A DNA stretch of 64,000 bases from Chitinophagaceae bacterium (lineage in GTDB: Bacteria; Bacteroidota; Bacteroidia; Chitinophagales; Chitinophagaceae), in NCBI GenBank assembly GCA_019745155.1, contig JAIETM010000008.1, positions 62,001-126,000 on the forward strand, read 5' to 3'. Position numbers and translations under genes: made by a program. Under the pieces are notes generated by a model. The model was not told the origin of the DNA and did no database searches. It saw only the letters and a list, made by a program, of their open reading frames with translations. Below are positions 1-64,000 of this stretch, one piece after another (position 1 is the first letter of the stretch; every line of letters begins with the position of its first letter).

Positions 1-84
1 TGCTTCAGCAGGTCCCTGTGGCGGCTGCGCCATTGCGATTGATGTAATCAGTAAGGCAGCCATCAGACTCAAAAATTGTTTCAT
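1..84 (-). CDS. N-terminus of a secreted protein (partial, cut by window edge)
   Basis: The minus strand opens with ATG at 84 and stays open for 28 codons to the window edge. The residues form a typical signal peptide: MKQ, a hydrophobic stretch of about 15 residues, then AMAQ followed by a proline- and glycine-rich start of the mature part (QPPQGP). Cleavage after AMA is likely. The function cannot be told from this piece. It lies downstream of nusG on the same strand but is separated from it by an intrinsic terminator, so it is probably transcribed on its own. The usual bacterial neighbour here would be rplK, which this is not. Confidence 0.6.
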   Translation of the reverse strand, partial: MKQFLSLMAALLITSIAMAQPPQGPAEA

Positions 85-100
85 ACGTTTTGTTTGTGCT

Positions 101-134
101 ACAAAAATAAAAGCCGCAAACGATGTTGCGGCTT
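101..134 (-). terminator. Intrinsic terminator after nusG
   Basis: A 9-bp perfect stem (111-119 with 126-134, AAGCCGCAA/TTGCGGCTT) with a 6-base loop is followed on the minus strand by a T-rich run (TTATTTTTGT, 110-101). It would end the tRNA-tuf-secE-nusG transcript. Confidence 0.85.
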
Positions 135-157
135 GAAATTTATTAACGGCAGGAATA

Positions 158-736
158 TTAACTCAATTTTTCTACCTGCATGTAATTCAATTCTACTGGT
201 GTAGAACGACCGAAGATTTTTACAGTTACTTTCAGTTTCTTCTTCTCGTCGTTTACCTCTTCAATCACACCATTGAAATCGTTGAACGGACCTTCGATGA
301 TCTTTATGGTTTCACCTACGATGAATGGTTCACTCATGGTTACACCCTGATCATTCATTTCATCTACACGGCCTAGCATCTTGTTCACTTCGCTCTTACG
401 GAGTGAAATGATATTACCCTTAGACCCTTTACCATCGGTCAGGAAATGCATCACGTTGGTAATATTGCTGATGTGCTGTACAATATCATCAGTGAGTTTA
501 CCATCGGTTACTTCCAACATCACATAACCAGGAAAATAGTTTTTCTCGCGCATCACTTTTTTACCGTTCTGCACCTTGTATACTTTTTCCATCGGCAGGA
601 AAACCTGCTTGATGATTTCTGTCCAACCGCTACGGCTGATATCCTTATCCAGGTACTCCTTCACGCTACGCTCCTTACCACTCACTACGCGGAGTACATA
701 CCATTTTGTGTCTTGTTGTTGAACTACAGCTTCCAT
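158..736 (-). CDS. nusG: Transcription termination/antitermination protein NusG
   Basis: NusG binds RNA polymerase near the clamp, reduces pausing and links polymerase to Rho or to ribosomal protein S10. The 192-residue product has the NGN domain at about residues 10-115 (starting with the WYVLRV motif, and containing the FPGYV motif near residue 70) and a KOW domain at about 138-175 (EGPFNDFNGVIEEV). Length fits the family. It starts 7 bases after the secE stop, so the two are co-transcribed as in most bacteria. An intrinsic terminator lies directly downstream, and the rplK gene usually found next is not there within this window. Confidence 0.97.
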   Translation of the reverse strand: MEAVVQQQDTKWYVLRVVSGKERSVKEYLDKDISRSGWTEIIKQVFLPMEKVYKVQNGKKVMREKNYFPGYVMLEVTDGKLTDDIVQHISNITNVMHFLTDGKGSKGNIISLRKSEVNKMLGRVDEMNDQGVTMSEPFIVGETIKIIEGPFNDFNGVIEEVNDEKKKLKVTVKIFGRSTPVELNYMQVEKLS

Positions 737-743
737 GATCCGC

Positions 744-938
744 TTACTTGAATAATGAATAAACGAGCTTCAGCAATTGGTTACTACCAAAGTCCATGAG
801 CCATACCATGGCTGTGATGATAACAGTAGCTACCAGTACAATAACTGTACTCTGTTGCAGCTGTGCCCAAGTAGGCCAGCTCACTTTTTCGAGCAGTTCG
901 CGGTAGCTCTCTTTGAAATAAGTGGCGATTTTATTCAT
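744..938 (-). CDS. secE: Preprotein translocase subunit SecE
   Basis: SecE is the small essential subunit that clamps SecY in the inner-membrane protein channel. The 64-residue form chosen here begins MNKIATYFKES at 938. A longer frame runs to 989 but would extend into the tRNA-Trp gene, so the internal ATG is preferred. The protein has the family's amphipathic helix with the conserved VSWPT motif at about residues 16-20, then one membrane span at about 28-48. It sits between tRNA-Trp and nusG, the conserved order. Confidence 0.95.
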   Translation of the reverse strand: MNKIATYFKESYRELLEKVSWPTWAQLQQSTVIVLVATVIITAMVWLMDFGSNQLLKLVYSLFK

Positions 939-975
939 GTTCGCTTTTTGTGCCTGAAAAACAGACAATTTTTGT

Positions 976-1049
976 TGGCACGGGTACAAGGATTCGAACC
1001 CTGATCAACGGTTTTGGAGACCGCTATTCTACCATTGAACTATACCCGT
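976..1049 (-). tRNA. tRNA-Trp (anticodon CCA)
   Basis: Cloverleaf on the minus strand: 7-bp acceptor stem (ACGGGTA/TACCCGT), anticodon loop CTCCAAA with anticodon CCA, T-arm with GGTTCGAATCC. The 3' CCA is encoded (976-978), unlike the other tRNAs in this window. It lies between tuf and secE. Confidence 0.96.
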
Positions 1050-1055
1050 AGAAAG

Positions 1056-1091
1056 CTAAAAGCTACCCCGATTGACCGGGACAGCTTTTAG
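1056..1091 (-). other. Hairpin between tuf and tRNA-Trp
   Basis: A 9-bp perfect inverted repeat (CTAAAAGCT at 1056-1064 with AGCTTTTAG at 1083-1091) encloses a second stem (CCCG 1067-1070 with CGGG 1077-1080). On the minus strand it is not followed by a uniform T-run, so it looks more like an RNA processing or stability element than a full terminator, though partial termination after tuf is possible. Confidence 0.6.
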
Positions 1092-1149
1092 AGTATGTTG
1101 CAAATGTATGGTTTTCATTTGCTTAAAGCAAAAGCTTTTCAGCTAAAGC

Positions 1150-2337
1150 TTATTTGATAATCTCAGTAACCTGACCGGCACCTACTGTTCTACCACCCTC
1201 ACGGATAGCGAACTTCAGACCTTTTTCCATCGCGATCGGAGAGATCAGCTTAACAGTCAGAGATACGTTATCGCCAGGCATTACCATCTCAGTACCAGCA
1301 GGCAGTTCAACCTCACCAGTTACGTCTGTAGTACGGAAATAGAACTGAGGACGATACTTGTTGAAGAATGGAGTATGACGACCACCTTCTTCCTTGCTCA
1401 GTACGTATACTTCACACTTGAATTCTGTGTGTGGAGTGATAGACTTAGGAGCACAGATAACCATACCGCGACGGATATCTTTCTTTTCAATACCGCGGAG
1501 CAGCAAACCAGCGTTGTCACCAGCTTCACCACGATCCAACAGTTTCTTGAACATTTCAACACCTGTTACAGTAGAGTTCAATGGAGATTCCATCAGACCT
1601 ACGATTTCAACAGGATCACCAACCTTGATGATACCGCGCTCGATACGACCTGTAGCAACTGTACCACGACCAGTGATAGAGAATACGTCTTCTACAGACA
1701 TCAAGAAAGCTTGATCGATAGGACGTGGAGGCAGAGGGATGTAGCTATCTACAGCATCCATCAGTTCAGTGATACAAGGAACCCACTTTTCGTCACCAGC
1801 CAAAGCGCCAGTAGCAGAACCCTTGATGATTGGTGTATTGTCACCGTCGAAGCCATAAGAGCTCAACAGTTCACGGATTTCCATTTCAACCAGGTCAAGC
1901 AATTCAGCATCGTCAACCAAGTCAACTTTGTTCATGAATACCACGATACGAGGTACACCTACCTGACGAGCAAGCAGGATGTGCTCTTTTGTTTGAGGCA
2001 TAGGACCATCGGTAGCAGCAACTACCAGGATAGCACCATCCATCTGAGCAGCACCAGTAATCATGTTCTTCACATAGTCAGCGTGACCAGGACAGTCAAC
2101 GTGCGCATAGTGGCGGTTGTCTGTCTGATACTCAACGTGTGCAGTGTTGATGGTGATACCACGCTCTTTTTCTTCAGGAGCGCCATCGATTTCATCGTAG
2201 TTCTTCTTCTGAGCCAGACCTTTTCTAGACAGTACGTCTGTGATGGCTGCAGTTAAGGTTGTTTTACCATGGTCAACGTGGCCAATGGTACCAACGTTTA
2301 CGTGAGGTTTCTCCCTCTTAAAGGTCTCTTTAGACAT
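1150..2337 (-). CDS. tuf: Translation elongation factor EF-Tu
   Basis: EF-Tu is the GTPase that carries aminoacyl-tRNA to the ribosomal A site. The 395 residues hold all G motifs: GHVDHGKT at 19-26, the switch I region ending RGITINT at about 59-65, DCPGHADY at 81-88 and NKVD at 136-139, followed by the two beta-barrel domains; the C-terminus has the conserved [13 protein letters not shown]. Length and order are those of ordinary bacterial EF-Tu. It follows four tRNA genes and precedes tRNA-Trp, secE and nusG. This arrangement, including the same four tRNA anticodons in the same order, is known from the tufB operon of enterobacteria. Confidence 0.99.
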
Positions 2338-2429
2338 CTTTATCGGTTTTATTGTTGTTTATAATTGCTGTCAACAAGCATTTGCCCATTGACCATAGCT
2401 TTTTTCTTCGAAGGCTTTCGCCTTAATTG

Positions 2430-2501
<72 letters not shown>

Positions 2502-2568
2502 GTTTACCGTGACAGCTGACTTTGTGACTATAGCACTTCTGCGCCGCCTCCCTCACCTGTCATGTACC

Positions 2569-2589
2569 GAGCGGGAGACGAGGCTCGAA
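2569..2589 (-). pseudogene. Fragment of the 3' end of tRNA-Gly
   Basis: Twenty-one bases here are identical to the 3' end of the intact tRNA-Gly gene (2667-2687): on the minus strand they hold the 3' part of the T-loop, the T-stem 3' strand, the acceptor 3' strand and the discriminator base. The 5' portion of a tRNA is missing. Upstream on the minus strand the fragment is joined to two tandem hairpins at 2590-2634. It lies between the intact tRNA-Gly and tRNA-Thr(GGT). Confidence 0.75.
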
Positions 2590-2634
2590 TGCTGACGAAG
2601 TAAACTTGTCAGCATCCTGACCAAAGCGTCAGGA
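2590..2634 (-). repeat. Two tandem hairpins joined to the tRNA-Gly fragment
   Basis: Two perfect 7-bp stems abut each other: TGCTGAC (2590-2596) with GTCAGCA (2608-2614), and TCCTGAC (2615-2621) with GTCAGGA (2628-2634). Both share the CTGAC/GTCAG core. On the minus strand they follow GGCGAA and precede TTCGAGCC, the bases that adjoin or form the T-loop in the intact tRNA-Gly, so the 45-base block looks as if it interrupts a T-arm. Confidence 0.7.
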
Positions 2635-2667
2635 TTCGCCCGTAACTCCTTTTCCAAGAACTTATAG

Positions 2668-2740
2668 AGCGGGAGACGAGGCTCGAACTCGCCACCTATA
2701 GCTTGGAAGGCTATCGCTCTACCAAATGAGCTACTCCCGC
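2668..2740 (-). tRNA. tRNA-Gly (anticodon TCC)
   Basis: Minus-strand cloverleaf with acceptor GCGGGAG/CTCCCGC, anticodon loop CTTCCAA in an ATAGC/GCTAT stem, and T-arm GCGAGTTCGAGCCTCGT. CCA is not encoded. Its 3' end is duplicated at 2569-2589. Confidence 0.96.
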
Positions 2741-2778
2741 GAAAAATCAGGTTACCCTGATTTTCAAACAAAGAACTG

Positions 2779-2861
2779 TGGGCAGTGGTGGATTCGAACC
2801 ACCGAAGTCGAAAGACAGCGGATTTACAGTCCGCCCCATTTGGCCGCTCTGGAAACTGCCC
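2779..2861 (-). tRNA. tRNA-Tyr (anticodon GTA)
   Basis: Type II tRNA with a long variable arm, minus strand. Acceptor GGGCAGT/ACTGCCC, anticodon GTA in a CGGACTGTAAATCCG arm, T-arm GGTGGTTCGAATCCACC. CCA is not encoded. The anticodon and the long variable arm agree with tyrosine. Confidence 0.96.
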
Positions 2862-2866
2862 CTCAG

Positions 2867-2939
2867 AGCCACTTGTCGGACTCGAACCAACGACCTGCTG
2901 ATTACAAATCAGCTGCTCTACCAGCTGAGCTAAAGTGGC
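2867..2939 (-). tRNA. tRNA-Thr (anticodon TGT)
   Basis: Minus-strand cloverleaf with acceptor GCCACTT/AAGTGGC, anticodon loop TTTGTAA in a CTGAT/ATCAG arm, and T-arm TTGGTTCGAGTCCGA. First gene of the tRNA-tuf-secE-nusG unit; a promoter box lies about 70 bases upstream. Confidence 0.96.
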
Positions 2940-2990
2940 CTGTCTATGCTTTACACACCTTTGATTTTCAGCGTGCAAAAAAGAACTCTC

Positions 2991-3004
2991 CCCAAAATTT
3001 TGGG
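2991..3004 (-). promoter_or_regulatory. 14-base perfect palindrome at the expected start of the tRNA-tuf transcript
   Basis: CCCAAAATTTTGGG reads the same on both strands and lies 5 bases downstream of the minus-7 box at 3009-3016. It would fall at the 5' end of the transcript or under the polymerase at the start site. Whether it is an operator or a 5' hairpin cannot be decided from sequence. Confidence 0.45.
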
Positions 3005-3008
3005 ATGG

Positions 3009-3016
3009 CAAAGGTA
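3009..3016 (-). promoter_or_regulatory. Minus-7 promoter box of the tRNA-tuf-secE-nusG operon
   Basis: TACCTTTG on the minus strand fits the Bacteroidota consensus TAnnTTTG. A TTTTG element lies at about 3035-3039, an 18-base spacer away, matching the minus-33 element. Confidence 0.7.
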
Positions 3017-3133
3017 ATGGAAAATGTCAATCAGCAAAATTTTGAAAAGAAAATTTTCTGCTAGTTTTTCACACCTGTCGGCAAGTTGCGCAAATCCATG
3101 CTATCAAAGCATTTCAGCCAACACGAAACTGCA

Positions 3134-3174
3134 TAAAAAAACCCTGCCCCAACAGTTTCGTTGAGGCAGGGTTT
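3134..3174 (-). terminator. Intrinsic terminator after the hibernation factor gene
   Basis: A 10-bp perfect stem (AAACCCTGCC 3139-3148 with GGCAGGGTTT 3165-3174) with an inner CAAC/GTTG extension is followed on the minus strand by seven T. It sits just after the stop of the gene at 3182. Confidence 0.9.
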
Positions 3175-3181
3175 ATGACGC

Positions 3182-3481
3182 TTATGCGGCAAGCTTTTCT
3201 TTTTTTCTTTTTATCTGGTTTACGAGTGAATCAAATGCGCTATCGAAAGACTCTTCAAAAGATTTCGAGGATGCTTTCACAAAGAAATCATGCCTCGGCA
3301 CATGCACCCTGATTTCCACGATCTTATCCTTGATGTTATGCACCACGTTATCCAACTTCAGGTAGACATCCACTTTCAAAATTTTGTCATGAAAAGTATC
3401 CAGTTTTTGAAGTTTACGGGTAACATACTCAACCAATTTAACATCGGCATCAAAGCGCACAGATTGAATGTTTACGTTCAT
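3182..3481 (-). CDS. hpf: Ribosome hibernation promoting factor, short form (HPF/RaiA family)
   Basis: Members bind the small ribosomal subunit at the tRNA and mRNA sites and silence ribosomes under starvation. The 99 residues match the compact single-domain S30AE fold: beta strands rich in V/I (VEIRVHVPRHDFFVKASS) and two amphipathic helices, ending in a lysine-rich tail (IKRKKEKLAA). It lacks the C-terminal dimerization domain of long HPF, so it should act like the short YhbH/RaiA type. The family is certain; whether it causes 100S dimers or single 70S inactivation is not visible. It lies near the translation operon and is followed by its own terminator. Confidence 0.88.
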   Translation of the reverse strand: MNVNIQSVRFDADVKLVEYVTRKLQKLDTFHDKILKVDVYLKLDNVVHNIKDKIVEIRVHVPRHDFFVKASSKSFEESFDSAFDSLVNQIKRKKEKLAA

Positions 3482-3627
3482 AGCAACTCACGTTTTAGGA
3501 AGTGATGAAAATATGTGAAAGAACTTAGTTCAGCTTAATTTGCTCGGGACGATTAAGTTAATACAATTTGGGCTGATTTGAAAGAAATGCCGAATAATTT
3601 TTGCGATTTTTTACAAGCGGCAGACAA

Positions 3628-4524
3628 TCAGGCTTTGGGATGTGCTTTACGAAATATTTCTTTGAGCTTTTCTACTGAATTATGTGTGTATACCTGGGTT
3701 GCAGCTAAGCTGCTATGCCCCAATAAAGACTTCACCGCATTAAGGTCTGCACCATTATTCATCAGATGGGTGGCGAAACTATGTCGCAATACGTGCGGAC
3801 TTTTTTTCTCGATGGTCGTTACCAAAGAAAGATATTTTCGAATACTTGCATAGACTGTGCGACTATTGAGTTGCTTCCCTTTTTCATTCACAAAAACAAA
3901 GGGCTGATCTACTGCCGTTGTTGGTCTGTTTTGTATATAATCTTTGATCGCTTCTAATAATGCCGGTGCTACGGGTATCAATCTTTCCTTATTACCCTTT
4001 CCCAATACTTTGATTTGCTTTTGTGCAACATCTACATAATCCAACTTCAATCCCACCAACTCACTTAAACGCATGCCAGTTGCATAAAACAATTGGATAA
4101 TTAAGCGATCTGTTTTGCCCGACCAATCATCAGGAAAAGTAACATGCTGTAGCAGCGTATCCATATCCTTTGCTTCAACATACATGGGCAAACGCTTGCT
4201 CACTTTTGGCGATACAATTGTTGTCATGGGTGATTGAGCAATCTTACCCTCACGTAATTGGAATTTGAAAAAAGATTTGAGTGCAGATATCTTTCGATTG
4301 ATGGTCTTGGCACTCATCGCATCGCCCTTCAGTGAAGCCAGCCAACTACGAATCATGGCGGCATTGATGCGGGCAGGTTCTACCCCACCAAAATCAGTTA
4401 TGAGGTAATCGAAGAACTGAGTGAGGTCATTTTCGTACGAGATAATCGTATGACGCGAATACCGGCGTTCAAAACGCAGATAATCCAAAAAGGGCTGAAT
4501 TTGACTTTGCTGGTATTCCGACAT
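3628..4524 (-). CDS. xerC: Tyrosine recombinase XerC/XerD type
   Basis: Site-specific recombinases of this type resolve chromosome dimers at dif near the terminus. The 298 residues have the SAM-like N-terminal core-binding domain (about 1-105) and a C-terminal catalytic domain with the complete active site: R152 (TGMRLSE), a lysine in the GKGNKER hairpin, H244 and R247 (HVLRHSFATHL), H270 (LLGHSS) and Y279 (VYTH). The start at 4524 (MSEYQQ) is preferred over the TTG at 4539, which lies inside the terminator hairpin of rpsU. The length, the lack of any cargo or att site nearby and the neighbours hpf and rpsU point to a housekeeping Xer protein, not an element's integrase. XerC against XerD cannot be decided firmly here. 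Confidence 0.85.
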   Translation of the reverse strand: MSEYQQSQIQPFLDYLRFERRYSRHTIISYENDLTQFFDYLITDFGGVEPARINAAMIRSWLASLKGDAMSAKTINRKISALKSFFKFQLREGKIAQSPMTTIVSPKVSKRLPMYVEAKDMDTLLQHVTFPDDWSGKTDRLIIQLFYATGMRLSELVGLKLDYVDVAQKQIKVLGKGNKERLIPVAPALLEAIKDYIQNRPTTAVDQPFVFVNEKGKQLNSRTVYASIRKYLSLVTTIEKKSPHVLRHSFATHLMNNGADLNAVKSLLGHSSLAATQVYTHNSVEKLKEIFRKAHPKA

Positions 4525-4559
4525 AAAAAAAGCAGTCAAAGGTAAAACCTCTGACTGCT
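4525..4559 (-). terminator. rpsU terminator running into the xerC start codon
   Basis: A strong hairpin (AGCAGTCA 4531-4538 with TGACTGCT 4552-4559, inner AGGT/ACCT) is followed on the minus strand by a run of T that ends at the ATG of the recombinase gene (4522-4524). Thus the hairpin and U-tract occupy the whole ribosome-entry region of xerC. Confidence 0.88.
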
Positions 4560-4585
4560 GAATTTTATTGTGATAAAGGCAGAAA

Positions 4586-4783
4586 TTATGCCTCGATCTT
4601 TCCGCTGGCGATCTGCTGCTTGTAGATAGCTTTCAAAACCTCGCCTCTACGCTTCACAGAAGGCTTCACGAAAGCCTGACGTGATCTCAGCTGCAACAAC
4701 GTTTTGCTCTTCTCATACTTTTTCTTGTACTTCTTGAGCGCTTTGTCGATATTCTCGCAGTCTTTAGAGTCAATAATCAGCAT
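4586..4783 (-). CDS. rpsU: Small ribosomal subunit protein bS21
   Basis: bS21 binds the 30S platform near the 3' end of 16S rRNA and takes part in start-site selection. The 65-residue product has the family pattern: a basic N-terminal helix region, the RSRQAFVKPSVKRR core and a basic C-terminal helix. In Bacteroidota bS21, with bS18 and bS6, is reported to hide the anti-Shine-Dalgarno tail of 16S rRNA. Here its own gene has an almost perfect Shine-Dalgarno (see 4793-4800), whereas other genes of the window do not. This fits a feedback model in which ribosomes lacking bS21 translate rpsU best. It has its own promoter and terminator. Confidence 0.96.
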   Translation of the reverse strand: MLIIDSKDCENIDKALKKYKKKYEKSKTLLQLRSRQAFVKPSVKRRGEVLKAIYKQQIASGKIEA

Positions 4784-4792
4784 AACTAATAT

Positions 4793-4800
4793 ACCTCCTC
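4793..4800 (-). promoter_or_regulatory. Strong Shine-Dalgarno sequence of rpsU
   Basis: GAGGAGGT lies 9 bases before the ATG at 4783 on the minus strand. It is the longest match to the anti-Shine-Dalgarno sequence seen upstream of any gene in this window and supports the chosen rpsU start. Confidence 0.9.
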
Positions 4801-4827
4801 AGGTAATTTGGGTGAATAAATGGGCTG

Positions 4828-4858
4828 CAAAGATACTGACCTGCATGAAAATTCCAAA
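4828..4858 (-). promoter_or_regulatory. rpsU promoter
   Basis: On the minus strand TTTG (4855-4858), a 19-base spacer and TATCTTTG (4828-4835) give a full match to the Bacteroidota minus-33/minus-7 consensus. The transcript should start near 4822, leaving a leader of about 40 bases that includes the Shine-Dalgarno. Confidence 0.85.
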
Positions 4859-4895
4859 TTCATTACGATTTTGTCTTTGCAACGTAATTTGCAGC

Positions 4896-5483
4896 ATGTT
4901 TACAGGAATCATCGAAACCCTGGGCACCATTGAAGCCATTACGACACAGGGCACCAATAAAACCTTTCATATACAATCCCCAATTTCATCAGAGTTGGCT
5001 GTAGATCAAAGTGTTAGCCACAACGGCGTTTGTTTAACAGTAGAAGCCATCAAAAGTAATACCCACCAAGTAACTGCCATAGCCGAAACCCTCCAGAAAT
5101 CAAATTTGGGCAGTCTACAAGTAGGTGCTGTGGTGAATCTGGAAAGGTGCATGACCATGCATGGCCGCTTAGACGGACATATTGTGCAAGGACATGTGGA
5201 CACAACAGCTACTTGCACCAAAGTGACGGAAATGGATGGCAGCTGGCAATATGATTTTGCTTTTACGGGGAATTTCGGCCACCTGATTATTGAAAAAGGC
5301 TCCATCGCTATCAATGGCACCAGTCTCACCTGCTTTAATGTGGGCAAGGATCGCTTTTCTGTTGCGATTATTCCATACACATACGAACAAACCAACTTTC
5401 ATCGATTACAAGCTGGCGATACCGTGAATCTGGAATTTGATATACTGGGCAAATACGTGCAGCGTTGGATGGAACTCAGATAG
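4896..5483 (+). CDS. ribE: Riboflavin synthase, alpha subunit
   Basis: Riboflavin synthase joins two molecules of 6,7-dimethyl-8-ribityllumazine to give riboflavin. The 195 residues start with the hallmark MFTGIIETLG and contain two lumazine-binding repeats, each with the GTSLT / GVCLTV type motif (NGVCLTVE near 48 and NGTSLTCF near 140). The longer open frame upstream of 4896 crosses the rpsU promoter and is not used. The gene is divergent from rpsU and stands alone; other rib genes are not in the window. No FMN riboswitch was seen in the leader. A tandem 9-base repeat begins immediately after its stop codon. Confidence 0.95.
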   Translation: MFTGIIETLGTIEAITTQGTNKTFHIQSPISSELAVDQSVSHNGVCLTVEAIKSNTHQVTAIAETLQKSNLGSLQVGAVVNLERCMTMHGRLDGHIVQGHVDTTATCTKVTEMDGSWQYDFAFTGNFGHLIIEKGSIAINGTSLTCFNVGKDRFSVAIIPYTYEQTNFHRLQAGDTVNLEFDILGKYVQRWMELR

Positions 5484-5546
5484 CACGGATTTCACGGATT
5501 GTACAGATTACACTAATTACACTGATTACGCGGATTTCACTAATGG
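5484..5546. repeat. Seven tandem copies of a degenerate 9-base unit
   Basis: Exactly 63 bases can be cut into seven 9-base units: CACGGATTT, CACGGATTG, TACAGATTA, CACTAATTA, CACTGATTA, CGCGGATTT, CACTAATGG. The consensus is CAC-N-GATT-W. The array starts at the first base after the ribE stop codon and ends 22 bases before the hscA stop. No function can be assigned; it sits between two convergent genes with no normal terminator. Confidence 0.8.
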
Positions 5547-5568
5547 CAGTTAAAAAACTATATAGCGC

Positions 5569-7425
5569 TTATACAGTCTTGCCTTTAAGTGCACCGGCAA
5601 CAGCCTGATCCATGGCACGTTCAGCATAAGGTCTGCTCACTTCATTCAAGGCTTCAATTTTTTGATGAATCAAATCCTTATTGTCCATGGTTAATGCCAA
5701 TTGCAAAGCTTGCATGGCATTGGCAGTGTCGATCATCTCTTGTTGAGTCAAAAAGCTGCTATTCTTTGCGATAAACTTCTCCGTTGTGCCGAGTATTTGC
5801 TCGCCTTCTGTTCTTGCTTCTACCAGTGCACGTGTTTGAATATCATCTTTTGCATGGGTAATGCTTTCCAGCAACATGCGCTCAACTTCTTCATCAGTTA
5901 ATCCATACTGTGGTTTCACTTCAATACTTTGCTCAACACCACTACGCAGCTCTTTAGCTTTCACCACCAAGATACCATCTGCATTGATCAGAAAATTCAC
6001 TTCTACTTTTGGCAAACCAGCAGGCATACCGGGAATGCCGGTAAGATTGAATTCAGCCAACTTACGGTTATCCTTCACGAGATCACGCTCACCTTGGTAT
6101 ACGGAAATGCGCATACCACTTTGTCCGTCTTGCTGTGTAGTGTATTGTCGGCCTGCTTTGGTTGGAATCTTTGAATTACGTGGAATCAAGACATCCATCA
6201 AACCACCCATGGTTTCAATACCTAGGCTTAATGGTGTGATGTCTAAGAGTAAAAAGTCCTTGTTATTGCCTGCAAGAATATCGGCCTGCACAGCAGCGCC
6301 CAAAGCCACTACTTCATCCGGATTCACTTCATCATGCACAGGCTTTCCAAAAAATGCAGACACTGCTTGCTTCACCAATGGAACGCGTGTACTACCTCCT
6401 ACCATCACAATGGTATCTATGTTTGCGGCAGTCAACTGCGCATCTTTCAATGCAGCGGCACAGCATGTAATTGTTTTATCGATCAATGGTTGAATGAGCG
6501 ATTCAAACTCAACCTTAGTTATGCTTAATGTATCACCATTCCATTCCGCTGTGTACACATCAGCATTGCTCAGTGTTTTCTTTGCTTCTTCTGCACGAAG
6601 ACGTAAACCCTGCGCCAATTGCTTATTCGCACGTAACTCATCCTGCGTAATACCAAACTGCCTCACCCAATGCTGCACAATGGCGTGATCAAAATCATCA
6701 CCACCCAGATACGTATCACCGTTTGTACTCAACACATCAAACACACCATTGGTAATACGCAGAATGGAAATATCAAAAGTACCACCACCCAAATCATATA
6801 CAGCGATGGTTTTCTCTTCTTCAGGATTCAAACCCAAACCATAAGCCAGACTCGCAGCGGTTGGTTCGTTCACAATACGCAACACATCCAGTCCTGCCAG
6901 TTTACCCGCATCTCTGGTTGCCTGACGTTGTGCATCGTTGAAATAAGCTGGCACTGTAATCACAGCTTTGGTAACCGGCGTTTTCAGGATATGTTCTGCT
7001 CTTTGTTTGAGCTCTTTTAAAATCAATGACGACAATTCAACAGGCGAAAAAAATCGATCACCCACCTGCACTTTCACCAGACTTTCGGTATCGTCATCTA
7101 TTACTTTATACGTGAAGAAATCCGCATGCTGTTTTAAGTCCTGATAACTTTTACCCATCAAACGCTTAGCAGAGAAAATGGTATTCTGCGGATCTGTTTC
7201 CAAGTATGTCTTGGCACTCGCACCTACTTCGGTATTACCAAACGCATCAAAGTGAATGACACTTGGCACCAAGCTACTAGTATCGTGCTCTTTTAAGGCA
7301 ACCGGTTTTTTACTCTCTGGGTGAATGATGGCAACCAAACTATTGGTGGTACCCAAATCAATACCCACAATCATCTCTTCCTGCTGCAGACTACCTGTTG
7401 CGATATTGATACCAATCTTGGCCAT
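5569..7425 (-). CDS. hscA: Hsp70-family chaperone HscA (Fe-S cluster assembly)
   Basis: HscA is a specialised Hsp70 that works with HscB on the scaffold IscU during Fe-S cluster transfer. The 618 residues show the Hsp70 ATPase domain: phosphate-1 motif [12 protein letters not shown] (about 21-32), [28 protein letters not shown], and the phosphate-2 motif [12 protein letters not shown], then GGSTRVPLV and the linker/substrate domain with [14 protein letters not shown]. The extended N-terminus before the ATPase and the total length just over 600 favour HscA over DnaK. No hscB, iscU or fdx gene is adjacent, so the assignment rests on sequence pattern. A cysteine desulfurase is found about 47 kb away. 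Confidence 0.82.
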
Positions 7426-7443
7426 AGGTTGCGTTTTGAGCCG

Positions 7444-7451
7444 CGAAAATA
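7444..7451 (-). promoter_or_regulatory. Probable minus-7 box of hscA
   Basis: TATTTTCG on the minus strand, 18 bases upstream of the hscA ATG. It differs by one base from TAnnTTTG. The same octamer stands before the genes at 14478 and 62273, so it is probably a tolerated variant. Confidence 0.5.
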
Positions 7452-7497
7452 AAGCAATGCCCCGCGGCTAGGCTTGTGATTTTGGGAATATAACCAA

Positions 7498-7875
7498 TCA
7501 ATCCTGCACCAGTTCGGTACCACTGAGGTAATCATGCAAGGTTTTATCTAGAAAAGGAATGAAAAACATGTCTATAATTGTGAGCCGAACCAGACTACGG
7601 ATAAAAATCCTACCCCAACCTGCTTTGCTGCCTGTTTTACTCACCACACGGGAGTAACTGATGCGCTTGCCCAAGCTTTTGCTAAAAAACCCTTCTGCAA
7701 TGAAATAATACAGAAACAGGGTACCAAAAAAGAACCAGCCAAAATTCAAAGGGGTAAAACCCCAATAAAACACATTCCAGTTCCAGATACGGAAAAAGAG
7801 CATAGACAGCAAAAAGACCAGCAAAGTGTCTATCAGGAAATTCAGCACACGTGTTCCAATACCTGTTGTTTTCAT
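7498..7875 (-). CDS. RDD family membrane protein
   Basis: RDD proteins are small membrane proteins named for conserved Arg-Asp-Asp residues; some act in Na+ or H+ exchange but most are uncharacterised. This 125-residue protein has the N-terminal R..NFLIDTLL pattern (the Arg and Asp of the first helix), two or three hydrophobic segments (about 14-32, 45-65, 90-110) and the typical GKRI.Y.RVV stretch between the second and third. Its promoter overlaps that of the divergent tyrS. The family assignment is good; a function cannot be given. Confidence 0.8.
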
Positions 7876-7879
7876 GGGG

Positions 7880-7887
7880 CAAAAATA
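7880..7887 (-). promoter_or_regulatory. Minus-7 box of the RDD gene
   Basis: TATTTTTG on the minus strand fits TAnnTTTG and ends only 4 bases before the ATG at 7875, which implies a leaderless or nearly leaderless transcript. Confidence 0.7.
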
Positions 7888-7916
7888 AGCGGCACAGCCG
7901 GAATCGACGCAATGAT

Positions 7917-7924
7917 TACTTTTG
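7917..7924 (+). promoter_or_regulatory. Minus-7 box of tyrS
   Basis: TACTTTTG fits TAnnTTTG and ends 17 bases before the ATG at 7942. Because it lies downstream of the alternative ATG at 7912, it decides the start of tyrS. Confidence 0.75.
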
Positions 7925-7941
7925 CGGCAAATTCAGGATAC

Positions 7942-9225
7942 ATGAACCTTATAGAAGAACTGAGATGGCGTGGCATGATTCAGGACATTATGCCCGGTAC
8001 AGAAGAGCAATTGCAGAAAGAAATGACGACGGCCTATATTGGCTTTGACCCTACTGCAGAAAGCCTGCATATTGGCAGTCTTGTACCCATTCTCCTATTG
8101 GTTCATTTACAGCGTGCCGGACACAAACCCATTGCATTGGTTGGTGGTGCTACCGGTATGGTGGGCGATCCTAGCGGCAAAAGCGAAGAACGCAATCTAC
8201 TGGACGAGAACACCCTGCAACGCAATATTGCCGGTGTGAAAGCACAATTAGAAAAGTTTCTGGATTTTGATCCTGCCAAGGCAAATGCAGCCGAGATGGC
8301 CAATAACTACGATTGGTTTAAAAACATCAGCTTTATTGATTTTCTCCGCGACACCGGCAAGCACATTACTGTTAACTACATGATGGCCAAAGATTCAGTG
8401 CGCAAGCGTATTGAAGGAGAAACAGGCATCAGCTATACCGAGTTTGCTTACCAACTAATGCAGGGTTATGATTTTTACTGGCTCTATGCCAACAAAAATT
8501 GCAAACTGCAGATGGGCGGTAGCGATCAGTGGGGCAATATCACTACTGGTACTGAACTCGTACGCAGAAAAGCAGGTGGTGAAGCTTTTGCTTTTACTTG
8601 TCCGCTCATCACCAAAGCCGACGGTGGCAAGTTTGGCAAGACAGAAAAAGGCAATGTGTGGTTGGATGCGAATAAGACTTCTCCTTATCAGTTCTATCAG
8701 TTCTGGTTAAACGCCAGTGATGAAGATGCACGCAAGTGGATCAAAATATTTACACTTCTACCAAAAGAAACCATTGATACGCTAATTACCGAACATGAAG
8801 CTGCACCGCATTTGCGCACCCTGCAGAAAACATTGGCAGAAGAACTGACCACATTTGTGCATAGCAAAGCAGATTTGGAATTTGCCATCAAAGCATCCGA
8901 GATTTTATTTGGCAATGCCACAACAGAAGTATTACAGAGTTTATCTGAGCAACAATTGTTGCAGGTGATGGATGGCGTGCCTTCTGTTGAAATTCCTCTG
9001 GCACAATTTGAAGCAGGTTATGAGCTATTAGGTTTCTTAGCTGATAATGGTATTTTTCCGAGCAAGGGAGAAGCCAGAAAAATGTGGCAAGGCGGCGGCA
9101 TCAGCTTGAATAAAACTAAGATTGGTGCGGACAAAACGCAGGTGACTACTGCAGACTTATTGCAGAACAAATACCTGCTTGTACAGAAGGGCAAAAAGAA
9201 TTACTACTTCGTAAAAGCCGTATAA
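7942..9225 (+). CDS. tyrS: Tyrosyl-tRNA synthetase
   Basis: TyrRS charges tRNA-Tyr; the cognate tRNA-Tyr(GTA) is also in this window. The 427 residues carry the class I signatures: HIGS at 43-46 (for HIGH) and KFGKT at 230-234 (for KMSKS), the tyrosine-binding region with [12 protein letters not shown] and GGSDQWGN, and a C-terminal S4 RNA-binding domain from about 360 ([15 protein letters not shown]). The start MNLIEEL at 7942 is preferred to the ATG at 7912 since the promoter box lies between them. The gene is monocistronic and converges with the SGNH hydrolase, leaving one base between stop codons. Confidence 0.97.
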
Positions 9226-9226
9226 A

Positions 9227-9898
9227 TTATTTCAGCTGGCGTATGGCTGTCCACATCGTGGCAGCCACTACCCTGGCACCTTCTTGATTCAGGTGAACCT
9301 TATCTGTTGTTAATATTCCCTGATCAAGATTTTGCTTGTTATTAGCAAGATTGTATTCGAGAAATGCCATTCTAATATCGGCCAAAGGAAGTTTTTTCTG
9401 TGTAGCATGATAGCGAATCCAATTGCTATAAAAATTCATATCGCCATCCATCTCGTTAGAAAAATCGGTGCGTTCTCCTATCACTGCGGGTGTGCATAAA
9501 ACCACCTGAATATTGGCTGCCTGCAGTTTTGCAATCAAGGCTTCATAGAATTTGGTAAACTTCCAAAAATCAGTACCCGTACCATTTAGCTTTTTGTGCC
9601 AAATATCATTCACACCGATATAGATGACTACTACATCTGGCTTTTTCTCTAACACATCGGTTTCCAAACGCAGGTATAAATCGTAGACCTTGTTACCGCT
9701 GATGCCTGATCCAATCAATTCGTACTGGTCTTTCAAACCCTGTGCCTGTATCATGGAATCCAGCTTTACCAGATAACCTTCATACTTCACGGCCATCTCA
9801 GTAATGGAATCACCAAAAAAAATGATCTTTTTCTTCTTAGGCGGCTGGAATGACATAAGCGCGAATGCCAATAAACAAAGGCCAAGCAATTGCTTCAT
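9227..9898 (-). CDS. Secreted SGNH/GDSL-type hydrolase
   Basis: SGNH enzymes are serine esterases or lipases, often acting on acylated sugars. The 223-residue protein begins with a signal peptide (MKQLLGLCLL, hydrophobic to about 17). All four blocks are present: FFGDSITE with the nucleophile Ser31, a glycine in the GSGISGN block, the GVND block near residue 100, and DKVHLN with the Asp-His pair near the C-terminus. The start at 9898 is taken in place of a farther ATG at 9919 because it gives a clean signal peptide. The natural substrate is not visible. It probably acts in the periplasm or outside the cell. Confidence 0.88.
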   Translation of the reverse strand: MKQLLGLCLLAFALMSFQPPKKKKIIFFGDSITEMAVKYEGYLVKLDSMIQAQGLKDQYELIGSGISGNKVYDLYLRLETDVLEKKPDVVVIYIGVNDIWHKKLNGTGTDFWKFTKFYEALIAKLQAANIQVVLCTPAVIGERTDFSNEMDGDMNFYSNWIRYHATQKKLPLADIRMAFLEYNLANNKQNLDQGILTTDKVHLNQEGARVVAATMWTAIRQLK

Positions 9899-10009
9899 GT
9901 GGTGGGTTATTTGCCACAAGTTACGGATTCACAGAACTGTGTGAAACTAGTCGGTATAAAAACTGTTGAAGGAAGAGAGAAAAAATTTGGAACATTTTAG
10001 GCCCAACCC

Positions 10010-10017
10010 TATTTTTG
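10010..10017 (+). promoter_or_regulatory. Promoter of tRNA-Gln
   Basis: TATTTTTG fits TAnnTTTG; TTTG at 9986-9989 lies 20 bases upstream as the minus-33 element. Transcription should start about ten bases before the tRNA. Confidence 0.8.
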
Positions 10018-10033
10018 CACCCCTATTACGGAT

Positions 10034-10104
10034 TGACCCATGGTGTAACGGTAGCACTACAGATTTTGGTTCTGTCTGTTAAGGTTCGAATCCTTATGGG
10101 TCAA
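10034..10104 (+). tRNA. tRNA-Gln (anticodon TTG)
   Basis: Plus-strand cloverleaf: acceptor TGACCCA/TGGGTCA, D-arm TGGTGTAACGGTAGCA, anticodon loop TTTTGGT in an ACAGA/TCTGT stem, T-arm AGGTTCGAATCCT. CCA is not encoded. It has its own promoter and terminator and stands alone. Confidence 0.96.
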
Positions 10105-10113
10105 CTACCAAAG

Positions 10114-10139
10114 AAAATCCCGCCAATTGGCGGGATTTT
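10114..10139. terminator. Bidirectional terminator between tRNA-Gln and rmlD
   Basis: An 11-bp perfect stem (AAAATCCCGCC/GGCGGGATTTT) with a 4-base loop AATT. The T-run serves tRNA-Gln on the plus strand; the A-run on the other arm gives a T-run for the minus-strand sugar operon. Confidence 0.9.
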
Positions 10140-10142
10140 CTT

Positions 10143-11024
10143 TTATACATGTGTTTGTTGTAATTGTTGAATACAAGTTCCCAGACTTTTTTGCCAAGGT
10201 TTGAGCTGAATACCAAAATCGCTAACCAAATCTGAACAATCCATCACGGAGTAACCAGGACGCTTAGCAGGAGTTGGATATGCTGAAGATGGAATGGGAT
10301 TAACCTGACAAGTCAGTCCAGCCATATCCCTAATCGCTGTGGCAAAATCGAACCAACTGATCACGCCGCTATTACTGTAATGATAAACAGGCTGGGCTTT
10401 TTTTCCTGCTTGCAAACCTTGCACTAACTGGATTAAAGCTTGTGCCAGATCTGCAGCATAGGTAGGTGAACCAATTTGGTCTGCTACCACATTCAACTCG
10501 TTACGCTCTTTCATCAAGCGTAGCATGGTTCGAACAAAATTATTCCCATGCGTGCTATACACCCAAGAAGTACGAACAACAATACCCTTGGGATGATTTT
10601 CTTTGATTAATTGCTCACCCAACCATTTACTGTAACCATAATAATTCAATGGATCAGTTGGATGCTGCACGGTATAAGGTGCAGTACCCTTCCCATCGAA
10701 TACATAGTCGGTAGAAATGCTGATCAGCTGCTTGCCATTGCGTTCACACCAAGCGGCCATTTCGCCCACACTGTGTGCATTGGTCTTGAGTGCGGCTTCC
10801 TGCTCCTGCTCTGCTTTATCTACAGCCGTATAAGCTGCACAGTTCAGAATATAATCAGGTTGAATCGTATCGAGTGCTGACTGCACTTGATCAGGCTGAG
10901 TTAAATCCAATTCCGCTCTCGTGGTAAAATGGAAACGAAACTGCTGCGCATATGCATGCACAATCTGCTCCAATTCCCAACCCAGCTGACCGTTCTTACC
11001 CGTTACCAATATCACTGGAAGCAT
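10143..11024 (-). CDS. rmlD: dTDP-4-dehydrorhamnose reductase
   Basis: RmlD makes dTDP-L-rhamnose by NAD(P)H reduction, the last step of the pathway. The 293 residues form an extended short-chain dehydrogenase: N-terminal GKNGQLG nucleotide motif, STDYVFDG (family signature near 104-111), and the YxxxK pair in YGYSKWLGE, then SWVYS and NFVRTM. It is the last gene of a four-gene minus-strand operon after the UDP-xylose enzymes. RmlA, RmlB and RmlC are not in this window, so the substrate must come from enzymes encoded elsewhere. Family members with other ketosugar substrates exist, so rhamnose is likely but not proven. Confidence 0.87.
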   Translation of the reverse strand: MLPVILVTGKNGQLGWELEQIVHAYAQQFRFHFTTRAELDLTQPDQVQSALDTIQPDYILNCAAYTAVDKAEQEQEAALKTNAHSVGEMAAWCERNGKQLISISTDYVFDGKGTAPYTVQHPTDPLNYYGYSKWLGEQLIKENHPKGIVVRTSWVYSTHGNNFVRTMLRLMKERNELNVVADQIGSPTYAADLAQALIQLVQGLQAGKKAQPVYHYSNSGVISWFDFATAIRDMAGLTCQVNPIPSSAYPTPAKRPGYSVMDCSDLVSDFGIQLKPWQKSLGTCIQQLQQTHV

Positions 11025-11028
11025 GTAT

Positions 11029-12012
11029 TTATTTTCTGCTTTGAAACTCTTTCGGTTGTTTGAACCACTCTTCTGATGGGAGCGATTTGAAGTAATCGTA
11101 AGTCTTCTTTAAACCTTCTGCACGATCTACTTTGGGCGACCAGCCTAAGATTTCTTTCGCCTTCGTGATATCCGGCTTACGTTGCTTAGGATCATCTACT
11201 GGCAAAGGCTTATAACTGATCTTTACAGAAGAGCCTGTCAGCTTCAACACCTCTTCTGCAAAATCTTTCAGAGAGATTTCATTCGGGTTGCCAATATTCA
11301 CCGGCATGGCATAATCGCTCAATAATAAACGGTAAATACCATCCACCAAATCATCCACGTAACAGAATGAACGTGTCTGACTACCATCGCCAAATACGGT
11401 TAAATCTTCTCCACGTAAAGCTTGTCCGATAAATGCAGGCAGAGCGCGACCATCATTGAGGCGCATACGCGGACCATAAGTATTGAAAATGCGGACAATT
11501 CTGGTTTCTACTCCATGGAATGTATGGTAAGCCATAGTGATGGATTCCATGAAACGCTTGGCTTCATCATAGACACCGCGCGGACCAACTGGATTTACAT
11601 TACCCCAGTATTCTTCTGTCTGCGGATGCACAAGTGGATCACCGTAGATCTCACTGGTTGATGCAACCAGAATTCTGGCTTTTTTTTCTTTAGCTAAACC
11701 CAAGCAATTGTGTGTACCATGTGCACCCACTTTCAATGTTTGGATAGGAATTTTCAGGTAATCAATCGGACTAGCTGGTGAAGCAAAATGCATGATATAA
11801 TGCAGTTCACCCGGGATATGGATAAACTTGGTTACATCATGATGATAGTATTCAAACTGCTCTAGTTTGAATAAGTGTTCAATATTTTTCAGATCACCTG
11901 TCACCAGATTATCCATCGCAATTACATGGTAACCTTCCTTGATGAAGCGATCACATAAGTGTGAACCGAGAAAGCCGGCTGCACCGGTAATCAATACGCG
12001 TTTTCTTGACAT
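11029..12012 (-). CDS. UDP-glucuronate decarboxylase (UDP-xylose synthase)
   Basis: This enzyme oxidises and decarboxylates UDP-glucuronate to UDP-xylose. The 327-residue protein has the NAD-binding [10 protein letters not shown] at 10-19, the catalytic ASTSEIYG region and the YxxxK pair in YDEAKRFME, preceded by the [11 protein letters not shown] stretch typical of this subfamily, and [10 protein letters not shown]. It follows the UDP-glucose dehydrogenase gene by 11 bases, and that enzyme makes its substrate, which strongly supports the call. Four bases separate it from rmlD. Other extended SDR epimerases are similar, but the pairing and subfamily motif make this the best choice. Confidence 0.9.
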
Positions 12013-12023
12013 AATTATTTGCG

Positions 12024-13325
12024 TTAAGGTCTGCCGATACTTTCGTAATGGTAGCCCAGTGAACGAATCTTATCTGTATCAAACACATTGCGACCATCGA
12101 AGATCACTTTGTGCTTTAGTTTCGCATCCAACTGCTCAAACTCCGGTGTTCTGAACTCACTCCACTCAGTTGCAATGATCAATGCATCAGCTCCTTCCAA
12201 TGCACTGTACTGATCTTTCGCATACACCACTTTGTCACCGATCTGTGCACGTACATTTGGCATGGCTTCCGGATCAAATGCAGTTACAGTTGCGCCTGCT
12301 TTCGTTAAAGCATCAATCAGGTACAAAGCCGGTGCTTCGCGGATATCATCTGTATTGGGTTTGAAAGCCAATCCCCACAAAGCAAAATGCTTGCCCTTCA
12401 AGTCGTTCTTAAAATAAGCTTCAATCTTGGGCATCAGGTGCAGTTTCTGCTTCTCATTCACCACTTCTACTGCTTTCAAAATCTTGAAGTCGTAGCTCAC
12501 TTCATCAGCTGATTTAATCAAAGCCTGTACATCTTTGGGGAAGCAGCTACCTCCATAACCGATACCGGGGAATAAGAACCGTTTACCGATACGCTCATCA
12601 CTACCAATACCTCTACGCACCATGTCCACATCAGCGCCTAGTTTCTCGCACAATTGTGCGATCTCGTTCATAAAGGAAATCTTCGTAGCCAAGAATGAGT
12701 TAGCTGCATATTTGGTTAGCTCAGCTGATTTCTCATCCATGAAGATGATAGGATTTCCCTGACGCACGAATGGTGCATACAATTCGCCCATCAGTTTTCT
12801 GGCTCTTTCTGAATTGGTACCGATCACTACTCTGTCTGGCTTCATGAAATCATCCACTGCTACCCCTTCTCTTAAAAACTCAGGATTGCTCACTACATCA
12901 AACTCACCGGTGTAGTTGGCCGCTACAGCGTTGTGCACTTTCTCTGCCGTACCCACAGGTACAGTACTCTTATCAACGATGACTTTATACTCTTTCAATA
13001 TCCTACCTAAATCAGAAGCGACTCCCAACACATACTTCAAATCTGCTGAGCCGTCCGCACCGGGAGGTGTGGGCAGGGCTAGGAAAATGATCTGTGCATC
13101 TTCCACCCCTTCAGCAAGATTGGTGGTAAACTTCAGGCGGCCTTCTTTCAGGTTACGTAAGAAAATCTTCTCTAATCCTGGCTCGTAGATAGTGATCTGG
13201 CCGTTAGAGAGTTTATTGACTTTGTTGACATCAATGTCCACACAGGTTACTTTATTGCCGGTTTCAGCAAAACAAGTACCCGTTACCAAGCCCACATATC
13301 CAGTTCCGATTACTGCTATTTTCAT
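12024..13325 (-). CDS. ugd: UDP-glucose 6-dehydrogenase
   Basis: The enzyme oxidises UDP-glucose twice with NAD+ to UDP-glucuronate. The 433-residue protein has GTGYVGL at 7-13, the NPEFLREG substrate loop, [14 protein letters not shown], and the catalytic cysteine in [10 protein letters not shown]; the C-terminal domain has the FDGRN motif. Length is normal. It lies between the aminotransferase and the decarboxylase, so the operon can convert UDP-glucose to UDP-xylose in two steps. The products feed capsule, exopolysaccharide or lipopolysaccharide sugars; which of these is not visible. Confidence 0.95.
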
Positions 13326-13344
13326 TGGTCTTTGTTATTGTCGC

Positions 13345-14478
13345 TTAAGAATTAATATAGTTCAAAACATGGTCTGTAATATACTGCAATTGGGTTTCAT
13401 CCAACTCAGTGTGCATGGGCAGAGAGATCACTCTTTCTGTTAACCAGTCGGTAATCTCCAACTGATATGCATCCAAACCAAAAGCAGCAAACATCTGCTG
13501 CCTGTGACCCGGTACTGGGTAATAAATCATCGAAGGAATCTTGTGCTCAGCCAAATACTTATTCAACCCATCTCTGTCAACACCATCCAAGGTTAAAGTA
13601 TACTGATGATACACGTGCTTACCATAAGCAGCAGTATAAGGTGTTTTAATTCTGGGATGATTGGCAAAAGCTTGATCATAAAAAGCAGCTGCTTTTCTTC
13701 TGGATGCGATATAGCTATCTAAATGCTTCAATTTGATATCCAGTATCGCTGCCTGAATGGTATCCAATCTGGAATTGCAACCTACCAACTCATGATAGTA
13801 ACGTGTTTGCTGACCATGGTTGGCAATCATTTTCATTTTATGCGCCAATGCATCATCATTGGTACAAAGTGCACCACCATCACCAAAAGCACCTAGGTTC
13901 TTGCTTGGATAGAAGGATGTTGCACCGATATGCCCCATCGTACCCGTCTTGGCTACGCGACTATCAGAGAACGCATACTCAGCGCCAATGGCCTGTGCAT
14001 TGTCTTCAATCACAAAGAGATTGTATTCCTTAGCAATCTGCAGAATGGGCTCCATATGTGCAGGATGCCCATACAGGTGTACCGGTACAATGGCTTTGGT
14101 TTTTGGTGTAATTGCTTTACGCAAGCTTTCCGGATCCATGCAGAAAGTAGCAGGATCTACTTCCACAAATACCGGCTTCAGGCGAAGCAGGGCCACCACT
14201 TCCGTAGTAGCGATATACGTAAAAGAAGGCGTGATCACTTCATCACCCGGCTCCAAGCCAAGGGCCATCATGGCAATCTGCAATGCATCTGTTCCATTGG
14301 CGCAGGGAATCACGTGTTTAGCGCCGTGATAAGCAGCGAGATTGGCTGCAAAATCTTGAACCGGCTTACCATTGATGTATGCTGCACTGTCAATTACATC
14401 CAGTACTGCTTTGTCTATTTCTTGTTTGATATGGAGATACTGCGTTTTAGTATCTACCATTTGAATAGGTCTCATCAT
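13345..14478 (-). CDS. DegT/DnrJ/EryC1/StrS family sugar aminotransferase
   Basis: These PLP enzymes aminate keto-sugars bound to nucleotides. The 377 residues show the family pattern: FxDTKTQY start, ANGTDALQIAMMALG, PSFTYIATTEV, VHLYGHPAHM, EDNAQAIGAEY (PLP-stacking region) and the catalytic lysine in SFYPSKNLGAFGDGG. The sequence resembles the WbpE-type group that acts on UDP-3-keto-GlcNAcA, but the exact keto-sugar cannot be fixed. It is the first gene of the operon with ugd, UDP-xylose synthase and rmlD. Two in-frame ATG codons (14478 and 14475) are equally possible. Confidence 0.88.
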   Translation of the reverse strand: MMRPIQMVDTKTQYLHIKQEIDKAVLDVIDSAAYINGKPVQDFAANLAAYHGAKHVIPCANGTDALQIAMMALGLEPGDEVITPSFTYIATTEVVALLRLKPVFVEVDPATFCMDPESLRKAITPKTKAIVPVHLYGHPAHMEPILQIAKEYNLFVIEDNAQAIGAEYAFSDSRVAKTGTMGHIGATSFYPSKNLGAFGDGGALCTNDDALAHKMKMIANHGQQTRYYHELVGCNSRLDTIQAAILDIKLKHLDSYIASRRKAAAFYDQAFANHPRIKTPYTAAYGKHVYHQYTLTLDGVDRDGLNKYLAEHKIPSMIYYPVPGHRQQMFAAFGLDAYQLEITDWLTERVISLPMHTELDETQLQYITDHVLNYINS

Positions 14479-14487
14479 AACTAGGCG

Positions 14488-14495
14488 CGAAAATA
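14488..14495 (-). promoter_or_regulatory. Probable minus-7 box of the nucleotide-sugar operon
   Basis: TATTTTCG on the minus strand ends 9 bases before the aminotransferase ATG. It is a one-base variant of TAnnTTTG also found before hscA and the DUF2723 gene. Confidence 0.5.
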
Positions 14496-14540
14496 CTGCA
14501 AAAAAGCCGAGGACTTCAGGAATCCATTGCCTGTTTCAGT

Positions 14541-14548
14541 TACTTTTG
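14541..14548 (+). promoter_or_regulatory. Minus-7 box of the Kdo transferase gene
   Basis: TACTTTTG fits TAnnTTTG and ends 5 bases before the ATG at 14554. The transcript is expected to start at or within a few bases of the start codon. Confidence 0.7.
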
Positions 14549-14553
14549 AGGGG

Positions 14554-15801
14554 ATGTATTTACTGTTGTATAACCTGTTTTTGCGACTGTATGTAGGAGT
14601 AGCCAAGCTCATGGCCTTCCGCAATGCCAAAGCAGCCGCATGGGTAGCAGGCAGAAAGCATACCATCAGCGATTTGCAGCACTGGAAAAAAAGCAACTCC
14701 AAACCTGTTATTTGGATACACGCTGCTTCTTTAGGCGAATTTGAACAGGGCAAGCCCATTATCGAATCCATTCGGCAGCAATACCCCAACTACGCCATAC
14801 TGATCAGTTTTTTCTCCCCTTCCGGCCTAGAGCCAAGCAAGCATTATCCTCATGCAGACCATATCTGTTACTTACCTATGGATGGGAAAAAAGCAGCTAG
14901 CACATTCATCGATACTGTAGAACCGAGTCTAGCCATCTTCATTAAATATGAGTTTTGGTATTACTACCTCACCGCTTTACACAGCAGAAAGATTCCAACT
15001 TTATTAATTGCTGCTATTTTTAGAAAAGACCAACCCTTCTTTAAATGGTATGGGCAATTACACAGAAATATGCTGCAAACCTATTCGGCGATTTTTGTCC
15101 AAAACGAAAACTCATTAACACTTTTACACGAAGCTGGTTATACAGGCGAAGCCATGATTAGTGGCGACTCACGCTTTGATCGCGTAGCTGCCATCGCTGC
15201 ACAGTTCAGTCCTTTATCCATCATTGAAAACTTTATTCAAGACAGAACCACCCTTGTAGCCGGTAGCACTTGGCCAAAAGACCATACAATACTGCAAGAG
15301 TTGATTCAAGCTTTTCCTGATGTATACTTCATCGTAGCGCCACATCATGTAGATGCATCAAGTATTCAAACCGCCTGCAAACAAATACCCGAGGCAGTTT
15401 TATATGCCGATGCTCAAAAAGGAAAAACTGGTCGCGTTTTACTCATTGATCGAATTGGCCTTCTAACCAAACTCTATCACTATGCAGACATCACTTGGAT
15501 TGGCGGCGGATTTGATAAGGATGGTGTACACAATGTTTTAGAAGCTGCCGTGTATCACAAGCCTGTTTTATTTGGACCAGTCTACCATAAATACGCTGAA
15601 GCAATAGAATTGATTGAAGCTGGCGGCGCAATAGTCATGCATGACGGCGCAACTAGTAAAGCGCGTTTGAAAGCTTTGCTATCAGATGTTTCAGAGAGAA
15701 AGATGATTGGTGAAAAAGCAGGTAATTATGTTGCCAGTAAAAAAGGCGCAACGGAAAAAATCATTCACTGGATTCAATTGAATCGTCTTCTAACCAACTG
15801 A
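14554..15801 (+). CDS. waaA: 3-deoxy-D-manno-octulosonic acid (Kdo) transferase
   Basis: WaaA adds Kdo from CMP-Kdo to lipid A precursor on the inner face of the cytoplasmic membrane. The 415 residues start with a short membrane anchor (MYLLLYNLFLRLY) and contain the family motifs WIHAASLGEFEQG, the acidic residue in ASLGEFEQ being catalytic, FIKYEFWYYY, AGSTW, and the C-terminal GGGFDKDGVHNVLEAAVYHKP nucleotide-sugar site. The start at 14554 is chosen over the TTG at 14527, which lies upstream of the promoter box. The 3' end overlaps the opposite hypothetical gene by 28 bases. Presence of waaA shows that the organism makes lipopolysaccharide or a related Kdo-lipid. Confidence 0.94.
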   Translation: MYLLLYNLFLRLYVGVAKLMAFRNAKAAAWVAGRKHTISDLQHWKKSNSKPVIWIHAASLGEFEQGKPIIESIRQQYPNYAILISFFSPSGLEPSKHYPHADHICYLPMDGKKAASTFIDTVEPSLAIFIKYEFWYYYLTALHSRKIPTLLIAAIFRKDQPFFKWYGQLHRNMLQTYSAIFVQNENSLTLLHEAGYTGEAMISGDSRFDRVAAIAAQFSPLSIIENFIQDRTTLVAGSTWPKDHTILQELIQAFPDVYFIVAPHHVDASSIQTACKQIPEAVLYADAQKGKTGRVLLIDRIGLLTKLYHYADITWIGGGFDKDGVHNVLEAAVYHKPVLFGPVYHKYAEAIELIEAGGAIVMHDGATSKARLKALLSDVSERKMIGEKAGNYVASKKGATEKIIHWIQLNRLLTN

Positions 15802-16415
15802 TCGAAATGACTAACAGTTGGGTTGTTATCAGGCCAACCTAGTTTCACTTTCAATTCACGCTGTATCCAATATTCAGCTTCTGCCAAAATATTAAAGGCG
15901 TTGATGGTTTTGATACTACGCTCATACATATTCTCATCACCACGGAACAATTCATTGATGAACAAATAGCGATCATTTACACCAATACCCTTTCTCAAAT
16001 CGCGAATAGGCGCACCATTCAATACTGTTGACACTTCTACATGTGATTCTTTCAAACGGTCGTTCACACTTTCAGCTTCCCCATCAGTAAAATGACCATT
16101 CAGTTCAAATACTTCTTTAACAGGCTGATGTGCTAAGGTTGGAATTGTCACCACAGGATCGAATAGCCAACCACTGTGTTCTTCCTTTTTAACAGGTTTC
16201 GACTGCTTGGCATCCACCATCTTGATCTCTACCGGCGCCTGATGCACAGACACAACTGGCATTACTACGGACACGCCTCCACTACCCTTGACTACTTGCT
16301 GTTGTTGCATTAATTCAGTTTGCAACATTTGCACAGTAATCAACATTTTATCCGGATCAGCACCCTGCTCCAGTTGTTCTTTCAATTTATTAATCAAAGT
16401 GCCCACTCTTTCCAT
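15774..16415 (-). CDS. Conserved hypothetical protein of unknown function
   Basis: I do not recognise a named family. The start at 16415 gives 213 residues: an N-terminal helical region (MERVGTLINKLKEQLEQ..., about 1-40, coiled-coil-like), a glutamine/valine-rich linker with lysines (about 42-85), and a globular C-terminal half (about 120-213) with PIRDLRKGIGVNDRYLFIN, an NAFNILAEAEYWIQ helix and the ending LVRRRFN. The frame is open upstream to an ATG at 16496, but that version would overlap the start codon of tdk on the other strand. No signal peptide or membrane segment is seen. The C-terminal half looks the most conserved-like part. Its 3' end overlaps waaA by 28 bases. Confidence 0.7.
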   Translation of the reverse strand: MERVGTLINKLKEQLEQGADPDKMLITVQMLQTELMQQQQVVKGSGGVSVVMPVVSVHQAPVEIKMVDAKQSKPVKKEEHSGWLFDPVVTIPTLAHQPVKEVFELNGHFTDGEAESVNDRLKESHVEVSTVLNGAPIRDLRKGIGVNDRYLFINELFRGDENMYERSIKTINAFNILAEAEYWIQRELKVKLGWPDNNPTVSHFDQLVRRRFN

Positions 16416-16494
16416 GGGTAATGAGGGTTTGAGGATTATCTTTACGCGATTTCTAAAATTACATCGCTCATCTGAAATTTCGTGATTTTCAGAC

Positions 16495-17064
16495 ATGTTT
16501 ATTGAACCCAATATATCAGGAGAAAGAAGAGGCTGGATAGAAGTGATTTGCGGAAGCATGTTCAGCGGCAAGACCGAAGAACTCATTAGACGCTTGAAAA
16601 GAGCCAAAATCGCCAATCTTAAAGTAGAAATCTTTAAGCCGGCGATTGATGTGCGTTATGACGAAACACAGGTGGTAAGCCATGATGCCAATGCCATACA
16701 TTCCACGCCAATCGATAATTCGCAGAAGATTTTACTCATGATTGAGGATGTTGATGTGGTGGGTATTGATGAAGCCCAATTCTTCGATGACCAGATTATG
16801 CATGTATGTGAAACACTGGCCACACGCGGCATCAGGGTGATTGTTGCCGGGTTGGATATGGATTATATGGGCAAACCTTTTGGTCAGATGCCGAATTTGT
16901 TGGCTACTGCTGATTATATTACAAAACTCCATGCCATCTGTGTGAAGTGTGGCAATATTGCCAATATCTCCTACAGAAAAACAAAAGAGACCGGACAAGT
17001 ATTATTGGGTGAAAAAGATGTGTACGAACCAAGATGCAGAAAATGCTATCACGACGGGGACTAA
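16495..17064 (+). CDS. tdk: Thymidine kinase (type II)
   Basis: Thymidine kinase phosphorylates thymidine in the salvage pathway. The 189-residue protein has the P-loop GSMFSGKT at 20-27, the DEAQFF catalytic region near 83-90 (Glu as base), the lasso loop, and a zinc site made of CVKC and the C-terminal CRKC. The start MFIEPN is the one expected for Bacteroidota enzymes, 15-20 residues before the P-loop. It is divergent from a hypothetical gene whose farthest start codon would overlap this one (CATG at 16494-16497). Its stop shares the bases CTAA with the stop of the next gene on the opposite strand. Confidence 0.95.
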
Positions 17065-18188
17065 AATGCATCGCCCAACCGTGCATAAAAACCGAAATTG
17101 CCTAATCGGGTATATCCTACATCAATTCTGGCATAGATCTTCTTCTCTTTATTCAGTAATACACGAACGCCGCCACCGGCTGCTGATTCCATATTACTCA
17201 AACGCATGGATGAAAGCGTTGGTGCTGTTTGGCCCGCACTCATGAATGCAGCAAGTACCAAAAAGCGACCAAGCGGCTGTCGATATTCTACTTGAGCAGC
17301 CAATAATTGGTTATCGCGAAATCTTCCTTGAAAATATCCACGCATAATCATATTACTTCCCAAACGACTTTTCTCCAACAAAGGCACTTCTCCGGAAGCC
17401 AGATTACCGATTGCCTGAAAGCACAATAAACCTTTGGTAGCTTTGATCAAATTATACTGGCGTATATCAACATTATATTGCTGGAATGCATACTGTCCGC
17501 CGAGCGCATTCATGTAAAACAATGCATTGAATGCTGCATACCAGGCTTCACCTGAGGGACTAAACTGATTATCACGATGATCAAACAATACAACCGGACC
17601 AATACCAAACACAGTACTTCCATTTGCACCGACTATATTGTTCACTTTCACAGTAGTATCACCCGACAATCGCATATTGGTAATGCGGTTATAATTCAAA
17701 GCAAAACCAAGGAAAGACTGTTTACCGAAATTCTTTGCAAAAGTGTTTCTAAAATAAGTGCGGTAATACTGTAATTCCCTGAAACGATCATTGTCACCAG
17801 ATGGTGAAGTCAATGTCCAGAAACGCTCATAAAAATCAGCAAACCCCGTAGCACCATTGATAAAATATTTTTCCTGATTGGTATAAATACTCCAGCTGGC
17901 CTGAATCGTTGTTTGCTTACGACTAGTATACCTAAACTCCAACCCTGCTAGTGAATTACGTGTCGTTGCCTTTGACGCACTATCACCAGCATTGAAAAAA
18001 TAGTTGAGATTAAAGCCTACGGACAAGCCTGTCTCTGGCGAATAGGAAGCGACAGGAACAGGAAGCACTTTCAAATTCAGGTTTACCAAAGAATCTGGAT
18101 GCAATTTCTTCCAAATGGGCGTTTTATGCTGGGCATGCAGTTTTGCGATGATAAAAAAGCCCAACATGAGAACAAGCCTGTACTTCAT
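17061..18188 (-). CDS. BamA/TamA (Omp85)-like outer membrane protein
   Basis: The 375-residue protein has a signal peptide ([20 protein letters not shown]) and an outer-membrane beta-barrel pattern of alternating hydrophobic residues with aromatic ends. The segment [18 protein letters not shown] and the ending [18 protein letters not shown] fit the bacterial surface antigen (D15) barrel domain. No POTRA domains precede the barrel, so it is the short barrel-only type, not BamA itself. The substrate or role is unknown. Convergent with tdk with a 4-base overlap of stop codons. A promoter box lies right before the start. Confidence 0.78.
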
Positions 18189-18192
18189 GCTA

Positions 18193-18200
18193 CAAACATA
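18193..18200 (-). promoter_or_regulatory. Minus-7 box of the Omp85-like gene
   Basis: TATGTTTG on the minus strand fits TAnnTTTG and ends 4 bases before the ATG at 18188. Confidence 0.65.
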
Positions 18201-18261
18201 ACTTCAATTCATTGAACGGAAAAGAAATGGCCTTTCCCTGAAGAAGTCCTTACTTTGTAGC

Positions 18262-18924
18262 ATGCGTGGTAGCATACAACATATTACAGCACTCATAAAG
18301 AAGGATTTCTTATTAGAGTGGCGACAGCAATACACACTCTTTGGCGTTTTGCTCTATGTTGCTTCCACCATTTTTGTTGCATACTTATCAATGGGGCAAC
18401 CTGAAGCAACAACCTGGAATGCCTTATTTTGGATCATTCAGCTCTTTGTTTGCGTGAATGCTGTAGCCAAAAGCTTTTTGCAAGAAGGTCGAGGCAGGAT
18501 GTTATACTTCTATTCTATTGCCGGCGCACGCGATTTCATTTTGAGCAAGCTACTCTTTAACGCCCTGTTGATGTTGGTGATGAGTATTTTGGCATTGGCG
18601 ATTTATGCATTATTGCTAGGCAGTCCGCTAGAGCACTTTTTTACTTTTCTTGGCATCACCATATTGGGAGGTGTCAGTATCAGCCTGGTCTTTACTTTTC
18701 TTGCAGCCATCGCTGCGAAAGCACAACAACAATCTGCCATGATGGCCATCATGGGTTTTCCCATCATCGTACCTCAATTGTTGCTTTTGATGAAAATATC
18801 ATCAGTTGCTTTTGCAGATGTGGTGCAAGGCGGCTTTTGGCAAATGGCCGGCACGTTGGTAGGTTTGGACCTGCTCGTTATCGCACTGGCCATTATACTC
18901 TTTCCTTTTTTGTGGAAGGATTAG
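18262..18924 (+). CDS. ccmB: Heme exporter protein CcmB
   Basis: CcmB is the membrane subunit of the CcmABCD complex used in system I cytochrome c maturation. The 220 residues contain about six hydrophobic segments and the conserved N-terminal part ALIKKDFLLEWRQQ, then FVCVNAVAKSFLQEGRGRMLYFYSIAG, which match the family (the E.R...L.Y motif follows the second span). It has a promoter-like TACTTTGT 4 bases before its ATG. CcmC and CcmD lie 5 kb away on the other strand, which is a split of genes usually near each other. Its stop shares TTAG with the stop of the AMP nucleosidase gene. Confidence 0.88.
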   Translation: MRGSIQHITALIKKDFLLEWRQQYTLFGVLLYVASTIFVAYLSMGQPEATTWNALFWIIQLFVCVNAVAKSFLQEGRGRMLYFYSIAGARDFILSKLLFNALLMLVMSILALAIYALLLGSPLEHFFTFLGITILGGVSISLVFTFLAAIAAKAQQQSAMMAIMGFPIIVPQLLLLMKISSVAFADVVQGGFWQMAGTLVGLDLLVIALAIILFPFLWKD

Positions 18925-19691
18925 AAGCGCAGGTGTTTTACAGTTAGACCGTTATTGATCAGCTGCTTCAGCGAATCGATACCAATCTGCAAATGGCGGT
19001 CAACAAATTTTTCTGTCACTTTCTTATCACTAACACTGGTCTTCACACCTTCTGGCACCATTGGCTGGTCGCTTACCAACAACAGTGCACCGGTTGGAAT
19101 ATGATTGAAAAAGCCTACGGAGAAAATTGTAGCAGTTTCCATATCAATACCCATGGCACGTACTTTCCTCAAATAGTTCTTAAACTCGTTGTCATGTTCC
19201 CAAACCCTACGGTTGGTGGTATATACTGTACCAGTCCAATAATCCACACCATAATCACGGATGGTCGTTGATATCGCTTTTTCCAGGGCGAATGAAGGAA
19301 GCGCGGGCACTTCAGGCGGGAAATAGTCATTACTGGTACCCTCACCTCTGATAGCAGCGATTGGCAGAATCAAATCACCCAGCTTATTCTTCCTTTTCAA
19401 TCCGCCACATTTACCCAAGAACAAGACAGCTTTAGGTGCAATAGCACTTAACAAATCCATTACTGTTGCAGCAGAAGCACTACCCATACCAAAATTGATG
19501 ATGGTAATACCATTGGCAGTTGCACATTGATAAGGTTTATCTAGACCGATCACTTTAACCTTGTTCAGTTTGGCAAACATATGCACGTAGTTGCCAAAAT
19601 TGGTCAGCAAAATATACTTTCCGAAATTTTCCAGACTTTCACCCGTATAGCGGGGTAACCAGTTTTTGACAATCTCATCTTTCGTTTTCAT
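18921..19691 (-). CDS. amn: AMP nucleosidase
   Basis: AMP nucleosidase splits AMP into adenine and ribose 5-phosphate and so limits the adenylate pool. The 256 residues fall in the nucleoside phosphorylase/hydrolase superfamily: GMGSASAATVMDLL (phosphate/ribose loop), FLGKCGGL, the base-binding MGIDMETATIF and LLLVSDQPM with the catalytic Asp. The short length (no N-terminal domain of the E. coli enzyme) is the usual form in Bacteroidota. A related MTA/SAH nucleosidase is less likely because of the IDMET context and the length. Confidence 0.85.
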   Translation of the reverse strand: MKTKDEIVKNWLPRYTGESLENFGKYILLTNFGNYVHMFAKLNKVKVIGLDKPYQCATANGITIINFGMGSASAATVMDLLSAIAPKAVLFLGKCGGLKRKNKLGDLILPIAAIRGEGTSNDYFPPEVPALPSFALEKAISTTIRDYGVDYWTGTVYTTNRRVWEHDNEFKNYLRKVRAMGIDMETATIFSVGFFNHIPTGALLLVSDQPMVPEGVKTSVSDKKVTEKFVDRHLQIGIDSLKQLINNGLTVKHLRF

Positions 19692-19726
19692 ATTGCAGAC
19701 TTTAGGTGTTTTGTGCTACCTGCTCC

Positions 19727-19734
19727 TATCTTTG
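19727..19734 (+). promoter_or_regulatory. Minus-7 box of the HsdR_N-type gene
   Basis: TATCTTTG fits TAnnTTTG and leaves a leader of about 40 bases before the ATG at 19781. Confidence 0.55.
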
Positions 19735-19780
19735 AACAGATTAATCAGCTAAAATAACGAAAACCTTCCTCTCTGCAAGC

Positions 19781-20218
19781 ATGATTCACTTAGAATATCC
19801 CAAATACAATTTCACCATTCAACTGCAAGCTGGGAAGGAAATGATCTTTGATCCCATCCGAAAGAAATATGTGCGTTTAACACCTGAAGAATGGGTACGC
19901 CAGAATTTGTTACAATACCTGATGCAGGTGAAACAGTATCCGGGAAGTATGATGGCGATAGAAAAAGCAATTTCGGTGAATGGCGTTAATAGAAGATTTG
20001 ACATTGTTATATACCAACAAGAACAACCATGGTTGTTGATTGAATGTAAAGAACCTGATCAAGCATTGAATGCTTTAGTCGCGCAGCAAATGCTCAGCTA
20101 TAAATCTGTTTTACCCTCTGTCAATTATTTATGCATCAGCAATGGGAATGATACCCTGTTATGGAAAATCCATCAAGGCAATACTGAAGCGCAAAATGTT
20201 TTTCCTGATTGGATCTAA
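19781..20218 (+). CDS. Small PD-(D/E)XK nuclease-like protein (HsdR N-terminal domain family)
   Basis: The 145-residue protein is a single domain related to the N-terminal nuclease domain of type I restriction subunit HsdR. The active-site pattern is visible: an Asp in RRFDIVIY followed by ECKEP (the (D/E)XK element) about 16 residues later, with flanking hydrophobic strands. No helicase domain follows, and no hsdM or hsdS gene is near, so it is not a restriction system. Standalone proteins of this type are common in Bacteroidota, without a known role that I can name. The stop is directly next to that of the convergent vWA-like gene. Confidence 0.75.
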   Translation: MIHLEYPKYNFTIQLQAGKEMIFDPIRKKYVRLTPEEWVRQNLLQYLMQVKQYPGSMMAIEKAISVNGVNRRFDIVIYQQEQPWLLIECKEPDQALNALVAQQMLSYKSVLPSVNYLCISNGNDTLLWKIHQGNTEAQNVFPDWI

Positions 20219-21670
20219 TTAACGAAGTACGAGTACAGCCCTACCATTCACCATCTGATAGGTTCGCCCTTTGATTGTTTGCTTCTCACCTTTACGCAAC
20301 TTTGATAAGTCGCCAATATCTTCCTGCATATAATGTAAGCTTCCTCCAGTTTGTACAGCAATGGTGATATAGTCTGGATGTGGCCCCAATTCAGAGCCGC
20401 AGACAATTACTTTTACTGGCTGTTTTAATTTAGGTAACAATTCAAGATCACGCACAGGCGCCCAACTATCTGCAACAAGTACCAGATCGCCGTACTGACT
20501 GCAATGATTCACTGCATATAACAAAGCTTCACAATTATTTTCCTGTAAATCGCCTCCACTACCCTTGAGCATGGTTGCTTGTATCAGCTCACTAATCTGA
20601 TACACATCCTTGAAATAATCCCCATACACACCACCAACTTTACCAGTCTTCTTTTCTTGATCAGGCATAGCATCACCATCATTAAAGCATACCAAGTATC
20701 TGAGGTTATGCTCAGAACTTTCATCTGCCAACCACTGAATGATTTGCGCCGTATATGGACTCATGCTTGCTGTTACATCTGCAACAAGCAGCATGTCTTT
20801 AAATCTGTTGCGTTTAAACACCTGTATCACCGTCGAATCAGGAATAATCGCTCTTGGCTTTGGAGGCGATGCATCAATAGCTAACTTTTGCTTTTCTATA
20901 GGTGGCGCCAATATCAGGTATAAGGAATCCTGATCCCTTAGAATCATTTTATCTCTTTCAGAAATAATCTCTTCTTGTACAGCTTTTCGGGCAGTAATTG
21001 CAACAAGGGTATCACCCACTTGCATTTTTTTGATTTGCTTTTCCTTATGCCTACTGATATCTTTTATGCCACGCTTCATATACATACCCCTATCAGCTGG
21101 TCTTCCGCCAGTTAGCGGTATAGCATCCCATTTCCGTAGCTTATCATTTTTAGGTTCTGGTGGCTCTTTTTTTTCAGGCGTAACTGACTGAATCAGGCTG
21201 ATTTCTTTTTTGGTCAATTCTGAGGTAACAGGTTTTCGATAATTAATCACAAAACCATGCATCATGAAGGAAGCACTGAGCTTATCGTATCCATCCATTT
21301 GTCTGATCACCTGCCAGCGCGTATTAGGGTTAGATAAGGCGTAGGGAATCAGTTTACACAAATGCTGGAATCTTCTCCTATTCAAAGGTTTTAAATCCTG
21401 ATTGGCTGGGTAGTCTGTAAACAAGAGATCCACGGACAAGATTTCTGCATGACGTAATTCATAAAAGCCCATCGTATCCAGAATCTCACTCTTGCCAAAA
21501 TCCATGGGCAGAAACATACTCTCATTGCCAGTAGCCGGTTGTTTATAAGTTGGTATACGCAATATCTTATTGGCTAGAATGGAATCAACAAAACCCGGCT
21601 TATACTGTGCTGTAGCAACAAGCACAGAGCAGCAAAACACAATCGTCACAAAGGTTTTACAGGGCAGCAT
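20219..21670 (-). CDS. Secreted protein with a vWA-like domain, function unknown
   Basis: The 483-residue protein has a signal peptide (MLPCKTFVTIVFCCSVLVATAQ). Residues 23-150 hold a region of unknown fold with many aromatic and basic residues; 160-290 is charged and proline-rich. From about 290 a von Willebrand A-like domain follows: LLVADVTASMSPY has DVTAS at 298-302, a variant of the DxSxS metal site, then LRYLVCFNDGDAMPD, LKGSGGDLQENNCEALL (threonine position occupied by Gly/Asp) and DLVLVADSW. The last 50 residues contain KVIVCGSELG and a beta-rich end. It resembles extracytoplasmic vWA proteins, but I do not recognise a named family. Its own gene unit is flanked by convergent stops and by gdhA. 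Confidence 0.7.
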   Translation of the reverse strand: MLPCKTFVTIVFCCSVLVATAQYKPGFVDSILANKILRIPTYKQPATGNESMFLPMDFGKSEILDTMGFYELRHAEILSVDLLFTDYPANQDLKPLNRRRFQHLCKLIPYALSNPNTRWQVIRQMDGYDKLSASFMMHGFVINYRKPVTSELTKKEISLIQSVTPEKKEPPEPKNDKLRKWDAIPLTGGRPADRGMYMKRGIKDISRHKEKQIKKMQVGDTLVAITARKAVQEEIISERDKMILRDQDSLYLILAPPIEKQKLAIDASPPKPRAIIPDSTVIQVFKRNRFKDMLLVADVTASMSPYTAQIIQWLADESSEHNLRYLVCFNDGDAMPDQEKKTGKVGGVYGDYFKDVYQISELIQATMLKGSGGDLQENNCEALLYAVNHCSQYGDLVLVADSWAPVRDLELLPKLKQPVKVIVCGSELGPHPDYITIAVQTGGSLHYMQEDIGDLSKLRKGEKQTIKGRTYQMVNGRAVLVLR

Positions 21671-21703
21671 GGTTCACTCAATTTACTAAATCCTTTTTGT
21701 GCA

Positions 21704-21734
21704 ACAAAAAAGCCATCTCAGTAGAGATGGCTTT
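21704..21734 (-). terminator. Intrinsic terminator after glutamate dehydrogenase
   Basis: An 11-bp perfect stem (AAAGCCATCTC 21709-21719 with GAGATGGCTTT 21724-21734, loop AGTA) is followed by a T-run on the minus strand. Confidence 0.9.
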
Positions 21735-21754
21735 AACAATCTTATAGGGCAATA

Positions 21755-23173
21755 TTATGGGAAGATACCCAGCTCAGCGTAGCTAGTACCAACTTTATTG
21801 ATCGCAACCACATAAGCCGCAGTACGCATATCAGGAATCTCCGGATTGCTCTTCCAGCAGTCCATTACTTCTCTGGTAGCAGAGATCATGGATTCTTCCA
21901 AACCGCTATGCACCAAATCCACTTCATCTGCACCATGAAGAATCATGCTGCGTTCTTTTTCGCCTACTTGCTTACCAGTTAGAGATTCAATCTGACCAAG
22001 GATATGTCCGTTCATATTCTCAGTAAAACGCTTTTCCATACGACCATAACGCACGTGGCTTAAGTTCTTCAGCCACTCGAAGTAGGATACAGTAACACCG
22101 CCGGCATTCAGGTACATATCTGGAATACAGAGGATGCCTTTTTTCGCAAATACTTCATCAGCTTCTGGTGTACAAGGACCATTAGCAGCTTCACCTACAA
22201 TCTTAGCCTTGATTCTGTCTGCATTTTCACCATTGATTACGTTTTCCAAAGCTGCAGGAATCAGGATATCACATTCCAGTTCCAAAGCGTCGCCACTCTT
22301 GGTGATATTGGTTGCACCAGGGAAGTTCAGAATTGAACCAGTTTTCTTTCTGTGCTGGAATACTTCTTCTTCATTCAAGCCATCAGGGTTCATGATCGCA
22401 CCTTCGTATTCAGCGATCGCAATCACTTTAGAGCCGTGCTCACGGAAATATTTTGCTGAGTGATAACCAACGTTACCCAAACCTTGCACTACCACACGCT
22501 TACCTTCTACACCAGTTGTTAATCCCAACTTAGCCATTACATCAGGCATACTACACACTTCACGAACACCGAAGAATACGCCCAAACCTGTTGCTTCTTT
22601 ACGGCCACGTACACCACCTTGTGTGATTGGCTTACCGGTAACACAACCAGCAGCATCAATTTCACCAGGTCTCAGTGATTGGTAAGTATCCACGATCCAA
22701 GCCATTTCACGCTCACCTGTACCATAATCAGGTGCAGGTACATCAGTACCAGGTCCGATGAAGTTTTTCTTCACCAATTCTGCTGTATAACGACGGGTGA
22801 TTTTTTCTAACTCATATGCTGAGTGTTTTCTTGGGTTGATCTTGATACCACCCTTACCACCACCAAAAGGCACATTTACAATGGCACACTTATAGGTCAT
22901 CAAGGCAGCCAAAGCCATTACTTCATCCTGATTCACTTCTTCGCTAAAACGAATACCACCCTTACAAGGTGTTTTGTGATGAGAGTGCTGCACACGGTAT
23001 GCTTCAATAACTTCAATACGTCCATCATCCATCTTTACCGGGAAGCGCATGCTGTAAATACTGTTACATGCTTTAATCTGCTCCAGCAAGCCTTTCTCCC
23101 ATTTGGTAAATTTGGTTGCCTTGTCAAAGCTTCTTTCAACACTTTGAAAGAAACTGTAGTTTGTTCCAGACAT
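21755..23173 (-). CDS. gdhA: Glu/Leu/Phe/Val dehydrogenase, glutamate dehydrogenase type
   Basis: The enzyme interconverts glutamate with 2-oxoglutarate and ammonia. The 472 residues carry the family block PCKGGIRFSEEVNQDEVMALAALMTYK, with the catalytic lysine in PFGGGKGGI, DVPAPDYGTGEREMAW, the Rossmann motif GLGNVGYHSAKYF and GEAANGPCTPEADEVF. The AN-P pattern supports glutamate; coenzyme preference (NAD or NADP) cannot be read with certainty. It has its own terminator. The C-terminal half has the TAAYV...INKVG ending usual for family members in this group. Confidence 0.92.
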   Translation of the reverse strand: MSGTNYSFFQSVERSFDKATKFTKWEKGLLEQIKACNSIYSMRFPVKMDDGRIEVIEAYRVQHSHHKTPCKGGIRFSEEVNQDEVMALAALMTYKCAIVNVPFGGGKGGIKINPRKHSAYELEKITRRYTAELVKKNFIGPGTDVPAPDYGTGEREMAWIVDTYQSLRPGEIDAAGCVTGKPITQGGVRGRKEATGLGVFFGVREVCSMPDVMAKLGLTTGVEGKRVVVQGLGNVGYHSAKYFREHGSKVIAIAEYEGAIMNPDGLNEEEVFQHRKKTGSILNFPGATNITKSGDALELECDILIPAALENVINGENADRIKAKIVGEAANGPCTPEADEVFAKKGILCIPDMYLNAGGVTVSYFEWLKNLSHVRYGRMEKRFTENMNGHILGQIESLTGKQVGEKERSMILHGADEVDLVHSGLEESMISATREVMDCWKSNPEIPDMRTAAYVVAINKVGTSYAELGIFP

Positions 23174-23212
23174 GATCAGAGATTTTGTTTTATAAATGGT
23201 TCAATCGTTAGA

Positions 23213-23410
23213 CTATTTTTCTAAGCGTGAGATCTTTTTATCAACGCGCCAAACATACACAAACAGGCCCAGCAAAATCACCAATACCACTACCATCACC
23301 ACATAGATTTTTCCATTGCTGCGCATGACATCAGTTTGCTCCTGTGCATTAGCAACAAGTGCCATAAACATGGCCAAAACTGAAAGCAGGTAGTGTTTAC
23401 GATTATGCAT
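23213..23410 (-). CDS. CcmD-like small membrane protein
   Basis: The 65-residue protein starts at 23410 (MHNRKHYLL), overlapping the end of ccmC by 8 bases. It has an N-terminal hydrophobic/signal-like segment ending ANAQEQ, then a single span (about residues 35-56, KIYVVMVVVLVILLGLFVYV) and a short basic tail (RVDKKISRLEK). Position right after CcmC and the one-span-plus-basic-tail form fit CcmD, which links CcmC and CcmE in heme delivery. Sequence conservation in CcmD is weak, so the call rests on context and topology. The longer start at 23440 lies inside ccmC and is less likely. Confidence 0.7.
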   Translation of the reverse strand: MHNRKHYLLSVLAMFMALVANAQEQTDVMRSNGKIYVVMVVVLVILLGLFVYVWRVDKKISRLEK

Positions 23411-24083
23411 GTTGTTCCTGTTTATCCTTAAGTAATTCAATACGTATTTTCAAAGTGGTAATCCAAACGGCTAATAAAGTCCAGCCAATTACTGCAGGCC
23501 AGAAAACCAATCGCATGGCAGGATCCAGATCCTTGCCATTGATACCAGGGTTACCCTCACTTCCTTGTCCGCCGGGATGCAAAGACTCTGTCAATCTTGG
23601 CAATATCCAGAGTGTTGGGAAAAGCATGAAGAAGGCAAAGACATTGAAGACCGCACCTACTCTAGATTGTTTTTCTTCATCTGTTAAACTACCACGCAAA
23701 ACGAAATAAGCAAAGTAGATCAGAATAGCAATTGCTGCACCATTTTGCTTGGGGTCGCCACTCCAAGGTGCACCCCATTGATAATTGGCCCAGATAGCAC
23801 CTGTTGTAATGCCGAGCACACCCAGCAAAGTACCGGTAGCCGCATAAGCTTTGGCATAATGATCGTGCTTACGCAATGGGTTTCGCAAGTATTTAATGGA
23901 ATAGATTACGGAAACTGTAAACAGTACCATCATGGAGAACCACATGGGCACATGAAAGAAGAAGTTTCTGATACTCTCCTGCATGCGGTCATCCAGTTTA
24001 GGCACTTTTACGAGAAAGCCAAAAGTGCAGGTGTAGACCAGCAACAAGAAAGACAATATTTTCCACCAGGATTTACGAAGCAT
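23403..24083 (-). CDS. ccmC: Cytochrome c biogenesis protein, CcmC/CcsA type
   Basis: CcmC is the membrane protein that loads heme onto CcmE; it belongs to the heme-handling protein family with a tryptophan-rich loop. The 226 residues have about six spans, the histidine in FFFHVPMWF and the WD-type loop NYQWGAPWSGDPKQ near residue 105, with a second conserved His position further on (RLTESLHPGG). The overlap with the CcmD-like gene and the presence of ccmB in the same window support CcmC over a plain ResB/CcsA system II protein. A palindromic motif (24101-24115) lies 18 bases upstream of the ATG. Confidence 0.85.
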   Translation of the reverse strand: MLRKSWWKILSFLLLVYTCTFGFLVKVPKLDDRMQESIRNFFFHVPMWFSMMVLFTVSVIYSIKYLRNPLRKHDHYAKAYAATGTLLGVLGITTGAIWANYQWGAPWSGDPKQNGAAIAILIYFAYFVLRGSLTDEEKQSRVGAVFNVFAFFMLFPTLWILPRLTESLHPGGQGSEGNPGINGKDLDPAMRLVFWPAVIGWTLLAVWITTLKIRIELLKDKQEQHA

Positions 24084-24100
24084 TTGTATTTTTTTACCGT

Positions 24101-24115
24101 ACTAACGGCCGTTCG
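24101..24115. promoter_or_regulatory. Operator-like palindrome, first copy
   Basis: ACTAACGGCCGTTCG contains the perfect 10-base palindrome AACGGCCGTT. It matches, in 12 of 15 positions, a second copy at 40013-40027. It is located between ccmC (18 bases upstream of its start) and the divergent ABC ATPase gene. Confidence 0.45.
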
Positions 24116-24245
24116 GATATGTGGCGGCAAAAATAGGATAAAGCCCCCCAACTAAACCAATGGTTGTGTAATTTTTACGCAACATTCACGATGCTTATCC
24201 ACATATCGTAAAACATGCTGCGGATGCACCGTATCTTGTTCCTAT

Positions 24246-25952
24246 ATGGATCGCCAAATCCTTTTAGACATACACAATCTTTCCCTTGATTTTGAGCAGG
24301 ATAGCAAGAAGCATCGTGCCCTGAATGGCATCAATCTACATTTACATCGAGGTGAAATTCTGGCTATTGTAGGGGAATCTGGTTCAGGCAAATCAGTTAC
24401 TTCCCTATCCATCATGGGATTATTGCCCAAAGCCCACACACATTATGGAACTGAAAGTCGCATAGTATTCCATTCCAAAGATGGGCAAACCGATCTTTTG
24501 GGCGCGGATGAAGCCACACTAACCAAGATCAGGGGTAACCGCATTGCCATGATTTTTCAAGAGCCTATGACATCCCTCAACCCTGTACTCACCTGCGGAG
24601 AACAGGTCATGGAAGCCATAAGCCAACACCAGGAACTGACACCATCGGCTGCGAAAGCTGCAACCATTAGCTTATTTGAACAGGTTCAACTACCCAATCC
24701 TGCAGCTATTTTCGATCGTTATCCGCACCAATTGAGTGGTGGCCAAAAGCAACGTGTGATGATTGCCATGGCCATGAGTTGCAAGCCAGACATCCTGATT
24801 TGTGATGAACCCACAACCGCACTGGACGTTACTGTGCAGCAAACTATTCTTGAGTTACTGAAAACACTGCAGCAACAACATCAAATGGGTATCCTGTTTA
24901 TTACGCATGATCTAAATCTGGTGGCTGATTTTGCAGATACGGTTGCGGTGTTGTATCAAGGCGAATTAGTAGAGATGGGCTCTGTAGAAAGCATATTCAA
25001 ACAGGCACAACACCCTTATACCAAAGCATTGCTTGCTTGCAGACCTGCCCTCTATAGCAAAGGGGACCCATTACCAACAGTTGCTGACTTTCTAAGTCCT
25101 GGATCACCAACAAAAACAATCGCTCCACGGTACGAACAGATGATGGAAACCTCAACTGAACCTTTGCTGCAAATAAGCAACCTAGATGTTTGGTACCCGA
25201 CCAAATACAATTTACTCGGTAAACCAGTTGACCATTATAAAGCAGTAAATGACGTCAGTTTTGAAGTAATGAAAGGCGAAACACTGGGCTTAGTAGGCGA
25301 AAGCGGTTGCGGCAAATCAACCTTGGGCCGTGCTTTACTTGGATTGATCAAAATAAATAGCGGACAAATTATGTATGGCGATACTGATTTAACAAAGTGC
25401 GATAGAAGAACATGGCAATTACTGCGTAAAGAAATGCAATTGATTTTTCAAGATCCATACGCTTCTTTGAATCCTAGTATCCCAATTGGCGAAGCCATAG
25501 CAGAACCACTAGCGGTGCACAAAATTTACCCAACAGCAAAAGCAAGAAAAGAAGCCGTTATCAATCTGTTGGAGAAAGTACAATTAAAAGCAGCGCATTA
25601 CGATAGATATCCGCATCAATTTAGTGGCGGACAAAGACAAAGAATTGTGATTGCCCGCGCATTGGCTTTACAGCCCCGTTTTGTTGTTTGTGATGAAAGT
25701 GTGAGCGCGCTAGATGTAAGTGTTCAGGCACAAGTTTTGAACCTGCTGAATGAATTAAAAGAGAGCTTTGGCTTTACAGCGATTTTCATCTCTCATGACC
25801 TATCAGTTGTTCGCTATATCAGCGACAGAATCATGGTGATGCAACAAGGGAAAATTGTGGAAAGCGGATTATCCAGCCAAGTATATAGCAATCCACAATC
25901 TGCTTACACGCAACAGCTAATTGCAGCAATACCGAAAGGTATTGTAGCTTAA
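24246..25952 (+). CDS. Peptide/opine-type ABC transporter, fused tandem ATP-binding protein
   Basis: The 568 residues are two ABC ATPase domains fused in one chain, as in GsiA or YejF and comparable to OppD plus OppF. Domain 1 (about 1-265) has Walker [10 protein letters not shown], signature LSGGQKQRV and Walker [13 protein letters not shown]; domain 2 (about 300-565) has [19 protein letters not shown] and [12 protein letters not shown]. In domain 2 the Walker B glutamate is kept (CDES). Its usual membrane and substrate-binding partners are not next to it, so the import system is split across the chromosome. The substrate is probably oligopeptides or related compounds but is not determined. 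Confidence 0.88.
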
Positions 25953-25958
25953 AGGCTA

Positions 25959-26267
25959 TTACTTACCAATCTTTTCCTGCCAAGCCAGCATACCACCCGT
26001 TACGTTTACCACATTGGTAAAGCCCATGGTCTCTAAAATCATGCAAGCTTGCCCGCTTCTATTGCCGCTTCTGCAATACAAGACAATTTCTTCCTGCTTT
26101 AGGTCTTCTAATTCATCTATCTGCATAGACAGAATTTTACCCAAAGGAATCAATTGTCCACCTACATTGAATTCAGCATGCTCATGTGGCTCGCGAACAT
26201 CAATCAGGTTGAATGATTCTCCTGAATCTATTCTTTGCTTCAGTTCTTCTACGGTCATTAGTTTCAT
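25959..26267 (-). CDS. Rhodanese-like domain protein
   Basis: Single rhodanese domains transfer sulfur from persulfide or thiosulfate donors. The 102-residue protein has LIDVREPHEH (first conserved block), the active-site loop CRSGNRSG with the catalytic Cys (near residue 68) and the C-terminal GGMLAWQ block. All features of a functional enzyme are present. The start at 26267 is taken because the frame upstream runs into the PASTA gene, which ends at 26281. It is the last gene of a ddl-PASTA-rhodanese series; a link to wall synthesis is not evident. Confidence 0.88.
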   Translation of the reverse strand: MKLMTVEELKQRIDSGESFNLIDVREPHEHAEFNVGGQLIPLGKILSMQIDELEDLKQEEIVLYCRSGNRSGQACMILETMGFTNVVNVTGGMLAWQEKIGK

Positions 26268-26280
26268 AAAGCGGATTATT

Positions 26281-27117
26281 TTACTGTTTGATTGAATCAA
26301 CAATGGGTGTTGGTGGCGGCGTTGAGCTAAGCCAGATATCCATAAGTTGACCCTGTTTGATTTTATTGACTTGACGCTCACCTGTAGGAAGATCTACAAA
26401 TACCTGGGGATTCTGCTTCACAATAAACGCACTAGCGGAATCGGCTAAGCTATTGTCAGCAATAATAGCGCCTATATTGATACCGATACTTTGCAAATAG
26501 GCTTTTGCTTCCATAAAATTCAGACCTACCAAATTGGGCACTTCCATTTCAGTACCGCCTAGGCCATTACCAAGCACAAAACTAATCGCACTACCTAGAG
26601 GAATTTTCGTGCCCGCTACAATAGGCCTTTCATTGTATAGTTGTTCCAGCACTGCATTTCTAGCGATATCTGGCTTGTATGAAACCATTCCGATTTTCAG
26701 TCCCATACTCTGCAAGTACATCTCTGCACTTCTGATAGACAAGCCAACCAAATTAGGCATGTCAACCAAAGGCGGTAGCGCACGATTGATGGTTAAATAA
26801 ATTGTTCTTCCCTTCTTCACGATTTCATCTGATTCGGGCGACTGCTTGAGTACAGATAATTTGGCAACAGAATCTACATAGATAGAATCTTGTATTTCTA
26901 CAGTAAAGCCCTGGTCTTCCAGCATTTTTTGTGCAGCAATGATGTTCTGCCCCATAACTGAAGGCACTTTTTGCTGTTCACCAAAGCCAGTAATCCATTT
27001 TAATGAACTGAAGAAAATCACCAGAACAAATAGTCCTAGTACAACTCCGGCCAAGATATTCAACCACAAAGGCCTTTGTGTGATAAAAGAAAAGTAATTG
27101 CTTTTTTGCTGTGGCAT
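26281..27117 (-). CDS. Membrane-anchored protein with three PASTA domains
   Basis: PASTA domains bind uncrosslinked muropeptide or beta-lactam-like ligands in many bacteria. The 278-residue protein has a short cytoplasmic tail, one membrane span (about 17-38, WLNILAGVVLGLFVLVIFF) and three PASTA repeats in the periplasm (about 50-113, 114-184, 185-268), each starting with a PN/P-LVG type motif such as VPSVMGQN, DMPNLVGLSIR and EVPNLVGLNFM. No kinase or penicillin-binding domain is attached. It directly follows ddl (9 bases), so a role in peptidoglycan sensing or synthesis is plausible. The function is inferred from domain and neighbour only. Confidence 0.88.
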   Translation of the reverse strand: MPQQKSNYFSFITQRPLWLNILAGVVLGLFVLVIFFSSLKWITGFGEQQKVPSVMGQNIIAAQKMLEDQGFTVEIQDSIYVDSVAKLSVLKQSPESDEIVKKGRTIYLTINRALPPLVDMPNLVGLSIRSAEMYLQSMGLKIGMVSYKPDIARNAVLEQLYNERPIVAGTKIPLGSAISFVLGNGLGGTEMEVPNLVGLNFMEAKAYLQSIGINIGAIIADNSLADSASAFIVKQNPQVFVDLPTGERQVNKIKQGQLMDIWLSSTPPPTPIVDSIKQ

Positions 27118-27126
27118 ATTACAATA

Positions 27127-28110
27127 TTAGTACTTCAGGCTCTCTTCAATGATGGCTCCGTAAAAATCTTTTAAATCCCAGCCCATGGCCCTAACCTGCT
27201 GTGGTATCACACTGGCTTCACTTTGACCAGGCACCGTATTCACTTCCAGCATGAAAGGCTTGTTATCCGCTTCATTACAGATAAAGTCAATACGCACCAC
27301 GCCGCGGCAGTTCATCACTTCATACACCCGCACAGCTGCTGATTCCAATGCGCTTTGCATCGTTGGACTGATTTTCGCAGGTGTAATCTCCTCGCTCTTG
27401 CCTTGGTATTTGGCTTCAAAATCAAAGAATTCATTGTGCGCGATGATTTCGGTAATCGGCAGCACAGTGATTTTTCCATTTTGTTTGAACACACCGATCG
27501 TGAATTCACGACCGCTGATAAATTCTTCCACTAATACCTGCGTGTCTTCTTTGAACGCTTTTTGCATAGCAGGTGCCAGTTCTTCCGGCTGATTCACTTT
27601 ACTCATACCAATACTGCTACCACCATTATTGGGTTTCACAAATACTGGTAAACGCAATTGTTCAAGAATCTGCTCAGGACTTACCGGCGTATGCGAAAAC
27701 AAGTGCATACTCTTGACAACATTAACGCCACCAAATGCCGCAACAGCAACGGTGTATCTTTTATTAAATGTAAGTGCTGAAGTTGCTGCATCGCATGAAG
27801 TATAAGGTAAGCCTAGCATATCGAAATATCCTTGCAGCTTACCATCTTCGCCGGGTGTACCGTGAATACACATCAGCACGGCATCGAAATGAATAGTAGC
27901 ACCCTCGTGATTGATAGAAAAATCATCTCTATTTACGCGAGAACGTTCTCCGTCCCAAGGCCAATACCACCAACCGTCTGGATTGATATCGATTCGATAC
28001 ACATCGTAAATATCTCTGTTGATATTGTTACCAACAGTTACCGCGCTTTTATAACTGATTTGTGCTTCACCGCTCAAACCGCCGGTGACCAAAGCTATTT
28101 TCTTCTTCAT
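27127..28110 (-). CDS. ddl: D-alanine--D-alanine ligase
   Basis: Ddl makes the D-Ala-D-Ala dipeptide for peptidoglycan. The 327 residues form an ATP-grasp enzyme: N-terminal VTGGLSGEAQISYKS (GGxSxE motif), YTSCDAATSALTFNK, VFVKPNNGGSSIGMSKV, EEFISGREFTIGVF, and VVRIDFICNE with the metal-binding MLEVNTVPGQSEASVIPQQ. These are intact. It leads an operon with a PASTA protein and a rhodanese. The short coding gap to the PASTA gene (9 bases) suggests co-translation. Confidence 0.95.
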   Translation of the reverse strand: MKKKIALVTGGLSGEAQISYKSAVTVGNNINRDIYDVYRIDINPDGWWYWPWDGERSRVNRDDFSINHEGATIHFDAVLMCIHGTPGEDGKLQGYFDMLGLPYTSCDAATSALTFNKRYTVAVAAFGGVNVVKSMHLFSHTPVSPEQILEQLRLPVFVKPNNGGSSIGMSKVNQPEELAPAMQKAFKEDTQVLVEEFISGREFTIGVFKQNGKITVLPITEIIAHNEFFDFEAKYQGKSEEITPAKISPTMQSALESAAVRVYEVMNCRGVVRIDFICNEADNKPFMLEVNTVPGQSEASVIPQQVRAMGWDLKDFYGAIIEESLKY

Positions 28111-28171
28111 GCAAAGTGATTACCAAACAAAGAAAACTAAAATCCTGCTAAGCTGCTCACACCCTTGGACC

Positions 28172-28212
28172 ATTAACAAAAGAAAAGGTGAAGAATGTCT
28201 GATTCTTCACCT
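28172..28212 (-). terminator. Intrinsic terminator between the ferredoxin gene and ddl
   Basis: An 11-bp perfect stem (AGGTGAAGAAT 28186-28196 with ATTCTTCACCT 28202-28212, loop GTCTG) followed on the minus strand by a T-rich run. It lies 140 bases after the ferredoxin stop codon and may end a short separate transcript (see 28174-28277). Confidence 0.85.
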
Positions 28213-28277
28213 CTTAATAAACGGGAAATATCACCCGCCGTGGTAAAATGTCGTCTCATTACTGGCGACAATCATTG
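28174..28277 (-). ncRNA. Candidate short transcript (small RNA or 14-codon leaderless ORF)
   Basis: On the minus strand TTG (28311-28313), a 20-base spacer and TACCTTTA (28283-28290) resemble a promoter with one mismatch in the minus-7 box. About seven bases later is an ATG (28275) opening a 14-codon frame (ATTGTCGCC..., stop TGA), and the region ends with the terminator hairpin at 28172-28212. The unit would be about 100 bases long. It could be a small RNA, a leader peptide or simply the end of the ferredoxin transcript; no sequence family was recognised. Confidence 0.3.
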
Positions 28278-28351
28278 TATCCTAAAGGTAGAAAAGCAGT
28301 TTGAGAATTTCAAGAAAAACACCTTAAAATTCAGGACTATTTTTCTGGGAA

Positions 28352-28699
28352 TTAGATATGCAGTTTTGACTTCTTCTCCATCAATGCTTCTACCGTTTCC
28401 TGATACATTTCATCAGGTACGCAGCAGTCAACCGGACAAACAGCTGCACACTGAGGTTCCTCATGGAATCCCTGGCATTCTGTACACTTGTTAGGGGTGA
28501 TATAGTAGGTATCCACACTCAGAGGCGCATGCTTCTGATCTGCTTCAACTACGCTACCATCTAAGAGGGTAAAAGAACCCTTTACAGTAGTACCATCGGC
28601 GATGGCCCACTCTACACCACCTTCATAAATCGCGTTATTCGGACATTCTGGTTCGCAAGCACCGCAGTTGATGCATTCTTCTGTTATTTTAATTGCCAT
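28352..28699 (-). CDS. 4Fe-4S dicluster ferredoxin
   Basis: The 115-residue protein has two iron-sulfur sites. Near the N-terminus CINCGACEPECP (Cys 9, 12, 15, 19) gives one cubane; a second set starts at CTEC around 75 and continues with PQCAAVCPVDCC, with a longer insert between the first two and last two cysteines. This is the pattern of the alternate-type two-cluster ferredoxin (as in Azotobacter or Clostridium relatives). It should be a low-potential electron carrier in the cytoplasm. No adjacent redox partner identifies the pathway. It is divergent from the acyl-CoA reductase gene. Confidence 0.9.
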   Translation of the reverse strand: MAIKITEECINCGACEPECPNNAIYEGGVEWAIADGTTVKGSFTLLDGSVVEADQKHAPLSVDTYYITPNKCTECQGFHEEPQCAAVCPVDCCVPDEMYQETVEALMEKKSKLHI

Positions 28700-28721
28700 A
28701 ACGAATCAATTTTTCTGGTTA

Positions 28722-28729
28722 TACATTTG
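28722..28729 (+). promoter_or_regulatory. Minus-7 box of the acyl-CoA reductase gene
   Basis: TACATTTG fits TAnnTTTG; the transcript should start about 15 bases before the ATG at 28750. Confidence 0.6.
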
Positions 28730-28749
28730 CTTTTCAAATATAAGGCTGA

Positions 28750-29751
28750 ATGATGGAATTACAAGAACGAATTCAACTGATATCAGAGATAGGAAAACAC
28801 CTGGGTTCAGATGATGCCAATTGGCTTGCTGCCAAGGAAAGGGCATCACGAGAAAATCCTTGGTTTATCCCTGAATTTATTGACCATGCAGTAACACAAA
28901 TTTGTCAGCAATTCCTACAGGCAGCTGCTTTAGCAGCTTGGGCAAAGCAATATGGCTTACCTGCTGCTACCCCTTCACCTAAAACAGTGGGACTGGTTAC
29001 TGCAGGTAATATTCCACTAGTTGGCTTTCATGACTTATTATGCATATTCATCAGCGGCCATAAAGCCCTGATTAAGCCATCCTCCAAAGACAGCATTTTA
29101 CTCAAATACATCGTGAATAAAATGGCGGAATTGGATGCCCGTGTAAATGACCTGATTCAATTCCAAGAGCAACTCAAAAACTGCGATGCCTATATCGCCA
29201 CGGGTGGTAATAATACCAGCCGTTACTTCAGCTATTATTTTGGCAAATACCCACATATCATCAGAAAGAACAGAACATCGGTTGCCGTACTTGATGGAAC
29301 AGAATCTGCTGAAGAGCTAGAAGCCTTGGGCAAGGATATCATGATGTATTTTGGTATGGGCTGCAGAAACATTACGCAGGTATATGTACCTAAAGAATAT
29401 GATTTCATCCCCCTACTGAAAACACTGGAATCATACCTACATTACACAGAGCATCATTCGTACAAGCACAATTACGATTATCACCTTACGCTGTTAATCA
29501 TGAATAACAAGTATTACATGAATAATGGTGTGGTTGTGATGCAAGAGCACGAGTCGCCATTCTCACCGGTGAGCCACCTGCATTACCAGTACTATGATGA
29601 TGCGGCCACTTTATTAGCTAAACTGAAGAAGCACCAAGACATACAATGCGTGGTTGGACATGGTGCTTTACCATTCGGTTCTGCGCAGGAACCAAGCTTA
29701 ACCGACTATGCAGATGGTGTTGACACGATGGCCTTTTTGGCAGGACTCTAG
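28750..29751 (+). CDS. Acyl-CoA reductase (LuxC-like family)
   Basis: LuxC-type enzymes reduce an acyl-CoA or acyl-enzyme to the aldehyde with NAD(P)H. The 333 residues show the aldehyde dehydrogenase-like fold: VGLVTAGNIPLVGFHDLLC (nucleotide site), KPSSKDSILLKYI, GTGGNNTSRYFSYYF-like ATGGNNTSRYF, and a cysteine in MYFGMGCRNITQV that occupies the catalytic position. The protein is shorter than luminescence LuxC (about 480). No luxAB or aldehyde-using gene is close, so its native product is unknown. Two in-frame ATG codons (28750 and 28753) are adjacent; the first is used. Confidence 0.8.
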   Translation: MMELQERIQLISEIGKHLGSDDANWLAAKERASRENPWFIPEFIDHAVTQICQQFLQAAALAAWAKQYGLPAATPSPKTVGLVTAGNIPLVGFHDLLCIFISGHKALIKPSSKDSILLKYIVNKMAELDARVNDLIQFQEQLKNCDAYIATGGNNTSRYFSYYFGKYPHIIRKNRTSVAVLDGTESAEELEALGKDIMMYFGMGCRNITQVYVPKEYDFIPLLKTLESYLHYTEHHSYKHNYDYHLTLLIMNNKYYMNNGVVVMQEHESPFSPVSHLHYQYYDDAATLLAKLKKHQDIQCVVGHGALPFGSAQEPSLTDYADGVDTMAFLAGL

Positions 29752-29876
29752 CATCTACGACGGATATCGTAAAACATCTGTTAATTTGCACCATTGGTGA
29801 ACTGACGAAACAACAGATTCGTTTAGTTTGTATTCGATAGGCATTCTATTTGATCAACCAGTATAAAAAGGAACAA

Positions 29877-31403
29877 ATGATGAAACTCAAAAACATTTTA
29901 GCAGTTGTAGCCATCAGCGCTGCCACCGCCATTTTGAGTGTTTGGGGCTATGGCAAATTGTATCAGACAAATTATGCGGGTGTACAAGACAGCGGAAAAC
30001 TGCCAGTAAACTATGCCGGATTCTTTGGCAATAACGGCAGTGCTGCAGCACCAGTAGATTTTACCACTGCGGCAGGTACAAGTACACCGGCAGTAGTACA
30101 CATTAAAACAAGAACAAAGGCAAAACAAGTTGCCAATAACCAACAAAGAAGATCTAACCCATTCGGTGATTTGTTTGAGGATGATTTCTTTGATGATTTC
30201 TTCGGTGGTGGCCCACGCATTGTTCCTGAGCAGCGTGCAAGTGGTAGCGGTGTGATCATCACTGATGATGGTTTTATCGTAACCAATAACCACGTAGTAG
30301 CAGGCGCTGATGAAATCAATGTAACACTGCCAAACAAAAAACAATATAAAGCCAGTATCATCGGCACAGACCCAAGTACAGACTTAGCTGTGATCAAGAT
30401 TGAAGGCAAGGGCTTCCCTTATCTGGTTTATGGCAATAGTGATGATGTAAAACTGGGTCAATGGGTATTGGCCGTTGGTTATCCTTTGAATCTGGATGTA
30501 ACAGTTACTGCTGGTATTGTGAGTGCAAAAGCCAGAAGCATCAATATCAATGAAAGACAAAGTCAAACACCTGTTGAATCTTTCATTCAAACTGATGCAG
30601 CGGTAAACCCAGGTAATAGTGGTGGTGCTTTGATCAACACGAATGGCGAGTTAATTGGTATTAACTCAGCCATTGCTTCACCAACAGGTTCTTATGCCGG
30701 TGTTTCTTATGCCATTCCCGTGAATATTGCCAAGAAAGTAATCACCGATATTGTAAAATATGGAACAGTTCAGCGTGCTTTCTTGGGCGTAAGCTATCCT
30801 AGAGAAACTTTAGATGATCGTTCTGAAAAAGAATTAGACAACCAATTTGGTGCTGCATGGCGTACTAGTGAAGGTGTATTCCTCACCGATATCCTTGCAT
30901 CTGGTGCAGCCGAAGCCGCAGGTCTCCGCAAGAAAGACGTGATTACCAAAATCAATGGTGTTGCAGTGAAGACCGGACCAGAATTGCAGGATCAGATTGC
31001 TCGTTATAAGCCTGGTGATAAAATCACCATCACCTACAAGCGTGAGGGTAAAGAAAGTACTACCAACCTTACACTGAAGAATAAGCTAGGCACCACGACT
31101 GTAGTGAAAACTGAAACTGCCTTCGAAAAATTAGGTGGTGAGTTTGAAACGATTGACAAAAAGATTGCTGCCGCAAATGATATTGCGGGCGGTGTAGTCG
31201 TGAAGAAAATTGGCAATGGTGCTTTGAAGAATTCCAGAATGCAAGAAGGCTTTGTGGTAACTTCTGTGAATGGAAACGAAATCAAAAATCTGGATGATCT
31301 AAAAGCTGCCTTGAAAGATGCCAACGGCACTATTTTCTTTGAAGGTATTTATCCGGGTTATGCTGAATCTTATCGTTACCCTATCAGATTAAGTGAGAAT
31401 TAA
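29877..31403 (+). CDS. Periplasmic serine protease, Do/DegQ (HtrA) family
   Basis: HtrA proteases degrade misfolded envelope proteins. The 508-residue protein has a signal/anchor sequence (KNILAVVAISAATAILSVW), a trypsin-like domain with the catalytic triad His139 (TNNHVV), Asp169 (DPSTDLAVI) and Ser248 (NPGNSGGALI), then two PDZ domains (about 290-390 and 410-508). A low-complexity Asp/Phe/Gly linker (DLFEDDFFDDFFGGG) lies before the protease domain. The start at 29877 (with a second ATG at 29880) is chosen over a TTG 27 bases upstream. The number of PDZ domains and length match the DegP/DegQ type. Confidence 0.93.
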   Translation: MMKLKNILAVVAISAATAILSVWGYGKLYQTNYAGVQDSGKLPVNYAGFFGNNGSAAAPVDFTTAAGTSTPAVVHIKTRTKAKQVANNQQRRSNPFGDLFEDDFFDDFFGGGPRIVPEQRASGSGVIITDDGFIVTNNHVVAGADEINVTLPNKKQYKASIIGTDPSTDLAVIKIEGKGFPYLVYGNSDDVKLGQWVLAVGYPLNLDVTVTAGIVSAKARSININERQSQTPVESFIQTDAAVNPGNSGGALINTNGELIGINSAIASPTGSYAGVSYAIPVNIAKKVITDIVKYGTVQRAFLGVSYPRETLDDRSEKELDNQFGAAWRTSEGVFLTDILASGAAEAAGLRKKDVITKINGVAVKTGPELQDQIARYKPGDKITITYKREGKESTTNLTLKNKLGTTTVVKTETAFEKLGGEFETIDKKIAAANDIAGGVVVKKIGNGALKNSRMQEGFVVTSVNGNEIKNLDDLKAALKDANGTIFFEGIYPGYAESYRYPIRLSEN

Positions 31404-31421
31404 TCAGTACCCTACTTCAGT

Positions 31422-31452
31422 AAAAAGGCTTCCAAATGGAAGCCTTTTTTTT
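31422..31452. terminator. Bidirectional terminator between the HtrA and GH13 genes
   Basis: A 12-bp perfect stem (AAAAAGGCTTCC 31422-31433 with GGAAGCCTTTTT 31438-31449, loop AAAT) with an A-run on one side and T-run on the other. It serves both convergent genes. Confidence 0.92.
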
Positions 31453-32710
31453 ATGCGCTAACATAAACAATAGCTTCATAAGCTTGCAGCTCAAATACAT
31501 TCTCCGTTTTGAAAGCATATTGCAATCCAGAAGACAAACTCCGGAAATCACCCCTTACCCACTCATGCGACACAGATACATGTAATCTTGCTTCACTTGA
31601 TAAGTTGAGCAACACAAGTACAATTTTCCCCTTATTGCGTCGTAAATAAGCCAGTACATGCGGATGCGATACAGGCAAGACAAAAGTTTCTGCTTCCTGC
31701 AAACCTCCTTCTTTTCTTAAATCAAGCAATCGACAATACCAATCCTGTAATGCAGGCCGGTCATTCCACTCAATCAGGTCTTTATCAAAAAATGCCAAGC
31801 GCTTAAGGTTAGGCAATTCTTGTCCGCTATACACCAAGGGCACACCCTTCCACGTAGCAGTAAAGACAGACCAGGGCAATGCTGCGCGACCATATTTTTC
31901 ATACTCAGTGCCATTCCAACTATTTTCATCATGGTTACTGGTAAAGAATAATTTGTGTGCGCCTGCGGGATACTGACTATAGCTATGCAGTACTTGTTGT
32001 ATCGATTGTACATCAACTTCACCCTTTGCATACTTTTCTGTTGTATGCATCCAATGCCAGGCATAGCTCAAATCAAATACCTGATGATAGTCGATTACCT
32101 CACATTCAGCTAACCAGAATAAATGCTTGATTGCATCACACGCTTTTCTAGCTTCCTTCCAAAAATCAAGTGGCACCAAATGCGCCATATCGCAACGGAA
32201 TCCATCTATGCCGGTTTCTTTCACCCAAAACTGCATGGCTGCTATCATAGCAGCACGCATTGCTTTGTTTGAATAATCCAAATCAATTACATCATGCCAG
32301 CCGTTTTTCTCTGTAAAATTCCCCTCCTCATCTAGCACATACCAATCCGGATGTTCTTTGGTCCAATGATGATCCCAGCCAGAATGGTTGGCCACCCAAT
32401 CAATGATCACATACATGCCTTGCGCATGAATAGCTTGAACTAATTGTTTGAAATCATCTAGATCACCATACTCAGGATTGATCGCTGTATAGCTGCTACA
32501 TGCATAATAACTACCTAAGGTTCCCTGCCTTACGGCTTCACTAATAGGTGTGATCGGCATTAGCCAAAGTATTTCCACACCCATGGATTTTAACCTGGGC
32601 AAATGTTTTGCAAAAGCAGCAAAACTACCTTCAGGCGTATACTGCCTGATATTGACTTCATAAATATTTGTATCACGCGCCCAAGAAACGAGCGGAAATT
32701 CGATTGCCAT
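31451..32710 (-). CDS. Alpha-amylase family glycoside hydrolase (GH13)
   Basis: The 419-residue enzyme has the GH13 regions: DWVANH (104-109, region I), GFRCDMAH with nucleophile Asp174 (region II), a glutamate in LAECEV (region III acid/base, about 203-206) and TSNHDENSW (region IV). No signal peptide is seen, so it should be cytosolic and act on short malto-oligosaccharides or similar. It starts 59 bases after the stop of the symporter gene on the same strand and might be co-transcribed with it. Subfamily and product (amylase, glucosidase or trehalose-type) cannot be chosen from motifs alone. Confidence 0.88.
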   Translation of the reverse strand: MAIEFPLVSWARDTNIYEVNIRQYTPEGSFAAFAKHLPRLKSMGVEILWLMPITPISEAVRQGTLGSYYACSSYTAINPEYGDLDDFKQLVQAIHAQGMYVIIDWVANHSGWDHHWTKEHPDWYVLDEEGNFTEKNGWHDVIDLDYSNKAMRAAMIAAMQFWVKETGIDGFRCDMAHLVPLDFWKEARKACDAIKHLFWLAECEVIDYHQVFDLSYAWHWMHTTEKYAKGEVDVQSIQQVLHSYSQYPAGAHKLFFTSNHDENSWNGTEYEKYGRAALPWSVFTATWKGVPLVYSGQELPNLKRLAFFDKDLIEWNDRPALQDWYCRLLDLRKEGGLQEAETFVLPVSHPHVLAYLRRNKGKIVLVLLNLSSEARLHVSVSHEWVRGDFRSLSSGLQYAFKTENVFELQAYEAIVYVSA

Positions 32711-32769
32711 ACTTGCTGTTTAAACAATTCTGCAATAACAGAATAGAACAGGAAGATACGGTTTTGATA

Positions 32770-34485
32770 TTACTGTGCAGTAATCGGTTTGCGGAATAAA
32801 GGCTGTAAGATGATCGCCAATACCACTACAGCAATGGCCCCAACCACATTGAGCCAGAGGAATCCGAGGCCGATAATATTGTAGCGATCTAACAAGAAAC
32901 AAGCAATCACCAGTAATTCACCAATCACCGCCGCCCAAAAAACAGCATTACCCTGTACTTTCTTCAAATAAAAAGCAACCAAGAAAATACCAAGAATCAC
33001 TCCGTAGAATAAAGAGCCTAATACATTAACCGCTTCAATCAAGCTACCCATGCCTTTAGCAAACTCAGCGGTGATGACGCAAAATACACCCCAGAAAAAA
33101 GTAAGCCATTTAGACATGCGGTATTGTGCTTCATCACTTGCACCATTAGTATTGTTTTTTTTGAAGCGTAAGTAGAAATCAACCATGGTACATGATGCCA
33201 ATGAGTTCAATGCAGCGGCAATGGAGCCCCAAGCAGCCAAGAAGATAATAGCAATTAATAATCCAACTAATCCAACCGGCAAGTGATCAATCACGAATCG
33301 AAGGAAAATGTAATTGGTATCATTTGTGTCCGCATCAGGCACCGCATCTTTGATGGTTGCTTTGTATTGTTTTTGCAAAGACTGCATCTCTTCCGTATAG
33401 GGCTTCACCAAATCACTACTCACCTGCTCTTTGGCATGAAGTTTTTCGAGCGTAGTAGTTTCTAATGCTTGTCGCTTTTGTTCATACTGCGCAGATAGGT
33501 GCATCAGTTGCTCTTTGGCTGGGGTTTGCAATGCCCTCGCTTCAACAGATTGGTTATAGAAAATAGGTGCTTGATGAAACTGGTAAAAAGTAAACAACAA
33601 GGCGCCCAATAATAAAATAAAGAATTGCATGGGCACTTTCACCAATCCATTCATCAGCAATCCCATGCGGCTTTCTGTGAGATTTTTTGCCGTTAGATAC
33701 CTGCCCACCTGACTCTGATCTGTTCCAAAATAAGAGAGGGCTAAAAAGAAACCACCAATGGTACCGCTAATAAGGTTATAACGATCTTTCCAATCAAAAC
33801 CTGAATCTGTAACACCTGTTGTTATCACGTTCATCTTACCGGCAGCTCCGCTAATTTTCAATGCATCCCAAAAACCCATATTGGCCGGCAGTAAATGCAC
33901 AATCATGTAACCAGCTAAAAACATGCCCACAAAAATGATGATCAACTGAAGCTGCTGCGTATATGCTACAGCACGTGCACCACCGCTTACTGTATAAATA
34001 ATCAAGAGACCGCCCATGACGATATTGGTCCAGAATATATCCCACCCCATCAAAGAAGAGAGAATAATAGAAGGCGCGTAAATACTGATGCCAGTAGATA
34101 GTCCACGAGAGATCAAAAAAAGTAAAGAGGTAAAAGTCCTAGTCTTGTTATCGAATCTTTGCTCCAGGTATTCATACGCAGTATACACTTTCAACCGATG
34201 AAACATCGGCACAAAAGTGATGCATAACACCACCATGGCTATTGGCAGACCAAAGTAATACTGTACAAAGCGCATTCCATCAGTAAATGCTTGTCCGGGT
34301 GCTGATAAGAAAGTAATGGCACTTGCCTGAGTACCCATAATGCTTAATAATACTAGGTACCAAGGCAATGAGCGATTGCTTAAGAAATAGCCATCAAGAT
34401 TTCTGCTGGTCTTGCTTTTGTACAAGCCATACGTAATGATACCAGTTAGGGTCAATATCAGTATGATCCAATCTATTTGACTCAT
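32770..34485 (-). CDS. Sodium:solute symporter (SSS family)
   Basis: The protein, 571 residues, has about 12-14 membrane segments with the LeuT-fold pattern of this family. A characteristic part is GGARAVAYTQQLQLIIIF and RNLDGYFLSNRSLPW; the loop with many Lys/Gln/Glu (about 340-400) is cytoplasmic. The chosen start MSQIDW at 34485 overlaps the preceding 46-residue gene by 4 bases (ATGA), showing tight coupling. Na+-driven import is the family role; the substrate (sugar, amino acid or organic acid) is not determined. It belongs to an operon with a deacetylase and two small membrane proteins. Confidence 0.88.
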   Translation of the reverse strand: MSQIDWIILILTLTGIITYGLYKSKTSRNLDGYFLSNRSLPWYLVLLSIMGTQASAITFLSAPGQAFTDGMRFVQYYFGLPIAMVVLCITFVPMFHRLKVYTAYEYLEQRFDNKTRTFTSLLFLISRGLSTGISIYAPSIILSSLMGWDIFWTNIVMGGLLIIYTVSGGARAVAYTQQLQLIIIFVGMFLAGYMIVHLLPANMGFWDALKISGAAGKMNVITTGVTDSGFDWKDRYNLISGTIGGFFLALSYFGTDQSQVGRYLTAKNLTESRMGLLMNGLVKVPMQFFILLLGALLFTFYQFHQAPIFYNQSVEARALQTPAKEQLMHLSAQYEQKRQALETTTLEKLHAKEQVSSDLVKPYTEEMQSLQKQYKATIKDAVPDADTNDTNYIFLRFVIDHLPVGLVGLLIAIIFLAAWGSIAAALNSLASCTMVDFYLRFKKNNTNGASDEAQYRMSKWLTFFWGVFCVITAEFAKGMGSLIEAVNVLGSLFYGVILGIFLVAFYLKKVQGNAVFWAAVIGELLVIACFLLDRYNIIGLGFLWLNVVGAIAVVVLAIILQPLFRKPITAQ

Positions 34486-34622
34486 GAAAAACGAGCAGTC
34501 AGTAATTGAAAGAGGATAATTTCCAGCAATAACATCAACAACACAAACCAGTACCAATGCTTCCATTGACGAAACATAGGCACTTGATCTTGACGGTTCT
34601 GTTCTTGATGTATCTCCTGCAT
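34482..34622 (-). CDS. Small single-span membrane protein (46 aa) coupled to the symporter
   Basis: The reading frame from ATG at 34622 to TGA at 34482 encodes 46 residues: a polar, glutamine-rich head (MQEIHQEQNRQDQVP), then one hydrophobic segment (about 22-42, with WYWFVLLMLLLEIILFQLL) ending near RFS. The stop codon shares ATGA with the symporter start, so translation is probably coupled. It is too short for standard ORF finders. Small membrane proteins are known beside other SSS transporters (the YjcH-ActP and YhdT-PanF pairs), which supports an accessory role; this is inference. No homology was recognised. Confidence 0.72.
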   Translation of the reverse strand: MQEIHQEQNRQDQVPMFRQWKHWYWFVLLMLLLEIILFQLLTARFS

Positions 34623-34631
34623 ATTAATGAT

Positions 34632-34787
34632 TTATGAGGACTTATTAGAATTCCCTAACAAACCGCCTGCTAGTAAACCCAAGACAAGACCTGCGATTAA
34701 TCCTACACGCATATTCTTCAATAGTAAACCAGCTACTACAGCAATCAGGATAATGAGTCCGGCAGTAATTTTTCTACGCTGATGCAT
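34632..34787 (-). CDS. Small two-span membrane protein (51 aa)
   Basis: ATG at 34787 and stop TAA at 34632 define 51 residues: MHQRRK, a first span (about 8-24, rich in Ile/Val/Leu), a short loop (KNMR), a second span (about 27-45) rich in glycine and leucine, and a polar tail (NSNKSS). The ATG overlaps the stop of the deacetylase gene in the arrangement TAATG, a sign of coupled translation. The next small gene begins 9 bases after its stop. Too short for most ORF callers, but the coding layout and the hydrophobic pattern make it real with fair confidence. Function unknown. Confidence 0.72.
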   Translation of the reverse strand: MHQRRKITAGLIILIAVVAGLLLKNMRVGLIAGLVLGLLAGGLLGNSNKSS

Positions 34788-37246
34788 TATTTGTTCTTTG
34801 GTAAGGCGATCAAGTTAGCCATTAATCGATAAGCACCGGGCACACCTGCAGGTAGTTCACGGAAAAATACAAGTCCGGTATACACGAAATTTCCTTTGCC
34901 ATAAGGTGCGATAATCAAGCTACCGTTATTTTCTTTTTCACCTTGATCGTTCATTCCCAAAGGTGCAGCAAATGCCGGATCGATTCCTTCGGCATGATAG
35001 ATACTACGTTCCTGAATCCAGCCTTCAAAATCTTTGGCAGTAATTTTATTAGGTGTATTCAATACAGGATGTTCCGGCAGCAAAAACTTCACAGTAGCAT
35101 CTTCTTCTGTTACACGTGTTCTGGTAATGGTAAATGGAAAAGGACCAATCTTGGCCTTTACCGGACCAATTTGGTTATTGGTGTTGTATTGCACAATGAG
35201 GTTACCACCCTGTTGGATATAAGCCATTAACGCATCATATTTTGCACTCAGGTACTCATGAATATTGTATGCTCTAACACCTGTAATAATGGCGTCTAAG
35301 CCATTGAGTACGGCTGGTGTAAAATCATCCTCATGCAACACTTTCACTTCATAACCCATTTGCTCCAGCGCCTGTGGCAACTTATCACCTGCGCCCGCTA
35401 TATAGCCAATCTTTTTACCCTTGGTCATCATGTCTACTTTAGACAATCGTGTTTGTGCAGGCTGTGTATAGTAAATCAAGGGGATATGATCATACGCAAT
35501 GGTTCTACCCTTCTGGTTAGACAAATTATTTGACCACAAAACAGAAGCAGCAAGCATCGGCTCGGCAGCAAGCTGCTTATCTAATGTTACTGTTATACTG
35601 CGTTGCTCCCCCGCTTTAAGGCTACCCAATACAACCAGTTGTTCCGATTTACCTGCGGCCAAAGTCAATTGTACACCATCAATAGCTGAATTACTATTAG
35701 ACACAATATTCAGTTGCAACTGTGGCATTTTACCATTGACCAGATAAGCATCACTTTTAAAACTAATTTCAACAGCAGGTTTGATGTATAAAGGTTGATA
35801 CAACTCTCCTTTCACAGGATCTGTAAACTTATAACGAATAGGTTTGGTGATACGCATGGGCACACCGTTGATGCTTAGTTCAAACACCACACTATTCAGC
35901 GATACATTCTCTGCATCACCAATCAGTTGCTGATCATCTATTTGGAACATGCCTTTGTTTAAAGGCTTCTGCAACCAATATGGCTGCGTAGATTGGTATT
36001 GCTGTGTAACTGTTGCCGTACGCGTAAACTGCCAATTCCTATTGGCACCGAGTGTTTGATTGACTACAGAATCCTTATCTGCAAAACGCAGTCTTTGTAT
36101 TTGCACCTGTACGCCTGTTCTAGCCAAACCCCAAACTTGTGTTCGAAATTGTTCACCAACCACTACTTCACCTTGGTTGCTTGTTGCTTCTAAAAACAAA
36201 CCACTTGCTACTTCAATCAATTGCGCAAGTTCTTTCAACTTTTGATTTTTCCAATAACTATCGGGTTGTTGCTGTAATTGCTGATAGATATCCAATAAAG
36301 CAGGTACCGATTTCTCGGGCGATTGTACTTCAAACTGCGATAAGATACGCTGTACTTTTTCTGCAATGCCAGTTCCATTAGCTTCTCTGCTCCATGTTGT
36401 ATTAACGCCATCCATAATATCATTCACAGCAGGTTCACCGCCCGTTAAAACAAAATATTCATAACTCTGTCCGCGACCGCGTGGCACACCAAATCCCTGG
36501 CTTTTGTGCTGACTTCTACTCTCGCTCGCCACTTCACCATAACTTTCTCCTGTTACAGGATTGTACACACCCACATCAATTTTTAGCTGATTATCGGATG
36601 TTGTATTGTTGCCACCGAAATTGAACGTATTCCAGAAAATGCGTTTAGCCTGCCAAACCGAAACACCCATTTTTAACTGTTCAGGAAAAGCATTAGGATC
36701 TCCAGCTAACTTAAACGCTTCATTAGCCAATAATGCGGATGACCAGTGATGACCGTGACCTGCACGAGCGTCTCCGGGAAATCTAGTGATGATTACATCG
36801 GGTCTGAGTTTTCTGATTACCCAAACCACATCAGCCAATACTTTTTGCTTATCCCAAATACGCAGTGTTTCGTCTGCCGTTTTTGAAAAGCCAAAATCAT
36901 ACGCTCGTGTAAAAAATTGCTCTGCACCATCTACTCTGCGCGCGGCCAATAATTCCTGTGTTCTGATCAGGCCAAGCTCTACCCCTTGCTCATCGCCAAT
37001 CAGGTTTTGTCCCCCATCCCCTCTGGTTAAACTTAGGTAACCAGTTCTGTATTGACGTTCTCTCGCCAGATATGCCAGCAAACGGGTATTCTCATCATCA
37101 GGATGTGCAGCGATGTATAACACACTGCCCAGCACCTGTAATTTCTTAACCTGCTGATAGATTTCAGCAGCAGAATAACCTACAGGCTTTTGCGCGAATA
37201 CATTTAGGTGCAGCAGTAAAACAAATCCAAGAAGCAGTTTTCTCAC
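34787..37246 (-). CDS. Secreted PIG-L (LmbE-like) deacetylase with a C-terminal amidotransferase-like domain
   Basis: PIG-L/LmbE proteins remove acetyl groups from N-acetylglucosaminyl compounds using zinc. The 819 residues begin with a signal peptide (MRKLLLGFVLLLHLNVFAQ). The N-terminal domain (about 40-290) has AAHPDDE at 46-52 and RAGHGHHWSS, the metal and catalytic residues. A beta-rich middle follows, and a C-terminal domain (about 620-800) with GYIAGAGDKLPQALEQMGY and GLDAIITGVRAYN resembles a class I glutamine-amidotransferase/ThuA fold without an evident catalytic Cys. It leads the operon with two small membrane proteins and an SSS transporter. The real substrate is unknown; a glycan or thiol conjugate is possible. 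Confidence 0.82.
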   Translation of the reverse strand: MRKLLLGFVLLLHLNVFAQKPVGYSAAEIYQQVKKLQVLGSVLYIAAHPDDENTRLLAYLARERQYRTGYLSLTRGDGGQNLIGDEQGVELGLIRTQELLAARRVDGAEQFFTRAYDFGFSKTADETLRIWDKQKVLADVVWVIRKLRPDVIITRFPGDARAGHGHHWSSALLANEAFKLAGDPNAFPEQLKMGVSVWQAKRIFWNTFNFGGNNTTSDNQLKIDVGVYNPVTGESYGEVASESRSQHKSQGFGVPRGRGQSYEYFVLTGGEPAVNDIMDGVNTTWSREANGTGIAEKVQRILSQFEVQSPEKSVPALLDIYQQLQQQPDSYWKNQKLKELAQLIEVASGLFLEATSNQGEVVVGEQFRTQVWGLARTGVQVQIQRLRFADKDSVVNQTLGANRNWQFTRTATVTQQYQSTQPYWLQKPLNKGMFQIDDQQLIGDAENVSLNSVVFELSINGVPMRITKPIRYKFTDPVKGELYQPLYIKPAVEISFKSDAYLVNGKMPQLQLNIVSNSNSAIDGVQLTLAAGKSEQLVVLGSLKAGEQRSITVTLDKQLAAEPMLAASVLWSNNLSNQKGRTIAYDHIPLIYYTQPAQTRLSKVDMMTKGKKIGYIAGAGDKLPQALEQMGYEVKVLHEDDFTPAVLNGLDAIITGVRAYNIHEYLSAKYDALMAYIQQGGNLIVQYNTNNQIGPVKAKIGPFPFTITRTRVTEEDATVKFLLPEHPVLNTPNKITAKDFEGWIQERSIYHAEGIDPAFAAPLGMNDQGEKENNGSLIIAPYGKGNFVYTGLVFFRELPAGVPGAYRLMANLIALPKNK

Positions 37247-37302
37247 GATGGCAATTTTGGGCTAAGATAATCAAGTGGCGTATAGGCCTCACACCGTTCA
37301 AA

Positions 37303-37330
37303 CAAAAAAGCGCCGCCAAGGCGACGCTTT
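37303..37330 (-). terminator. Intrinsic terminator after the M14 peptidase gene
   Basis: A stem AAAGCG/CGCTTT (37307-37312, 37325-37330) continued by CGCC/GGCG with one mismatch between is followed by a T-run on the minus strand. It lies 18 bases after the stop of the gene at 37348. Confidence 0.8.
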
Positions 37331-37347
37331 CAACTAATGTGATTAAA

Positions 37348-39837
37348 TTAATTTCCGGCCATGAAAAGGGCATTGGCAAACAGCAGTTTACCATTCTCCC
37401 AGAAGAGTCGGAAAAGTGGATTATCAATCAAGTAAACCACACTACCCCCACCCATGTCCTGAGCAGCGAAGAGTGTTCCATCTTTCAGCTTATTCTTCAC
37501 TTTCACACCCGCAAAGCCAGACACATGCGCGTCTTTTTTGAGCACACCTACATTCCAGCCGCCCTTCATCGTTTCCATGAGGTTAGCATCTGTCTTTAAT
37601 GTGTAATATGTATCGCCAAGTGCATAACCCAGGGGATGTGTATTGTCGATATCAACTTTATAGATTGCACCGGGAATTGAATTAGTCAACCACTGGCGCT
37701 CGCGGTCTGCATATTTATGCTGCAATTCTGTTTTGCTATCGTCTTTATCTTCTTTCATTTTGGCACCCCAATCAGAACCTGCCATTTGCACTGCCGCATT
37801 TTCCATAGCGATAATCTTACCACCGCCACGTACAAATTCTTTTAGCTTATCAGCCACTGCTTTTTCTGTAAGACTTCTGTAGTACCCATCAGGAACGATA
37901 ACAACGTTATAGTTTTTCAAATTGGTTCGGCCTAAATCTGCGGCATTCACCAATGTGAGTGGGTATTCTAATTGATGGTCAAAGAAATTCCACACTTCAC
38001 CTGCACCCAATGAAGATGCTTGATCGCCTGTTACCAGAACAACTTTAGGCTGTTGCATCATCTTGATATCAGGGCTACCAAAATCTGGTCCCTTATCCAT
38101 AAAACCAGTTTCAACAGCATCAGCTTTAATCTGAAATTTAGCGATGGCTTCATTCACCGTATTCAGCCAACCAGCAGCATTCGATGTTTTTAAAACCAAT
38201 AATGTTCCTCTGTCATAATTCACTCCCTTATAGCTGAAAGGTTTTTCTGTGTATCGCACTTTCACACCTTGCTTTAAGATATATGCCAGTGCTTTGGCTG
38301 AATTCAAAGAAGTATATGGAATAATTACACCATAATCTGACTGTACAGATTTTGCAGGAGTAGCTGCTGGTAACCCTACTTGTACATCCAGCTTTTCTTT
38401 AACAGCAAATGCTTTTACACCATACGCATAAGGCAATGACCATGCTGTAATGTCGTAAGTATTGGAATCAGACACAAAGGTTCTTGGCTCCAGCAACACT
38501 TTCGCCATAGCAGAACGAGGTTGAAAAGCACTTACCGCCAGATGAAAGCCTTCATCTGTAAATGCATCGTCCTTACCAGTTGTATAGTTAAAACCACGGA
38601 AGGTTTTATTATTGATTGTACCATATTCAATACCATTCTTTTCCAATAATGCAGCCAGTGAACGAATACGTGCTTCATCCTTGCTGGTCATAACATATGT
38701 TTTGTATTCGCCGGGTTTGCCATTACGACAATCATCAAAAAACTTTTTAAACTCGCTAACAAGCTTAGCAGCATTCTTGGCGCTAATCTCAATAGTTGAA
38801 ATACCAGTTGTGTAATGGTGCGTTGCTCTATCAATCAATGTAAGTGTATCACCGTCTTCATTGATCACACCCAAGCCGCCGCGACTATGACCACCTTGCT
38901 CATACGTCATACCAATAGCTCCATTATAGGTTGGATAGGTATCACCATAAGAAGGATACAATAAATCGAAACGCTCTTTGGTAAAAAACAACCAACCTTT
39001 TTTATCGAAATAGCGTGCGTGGTTTTTACCAATCGCAGTTTGAAAATCGCGCTGCCAGTTAGTAATCACATCATGGAATGGTTCAGCAGCTGGAGCGAAA
39101 TAATATGGTTCGTTATAGCCTTGTTCATGGAAGTCGACATGAATCTGCGGCATCCATGTATTGTATACTTTTAAACGCTGTTGTGTTTCTACTTGTGTTT
39201 GCCAAGCCCAGTCGCGATTCAAATCAAAATTGTAATGATTGCTTCTGCCGCCAGGCCAAGGTTCAATGTGCTCACGCGATTGTGGATCGGGATTCATACT
39301 ACTACCTACAACACTGTTATACCAATTGATATAGCGATCGCGACCATCAGGATTGATACAAGGATCAAGCACCACTACTACCTGCTTTAACCATTCAGCT
39401 GCTTCAGCATTAGCTGGATTAGTTAATGCATATAAAGTAAGCATGGCCGCTTCAGAAGAAGAAGCTTCATTACCATGCACATTATAACTCAGCCAAACAA
39501 TCGGTGTCGTATTTTCTGTTGGCGCTACTTTATCCTTTGCCAATCCTGCCAGACGCAAGTTGTTTTGTCTGATCTCATTCAAGCGCTGGAGATTAGCTGG
39601 CGCAGTAATAAATGCCAGCATCAAAGGGCGCCCCTCATTGGTTAGGCCATATTGTTCTAGTTTAACTAAGTCTGGACGGCTTTGCGCTACCGACTTGAAA
39701 TACTCAACAATACGATGATGACGTGTAAACTTTGTACCAACTGGATAACCTAGAAAATCTGCAGGGGCAGGCACCTGTTGTGCCCAGGTTTGCATACCAA
39801 AAAGAATGGCCGCAAATACGAGGATAAATCGCTTCAT
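37348..39837 (-). CDS. Secreted M14 family zinc carboxypeptidase with C-terminal amidotransferase-like domain
   Basis: M14 peptidases remove C-terminal residues from peptides or muropeptides. The 829-residue protein starts with a signal peptide (MKRFILVFAAILFGMQTWAQ). The catalytic domain (about 25-420) has the zinc motif NVHGNEAS (His121, Glu124), NPDGRDR, VDFHEQGYNEPY with the second-group His, and a later Glu in TIEISAKN. From about 600 residues onward there is a class I glutamine-amidotransferase-like domain (VVLVTGDQ, NVVIVPDGYY, GGGKIIAMENA). The start at 39837 is chosen for the signal peptide; the frame is open further up to 39936. The 5' leader holds a terminator-like hairpin. Confidence 0.87.
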   Translation of the reverse strand: MKRFILVFAAILFGMQTWAQQVPAPADFLGYPVGTKFTRHHRIVEYFKSVAQSRPDLVKLEQYGLTNEGRPLMLAFITAPANLQRLNEIRQNNLRLAGLAKDKVAPTENTTPIVWLSYNVHGNEASSSEAAMLTLYALTNPANAEAAEWLKQVVVVLDPCINPDGRDRYINWYNSVVGSSMNPDPQSREHIEPWPGGRSNHYNFDLNRDWAWQTQVETQQRLKVYNTWMPQIHVDFHEQGYNEPYYFAPAAEPFHDVITNWQRDFQTAIGKNHARYFDKKGWLFFTKERFDLLYPSYGDTYPTYNGAIGMTYEQGGHSRGGLGVINEDGDTLTLIDRATHHYTTGISTIEISAKNAAKLVSEFKKFFDDCRNGKPGEYKTYVMTSKDEARIRSLAALLEKNGIEYGTINNKTFRGFNYTTGKDDAFTDEGFHLAVSAFQPRSAMAKVLLEPRTFVSDSNTYDITAWSLPYAYGVKAFAVKEKLDVQVGLPAATPAKSVQSDYGVIIPYTSLNSAKALAYILKQGVKVRYTEKPFSYKGVNYDRGTLLVLKTSNAAGWLNTVNEAIAKFQIKADAVETGFMDKGPDFGSPDIKMMQQPKVVLVTGDQASSLGAGEVWNFFDHQLEYPLTLVNAADLGRTNLKNYNVVIVPDGYYRSLTEKAVADKLKEFVRGGGKIIAMENAAVQMAGSDWGAKMKEDKDDSKTELQHKYADRERQWLTNSIPGAIYKVDIDNTHPLGYALGDTYYTLKTDANLMETMKGGWNVGVLKKDAHVSGFAGVKVKNKLKDGTLFAAQDMGGGSVVYLIDNPLFRLFWENGKLLFANALFMAGN

Positions 39838-39909
39838 ATGAATTGAAAATGAAGCGTGAATGTAATAAAGAAGGGGCTTATAAATGAGAGAATTGTGATG
39901 TGCAGACAT

Positions 39910-39939
39910 AAAAAAAGGGTCTGCATAGACATGCAACCC
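39910..39939 (-). terminator. Terminator-like hairpin in the leader of the M14 peptidase gene
   Basis: GGGT/ACCC with one bulged base and TGCAT/ATGCA around a loop AGAC (39917-39939), followed by a run of seven T on the minus strand. It sits 73 bases upstream of the ATG at 39837 and downstream of the BNR gene's own terminator, so it could act as a transcription attenuator. Confidence 0.65.
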
Positions 39940-40012
39940 CGTTTAAAATCCAATATCCTATGAAAAACCAGTGCGAATATAAAGTAATTGCTCATATGAA
40001 AACGTGATTTTT

Positions 40013-40027
40013 ACTAACGCTCGTTAG
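40013..40027. promoter_or_regulatory. Operator-like palindrome, second copy
   Basis: ACTAACGCTCGTTAG holds the palindrome CTAACG-CT-CGTTAG. It shares 12 of 15 bases with the motif at 24101-24115. It lies upstream of the M14 peptidase gene. Confidence 0.45.
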
Positions 40028-40039
40028 CATCATTTCATT

Positions 40040-40078
40040 AAAAAACCTTAACCAAATGATTATCATTTAGTTAAGGTT
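40040..40078 (-). terminator. Long hairpin terminator after the BNR-repeat gene
   Basis: AACCTTAAC (40044-40052) pairs with GTTAAGGTT (40070-40078), and AAATGAT with ATCATTT inside it; one mismatch. It is followed on the minus strand by six T. It lies about 110 bases after the gene's stop. Confidence 0.75.
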
Positions 40079-40183
40079 CTAAAACTCGTTGCAATAACAA
40101 CTTTTTTAAGCCAAATTTTATATGTTACTACACATAAACAGCTATCCCCGCTCCAAATCAAGCGCAATAGCTATAGCCATGGG

Positions 40184-42658
40184 CTATTTTTTAGCTTTTT
40201 GTTGTACCTGATCCAGCTTGGCGATGTAGATACTTCTACCGTGTGTTCCCAGAACAAGCTCATTATCATGGGCTTGGATTGCAATATCGTGCACAGGAAT
40301 GCTCTTAGGCAGTCCTTTGGTCCACATCATAGAGGTTTCACCGCCGTCCATGCTCACATATAAGCCTCCATCAGTGCCTACGTAAATAATCGAAGCATTC
40401 TTCAGGTCCTCTTTTACCACATTCACAGGCTCAGCAGGCAAATCCTTGCAAATAGGCTTCCAGTTGGTACCATAATCATCACTTACAAAAACATAAGCAG
40501 TGAAATGATCGTTTCTATAACCATTCAATGTTACATATACCCTTCCTTCTACATGTGCTGAAGGCTGGATAGAACTTACCCAAAGATCTTTAGGCAGTTT
40601 ACCAGTAATATTGGTCCAAGTATAACCACCATCTTTAGATACGTGTACCAATCCATCATCACTACCTGTATACAGTAAGCCAAAACGAATTGGTGATTCA
40701 ATTAAGCAAGTAAGTGTTCCAAATGGCACATCACCGGCGATACCTCCTTTGGTAAGATCAGGAGATACATTCTGCAGATTCTCTGCTTTATTGAAAGAGC
40801 GATGTACTCGGTTAGAACCGATATAGAAAATATCCTGGTTGTGTTTAGACAACCAAATAGGTGTTTCCCAGTTAAAACGTAAAGGTGTTTCACCCAACTG
40901 ATGCCTTGGACGAATCGGCAGACGCTGCGTACCCTGTTTATTATTGCGGAAATAACTGCCAAACTGAGAGCCCGCATAGAAAGTATTGTTATCGCGCGTA
41001 TCTACTTGCACTTGCATACCATCGCCACCACCAATCATCTTGAATGCATAGTTACCGTTATCATGCCAACCACTACTCTCTCTGTTTGTAGACGGACCAT
41101 ACCATACTCCATTGTCCTGCAAGCCGCCATAGACATTGTAAGGTCTGGCCTCATCTACGAATACGGAATAAAACTGTCCTACAGGAATGGAATTGGCTTT
41201 GTACCAGTTCTTGCCATCATCATAAGTAATGTTCACGCCGCCATCATTACCAATGATCATATGGCTGTCGCGCTTATAATTCATCCACACAAAGTGGTGA
41301 TCGCTGTGTACATTTTCTCCATCAATATTGGTGAAGGTTTTACCACCATCTACTGACATCATAATAGGCACACCTGTAATCACAATCTTATCAATATTGG
41401 TGGGCGACACGAATACTTTTCCGAAATAATATCCATAAGTACTGTACATGTTAGGCAGGTCTTTGGTATTCGTTTTTTTCCATGTAGCACCGCCATCATC
41501 ACTTCTGAATATTTCACAACCAATGATATTCGAAGCATCCAGCAAATCATCATTTGGACCTTTGAGGTAATCATAGATAACAGACGGCTTAAACTCATCT
41601 TTTCCTACTTTCTCTTTGATCTTGCTAAAAGTATATTCTGCTGGGAAACGATTATTGCGCAGGAAACTATCTACCCGCTTCTCATCCAATTGTAAAAACT
41701 GATCCTTGCTAAGGCCTTTGAAGTCACGAATAGTCATGCCTGTTGAAGTTGGTCTGGCAGCACCCCCTTCTTTCTTGTTCTGATTATCTACGATGGCGTA
41801 AATCGTATTGGTATTGGTCCAAGCCATACTCAACCCGATTCTACCAATACCATCACCAGTAGCAAAACCACTACCAGGGCCAGTCACTAGTTTCCATGTT
41901 TCACCACCATCAGTACTTTTATAAATACCACTTGTTTTTCCACCCTCTTCAAAATTCCAAGCACGTCTGGTTCTATACCACATTGCAGCATAGAGTTCGT
42001 TTGGCTTATCATGGTTCATTTCCAAATCAACCGCGCCAGTATTCTCATCTATGGCGAGTGTAAGCTTCCAGGTTTTACCGCCGTCAGTTGTTTTGTACAC
42101 GCCACGCTCTTTGTTGGGTGAATACAAATGGCCCAAAGCAGCTACCCATGCAGTATTGGGGTCAGTTGGATGCAATTGTATTTTACCAATATGGTGCGAT
42201 TCAGGTAATCCAAGGTATTCCCAACTCTTGCCATTATTGGTTGATTTATACAAGCCAATACCTGCATAAGAAGAACGGCTACTGTTTACTTCACCTGTAC
42301 CAACCCAAATGGTTCTATTTGACCAATTCACAGCGATATCACCAATTGTCATGATGGCTTCTGAATCAAAAATGGGTGTAAAACTTTGTCCGTTATTAGT
42401 AGTATGCCAAAGTCCGCCTGATGCATACGCAACATAGAATTCAGTTGGGTCGGCGAAGTTTACTTCAATATCCACCACACGACCACTCATCACGGTTGGT
42501 CCAATATTTCTGAATGAAATATCATTCACAACTGATTTCTGTTCCAGCGCTGCACGCTGTTCTACAGATTTCATTCTCTCTGAGGCGGGTGTAGGCTTTA
42601 CCTGGGCATTAGCAAGTGCCACCAATAGTAAGGCCGGAAAGACTGTTAATTTCCTCAT
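40184..42658 (-). CDS. Secreted sortilin/VPS10-like protein with BNR (Asp-box) repeats
   Basis: The 824-residue protein has a signal peptide (MRKLTVFPALLLVALANAQ) and a series of Asp-box motifs such as STNNGKSW, TTDGGKTW, STDGGETW, SDDGGATW, SVDGGKTF, SKDGGYTW and SMDGGETS, spread over about residues 120-790. Such repeats form a beta-propeller (sortilin, sialidase and BNR-type glycosidase fold). No classical sialidase arginine triad was identified, so it is more likely a binding or a glycan-hydrolase-like protein than a proven sialidase. It stands alone, divergent from a MORN-like gene 45 bases away. Confidence 0.82.
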   Translation of the reverse strand: MRKLTVFPALLLVALANAQVKPTPASERMKSVEQRAALEQKSVVNDISFRNIGPTVMSGRVVDIEVNFADPTEFYVAYASGGLWHTTNNGQSFTPIFDSEAIMTIGDIAVNWSNRTIWVGTGEVNSSRSSYAGIGLYKSTNNGKSWEYLGLPESHHIGKIQLHPTDPNTAWVAALGHLYSPNKERGVYKTTDGGKTWKLTLAIDENTGAVDLEMNHDKPNELYAAMWYRTRRAWNFEEGGKTSGIYKSTDGGETWKLVTGPGSGFATGDGIGRIGLSMAWTNTNTIYAIVDNQNKKEGGAARPTSTGMTIRDFKGLSKDQFLQLDEKRVDSFLRNNRFPAEYTFSKIKEKVGKDEFKPSVIYDYLKGPNDDLLDASNIIGCEIFRSDDGGATWKKTNTKDLPNMYSTYGYYFGKVFVSPTNIDKIVITGVPIMMSVDGGKTFTNIDGENVHSDHHFVWMNYKRDSHMIIGNDGGVNITYDDGKNWYKANSIPVGQFYSVFVDEARPYNVYGGLQDNGVWYGPSTNRESSGWHDNGNYAFKMIGGGDGMQVQVDTRDNNTFYAGSQFGSYFRNNKQGTQRLPIRPRHQLGETPLRFNWETPIWLSKHNQDIFYIGSNRVHRSFNKAENLQNVSPDLTKGGIAGDVPFGTLTCLIESPIRFGLLYTGSDDGLVHVSKDGGYTWTNITGKLPKDLWVSSIQPSAHVEGRVYVTLNGYRNDHFTAYVFVSDDYGTNWKPICKDLPAEPVNVVKEDLKNASIIYVGTDGGLYVSMDGGETSMMWTKGLPKSIPVHDIAIQAHDNELVLGTHGRSIYIAKLDQVQQKAKK

Positions 42659-42703
42659 GGCTTTAGGGATTAGACTTAATTTTAGGAATCTAATTTACAG
42701 GTT

Positions 42704-43411
42704 ATGCGCTTGCTGATCATACCATTATTGATTTTTTGGATGGACGGTCTGGCTCAATGCAAGACTTATAAGCTATCCGCCAAAGGCGATACATTGAATT
42801 GTATTGATTTGAATAATCTGCGCCAAGGCAGGTGGATTGTTCGGATGCCTGCGCTTCGCGGTGAACCTGGTTACGAAGAAGAGGGATTTTTCAAAGACGA
42901 TAAAAAAGAGGGCCTATGGCGCCGTTTTAACCTGATGGGTGATATGCTCGCAGCCGAAAACTATCGCTGGGGCCTATTGAACGGCAAATCGCAATATTTC
43001 ACTTTGGCTGGCTTAGAACGTGAAGAAAGCTGGAAAGCTGCAAACCCAAATAAACCACTTGACACCATTGATGTTGCTGATCCAACAGATCCAACAAAGA
43101 TTGAAAGAGTAGCTATTCGCCTGGAAGGCAGTTCTGTAAAACACGGAGAATGGAAATACTACGATCCAGTGTATGGCAGACTGGTTAAGAAAGAAGAATA
43201 TTTCTTAGGCAGGCTAAGGCAAGCAGGTGAAGACAATAAAAATTTCAATGTTGTTACAGATTCATCCTCTGTAAAGAAATCTGCAACAGGCCTGATTAAC
43301 AGTAAGGATGCAGATAAAGAAAAAGATAAAAACAAACCCAAGCAAGTGCTTGAGTTTGAAAAAAAGATAAAGAAAGGTGCCAAAGTTCGTGATGGCAGAA
43401 CAGGCGGTTAA
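42704..43411 (+). CDS. Hypothetical secreted protein with MORN-like repeats
   Basis: The 235-residue protein begins with a short hydrophobic signal-like segment (MRLLIIPLLIFWMDGLAQ). The middle holds repeats of the kind G.W..Y.../GLWRRF found in the MORN/YwqK family: LRQGRWIVR, KKEGLWRRF, LLNGKSQYF, VKHGEWKYY. The last 70 residues are rich in Lys, Asp and Ser and of low complexity (DKEKDKNKPKQ), followed by a basic tail. No catalytic site is seen. The stop shares TTAA with the stop of the convergent esterase. Function unknown. Confidence 0.6.
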   Translation: MRLLIIPLLIFWMDGLAQCKTYKLSAKGDTLNCIDLNNLRQGRWIVRMPALRGEPGYEEEGFFKDDKKEGLWRRFNLMGDMLAAENYRWGLLNGKSQYFTLAGLEREESWKAANPNKPLDTIDVADPTDPTKIERVAIRLEGSSVKHGEWKYYDPVYGRLVKKEEYFLGRLRQAGEDNKNFNVVTDSSSVKKSATGLINSKDADKEKDKNKPKQVLEFEKKIKKGAKVRDGRTGG

Positions 43412-44229
43412 GCTTTTCCTTGCTTGAAGAAATTACTGAAATAATACAACTGATACCCTATTGCATTACCCCAGTAGGCTTTGTTATGGGCACCGGGGCG
43501 TTCAATATATTCGTGATCAATCTTCTTATCCATTAGTTTTTGATGAAAAGCCCTGTTCACCTGTAAAAAGAAATCGCCAAGCCCACAATCAATAATCAGC
43601 TTGACACGCCCATTTTGTAATTGATCTGCCACATTGATTACCGTATTGCTTTCCCAGTTTTGTTTAGCGGTGGAAGGATCTCCCAATACTTTGACCATAT
43701 CCCAATTCTTGGGGAATGGGCGTATATCTACCCCACCACAAATACTGCCTGCTGCACCAAATACATCAGTGTGCCTGATGGCTAAATACATCGCGCCATG
43801 TCCGCCCATACTTAACCCTGTTATGGCTCTGGCTGATTTATCTGCAATGGTTCTATATTGCGCATCAATGGCACTAATTAATTCGTTGCTACAAAAAGTT
43901 TCATAGCGCACGCTGGGTTCAACAGGACTATCAAAATACCAGCTATTATAGCCGCCATCAGGACAAACCAATACTTGATTGAACTGATCTGCATGCTGCA
44001 TCAGCAGTGGTGCATCTTTTACCCACTGCGCATAACTGCCACTATAGCCGTGCAATAAATACACAACTGGAAAACGCAGTTTCTTTTTCTTATACTGTGC
44101 CGGCTTCACCACTACAACCTTGATCTCTTTTTGCATGGCCTTGCTGAACACCTGAATGGTATCTACTTCAGCTGCTTGAACACAGATGGATACAAACACA
44201 AGCAAGATTGGGAGTAACAGCTTTTTCAT
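43408..44229 (-). CDS. Secreted esterase of the alpha/beta-hydrolase fold (FrmB/Fes-like)
   Basis: The 273 residues include a signal peptide (MKKLLLPILLVFVSICVQA) and the esterase-D-type fold: LLHGYSG, the nucleophile elbow GLSMGGHG (Ser near 145), an Asp in DCGLGDFF and the catalytic His in PGAHNKAYW near the end. This is the family of antigen-85/S-formylglutathione hydrolase-like and ferulate esterase-like enzymes. The exported form suggests removal of acyl groups from polysaccharides or lipids, not formaldehyde detoxification; the substrate is unknown. Confidence 0.87.
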   Translation of the reverse strand: MKKLLLPILLVFVSICVQAAEVDTIQVFSKAMQKEIKVVVVKPAQYKKKKLRFPVVYLLHGYSGSYAQWVKDAPLLMQHADQFNQVLVCPDGGYNSWYFDSPVEPSVRYETFCSNELISAIDAQYRTIADKSARAITGLSMGGHGAMYLAIRHTDVFGAAGSICGGVDIRPFPKNWDMVKVLGDPSTAKQNWESNTVINVADQLQNGRVKLIIDCGLGDFFLQVNRAFHQKLMDKKIDHEYIERPGAHNKAYWGNAIGYQLYYFSNFFKQGKA

Positions 44230-44233
44230 ATGT

Positions 44234-44272
44234 CTAAAATAAAAAATCCCCCTGCATTGCGGCAGAGGGATT
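44234..44272 (-). terminator. Intrinsic terminator after the M1 peptidase gene
   Basis: AATCCC-C-CTGC pairs with GCAG-A-GGGATT (44245-44272) with one mismatch, followed by a T-run on the minus strand. Confidence 0.8.
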
Positions 44273-44291
44273 AGCTAAATTTATCAACGAA

Positions 44292-46691
44292 TTAGTTGCT
44301 GTTCTTTTTCTCCATGGCTTTCTGCATGGGGTTGATACCACCACCAGCACCGCGAGAACGTGTAGCCGCTTTAAAGATGGAGAACTTACTAGGCTCACTT
44401 ACTTTAGGCCAGCTATTGTTTGTCTCATCAATATCAGCTGTCTCACGCATAGGATCCAATTTGATACCTACAGCTTTTTTCTTGGTCATGAATACTTTGC
44501 TGAACTTGTTTTCATTCTTACGCCAGATTTGTGCAGGAATACGCTCTGTTTCCTTAGTACCATCTTCGTAAGTAAACTCAACAATCACAGGCATTACAAG
44601 ACCACCTTTGTTGGTGAAAGTAATTTCATACAAGTGTGCATTTGACCACTTGGCTTTTTCTGCATCCGTTAAAGCTTCAGGTGTCATATTAAAGCTAGGA
44701 GCTGGATACTTCGTTGTATCATATGGTTCCAGACCACGTGCATAACGCCAGTAGAAATCGCGTAATGTGGTATCTACATCTGTTGCAAACAGAATGCTCT
44801 TATCCTGACGGTTACGAATCTTAGAGATGTCTTCAAAGCTGTTCATCATTGGTTTTGCCAGGTTCACCATGCCGCCACCCGGACGCTGACCACCAAAGCC
44901 ACCCTGAGGTGCTGCAGCAGCTGCGTTCGGATCAAATACAGCATACTTTACAGTATCAATCGCAATATCACAAGCTTCAATGCTATAAAACCAACCTCTC
45001 CAGAACCAATCCAGGTCTTCGCCACTGGCATCTTCCATTGTGCGGAAGAGATCAGCAGGTGTTGGATGCTTGAATGCCCATCGACGTGAATATTCACGGA
45101 AAGAGAAATCAAATAACTCGCGACCCATGATGGTCTCACGCAAAATATTTAAACCAGTTGCCGGCTTAGAGTAAGCGTTAGGACCAAACTGAATGATGTT
45201 TTCACTGTTGGTCATGATTGGCTCCAACTGATCTTTTGGCAATTTCATATAATCAGCAATTGCCCAGGCTGGCCCGCGACGAGAAGGATATTTATTATCC
45301 CACAGTTCCTCAGCCAGATACTGTACGAATGTATTCAAACCTTCATCCATCCAGCTCCACTGACGCTCATCGCTGTTTACGATCATTGGGAAGAAGTTAT
45401 GTCCAACTTCGTGAATGATCACACCCAGCATGCTATACTTGGTAGCTTCACTATAGCTGCCATCTTTTTCGCAACGACCATTGTTGAAACAGATCATTGG
45501 ATATTCCATACCATTCGCTGCTTCTACACTTTGTGCTGTTGGATAAGGATATGGAATAGAGAATTTAGAATAGACTTTGATGGTGTGCGCAACAGCTTTT
45601 GTTGAATAGCGCTTCCACAAGTTGTATGCTTCCTTAGGATAAAAGCTCATACACATGATCTTCTTACCTTCTACATAAGCAGGCATTGCATCCCAAACGA
45701 ATTTGCGTGAAGAAGTCCAGGCAAAATCGCGCACATTATCTGCTTTGTATACCCAAGTCTTTTTTGCACTGCTCTTCTGCTTCTCAGCAGCAACTGCTTC
45801 AGGCAAATTTGCAATCTCTACGGGCTCCTTAGCATTTTGCGCATCAGTCCAGCGTTTTAACTGAGCAGGACTCAGCACTTGTGCATAGTTCAAACACTCA
45901 CCAGTAGAACCTACTACGTGGTCAGCTGGAACAGTCATAGATACTTTATAATTACCGAATGTGAGTGCAAATTCACCGCGACCGGTAAACTGGTGGTTTT
46001 GCCAACCCTGAAAATCGCTGTACACGCACAAGCGGGGATACCATTGCGCAATAGTGAACACATGGTTTCCATCTTCAGGGAAAAACTCATAACCACCACG
46101 GCCACCCATAGCCATACGGTTAGATATCTTATAACTCCAATCAACGTTGAACACGAATTTCTGACCAGGCTTGAGTGGGGCCGGCAGATCAATACGCATC
46201 ATTGTTTTATTGATAGTATACTTTAGTGGCTTACCCAAAGCATCAGTTAGCTTGCTGATGATATGGCCATAACCATTATCTGTCTTGGCCTCTTCCATTG
46301 CTTCCAAGGTGCGAACAGAAACCTGGCGACCCAGTGATGAGCCATCCTGATAGTTGGCATTGTTAACAGAGCTATGCTCGTTTTCATCCAACTGCAACCA
46401 GAGATATGTCAATACATCTGGAGAGTTGTTGTAATAAGTGATGGTTTCGCTACCGGTGAGTTTCAGGTTTTTCTCATCCAACTCACATTTGATGTCGTAA
46501 TCAGCACGCTGTTGCCAATACTTGGGACCAGGTGCACCGCTGGCGGTGCGATACTCGTTTGGCGTGGGCAGAATGGTACCCAGTTGCTCAAACTTGTTAC
46601 CGTGATTAGAAGTAGGGTTATTCATGATGTTCTGTGCTTGCGCAGCTACTGCGAAACAAAACAACATGAATAGGACAGTAATTCTTCTCAT
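44292..46691 (-). CDS. Secreted M1 family metallopeptidase
   Basis: M1 enzymes are zinc aminopeptidases. The 799-residue protein has a signal peptide (MRRITVLFMLFCFAVAAQAQ), an N-terminal beta domain and the zinc motif HEVGH (His427) with the distal Glu in WMDEGLNTF. Near residue 395 the block SVEAANGMEYPMI replaces the GAMEN exopeptidase motif, which is not fully matched. The C-terminal part has Gly/Pro-rich loops and ends in a Lys/Asn-rich tail. It is preceded by a HupE-like gene with 4 bases between, so the two are co-transcribed. Likely a periplasmic or secreted protein-degrading enzyme; substrate unknown. Confidence 0.87.
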   Translation of the reverse strand: MRRITVLFMLFCFAVAAQAQNIMNNPTSNHGNKFEQLGTILPTPNEYRTASGAPGPKYWQQRADYDIKCELDEKNLKLTGSETITYYNNSPDVLTYLWLQLDENEHSSVNNANYQDGSSLGRQVSVRTLEAMEEAKTDNGYGHIISKLTDALGKPLKYTINKTMMRIDLPAPLKPGQKFVFNVDWSYKISNRMAMGGRGGYEFFPEDGNHVFTIAQWYPRLCVYSDFQGWQNHQFTGRGEFALTFGNYKVSMTVPADHVVGSTGECLNYAQVLSPAQLKRWTDAQNAKEPVEIANLPEAVAAEKQKSSAKKTWVYKADNVRDFAWTSSRKFVWDAMPAYVEGKKIMCMSFYPKEAYNLWKRYSTKAVAHTIKVYSKFSIPYPYPTAQSVEAANGMEYPMICFNNGRCEKDGSYSEATKYSMLGVIIHEVGHNFFPMIVNSDERQWSWMDEGLNTFVQYLAEELWDNKYPSRRGPAWAIADYMKLPKDQLEPIMTNSENIIQFGPNAYSKPATGLNILRETIMGRELFDFSFREYSRRWAFKHPTPADLFRTMEDASGEDLDWFWRGWFYSIEACDIAIDTVKYAVFDPNAAAAAPQGGFGGQRPGGGMVNLAKPMMNSFEDISKIRNRQDKSILFATDVDTTLRDFYWRYARGLEPYDTTKYPAPSFNMTPEALTDAEKAKWSNAHLYEITFTNKGGLVMPVIVEFTYEDGTKETERIPAQIWRKNENKFSKVFMTKKKAVGIKLDPMRETADIDETNNSWPKVSEPSKFSIFKAATRSRGAGGGINPMQKAMEKKNSN

Positions 46692-46695
46692 TGTA

Positions 46696-47295
46696 TCAGT
46701 GGTTTAAAAAAGGTGCTCTTTCAATGCTCATTTGCAGTGCCAGTGCGAATACCATAGCTGAAGCAAAAAGGAGGTATTCTCTTCTGTTCACTTTGAAAAG
46801 GCCTGTAAATATAAAGGTTAGCAATAGTATTGCGAGTACGACGACCAATTGCCCAATTTCCAGCCCAACATTAAAGGCTAACAGCGGCATGAATAGCTCT
46901 GTACCCTTACCCAATAGGCTCTTCAAGCCATAGCCGAAGCCCATTCCGTGTATGAGCCCAAAGAAAAGGGCGAGAAAATATATTAGTGGGAATTTTGATT
47001 TGAAATTGAATTTCTTCACCCCAACATTCGTCGCTGCGGTAATCACAATCGTCAAAGGAATCAAAAACTCCACCCAATTCATAGGGGGATCGATGATATC
47101 AAGTGCTGTTAATGCCAGAGAAATAGAATGTCCGATGGTGAATGCTGTAACCAGAATGAGTAGTTTTTTCCAATCACTCCATTGGTAGCGTAGTGTCAAT
47201 GCCAAGATAAATAAAATATGATCCAAGCCCTTGAACTCTTTGAAATCGGCGATATGTTCGTAGCCGATACCGAAATATATACTGAAGTCACTCAT
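46696..47295 (-). CDS. HupE/UreJ-family membrane protein
   Basis: The 199-residue protein has six or so hydrophobic spans and the HupE/UreJ pattern near the N-terminus (GLDHILFILAL, with His-Asp/His near span 1, and FTIGHSISLAL in the next), a GIHGMGFGYG-like loop (LIHGMGFGYGLKSL) and a compact C-terminal end. HupE and UreJ are linked with nickel or other metal import; in Bacteroidota the function is less clear. It leads a two-gene operon with the M1 peptidase, and the DUF6702 gene is divergent from it. The N-terminus has no clear signal peptide. Confidence 0.8.
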   Translation of the reverse strand: MSDFSIYFGIGYEHIADFKEFKGLDHILFILALTLRYQWSDWKKLLILVTAFTIGHSISLALTALDIIDPPMNWVEFLIPLTIVITAATNVGVKKFNFKSKFPLIYFLALFFGLIHGMGFGYGLKSLLGKGTELFMPLLAFNVGLEIGQLVVVLAILLLTFIFTGLFKVNRREYLLFASAMVFALALQMSIERAPFLNH

Positions 47296-47351
47296 ATGCA
47301 GTCGGTGTCAAATTAATCAGGACATTTGTCGTGTCCAAAAAAACCGGTTGA

Positions 47352-47840
47352 ATGGTAAATATAGTACACCAATGGCTGTTCACTGCCCTGCTGGGCCTGC
47401 TTCACCCCTTTTTCGTGAGCGTAATTGACATTAACCACAATCAGCAGGACAAAACCCTGGAAATTAGTGTGCGCATTTTTACTGATGATTTGGAAAAAAC
47501 CTTACAGCAATATGGTAAAACCAAAGTGGACTTATTACACCCTGCAGATAAAAAAGCGACCGAGGCTTTATTAGCTGCCTACTTAAATAAGCAAATACAA
47601 TTTGTAGCTGATGGCAAAGCCATCAAATGGCAACTACTAGGGTTTGAGCAAATCAAAGAAAGCACTTGGTGCTATTTGGAAGTAGAAAATTTCAACGGAT
47701 TTACCGGATTGGATATACGCTGTGAACTATTGTACGATTATGAGAAAAACCAAATCAATATTTTCCATGTGAAAAATAAAGGCAAGGAAAAAAGCTATAA
47801 ACTGGAATACCCTAAGAGCACAGTAAGATTTGATTTTTAG
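47352..47840 (+). CDS. DUF6702 family protein
   Basis: The 162-residue protein begins with a hydrophobic segment (VHQWLFTALLGLLHPFFVSV) followed by VIDINHNQQDKTLEISVRIF, the opening strand of the family, and ends with a beta-rich part (YDYEKNQINIFHVKN). Its partners are not known. In Bacteroidota it is found next to HupE-like and M1 peptidase genes, as here on the opposite strand, so a joint role is plausible. The stop codon overlaps the convergent CNNM gene by 4 bases (TTAG). Confidence 0.75.
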   Translation: MVNIVHQWLFTALLGLLHPFFVSVIDINHNQQDKTLEISVRIFTDDLEKTLQQYGKTKVDLLHPADKKATEALLAAYLNKQIQFVADGKAIKWQLLGFEQIKESTWCYLEVENFNGFTGLDIRCELLYDYEKNQINIFHVKNKGKEKSYKLEYPKSTVRFDF

Positions 47841-49117
47841 TCAGGGGCTTTCTCGATAGTCACCAGAATCTTATCGATACGGTGATTGTCCATATCAATA
47901 ATTTCAAATTGGTATCCACGCCAGCTGAACAAATCTCCTGTAGCGGGAATTTTCTCTAGCTTATGTAACACAAAGCCGGCAAGTGTGTCAAACTCCTGTT
48001 CACCTTCTGGCATCCAGTCTTCATGATCGAAATAGGCTAGAAAATCAAAGAAGCTGATTTGTGCATCTACCAGATAACTACCATCTGCACGCTGCACGAT
48101 TTCGTAATTCACCTCATCTTGTTGAGGAATATCACCAACAATTGCTTCCAGAATATCGTTCAGCGTAATCATTCCTTCAATGCTGCCATATTCATTCACG
48201 ATAAAGCAATGGTGAATTTTGGTTTGCTTAAAGCGCTCCAACACTACGTAGGCGGAGTTGTTCTCCGGCACATACATAACAGGCTTCATGATATCTTTCA
48301 CCAATAACTCCTCATCGGCTTTCAGAATATCTTTTACAGAAATAACGCCTTTGATATTGTCGATAGAGCCATCACAAACAGGATATACGGTGTGAATCAT
48401 TTCGCTCATCGCAGCTTTCATCTCACCAACTGTCTGCTGAAGACTCACCCATTCAATATCACTGCGGTGAGTCATTAATGAAGTAATGGTTCTATCGCCC
48501 AGATGAAATACGCGTTCAATAATTTCTTGCTCGGCTTCTTCAATGGTTCCCTGCTCAGTACCCTCGCTGATGATGGCTTTGATCTCCTCTTCCGTAACCT
48601 GATTCTCGTTGCTTTTGATACCCAGCAGTTTCACCAATACCCAGGTAGATTTACTTAATAACCAGATAAATGGGAAAGTGATCAGACTGATGATACGCAT
48701 AGGTCCGGCCACTCTTTTCGCAATCGTCTCAGGATTACTTAGTCCAATACGCTTGGGCAACAACTCGCCAAGCACCAATGTGAAATAAGTAATGGCCACA
48801 ACTACAATAGAAGTAGCCAGAATACCTTTATATGGAGCTAATGTTGGAATGGTTTCTAGCCACAACTCCAGATCTCCAGTAAATTTTTCACCGGAAAAAA
48901 TACCCGTTAAAATACCTACGAGAGTGATACCAATTTGTACGCTGGATAAGAAAGTATCCGGATGATTGGCCAACTCCAGTGCCTTTTTTGCAGCCAGATC
49001 ACCCTTAACCGCCTGCCCCTCCAACCTAGCTTTTCTCGCAGACACCAAAGCAATTTCTGCCATGGAGAAAAGCCCGTTCAGCACAATCAATCCAAATATG
49101 ATCAAGACTTCAGTCAT
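47837..49117 (-). CDS. CNNM/CorC-type membrane transporter (hemolysin family)
   Basis: CNNM-type proteins are linked to Mg2+/Co2+ efflux. The 426 residues have a DUF21 membrane domain with three to four spans (about 1-185), a CBS pair (about 200-320, with THRSDIEWV and KPVMYVPENN blocks) and a CorC_HlyC domain at the C-terminus (about 335-420, WMPEGEQEFDTLAGFVL). Length and domain order match. It is the last gene before the convergent DUF6702 gene. Its promoter-like TAGTTTCG box lies 4 bases before its start codon. Confidence 0.88.
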   Translation of the reverse strand: MTEVLIIFGLIVLNGLFSMAEIALVSARKARLEGQAVKGDLAAKKALELANHPDTFLSSVQIGITLVGILTGIFSGEKFTGDLELWLETIPTLAPYKGILATSIVVVAITYFTLVLGELLPKRIGLSNPETIAKRVAGPMRIISLITFPFIWLLSKSTWVLVKLLGIKSNENQVTEEEIKAIISEGTEQGTIEEAEQEIIERVFHLGDRTITSLMTHRSDIEWVSLQQTVGEMKAAMSEMIHTVYPVCDGSIDNIKGVISVKDILKADEELLVKDIMKPVMYVPENNSAYVVLERFKQTKIHHCFIVNEYGSIEGMITLNDILEAIVGDIPQQDEVNYEIVQRADGSYLVDAQISFFDFLAYFDHEDWMPEGEQEFDTLAGFVLHKLEKIPATGDLFSWRGYQFEIIDMDNHRIDKILVTIEKAPD

Positions 49118-49121
49118 GCCG

Positions 49122-49129
49122 CGAAACTA
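49122..49129 (-). promoter_or_regulatory. Probable minus-7 box of the CNNM gene
   Basis: TAGTTTCG on the minus strand differs at one position from TAnnTTTG and ends 4 bases before the ATG at 49117. Confidence 0.4.
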
Positions 49130-49149
49130 AAGAAAGTTCCACAAGTGCT

Positions 49150-50814
49150 TTATTTACGCTGTAAGAGCACATAATCCGGCACTTCCTGCGCACGCAAGTC
49201 TGGATTCAAAAAAGGCAAGGAAAGTTTGGTGACACCAAAATGCGGCCCCTCATCTATCACTTGTAAAAATGGATGTTTGCTTGTTAGCGCAGCAGCACTG
49301 TCTTTAGGTGCTAGTAAATAATTGCCTTGTGACAAAGAATCTGGTTGATGCTGTGGCGGAAAAACATGTTTGGCATAAAAATGAAAGGAATGACCAGGGT
49401 ATATGTGATAGAGATATACTTTGTCCGGATCAATCTTCTTTGCAGCCAATTTTTCGGCAGCAGTATTACCCATTTGGTATTGAAGCACGTTGGGATAAAA
49501 TGCTGTCGACAAGAATATATTCACACCGATGATGGTAAAGAAGCTAATCTCAAGCAAGTGCGGCAGTGATAGTTTTTTAGCCGAAAGAATTGCGAAATAA
49601 CCTAGCAAACAACATGCTGCGAGTATTGGTACATAGATGGGTACTGTTGCTCGGAAAGGCCAGTACATCAGCGCAATGGTAGCCAACCAAATGATGGCAA
49701 AGATGAAACCATGAAAAATCAATAAAGGTTTCCTCCATTTTGTAAAATCTGCCGTATGAAATAATTGATATACAAACCTTGCAGTGATGATTGCCGCAAA
49801 TGGGAAGACGACAAAAATATAATGCGGCAATTGTGCCTGACTTCGAGCCAGCATTACATAGGTAAGCAAAAATCCGCCAACACTTACCCACTCTTCTTTA
49901 TCTGTTAAATGAAACCGACTTCTGATCAATGCAATCACCTGATTCAATAAACCAATCAAGAAAAGAAATACCCAGGGCAGAAAACTCCAGAACATGTTTT
50001 CCAACAGGAAGGTGAAATGATTCATTTCATTGAATACGTTCTCGCCTGTATATCTACCAAAGCTTTGTGTCCAATAATAAAAGCGCAATCCCGATTGAAT
50101 GGGTACACCATTGATCATCTTGCCGGGATGCAGATCGTATTGCTGGTACAAACCAATACTCATGGGCAATAAGAGTAAAGCAATCCAAATCACTGCAGCG
50201 ATATATTCCCAACGAAAGAATTGCTTCCAAGACCTACGCAACAAAAAGTGAATAGCAAACGAAACACCGGGCACTACTAAGGCAATGGGTCCTTTTGTCA
50301 TCATACCACCGGCCACACAAGTAAATGCCATGATGAAATGTATCCAACGATTGGTTTGATACCATGCAGCCAATTGCCATACACTCAACATCACCCAACC
50401 CATGAGCATGGTATCTGTGCGCACATCATGCGTAATCAGGAACATAGCTTGTGAAGCAGCTAAAATCATTGCAGCCAATTGCGCAATCTCTTTTTGATAG
50501 TAAATTCTAGCAAAACGATACGTGCTCAGGATAGCCAGAATCGCAAACAGAATAGAGGGCAAACGATACGCCCAATCGTGAATACCGAAAACAGACATAC
50601 TCAAGGCTGACAACCAGAATAGCATTGGCGGCTTATCTAAGTAATCATGGTCTAGATCATATACCTGTAAGAAACTTTGCTTTTCCAACATTTCACGGCT
50701 GATGGATGCATATTGTGCTGCATCAATATCCATTAGGGGTATACAGAAAGCACCAAGCAGGTAGGTGCCAATACATAAAAAAATAATGAACCAAAAGACT
50801 CTTTGGGGGATCAT
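49150..50814 (-). CDS. GT39/ArnT-like membrane glycosyltransferase
   Basis: The 554-residue protein has about 11-12 hydrophobic spans; the N-terminal periplasmic loop has DIDAAQYASISREM and KPPMLFWLSAL, the DxD/E-containing pattern of dolichyl/undecaprenyl-phosphate sugar transferases (PMT, GT39, ArnT). Such enzymes move a sugar from a lipid-phosphate carrier to a lipid or protein in the periplasm. It follows a PAP2 phosphatase gene by 12 bases on the same strand, a pairing known from lipid modification. The sugar and acceptor are unknown. Confidence 0.83.
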   Translation of the reverse strand: MIPQRVFWFIIFLCIGTYLLGAFCIPLMDIDAAQYASISREMLEKQSFLQVYDLDHDYLDKPPMLFWLSALSMSVFGIHDWAYRLPSILFAILAILSTYRFARIYYQKEIAQLAAMILAASQAMFLITHDVRTDTMLMGWVMLSVWQLAAWYQTNRWIHFIMAFTCVAGGMMTKGPIALVVPGVSFAIHFLLRRSWKQFFRWEYIAAVIWIALLLLPMSIGLYQQYDLHPGKMINGVPIQSGLRFYYWTQSFGRYTGENVFNEMNHFTFLLENMFWSFLPWVFLFLIGLLNQVIALIRSRFHLTDKEEWVSVGGFLLTYVMLARSQAQLPHYIFVVFPFAAIITARFVYQLFHTADFTKWRKPLLIFHGFIFAIIWLATIALMYWPFRATVPIYVPILAACCLLGYFAILSAKKLSLPHLLEISFFTIIGVNIFLSTAFYPNVLQYQMGNTAAEKLAAKKIDPDKVYLYHIYPGHSFHFYAKHVFPPQHQPDSLSQGNYLLAPKDSAAALTSKHPFLQVIDEGPHFGVTKLSLPFLNPDLRAQEVPDYVLLQRK

Positions 50815-50826
50815 ACTGTATTGGAT

Positions 50827-51441
50827 TTAGGTCAGTTCAAGAGATGCCTGTTGTTTCAAAAACGCTGTCCCGGTAAGCCAACCAATACCCAGACCCAGCA
50901 AAGCTCCACAAAAAACATCCAGCGGATAATGCACGCCTACATAGACCTGCCCATAACAAATAGTGGCCGACCAGATGAAAAATGCCCATATCCATTTGCC
51001 AAAATAACTGCGCATGGTCATGAAAAGAAACATGCTAATGGCGAAATGATTGGTAGCATGAGAGGAAGTAAAACTATAACCACCAGAACAATGATTCAGC
51101 AATAAGCGCACTTCTGATAATAAGGCCGCATCATTACAGGGTCTTGGTCTTTCAATCCATTTCTTGAGCAGGTTACTGCTGATCTGATCACTCAGTGTAA
51201 CTGTAATCAAAACGAACAAGATAATGTACCAAGCCTGTTTCTTGAAATTCACAAAAACCAATGCTATCAAAAAAACATACAGCGGCGCCCATGCTACGGA
51301 TTCGCGCCACCATGGAAAAATACTATCAAACAAGTCGTTTGTCCAATGATTATTGATCTGCAGAAAAAGCCAGGTATCCCACTCATTGAGCGTAAACCAG
51401 ATTTTATCCCAAAAACTAATGGCACTTAACAGGGTCTGCAT
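50827..51441 (-). CDS. PAP2-family membrane phosphatase
   Basis: The 204-residue protein has five or six spans and the three PAP2 motifs: KWIERPRPCN, SFTSSHATNHFA and the last block YVGVHYPLDVFCGALLG with the catalytic histidines. Such enzymes dephosphorylate undecaprenyl pyrophosphate, phosphatidylglycerol phosphate or lipid A precursors. The first gene of a two-gene unit with a GT39 protein, it may recycle or prepare the lipid carrier used by that enzyme. This is an inference from position. It starts about 80 bases from a divergent hypothetical gene. Confidence 0.87.
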   Translation of the reverse strand: MQTLLSAISFWDKIWFTLNEWDTWLFLQINNHWTNDLFDSIFPWWRESVAWAPLYVFLIALVFVNFKKQAWYIILFVLITVTLSDQISSNLLKKWIERPRPCNDAALLSEVRLLLNHCSGGYSFTSSHATNHFAISMFLFMTMRSYFGKWIWAFFIWSATICYGQVYVGVHYPLDVFCGALLGLGIGWLTGTAFLKQQASLELT

Positions 51442-51520
51442 TTGTTAAAATTAAAGAAGGCACCGCACAAACAGGAAACACATTCGGCAAAAAGAATAAA
51501 TTAGTAGAGAAATCTATTGT

Positions 51521-51931
51521 ATGCATATCAGTTTTATTTGCTTATTCAGCCTGATTAGCTCATTTGCAAGTGCGCAAATGAGTTATCCGCCTTCAATAAA
51601 AGTATTTACTGCGCAACCCAAAAAGCAGAAAGGGGATACATCCCTGCCCGAATTCAACAAGCATAGATTAAAAGCTCATCAACAAGCACCCGAAAATCAA
51701 ATGCCGAATGCGATCAGCAATCAACAAAAACCCTCTTTTGTTTTCAAAGGCAATAATGGTGGCGGTTTTGATATATACGAATCTAATTTGGATCGAATGG
51801 CAGTGATACGACCGGATAAACACTATAAGAGCACCATCCCAACCATTGGCTATTCAAACAATCCAAGAATTATACTTTCTATGCCCCAGCAATCATTGAC
51901 AGATAGTCTATCAAAAATTAAAAAGCCTTAA
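51521..51931 (+). CDS. Small secreted protein of unknown function
   Basis: The 136-residue product has a signal peptide (MHISFICLFSLISSFASAQ) and a mature part of about 117 residues rich in Lys, Pro, Asn and Gln with little predicted secondary structure; a short block FKGNNGGGFDIYESNLDRMAV and VIRPDKHYKS near the middle may be a functional core. No family was recognised. Its stop shares TTAA with the convergent methyltransferase stop. The composition (low hydrophobicity, basic) and the signal peptide suggest a periplasmic or surface peptide. Confidence 0.55.
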   Translation: MHISFICLFSLISSFASAQMSYPPSIKVFTAQPKKQKGDTSLPEFNKHRLKAHQQAPENQMPNAISNQQKPSFVFKGNNGGGFDIYESNLDRMAVIRPDKHYKSTIPTIGYSNNPRIILSMPQQSLTDSLSKIKKP

Positions 51932-52671
51932 CGATATTTCGCCAGCAGAATCATCCTTGGGGAGTAATGTATATCATATTGGCCCAAATGATAATCACCA
52001 AATACTTCTTGTATCTGTAAGCCCTGATACGCCAGCATTTCTGTAAAATCACCTAAAGTGAATTTGGCCACACGCTCTGTATACAGATGCCTTGGCGCAT
52101 GTGCACCGGCATCCAATACCTGAATCTGTTTGAAAAAATGCGTTTCATCATGCCAGCGTGTAATCTGAAACTGCACATCATCCACTGTGTGAATAGCTGC
52201 TTTTTCCAGTCCGGCTTCCACGTAGTGGACATTCAGATAATCAATAACTAATGTTCCGGTGCGTTTCAGGCTTTGCGCCATGGTGCGAATGGCATTATCA
52301 TGCTCTCTGCGGGTATTGAAATAACCAAAACTGGTAAAGAAATTAAACCCATAATCATAATAGTGCACCCGAAATGTTCTGCGCATATCATGCTGATAGA
52401 AATGCAACCTGTCTGATTCGTCCTGTTTCGCTTCTTCAATAGATGCATGTGATAAATCGATACCGGTTACATCAAAACCCATTTCCGCCAGTGCCTTGCT
52501 ATGCCTTCCTTTGCCACAGGCTATGTCTAGCATAGTAGCACCCTGCGGTGGTTGTAGATAGCCAATCAGGGTATTGATAAAGGCAAAAGCTTCCCGGTCA
52601 TCCCTATGCTGGTAAAGCATATGATAATACGGCGAATTAAACCAATCTCTGTACCACGACTGCTGTTGCAT
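51928..52671 (-). CDS. Class I SAM-dependent methyltransferase
   Basis: The 247 residues show the Rossmann-type methyltransferase: motif I MLDIACGKGRHS, GFDVTGIDLSHASIEEA (acidic residue that binds the ribose), YGFNFFTSFGYF and a C-terminal part with the family end YSPRMILLAKY. The start MQQQSW at 52671 is preferred because a promoter box lies just upstream of it at 52687-52694 and inside the longer frame. The substrate is unknown; a small molecule or a lipid are both possible. Confidence 0.82.
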   Translation of the reverse strand: MQQQSWYRDWFNSPYYHMLYQHRDDREAFAFINTLIGYLQPPQGATMLDIACGKGRHSKALAEMGFDVTGIDLSHASIEEAKQDESDRLHFYQHDMRRTFRVHYYDYGFNFFTSFGYFNTRREHDNAIRTMAQSLKRTGTLVIDYLNVHYVEAGLEKAAIHTVDDVQFQITRWHDETHFFKQIQVLDAGAHAPRHLYTERVAKFTLGDFTEMLAYQGLQIQEVFGDYHLGQYDIHYSPRMILLAKYR

Positions 52672-52686
52672 GCTGCTAAATTGGCG

Positions 52687-52694
52687 CAAAAATA
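52687..52694 (-). promoter_or_regulatory. Minus-7 box of the methyltransferase gene
   Basis: TATTTTTG on the minus strand fits TAnnTTTG, 15 bases upstream of the ATG at 52671, and decides the start of that gene. Confidence 0.65.
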
Positions 52695-52720
52695 ACAGGT
52701 GCAAGAAATAGTTTTTCAAC

Positions 52721-52728
52721 TAAGTTTG
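52721..52728 (+). promoter_or_regulatory. Minus-7 box of glmM
   Basis: TAAGTTTG fits TAnnTTTG; the leader to the ATG at 52760 is about 25 bases. Confidence 0.6.
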
Positions 52729-52759
52729 CAGCCCTACCCCCGAAGCAAAATTGTGAATC

Positions 52760-54142
52760 ATGGCATTGATTAAGAGTATTTCAGGTATCAGAGGCACCAT
52801 TGGCGGTAAGCCCGGGGATACATTGAGCCCTTTAGACGTAGTTCGTTTTACTGCAGCATATGGCACTTGGCTTTTATCCCGTGCCGGCGATAATAAAAAA
52901 GTAGTAATAGGCCGTGATGGCCGTATCAGCGGAGAATTGGTACAAAGACTTGTGATTAGTACCCTAAATGCATTGGGTATTGATGTATTGGATCTGGGCC
53001 TGAGCACCACTCCTACGGTTGAAATGGCCGTGGTATTTGAAAAAGCAGCCGGTGGTATTATCCTCACTGCCAGTCATAACCCCAAAGAATGGAATGCCCT
53101 GAAATTATTAAATGATCAGGGCGAGTTCATCAGCGGTGCCGATGGCGCAGCTTTATTGGAAATTGCTGCAAAAGAAGATTTCAATTTTGCAAGTGTTGAT
53201 AAACTGGGTACGCATACTGTTGTTGAAAACGCATTAGACAAACACATTGAAGCCATCTTGGCTTATCCACTAGTAGATGTTGCAGCTATCAAGAAGCAGA
53301 AATTCCGCATTGTGCTGGATGCCATCAATAGTACAGGCGCTATTGCAGTGCCCGCATTACTGAAAGCATTGGGTGTAAAAGATGTGGTGGTATTGAATGG
53401 AGAAGTGAATGGCAAATTCGCCCACAACCCCGAACCATTACCCCAACACCTTACTGAGCTCTGCAACGAGGTAAACAAACAAAAAGCCCATTTGGGTATT
53501 GCAGTAGATCCCGATGTTGATCGTCTCTGTTTTGTATGCGAAGATGGTAGCCTGTTCGGCGAAGAATATACACTGGTAGCGGTGGCTGATTATGTGCTGC
53601 GCGAAAGAAAAGGCAATACTGTCAGCAACATGTCTTCTACTCGTGCTTTGAAGGATGTTACCATGAAACATGGCGGACAATATTACCCTTCTGCTGTTGG
53701 TGAGGTGAATGTAGTAACGAAGATGAAAGCAGTCAATGCAGTAATTGGCGGCGAAGGCAATGGCGGTATTATTGTACCCGATTTACATTATGGTCGCGAT
53801 GCACTGATTGGCATTGCACTCTTCCTCACTTTCATGGCCAAGGAAGGCAAATCTGTCAAACAGATCCGCAACAGCTATCCGGATTATTTCATGAGTAAGA
53901 ATAAGATCGAGCTGGATAAGCAGATTGATGTACAGCAGATCTTTGAGCAGATTAAAAAGAAGTACAAGAAACAGGAGATCAATACAGAAGACGGACTGAA
54001 AATCGAATTTGAAACAGATTGGGTACACTTGCGCACCAGCAATACAGAACCCATTATCCGCATTTATGCCGAAAGCAATTTTGAGACAACGGCCGACAAT
54101 ATTGCCAAGCGGATTATGCAGGACATCAGAGAAGCTATGTAA
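52760..54142 (+). CDS. glmM: Phosphoglucosamine mutase (or related phosphohexomutase)
   Basis: GlmM converts glucosamine 6-phosphate to glucosamine 1-phosphate for UDP-GlcNAc and peptidoglycan. The 460-residue protein has the alpha-D-phosphohexomutase layout: active-site serine loop TASHNPKEWNALK (phosphoserine about 102), metal loop DPDVDRLCF, sugar-binding GEGNGGI, and the phosphate-binding RTSNTEPIIRIYAE at the C-terminus. Residues GEGNGG and the SNTEP motif favour phosphoglucosamine mutase over phosphomannomutase. Followed by a clear terminator. Confidence 0.88.
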   Translation: MALIKSISGIRGTIGGKPGDTLSPLDVVRFTAAYGTWLLSRAGDNKKVVIGRDGRISGELVQRLVISTLNALGIDVLDLGLSTTPTVEMAVVFEKAAGGIILTASHNPKEWNALKLLNDQGEFISGADGAALLEIAAKEDFNFASVDKLGTHTVVENALDKHIEAILAYPLVDVAAIKKQKFRIVLDAINSTGAIAVPALLKALGVKDVVVLNGEVNGKFAHNPEPLPQHLTELCNEVNKQKAHLGIAVDPDVDRLCFVCEDGSLFGEEYTLVAVADYVLRERKGNTVSNMSSTRALKDVTMKHGGQYYPSAVGEVNVVTKMKAVNAVIGGEGNGGIIVPDLHYGRDALIGIALFLTFMAKEGKSVKQIRNSYPDYFMSKNKIELDKQIDVQQIFEQIKKKYKKQEINTEDGLKIEFETDWVHLRTSNTEPIIRIYAESNFETTADNIAKRIMQDIREAM

Positions 54143-54162
54143 ATCCTACACAATACTTAATC

Positions 54163-54185
54163 ATCCCGCCTCGGCGGGATTTTTT
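54163..54185 (+). terminator. Intrinsic terminator after glmM
   Basis: ATCCCGCC (54163-54170) pairs with GGCGGGAT (54173-54180) around a TC loop and is followed by five T. Confidence 0.92.
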
Positions 54186-54192
54186 ACATTTG
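54185..54192 (+). promoter_or_regulatory. Minus-7 box of the cysteine desulfurase gene
   Basis: TACATTTG fits TAnnTTTG; it overlaps the last T of the glmM terminator. The ATG follows at 54213. Confidence 0.6.
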
Positions 54193-54212
54193 CACCTCCT
54201 AAGCCCAAACGA

Positions 54213-55340
54213 ATGAACAGGATTTATCTGGATAATGCTGCTACCACACCCCTAGACCCATTGGTTCTGGATGCCATGATGCCCTATCTGACCTCGCATT
54301 TTGGCAACCCCTCTTCTATCTACAGTTATGGTAGAGAGAGTCGTTTAGCAATCGAGAATGCACGTAAAAGCGTGGCTAAAATCCTGAACGCCCACCCTGC
54401 TGAAATCTTTTTCACCAGTGGTGGCACTGAGAGTAGCAATACAGCTATCACTGCTGCTGTTCGTGATCTGGGCTGCAAACACATTATTTCTTCTCCTATC
54501 GAACACCATGCAACCCTGCATACGGTAGAACATTTGTATCATACCGGAGAAGCAGCATTAAGCTATGTGAAGATTCTGCCCAATGGCCATGTAGATATGG
54601 ATGATCTAGCGCAATTATTAGCGCATAGTGAAGAAAAATGTCTGGTCACCTTGATGCATGCCAATAATGAAATTGGCAATATGCTGGACATTCATGCAGT
54701 TGGTGAATTATGCAAAAAACACCAAGCCATTTTTCATAGCGATACGGTACAAACAGTTGGTCATTTTCCATTTGATTTACGCAATACACCCGTACACTTT
54801 ATCACAGGTGCGGGACATAAATTCCACGGCCCCAAGGGTGTGGGACTACTCTACATTAATGAGAATGTGCGCATCAAACCTTTTGTACACGGCGGTTCAC
54901 AGGAAAGAAACATGCGTGCCGGTACCGAAAACCTGTATGGCATCGTTGGTTTTGCAAAAGCATTGGAATTAGCTACAGAAAATCATGATAAAGACAGCGC
55001 TTATATGCAATCATTGAAATTGTATATGAAGCACGAGTTGGAGAAGCATATCAAGGGCGTCAACTTTAACGGCGATCCTGAAGGACGTAGTTTATACACA
55101 GTTTTAAGTGTGAGTTTTCCTAAGACAGAGAAAAGTGAGATGTTGCTTTTCAATCTGGACATCAATCACATTTGTGCTTCTGGAGGCAGTGCCTGCACCA
55201 GTGGTGCCGATGCTGGCAGCCATGTGATCAGGGCTATCAACAATAACCCAAATCAGGTGACTGTTCGTTTCTCCTTCAGCAAGCACAATACCACAGAAGA
55301 AATTGACCAAACAATCAACTTACTCAAGGAAATGATCTAG
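54213..55340 (+). CDS. Cysteine desulfurase (IscS/NifS family)
   Basis: This PLP enzyme takes sulfur from cysteine as an enzyme persulfide for Fe-S clusters and thio-modified tRNA. The 375 residues start with IYLDNAATTPLDP and contain the PLP lysine in GAGHKFHGPKG (Lys203), histidine in SPIEHHATLH, and the mobile loop cysteine in GGSACTSGA (Cys328). The start MNRIYLD is selected over an upstream frame that would run through the glmM 3' end. The group resembles NifS/IscS with Cys at the active loop. Partners IscU and HscB are not in the window; HscA lies about 47 kb away. Confidence 0.93.
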   Translation: MNRIYLDNAATTPLDPLVLDAMMPYLTSHFGNPSSIYSYGRESRLAIENARKSVAKILNAHPAEIFFTSGGTESSNTAITAAVRDLGCKHIISSPIEHHATLHTVEHLYHTGEAALSYVKILPNGHVDMDDLAQLLAHSEEKCLVTLMHANNEIGNMLDIHAVGELCKKHQAIFHSDTVQTVGHFPFDLRNTPVHFITGAGHKFHGPKGVGLLYINENVRIKPFVHGGSQERNMRAGTENLYGIVGFAKALELATENHDKDSAYMQSLKLYMKHELEKHIKGVNFNGDPEGRSLYTVLSVSFPKTEKSEMLLFNLDINHICASGGSACTSGADAGSHVIRAINNNPNQVTVRFSFSKHNTTEEIDQTINLLKEMI

Positions 55341-55417
55341 GATTGTCAATTTTCTGTAAAGCCTTTTTGAGTAAGCAACGTATGTAAACTTACCGGTGTC
55401 ATCCATAAAACCTGTTT

Positions 55418-56284
55418 ATGAAGAAAACGCTACTTCTGACCCTTTTCATTGTTTTTTGCTTTCTTGCCCAGGCGCAGGATAAGATTATCCGAAACAATGG
55501 CACCACCATTCTTTGCAAAATCAAAGAAGTTGGACTGGATGAAGTAAAATACTTGGAATACAATCAACTGGATGGTCCTCTGTTTTCCATTGCGAAATCT
55601 AATATTAAAAGAATTGAATTTGAGAATGGGAAACAGCAGGCTTATGCAGGCAGAAACGAGGCCATCAAAGACCCTGAACAATATGCAGGCCAATCGAACA
55701 GGGCCATAAAAATGAATTTTCTTTCCCCGCTGCTTGGATTTTCTCATTTCACCTATGAAAAATCAACTGGCGTTGGTAAGAGTTATGAAATTTCACTGGG
55801 TATCATCGGTCTAGGTAAGAACAATATCATAGAGTATAATTATCTAGTCAGCGGGCTTGAAGAAGCCAAAAGAAATCAATTTGGATTATTTGCCGGTTTT
55901 GGCTACAAGTTCAATAAGCTGCCTGATTTTCTCTTTGGCAGAACTTCTTTCTCCCACCTAATGCAAGGAACTTATATCAAGCCAGTGATCTATGCGGGTA
56001 CTTACAAGGAGAATGTGCTAACCTATAAAAATAGTCAGTATAATCTAGAGAAGCAGGGGGTAAACTTTGCTGCCATCCATACAGAATTGGGTAAGCAATG
56101 GGTTTTTGGCGACAAAATGGTTTTAGACGCTTACTGGGGATTGGGTTATGGGTTCGACAATAAATCAGATGACGCTTGGGGTGATCTTACCGCATACCAT
56201 TATGTTACCAGCAGAGCAGGTAGAAGCCCGGGATTATCATTCTCCATCGGTCTTCGAATTGGTCTTTTACTGAAGAATAAGTAA
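55418..56284 (+). CDS. Hypothetical outer-membrane or secreted protein
   Basis: The 288-residue protein has a signal peptide (MKKTLLLTLFIVFCFLAQAQ). Residues 25-70 hold a small beta-rich region (IIRNNGTTILCKIKEV...) with the form of a short N-terminal domain; from about 95 to the end (MNFLSPLLGFSHFTYEKS to LSFSIGLRIGLLLKNK) many alternating hydrophobic and polar residues with aromatic ends suggest a beta-barrel, ending with a Leu-Lys-Asn-Lys C-terminus. No family is recognised. It is located between the desulfurase and the AAA+/vWA unit. Confidence 0.62.
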   Translation: MKKTLLLTLFIVFCFLAQAQDKIIRNNGTTILCKIKEVGLDEVKYLEYNQLDGPLFSIAKSNIKRIEFENGKQQAYAGRNEAIKDPEQYAGQSNRAIKMNFLSPLLGFSHFTYEKSTGVGKSYEISLGIIGLGKNNIIEYNYLVSGLEEAKRNQFGLFAGFGYKFNKLPDFLFGRTSFSHLMQGTYIKPVIYAGTYKENVLTYKNSQYNLEKQGVNFAAIHTELGKQWVFGDKMVLDAYWGLGYGFDNKSDDAWGDLTAYHYVTSRAGRSPGLSFSIGLRIGLLLKNK

Positions 56285-56292
56285 GAGTAATC

Positions 56293-57834
56293 TTAACCAA
56301 AATCTTCGTCGTCGGCATCCTCATCATGCAGGTCAATCTGCCCAAGATTCATCATGCTGCCCATCAAATCCTGGAAGGATAGCTTTCCATCCAGCATCCG
56401 CTTGCTGATGAGTGAGTACGCTGCTAACCCATGTAACACGAATTCCATCAATAGGGATACTTCTGCTTCATTGGCCTTGGGAAATGATTTCTTTACAAAA
56501 GCATGCAAACCATCCACCTGATACAAAGCATTGGTTCTGTCAGCGTCAGACATATCTAGCAATAAGTCTAACTGATTGCCTTTATCGAACCACGCTGTAA
56601 TCGGACGATATGGGTTATCTTCTCCTTTTTCTTGCTGTGACGCTTTGCCTGTGTTACGCTTTTTCTTACTTAGCTCAGGATTGGGAAAGTATTGTGTAAA
56701 CTGTGTACGGATGGATTTTTCCAACAAGTTCAATGCAACCTGATAAGGACCCTCCTGCTCGCCTTCGTATACCAACTCAATCTTACCAGTAATAGCCGGT
56801 ATAATACCCATTAAATCAGCAATCCAAACCTGTGTAGCTTTTTCGCCATGAATCAAGAGACGACGCTCAGCTGCACTGACTGCATTCTCAAAAGCAGCAA
56901 TGGTTAAACGGGCACTTACGCCACTCTTGCGATCTACGTATTCATTATTTCTCGCTTCAAAAGCTACTTGCTCAATCAATCGCTTAATCAGATCGCTGAC
57001 ATTGATATTTCCTGACTGCTCAGAATGTAGATTTGCTTCCTGTTCAGTAATAGCCAATGCAGTCTCTAAATCTTTTGGATAATGCGTGAGAATCTGGCTT
57101 TCAATACGGTCTTTCAACGGCGTAACAATGCTGCCACGATTGGTGTAGTCTTCCGGATTGGCAGTAAACACAAACAAAATATCCAATGGCATACGCAGTT
57201 TGAAACCACGAATTTGAATATCGCCTTCCTGTAAAATATTGAAGAGTGCAACCTGAATACGTGCTTGCAAATCTGGCAATTCATTAATCACGAAAATGCC
57301 TCGGTTACTTCTGGGGATGATACCATAGTGAATCACTTTCTCATCCGCAAAGCTGAGCTTGAGATTGGCTGCTTTGATGGGATCAATATCACCAATCAAA
57401 TCGGCCACACTTACATCAGGCGTTGCTAATTTTTCGCCATAACGCTCTGTACGATGTACCCAATGAATGGGCGTATCATCACCATGCTCAGCTATCAAGT
57501 CTTTGGCATACTTGCTCAAAGGCTGCAGCGGATCATCATTCACTTCACTACCCGCAATTACCGGAATATATTCATCCAGCAAATCCACCATCTGCCTTGC
57601 CATACGCGTCTTTGCTTGTCCGCGCAAGCCCAGAAACAACATATTGTGTCTCGATAGCAACGCACGCTCCGTATCAGGAATCACTGTATCCTCATAGCCC
57701 ATGATGCCGCGAAAAGGATTTTCCTTTCTGCGGATCATGCCAATTAGATTCTCACGTACTTCTTCTTTCACTGAACGGGAACGATAGCCAGCCTGCTTCA
57801 GCTCACCGAGTGTTTTAATTTTTTGCCAATCCAT
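56293..57834 (-). CDS. MoxR-type AAA+ ATPase (magnesium chelatase I-like)
   Basis: AAA+ proteins of the MoxR/ChlI branch act as chaperone-like ATPases with vWA partners. The 513 residues have a Walker A motif GLRGQAKT (69-76), Walker B IFVINELPDL (Asn-Glu in place of Asp-Glu), a sensor 1 block FVFTANPEDYTNRG and a long C-terminal extension (about 370-513). The substitution of Walker B Asp by Asn may slow ATP use or be a branch feature. It follows a vWA gene by one base; the pair is likely to form a complex. The start at 57834 (MDWQKI) is preferred to a longer frame inside the vWA gene. Confidence 0.84.
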   Translation of the reverse strand: MDWQKIKTLGELKQAGYRSRSVKEEVRENLIGMIRRKENPFRGIMGYEDTVIPDTERALLSRHNMLFLGLRGQAKTRMARQMVDLLDEYIPVIAGSEVNDDPLQPLSKYAKDLIAEHGDDTPIHWVHRTERYGEKLATPDVSVADLIGDIDPIKAANLKLSFADEKVIHYGIIPRSNRGIFVINELPDLQARIQVALFNILQEGDIQIRGFKLRMPLDILFVFTANPEDYTNRGSIVTPLKDRIESQILTHYPKDLETALAITEQEANLHSEQSGNINVSDLIKRLIEQVAFEARNNEYVDRKSGVSARLTIAAFENAVSAAERRLLIHGEKATQVWIADLMGIIPAITGKIELVYEGEQEGPYQVALNLLEKSIRTQFTQYFPNPELSKKKRNTGKASQQEKGEDNPYRPITAWFDKGNQLDLLLDMSDADRTNALYQVDGLHAFVKKSFPKANEAEVSLLMEFVLHGLAAYSLISKRMLDGKLSFQDLMGSMMNLGQIDLHDEDADDEDFG

Positions 57835-57835
57835 A

Positions 57836-58933
57836 TTAATAAACAGTCTTTCTTTTACCACTTTCAAAATCTTTGAAGATGAAAGCACCGAGCTTATCGA
57901 GTGAAGCAAAGAAGGCTTTACCCTGATTCACTTCCGTAAACTCTTGCACAAAGCGCTGCAGATAAGGATCTGAAGCAATCATGAAAGTGGTGATGGGAAT
58001 TTTTAATTTCTTACACTGTGCCGCCAGATTCATACACCTGTTCAGCACTTTTCTATCCAAGCCGAAACTATTCTTGTAATAGCGACCACCAATTTTCAGG
58101 CAAGTTGGCTTACCATCAGTGATCATAAATATTTGCTTGTTGGGGTTCTTACGCCTGCGTAACAAGTCCATCGCCAACTCCAAACCTGCAACCGTATTAG
58201 TATGATAAGGACCCACTTGCAAATAAGGCAAATCCTTGATTTCAATACTCCATGCATCATTACCAAACACCACAATATCCAAAGTATCTTTTGGATAACG
58301 TGTAGTGATTAACTCACTCAAAGCCATGGCCACTTTCTTGGCTGGCGTGATGCGATCCTCACCATACAAAATCATGGAGTGAGAAATATCAATCATCAAC
58401 ACAGTTGAAGTCTGTGTTTTGAAATCGCTCTCGCGAATCTGCAAATCATCCTCTTGCATGCGGAAGCTTTCAATACCGTGATTCACCTGTGCATTGCGGA
58501 TACTTTCCGTGAAATCAATCTGCTCTAGCATATCCCCAAACTGGAAGGGACGCGTATCAGAATTGGACTCATCACCCTGACCAGGTTTAAACGTCTGGTG
58601 ATTGCCTTGTTTTGATTTCTTCAGCTTGCCGAAAATCTCTTCCAGACTTCTTTTGCGAATGGTCTGTTCCGTTTTACCCGTAATACTGATCTCGCCGTTG
58701 GCGAGATTCTCTTGCAGATAACCGTTCTCTTTCAGGTCTTCTATAAAATCGCCCATACCATATTGATCGTCTGTAAAATGATACTGTCGATCTAATTGGT
58801 TCATCCATTCCAATGCTTCGCCCGCATCACCATTGGTATAGTTGAGCAGTTGCGTGAAAATATCCAGCATCTGCTCGAAGCGGGTTTTGCCATTGGCTTG
58901 AGGATCATATTTCAGAAAGCGATGTCCGATCAT
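57836..58933 (-). CDS. vWA domain protein, partner of the MoxR-type ATPase
   Basis: The 365-residue protein has an N-terminal region with the pattern of these partners (about 1-110, helical and charged) and a vWA domain from about 175: the metal site DISHS (182-186), an acidic FGNDAW and MITDGKPTC (third motif). No signal peptide. It precedes the AAA+ gene with one base between and lies downstream of the large DUF2723 gene, separated from it by a terminator. Such MoxR-vWA pairs are known as protein-quality or enzyme-activation chaperones (RavA-ViaA, CbbQ-CbbO, MoxR types). Confidence 0.85.
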   Translation of the reverse strand: MIGHRFLKYDPQANGKTRFEQMLDIFTQLLNYTNGDAGEALEWMNQLDRQYHFTDDQYGMGDFIEDLKENGYLQENLANGEISITGKTEQTIRKRSLEEIFGKLKKSKQGNHQTFKPGQGDESNSDTRPFQFGDMLEQIDFTESIRNAQVNHGIESFRMQEDDLQIRESDFKTQTSTVLMIDISHSMILYGEDRITPAKKVAMALSELITTRYPKDTLDIVVFGNDAWSIEIKDLPYLQVGPYHTNTVAGLELAMDLLRRRKNPNKQIFMITDGKPTCLKIGGRYYKNSFGLDRKVLNRCMNLAAQCKKLKIPITTFMIASDPYLQRFVQEFTEVNQGKAFFASLDKLGAFIFKDFESGKRKTVY

Positions 58934-58971
58934 AGCATCAAGTTATGATAAAACACCAGAACAAAGTAATG

Positions 58972-59006
58972 GTTTAAATAAGAAGGGCTGCTTTGCAGCA
59001 GCCCTT
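58972..59006 (-). terminator. Intrinsic terminator after the DUF2723 gene
   Basis: AAGGGCTGCT (58983-58992) pairs perfectly with AGCAGCCCTT (58997-59006) around the loop TTGC; a T-rich stretch follows on the minus strand. Confidence 0.85.
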
Positions 59007-59012
59007 TCCAGT

Positions 59013-62000
59013 TTATTTCTTTGCAGAATCTTTTGGTGCTGTTTTACCCGGGATTATCACATCTTTTGTGCTATCCAGCTTAGGCGCAAACATCTGCTGC
59101 ATTTGGTTAATACCCTGTATAAATGCTTCACAAGTTTGCTTATCATCCATCATATTATCAGCTGCATAACCAGAGAGGCTATTGTAATAGCGCACTTGCT
59201 GTTGCAAATCCTTTTTCACAGCTGCGGCTATCTTATCAGCCAGCTTTAAGTCCCCAGCCAAATAAGCGGCTTGCAATACCATCAGCGAAATACGGTTGTG
59301 TTGGTTACCGCGGCTCACCATAGCGTAAGGGAAGTTCTCTTCCAGCATGGCTTTGTCTACTTTCTCCAATACCTTTTTCGCATCATCTTTTCTATTTTTC
59401 GCTGCCAAATCTCCAGCCAATTCAGCATAAGCCAGTCGAATAGAATTCAGGTGTCTTCTGTTTTCTTCATCAAAATATACACCTGCTTTATCTGCACTGC
59501 CGAAATTAAATTTATTCATCAGGTTATCCAGCATCTTGTCTGTATTGAACTGACTGTTCACGACAGGCACGAGACGATAGCTCAAACCATCTTTACGGAG
59601 GTATTCACCAAAACCCAGCTCACCAAAGGGTGAAGTGAAGTAGATAGGTCTGTTCCATTTATTGGCAGCAATGACGTTCAATACAGCCAGATCGTTTTTC
59701 ATCAAAGCATTCTTCGGAATGTCGAAACGCAGCTCAGACACCAAACTATCGCCTGCGTTAACAGTCTTGTTCGCCAGCACTGCAGCCGCATCAACAGGTA
59801 CTGATACTTTACGAACAGGGAAGGTATTCAACACATCATCACCTCTGTTTTCTACTTTAGCTGGATCATCGCTTCCAACATAGTTTTTCATCATATCGTA
59901 CAGATCGTAATAACGATCTTCCGGAATGCTTGGCTGCGGACGATACACCACATAATCACGCTTACGACCTTCAATTTGGTCTGAAGACCAAATCACATCA
60001 ATCGCATCACTCTCATTCACTTTATAACGCAGCTGGTTAATGTACCAGTCGATACCCAATAAGCTGTAGTTAATCACACGAACATCTCTACGAATACCTT
60101 CTACTTCCTGCGCATACCACAGCGGATAAGTATCATTATCTCCGAAGCAGAATAAGATGGCATTAGGCGCACAGCTTTCCAGATAATCTCTTGCAAGGTC
60201 GCGAGCCAATTGCTTTTTGCTACGATCATGATCATCCCACTCCTGCTGTGCCATCAATGCAGGAACAGCTAATAAACAGATAACCGTTGCAATAGCAGGT
60301 GCTGCACCTTTGAGTGCTTTCGACAACCAATCGCGTACTTGTAAGACGCCAATACCAATCCATACTGCAAAAGCATAAAAGCTTCCTACATAAGCATAAT
60401 CACGCTCACGTGGCTGATAACCTGCCTGGTTCAGGTACAATACAATGGCCATACCTGTGAAGAAGAACAATAACATGTTCACCAAGAAATCATCGCCTTT
60501 GTGCTTGTAATGGAAGAACAAACCAAAGAAGCCCAGCAGGAAAGGCAATAAGAATAATTTGTTATTGGCTTTGTTATTTTTCAAACTGTCTGGCATCATG
60601 CTCTGATCACCATACATCCAATTATCAATAAATGATATACCGGTAATCCAGTTACCATCACGTACATTTCCAGCAAACAAACCTTGTACATCGTTTTGCT
60701 TACCGGAAAAGTTCCACATGAAGTAGCGGAAGTACATCCAGTATGTTTGATAGCCAAAGAAGAACTTAAGGTTGTCCATCTGATTAGGACTACGCTCCCA
60801 AGTACCATCTTTCATACGATTGATACCTAAATAGTAAGCATAGTAATCAGCATGGTTTTGATCATTGCTGGCATCCCATACACGCGGCAAGACCATTTTA
60901 TCTTCTGCTGCATATACATAATGACCGTCTTTACCAATCTCAATGTATTTATCCTTACCCTTCTGATACTTCGTGCTTGTCTCTTTGTAGTCATAAGGCT
61001 GTGCAGTAAACTTCTGACCATATAACAGCGGAAAATCGCCATACTGCTCACGTCCCAGATAGCCTACCAAGCTCATTGGATTGTCTACATTGTACATATC
61101 TACAGCAGGATCTGCACTACTGCGGATCATGGTAGTTACATAAGTGCTGTAACCAATCAGCATAAAAGTAAAGCACCAAAGACCTAAACGCAGGAATGAC
61201 CATTGCTTTTTGTCTGCATATTTCAACCCATACCAAACCAAAGCAGCAAGTAATGCAAAGAAGAATGCAAAGCCACTGAAGAAAGGCAGACCAAAACTAT
61301 TCACGAATGTGCGGTCGAAGAAACCCGCGGCTTTAATGGAATATTGAATCACACCCACCTGCACCACACCAGTGATGATACAAGAGAGAATGAAAAAGAT
61401 GTAGATACCACCGTAGTAGTCTTTCTTCTCTTTATTCCAACCTTCAATAAGGTAAAGTAAGCCAATGGCAATACCTGTACCCAACAATACCAGTCCGGCC
61501 AAAGTAGAATCTGTTGACAAACCACGCTCAGGGTTGGCTTCTGATGAAGCGGCAATGAGTGCCAATACAAAGCCTGCAGCACCACCAATCAAGGTAAGAC
61601 GAATAAACCATTTACGGATCAATGCATAATTGAAAGAAGCACGCTTCTTGAAATAATACACCATCACAATTGCCGGGATGGTCAAGAGGTTCAATAAGTG
61701 TACACCGATGGAAAGTCCCATCATAAAGAAGATGAAAACAATCCACTTATCTGCGCCTGGCTCATCTGCCTGATGTTCCCATTTGAGGATGGCCCAGAAT
61801 ACCAATGCAGTGAAAAAAGAACTCAAAGCATATACTTCACCTTCAACGGCGCTATACCAAAATGAATCAGAGAATGTATAAGCAAGTGCACCAACAATAC
61901 CAGCACCCATGATGCTCCAAGCCTGAGATGCAGTCAACACATCTTTTACACCAACATTGACGATACGACGCGCAAAGTGTGTGATGGTCCAAAACAAAAA

Positions 62001-62273
62001 GAGAATCGTAAAGCCACTCGCCAATGCGCTCATGACGTTCACGGCTTTAGCGGCAGTTAAAGGATCGTTACCAAAGAAAACAATGAACAAACGGCCCAAT
62101 AAAACAAATAAGGGCGCACCGGGCGGGTGTGGAATCTGCACCTTGAAACAGCTGCTCACAAACTCACCACAATCCCACAAACTGCCACCTGCTTCAGCGG
62201 TAAGAATGTATACGGTACAAGCAATCAAAGCGACTACCCAGCCAGTAATGTTGTTAATCCTGTTAAACTGCAT
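59013..62273 (-). CDS. Large DUF2723 membrane protein (putative O-glycosyltransferase)
   Basis: The 1086-residue protein is a polytopic membrane protein with a C-fold glycosyltransferase-like N-terminal part. The start at 62273 (MQFNRINNITGW) gives a first span (about 10-27), the acidic motif SLWDCGEFVS and PHPPGAPLFVLLGR, conserved in DUF2723, and about 12-14 spans to residue 680. A soluble region of about 400 residues follows, with many TPR-like helices (about 900-1086, e.g. RLAYAELAGDLAAKNRKDDAKKVLEK). Proteins of this family are reported to transfer sugars to secreted proteins in Bacteroidota. The sugar donor and target are unknown here. Confidence 0.82.
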   Translation of the reverse strand: MQFNRINNITGWVVALIACTVYILTAEAGGSLWDCGEFVSSCFKVQIPHPPGAPLFVLLGRLFIVFFGNDPLTAAKAVNVMSALASGFTILFLFWTITHFARRIVNVGVKDVLTASQAWSIMGAGIVGALAYTFSDSFWYSAVEGEVYALSSFFTALVFWAILKWEHQADEPGADKWIVFIFFMMGLSIGVHLLNLLTIPAIVMVYYFKKRASFNYALIRKWFIRLTLIGGAAGFVLALIAASSEANPERGLSTDSTLAGLVLLGTGIAIGLLYLIEGWNKEKKDYYGGIYIFFILSCIITGVVQVGVIQYSIKAAGFFDRTFVNSFGLPFFSGFAFFFALLAALVWYGLKYADKKQWSFLRLGLWCFTFMLIGYSTYVTTMIRSSADPAVDMYNVDNPMSLVGYLGREQYGDFPLLYGQKFTAQPYDYKETSTKYQKGKDKYIEIGKDGHYVYAAEDKMVLPRVWDASNDQNHADYYAYYLGINRMKDGTWERSPNQMDNLKFFFGYQTYWMYFRYFMWNFSGKQNDVQGLFAGNVRDGNWITGISFIDNWMYGDQSMMPDSLKNNKANNKLFLLPFLLGFFGLFFHYKHKGDDFLVNMLLFFFTGMAIVLYLNQAGYQPRERDYAYVGSFYAFAVWIGIGVLQVRDWLSKALKGAAPAIATVICLLAVPALMAQQEWDDHDRSKKQLARDLARDYLESCAPNAILFCFGDNDTYPLWYAQEVEGIRRDVRVINYSLLGIDWYINQLRYKVNESDAIDVIWSSDQIEGRKRDYVVYRPQPSIPEDRYYDLYDMMKNYVGSDDPAKVENRGDDVLNTFPVRKVSVPVDAAAVLANKTVNAGDSLVSELRFDIPKNALMKNDLAVLNVIAANKWNRPIYFTSPFGELGFGEYLRKDGLSYRLVPVVNSQFNTDKMLDNLMNKFNFGSADKAGVYFDEENRRHLNSIRLAYAELAGDLAAKNRKDDAKKVLEKVDKAMLEENFPYAMVSRGNQHNRISLMVLQAAYLAGDLKLADKIAAAVKKDLQQQVRYYNSLSGYAADNMMDDKQTCEAFIQGINQMQQMFAPKLDSTKDVIIPGKTAPKDSAKK

Positions 62274-62299
62274 ATGGTTTTGGTTTAAATAGAGAGGGA

Positions 62300-62307
62300 C
62301 GAAAATA
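62300..62307 (-). promoter_or_regulatory. Probable minus-7 box of the DUF2723 gene
   Basis: TATTTTCG on the minus strand, 26 bases before the ATG at 62273; a one-base variant of TAnnTTTG that recurs before hscA and the aminotransferase gene. Confidence 0.45.
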
Positions 62308-62448
62308 CCTGAAAGGCCCTTAAAGCCCAAAAAAACAAGGATATATGCACAGTAGCTGGCCTGAAATTGTTGTTAATTTTTAAGCGCCGCAAGGGGCTGA
62401 TAATCAACAAAGACCAATTTATGCTTCTGCCAGAGAGATGCAGGCCCT

Positions 62449-62456
62449 TATCTTTG
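62449..62456 (+). promoter_or_regulatory. Minus-7 box of mtaB
   Basis: TATCTTTG fits TAnnTTTG and ends 7 bases before the ATG at 62464, implying a very short leader. The same octamer with the same following bases (GCAGCCC) occurs at the rpsU promoter. Confidence 0.65.
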
Positions 62457-62463
62457 CAGCCCT

Positions 62464-63741
62464 ATGACCGAAAAGCGTTCCGTTGCATTTCATACACTAG
62501 GCTGTAAACTGAACTTTTCAGAGACATCCACCCTATCCAGATTATTGGAGGCTGATGGCTTTGAGAAGCGTTCATTTGACGACCATGCAGATGTGTATGT
62601 GATCAATACCTGCTCGGTTACAGACAATGCTGATAAGGAATGCCGTCAGTTGGTACGCAGAATCCAGCGCAAAGCGCCGGAAAGTCTGGTGGTGATTACA
62701 GGCTGTTATGCTCAGTTGAAACCAAAGGAGATTGCTTCTATTCCCGGCGTAGATCTCGTATTGGGCGCCGCTGAGAAATTCAATATTACACAACACCTGC
62801 GCGAACTGTCTAAGCAAGACGATGCCAAAATCTGCAGCTGCGATATTGAAGATGTATCAGGCTTTACTGCTTCTTTCTCGATTAATGACAGAACCCGCAC
62901 TTTCCTGAAAGTGCAGGATGGCTGTGATTATAACTGTTCATTCTGCACCATTCCCATGGCACGCGGTAAAAGCAGAAGCGATACTGTTGCAAATGTGATT
63001 GCCAATGCCGAACAATTGGCTGCCAATGGAGTCAAAGAAATCGTACTCACCGGTGTAAACCTGGGTGATTTTGGTAAGGGGCCCGATGGTAATAAACAAC
63101 ATCAGGAAACATTTTATGATTTGGTGCAAGCTTTGGATGCAGTATCAGGCATTGAACGTTACCGCATCTCTTCCATCGAACCTAATTTGTTGACAGATGA
63201 GATCATTGCTTATGTAGCAAAGAGCAGGGCTTTCATGCCGCATTTCCATATTCCATTACAGAGTGGCAGCAATAAGATTTTAGGATTGATGCGCCGCCGC
63301 TACAAGCGTGAACTATACGCTGAACGTGTAGCATATATCAAAAGCCTGATGCCGCATTGCGCGATTGGCGTAGATGTGATTGTGGGCACACCCGGCGAAA
63401 CACAGGAAGATTTTCAAGAGACATTTGATTTTCTGCACAGCATTGATGTGTCTTACCTCCACGTATTTACTTATTCAGAAAGAGCCAATACCAAAGCACT
63501 GGATATTAAGCCCATTGTACCAATGCATGAAAGACATGAACGCAATAAAGTACTGCGCAATCTTTCTTTCATGAAACAAAATTTCTTCAATCAGCAACAC
63601 GTAGGTGAAACTAGAAAAGTGTTATTTGAAGGACATGAAAAAAATGGCTTGATGGAAGGTTACACAGATAATTACATCCGTGTGCAAACGCCCTATCGCG
63701 CAGAATGGGCGAATCAAATCATCGACTGGACTTTACGCTAA
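62464..63741 (+). CDS. mtaB: tRNA (N6-threonylcarbamoyladenosine-37) methylthiotransferase
   Basis: MtaB adds a methylthio group to t6A at position 37 of ANN-decoding tRNAs. The 425 residues hold an N-terminal UPF0004 domain with three cysteines (FHTLGCKLN, NTCSVTDNAD, GCYAQ), a radical SAM core with CX3CX2C (Cys154, Cys158, Cys161 in CDYNCSFC) and a C-terminal TRAM-like end (LMEGYTDNYIRVQ). The general order and spacing match MiaB/MtaB; the TLGCKLN and CSVTDNADKECRQ form favours MtaB over MiaB or RimO. Convergent overlap of 9 bases with the next gene. Confidence 0.92.
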   Translation: MTEKRSVAFHTLGCKLNFSETSTLSRLLEADGFEKRSFDDHADVYVINTCSVTDNADKECRQLVRRIQRKAPESLVVITGCYAQLKPKEIASIPGVDLVLGAAEKFNITQHLRELSKQDDAKICSCDIEDVSGFTASFSINDRTRTFLKVQDGCDYNCSFCTIPMARGKSRSDTVANVIANAEQLAANGVKEIVLTGVNLGDFGKGPDGNKQHQETFYDLVQALDAVSGIERYRISSIEPNLLTDEIIAYVAKSRAFMPHFHIPLQSGSNKILGLMRRRYKRELYAERVAYIKSLMPHCAIGVDVIVGTPGETQEDFQETFDFLHSIDVSYLHVFTYSERANTKALDIKPIVPMHERHERNKVLRNLSFMKQNFFNQQHVGETRKVLFEGHEKNGLMEGYTDNYIRVQTPYRAEWANQIIDWTLR

Positions 63742-64000
63742 TTCCTGATTTCGAAGCTTCAAAGGTTGCAATAATTGATAGAAACTTTTTTGAGAAGCCA
63801 ACTCAATCAAAGCATCTAAATGTCTTTGATGATGCAAATCAGTTCCTGCAAAATCGATTTGGTTTTCTTTGACCAGCTTTTCAGCAAAGCGACGCACACC
63901 AGTACCGTAATAATCAGAGAGTGACAACAAATTCAACTGTAACAAGCAGCCCATATCGCGCAACCTAGTTAATTGCGCAGGCATATGATGAAAGAAATTA
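63733..64000 (-). CDS. CpsB/YwqE-type PHP tyrosine-protein phosphatase (C-terminal part, cut by window edge)
   Basis: The minus-strand frame is open from the edge to the stop at 63733, about 89 residues of the C-terminus. The sequence LRDMGCLLQLNLLSLSDYYG and the metal-binding motif GTDLHHQRHLDAL (Asp-x-His) match the end of PHP-type tyrosine phosphatases that act on tyrosine kinases of capsule or exopolysaccharide export. The ATG at 63984 is internal, not the start: the frame continues upstream with NFFHH. The gene probably continues past 64000. No kinase or export gene is seen in the window. Confidence 0.75.
   Translation of the reverse strand, partial: NFFHHMPAQLTRLRDMGCLLQLNLLSLSDYYGTGVRRFAEKLVKENQIDFAGTDLHHQRHLDALIELASQKSFYQLLQPLKLRNQELA

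Follow-up and report, generated by a model that had tools for sequence, protein, structure and literature searches.

Two short open reading frames, here called S51 and S46, lie between the genes for a PIG-L deacetylase and an SSS symporter in a Chitinophagaceae bacterium, and the locus raises the question of whether they are genes and, if so, which large neighbor each one serves. The locus was analyzed within a window of 64,000 nucleotides (contig JAIETM010000008.1; Table 1). SSS carriers form a large family, and the small bacterial partners of such carriers known to us are two-span proteins whose mechanism is poorly understood. Since S46 is, across the phylum, encoded right against the symporter gene and changes in step with its product, it probably represents an overlooked small subunit of the transporter.

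Table 1. Features of the locus in coordinates of the 64,000-nucleotide window
Feature	Position	Strand	Remarks
Terminator-like hairpin of 11 pairs, separating the PIG-L gene from the peptidase-like gene upstream	37306..37331	-	Consensus scan only
PIG-L family deacetylase, 819 aa	34787..37246	-	GTG start, TAA stop; read directly
TAATG, PIG-L stop and S51 start	34785..34789	-	A at 34787 common to both
S51, 51-aa glycine-rich two-span hairpin protein, PIG-L partner gene	34632..34787	-	Read directly
S46, 46-aa single-span protein, proposed small SSS subunit	34482..34622	-	Read directly
ATGA, S46 stop and SSS start	34482..34485	-	Read directly
SSS family symporter, 571 aa	32770..34485	-	ATG at 34485

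The symporter start was taken at the ATG in the table, while the list of open reading frames puts it upstream at 34566. The layout described in the first-pass annotation, with TAATG and ATGA overlaps and a 9-base gap from S51 to S46 (34631-34623, minus strand), was confirmed at its coordinates by direct reading, and from this layout we infer that translation of the overlapping genes may be coupled. The hairpin preceding the PIG-L gene suggests that the unit starts after it; the consensus scan found 8 terminator-like sites in the region versus 4.3 expected in shuffles.

The 571-aa protein is an SSS family member by both profile and fold. It matches PF00474 (E 5.7e-37, 128 bits versus a cut-off of 22.8), and its model (pLDDT 87) has, in our own reading, 13 membrane helices with a helical hairpin at about 312-381. 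The closest solved fold is SiaT (5nv9; TM-score 0.83 by target length), and the top matches are SiaT, SGLT2-MAP17, NIS, SMCT1, and vSGLT. The available text of the SiaT work places Na2 at 342 and 343 and Na3 at 182, 345, and 346, and gives Na2 as present in 54.2 percent of PF00474 sequences, which makes it no requirement for membership (PMC5931594). In our reading of the alignment, SiaT 342 corresponds to G420, 343 to S421, and 345/346 to A423/A424, with 182 falling at Q177 or Q178; read this way, the SiaT-like side chains of Na2 are half kept and those of Na3 are absent.

S46 keeps close company with this carrier. It precedes SSS in 116 of 122 family loci, a count that favors this position because the profile was iterated on ORFs upstream of SSS. 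The other counts came from whole-genome searches with no condition on position. In 395 Bacteroidota genomes, 82 of 91 profile matches (E<=1e-3) were directly before an SSS gene, and S46 adjoined SSS in 54 of 55 further fetched loci, the exception (L145) having a broken SSS start, and in 79/79 held-out loci. Left out before the count of 55 were L142 and L143, from family genomes already counted, and L192 and L196, which are false matches inside longer ORFs. Among the nine phylum matches not before a strong SSS match, the SSS of G171 is broken, and G458 and the second match of G173 are false; we have no explanation for G170, G181, G197, G242, G413, and G235.

An adjoining S46 match was missing from 54 genomes with SSS, of which 30 were read. 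A one-span small ORF ends at most 10 bp from the SSS start in 24 of these and 49 bp from it in one more; the E-values for these distant candidates were calculated over just a few dozen ORFs. The other five (L391-393, L404, L420) showed no upstream candidate. Within the family, S46 is missing from 5/122 loci (L009, L082, L090, L093, and partial L126). Some lineages therefore do without S46. All five family sequences among the ten S46-less carriers have M at 218, a residue also found there in 58 of 248 carriers with S46; at residues 82, 85, 220, and 295, the ten do not clearly differ, and their number is too small for interpretation. No natural S46-SSS fusion was noticed among the loci read, a non-exhaustive set.

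The two proteins also change together, S46 covarying with residues 82, 85, 218, 220, and 295 of the symporter. Coupling analysis used 248 training rows, with some genomes present twice and similar rows sharing weight, for about 150 effective sequences. With the S46 residue given first, the leading couplings (z) were 41-218 at 12.5, 41-220 at 8.8, 28-85 at 8.6, and 28-82 at 8.5, the top one being as strong as the strongest coupling within SSS; couplings within SSS itself include 8-85, 82-203, 85-212, and 212-295. After one row shuffle, the top value was 7.6 and the key pairs were gone, and in a random half of the data (124 rows), 41-218 dropped to rank 5 and the TM3 pairs were lost.

In sister-pair contrasts over 317 rows, the partner named by DCA came out at the top of the 571 SSS columns, with counts of 23:1 for 28L-82, 17:2 for 41F-218, 11:0 for 27V-85, and 17:3 for 28I-85, of which 28-82 alone remains significant after correction for 571 columns. 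All six associations were reproduced in 69 held-out sequences, 10 of 79 rows having been dropped for at least 95 percent identity to a training row (at least one being a genome present twice). Fisher p values in this set, with phylogeny ignored, were 1.6e-8 for 41-218, 3.6e-7 for 41-220, and 9.9e-5 for 28-82, and the small sister-pair counts from held-out rows alone were 6:0 for 41-218, 4:0 for 41-220, 2:0 for 41-295, 7:0 for 28-82, 6:2 for 28-85, and 2:0 for 27-85. In the SSS model, S46 residue 41 has its partners in a loop on the periplasmic side and at the outer end of TM8, a geometry that agrees with the predicted place of this residue at the periplasmic end of S46.

We favor, and consider likely, a reading in which S46 is a single-span subunit dedicated to the neighboring SSS, and S51 is a small membrane protein of its own that goes with the PIG-L deacetylase. 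S46 and SSS are probably made together, as their stop and start codons overlap. The S46 span covers approximately residues 23-41 and is probably oriented N-in/C-out. Once inserted, S46 would pack in the membrane against helix TM3 of SSS (residues 82 and 85), and its periplasmic end would touch the loop that joins TM6 to TM7 (218, 220) as well as the outer end of TM8 (295). These contacts would place it on the bundle side of the LeuT-type fold, where it would most likely stabilize SSS or help its folding and membrane insertion, as has been proposed for MAP17 on SGLT2. If S46 is such a subunit, it should be co-expressed with carriers of this clade in functional studies.

S46 might instead be a conditional regulator of SSS, acting as an inhibitor or degradation adaptor in the manner of MgtS, MgtR, and AcrZ, and not a constant subunit. 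Proteins of 28-55 aa are described as regulating transporters in this way in the available part of a published review (PMC10710835), and five of the 122 family loci have lost S46 with SSS retained. Yet S46 occurs widely with this SSS clade, and in 102 of 116 family loci its gene overlaps that of its target by the same 4 bp (93 by alignment start and 9 with an ATG at -4 among the candidate starts). This favors constant supply over conditional control and makes the regulator an unlikely reading. The overlap recurs in 71 of 79 held-out loci; together with the homologues at the same place and the strongly synonymous substitutions, it shows the layout to be, as had been claimed, more than chance.

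The 819-aa protein at the other end of the locus belongs to the PIG-L deacetylase family. It matches PF02585 (E 5.7e-17, 62.9 bits versus a cut-off of 28.2; domain 43-176) and carries AHPDDE and GHGHH motifs, presumably metal-binding, in which A47-H48-P49-D50-D51-E52, H164, and H167 are invariant in 65 sequences. By eye, its N terminus is signal-peptide-like, and past the domain the model (pLDDT 92) has a middle beta-rich region and then a C-terminal alpha/beta region. Its nearest solved folds are diacetylchitobiose deacetylases; it resembles these, LnmX, and BshB in fold over about 220-260 columns but differs from them in its apparent secretion and in some 500 additional residues.

First-pass annotation had treated the four genes as a single unit; they are two separable modules, PIG-L with S51 and S46 with SSS. 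The S46-SSS pair is kept at loci without an adjoining PIG-L gene, and S51 abuts PIG-L in 6/9 genomes in which it does not adjoin SSS. Conservation of the small frames was checked across the family, and S51 was present in 87/122 loci, alongside the S46 figure given above. S51 matches occur in 97/147 family genomes. Of the 395 phylum genomes, 16 have a match, and 12 of these belong to the family; the PIG-L and S51 module is nearly confined to this one family. With S51 taken to start at the codon closest to the PIG-L stop, the gap between the two genes is -1 in 7/86 family loci and -8 to +10 in 57/86. By the company it keeps, S51 is a separate real gene travelling with the deacetylase. The earlier proposal that one or both microproteins help the symporter thus survives for S46, through position and covariation, and was rejected for S51, which goes with PIG-L in six of the nine informative genomes.

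PIG-L lies upstream of SSS in 106/122 family loci and 39/55 other loci, within the DNA fetched, and a functional link between the two is therefore likely. Import of the deacetylase product by SSS, as the first-pass annotation proposed, may be one form of such a link. The same PIG-L counts could mean that S46 works for the deacetylase, or for a complex for hand-over between PIG-L and SSS, rather than for the transporter itself. However, PIG-L is absent from the 1.5-2.5 kb fetched in 16/55 other S46-SSS loci, and it lies elsewhere in the genome in seven family genomes (of eight searched; in G079, the SSS contig ends too near to tell). Moreover, S46 couples less strongly to the C-terminal part of PIG-L, where the top value was 6.9 versus 11.6 for S46-SSS on the same 216 rows. 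Such a role for S46 is very unlikely.

Clearly, all of this presupposes that the short frames are genes. S46 and S51 are conserved coding genes under purifying selection, with dN/dS of 0.19 (44 pairs) and 0.085 (33 pairs), respectively, pooled over closer pairs picked on total divergence, versus 1.0-3.0 in shifted-frame controls. These figures replace medians of 0.48 and 0.60 from an earlier summary of distance-filtered pairs, because that filter retains saturated pairs with underestimated dS. Homologues of both occupy the same position in many family loci, and the frames are, as first proposed, selected genes and not random ORFs; the two families do not appear to be described by Pfam or NCBIfam. 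The tight stop/start overlaps would also suit leader ORFs that load ribosomes for the next gene while their peptides stay idle. That reading is highly improbable given the constraint at the amino-acid level, the conservation of W20, Y24, L31, and T42 of S46 in at least 90 percent of 83 sequences, the covariation of S46 with SSS, and a spacing to SSS that shifts in 14/116 family loci while the protein stays recognizable. Chance open frames, which the shortness of the frames and the many ORFs >30 aa in the region might suggest, are ruled out by dN/dS with its shifted-frame controls, the synonymous-biased substitution, the homologues at the same place, and the whole-genome and held-out matches.

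Profile searches of Pfam and NCBIfam gave no family for S46. In Pfam, the sole match of the window S46 is PF17696 'Another-regulin' (E 0.046, under cut-off), which was taken, together with photosystem II protein L among PDB profiles (best E 0.022), as chance similarity between single-span peptides. There was no NCBIfam match, and none at E<=1 in Pfam or NCBIfam to the DUF485 (YjcH), YhdT/DUF997, or DUF3311 families. For 83 of the 116 family S46 sequences, there were only scattered weak matches, none common to more than 8 (among the best 25 of 63 Pfam and the best 25 of 40 NCBIfam families). Kinship with S51 (hhalign probability 7.5 percent) and with DUF4212 (PF13937; 0.65 percent versus a two-sequence DUF4212 profile) was also rejected, and DUF4212 has no match in the window genome. 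In the Pfam, NCBIfam, and DUF4212 comparisons, the lack of homology to known small partners thus held.

Several small membrane proteins are co-encoded with SSS carriers, namely YjcH (DUF485) with ActP, YhdT with PanF, and DUF3311 with MctP. They are like S46 in this co-encoding and unlike it in length and span number, being longer and two-span. DUF4212 proteins likewise have two spans; the DUF4212 small SSS subunit is a short membrane protein like S46, followed closely in L445 by an SSS-like start (by eye), but differs in its 79 model positions and two spans (spans partly by eye). The claim that YjcH and YhdT are established precedents was overstated, as a word search of the main text of a 2021 prokaryotic SSS review found neither name. 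A literature search for MetS-type subunits gave unrelated papers only, and in the accessible portions of the open literature, we recognized no description of a PIG-L/SSS unit or of a small SSS partner in Bacteroidota. AcrZ, MgtS, and MgtU modulate or stabilize a transporter, according to the available text (PMC10710835). They are like S46 in size, and their partners belong to other transporter superfamilies.

The best-documented precedent that we found is eukaryotic, MAP17 with SGLT2, MAP17 being longer than S46. In the available text of two studies, MAP17 (PDZK1IP1) is a distinct single-span protein that binds an SSS-fold carrier (human SGLT2/SGLT1, SLC5). It increases uptake by SGLT2, reportedly promotes expression at the cell surface, and sits against the less mobile module, which includes the bundle domain; the two studies differ on its role (PMC10803289, PMC10203128). 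S46 and SSS would likewise pair a separate single-span protein with an SSS-fold carrier, in a complex predicted from covariation. However, MAP17 contacts TM13, which is lacking from the SSS model by our own count, whereas S46 is predicted on TM3/TM8, or TM2/TM7 in SGLT numbering by our own mapping.

It is conceivable, though quite unlikely, that S46 provides in trans what is a cis helix in sugar-transporting SSS. It would then be an ancient detached fourteenth helix that docks, in the N-in/C-out orientation, on the bundle side (TM2 and TM7 in SGLT numbering) of a 13-helix SSS without TM13. No statement that TM13 lies next to TM2/TM7 was found in the accessible text of the SGLT literature. If true, this phylum-wide SSS clade would be a two-chain transporter and would show a possible origin of auxiliary single-span subunits such as MAP17. 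The best reading of the comparison is that S46 would work like MAP17 on SGLT2, at another predicted face, a likeness of working with no claim of homology. As a one-span partner across the phylum that covaries with named SSS residues, S46 would provide a testable bacterial counterpart to SGLT2-MAP17.

The order of genes proposed in the first-pass annotation, with PIG-L (the 819-aa deacetylase gene), S51 (a 51-aa, two-span small protein), S46 (46 aa, one span) and SSS (the 571-aa symporter gene, 34485-32770) following one another on the minus strand, was confirmed by direct reading of the coordinates. Its claim that the two microproteins are overlooked true genes was likewise borne out, both by homologues in the window's own family, Chitinophagaceae, and by dN/dS. 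An SSS orthologue (E<=1e-100) was present in 122 of 147 family genomes, and all 122 loci were read together with 1.5 to 5 kb of upstream DNA, or less where a contig ended. With profiles iterated from the window ORFs, S46 matches were found upstream of SSS at 116 of these loci and S51 matches at 87. One of the six loci lacking an S46 match (L053; L and G numbers denote individual loci and genomes) shows the S46 tail at a contig edge, and S46 is absent from the other five (L009, L082, L090, L093 and the partial L126). Among disjoint pairs of 2-30 percent DNA divergence, dN/dS was 0.192 (0.162-0.225; n=44 pairs) for S46 and 0.085 (0.065-0.105; n=33 pairs) for S51, while the same DNA in shifted control frames gave 1.0 (+1) and 1.8 (+2) for S46 and 1.2 (+1) and 3.0 (+2) for S51. 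S46 and S51 are genes. In the closest relative (L003, genome G066), compared over window positions 34482-34787, S51 is 96 percent identical and S46 only 65 percent; the two thus differ greatly in evolutionary rate.

Features of the four-gene unit, its downstream neighbours and the SSS model
Feature	Position	Strand	Basis
PIG-L	37246-34787	minus	read directly
S51 ORF, 51 aa	34787-34632	minus	start joined to PIG-L stop via TAATG
S51-S46 spacer	9 bases	minus	read directly
S46 ORF, 46 aa	34622-34482	minus	read directly
SSS start, ATG within ATGA	34485-34482	minus	read directly
GH13-like gene, downstream of SSS	31451-32710		named by eye from sequence
DegP/HtrA-like gene, downstream of SSS	29850-31403		named by eye from sequence
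SSS model, TM3	residues ~79-98		sidedness deduced from SSS fold
SSS model, loop	residues 198-237		sidedness deduced from SSS fold
SSS model, TM8	residues 269-303		sidedness deduced from SSS fold

The genome containing the window is 3.17 Mb in size. Among the 80 loci kept from the SSS search, the named relatives were Sediminibacterium and further Chitinophagaceae, whose best segments reached up to 76 percent identity. Homologues of the GH13-like and DegP/HtrA-like genes occurred at 46 and 35 of these 80 loci, respectively, within flanks of up to 4.5 kb.

The four-gene unit is composed of two modules. At 106 of 122 family loci, and at 39 of 55 others for which DNA was fetched, PIG-L lies upstream of SSS; several genomes of another family, f24, carry a different gene in its place. 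At four f24 loci (L177, L178, L181, L188), a ~220-aa gene, which we take to be WbqC-like, precedes S46-SSS, with a gltX-like gene (named by eye) further upstream. Seven family genomes (G001, G026, G031, G089, G099, G101, G125) keep S46-SSS while PIG-L is elsewhere; an eighth, G079, was left out, its SSS contig ending close by. S51 occurs in 97 of 147 family genomes and, at E<=1e-4, in only 16 of the 395 Bacteroidota genomes of the phylum sample, 12 of the 16 belonging to the window's family. Nine family genomes carry S51 without SSS next to it, SSS being on another contig or under threshold. S51 abuts PIG-L in six of them (G030, G043, G064, G107, G124, G128); the two are on separate contigs in G007 and G135 and far apart in G067. 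A mixed case, L066, has S51 beside SSS and 1.5 kb from PIG-L. The suggestion that one or both small proteins act as symporter helpers is therefore supported for S46, which is paired and co-varies with SSS, but not for S51, given those six genomes. S51, likewise a genuine gene, goes with the deacetylase.

S46 is a genuine small partner of one SSS clade and occurs across the phylum. Its 4-bp overlap with the SSS start is found at 102 of 116 family loci. In the phylum sample, 90 of 115 S46 profile matches at E<=0.01, and 82 of 91 at E<=1e-3, directly precede an SSS match. Among the other nine, one (G171) stands before a broken SSS, two are false (the second match of G173, and G458) and six, not before a strong SSS match, are unexplained (G170, G181, G197, G242, G413, G235); these may precede other SSS paralogues, stand alone or be false. 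Conversely, 89 of 143 sample genomes with SSS at E<=1e-100 have an adjoining S46 match. Thirty of the remaining 54 were read, and a one-span ORF ended <=10 bp from the SSS start at 24 of these loci and at 49 bp in one more; 18 of the upstream ORFs matched the S46 profile at E<0.01, with E-values calculated within that small ORF set, and five loci had no upstream small-ORF candidate.

Two genomes show altered carriers. In G171 (L145), the usual S46 overlap is retained and the SSS frame ends after ~25 residues, which we read as a carrier that has decayed or was misassembled, next to an S46 that persists. G431 has the S46-SSS pair in two copies (L160, L161) with identical S46, and one of the two SSS matches is shortened, with an internal stop.

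In a mean-field coupling analysis of 248 paired S46-SSS sequences (153 effective), the highest-scoring inter-protein pairs, written with the S46 residue first, were 41-218 (z 12.5), 41-220 (8.8), 28-85 (8.6), 28-82 (8.5), 41-295 (7.3) and 27-85 (7.0), the strongest couplings within SSS reaching 12.3. As a control, S46 against the C-terminal part of PIG-L peaked at 6.9 on 216 rows, versus 11.6 for S46-SSS in that row set. Restricting the analysis to family sequences gave these S46-SSS pairs again, and a single row shuffle lowered their rank, its top value being 7.6 at other positions. Of two random halves of the rows, one recovered the pairs well; in the second, 41-218 stood at rank 5 and the TM3 pairs were lost. 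Contrasts of phylogenetically disjoint pairs (317 rows) gave 23:1 for 28L-82, 17:2 for 41F-218, 11:0 for 27V-85 and 17:3 for 28I-85, with each partner column ranking first among the 571 SSS columns; in an earlier 248-row version, columns 308 and 295 outranked 82 and 218, respectively, and after correction for 571 columns 28-82 alone remains significant. All six associations repeat in 69 held-out sequences, each sharing <95 percent identity with every row used earlier (Fisher p 1.6e-8 to 1.5e-2, a test that ignores phylogeny), and held-out sister pairs gave 6:0 (41-218), 4:0 (41-220), 2:0 (41-295), 7:0 (28-82), 6:2 (28-85) and 2:0 (27-85). The common 41/218 combinations, F with L and L or I with M, are as in a size exchange. 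SSS residue 218 is M in all five family carriers without S46 versus 58 of 248 with it, which may reflect ancestry and not adaptation.

The SSS model (pLDDT 87; 13 membrane helices by our count) fits the coupled S46 residues. S46 averages 2.9 K+R (with 1.7 D+E) before its span versus 0.7 K+R after it, so its orientation is probably N-in/C-out, which would place residue 41 near SSS 218, 220 and 295. Since SSS pairs 8-85, 82-203, 85-212 and 212-295 couple among themselves, the predicted S46 partners would make one patch. On this evidence, a role for S46 as a putative SSS subunit is well supported by evolution.

The PIG-L model (pLDDT 92) has diacetylchitobiose deacetylases, LnmX and BshB as its nearest folds and, because its metal motifs are also invariant in 65 sequences, PIG-L is probably an active amino-sugar-type deacetylase, with a predicted export signal. 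The nearest solved fold of SSS is the carrier SiaT. In the portion of the alignment compared (residues 177-178 and 420-424), the Na2 site is half kept (G420 and S421, one serine only) and the Na3 side chains are absent; across 54 SSS sequences, S421 never varies and G420 shows conservation of at least 90 percent. Sodium coupling is therefore not to be assumed; which ion drives transport is uncertain. Between TM8 and TM9 of the model, residues ~312-381 form a long inserted helical hairpin (pLDDT about 82-98) that has no counterpart in the alignment to SiaT, the closest solved carrier.

No Pfam or NCBIfam family for S46 occurred among the matches listed and no description of such a small SSS partner was recognised in the portions of the literature searched; within these sources, S46 is thus undescribed. 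By eye, L445 (G780) has a DUF4212 gene with an SSS-like start close behind, so the same bacterial order also uses a known kind of SSS small subunit. Two reports on human SGLT2 place the single-span protein MAP17 at TM13, in the less mobile module (PMC10803289, PMC10203128). In SGLT numbering, TM3 and TM8 of SSS would correspond to TM2 and TM7, which belong to the bundle domain; S46 is predicted at different helices from MAP17, within the same less mobile module.
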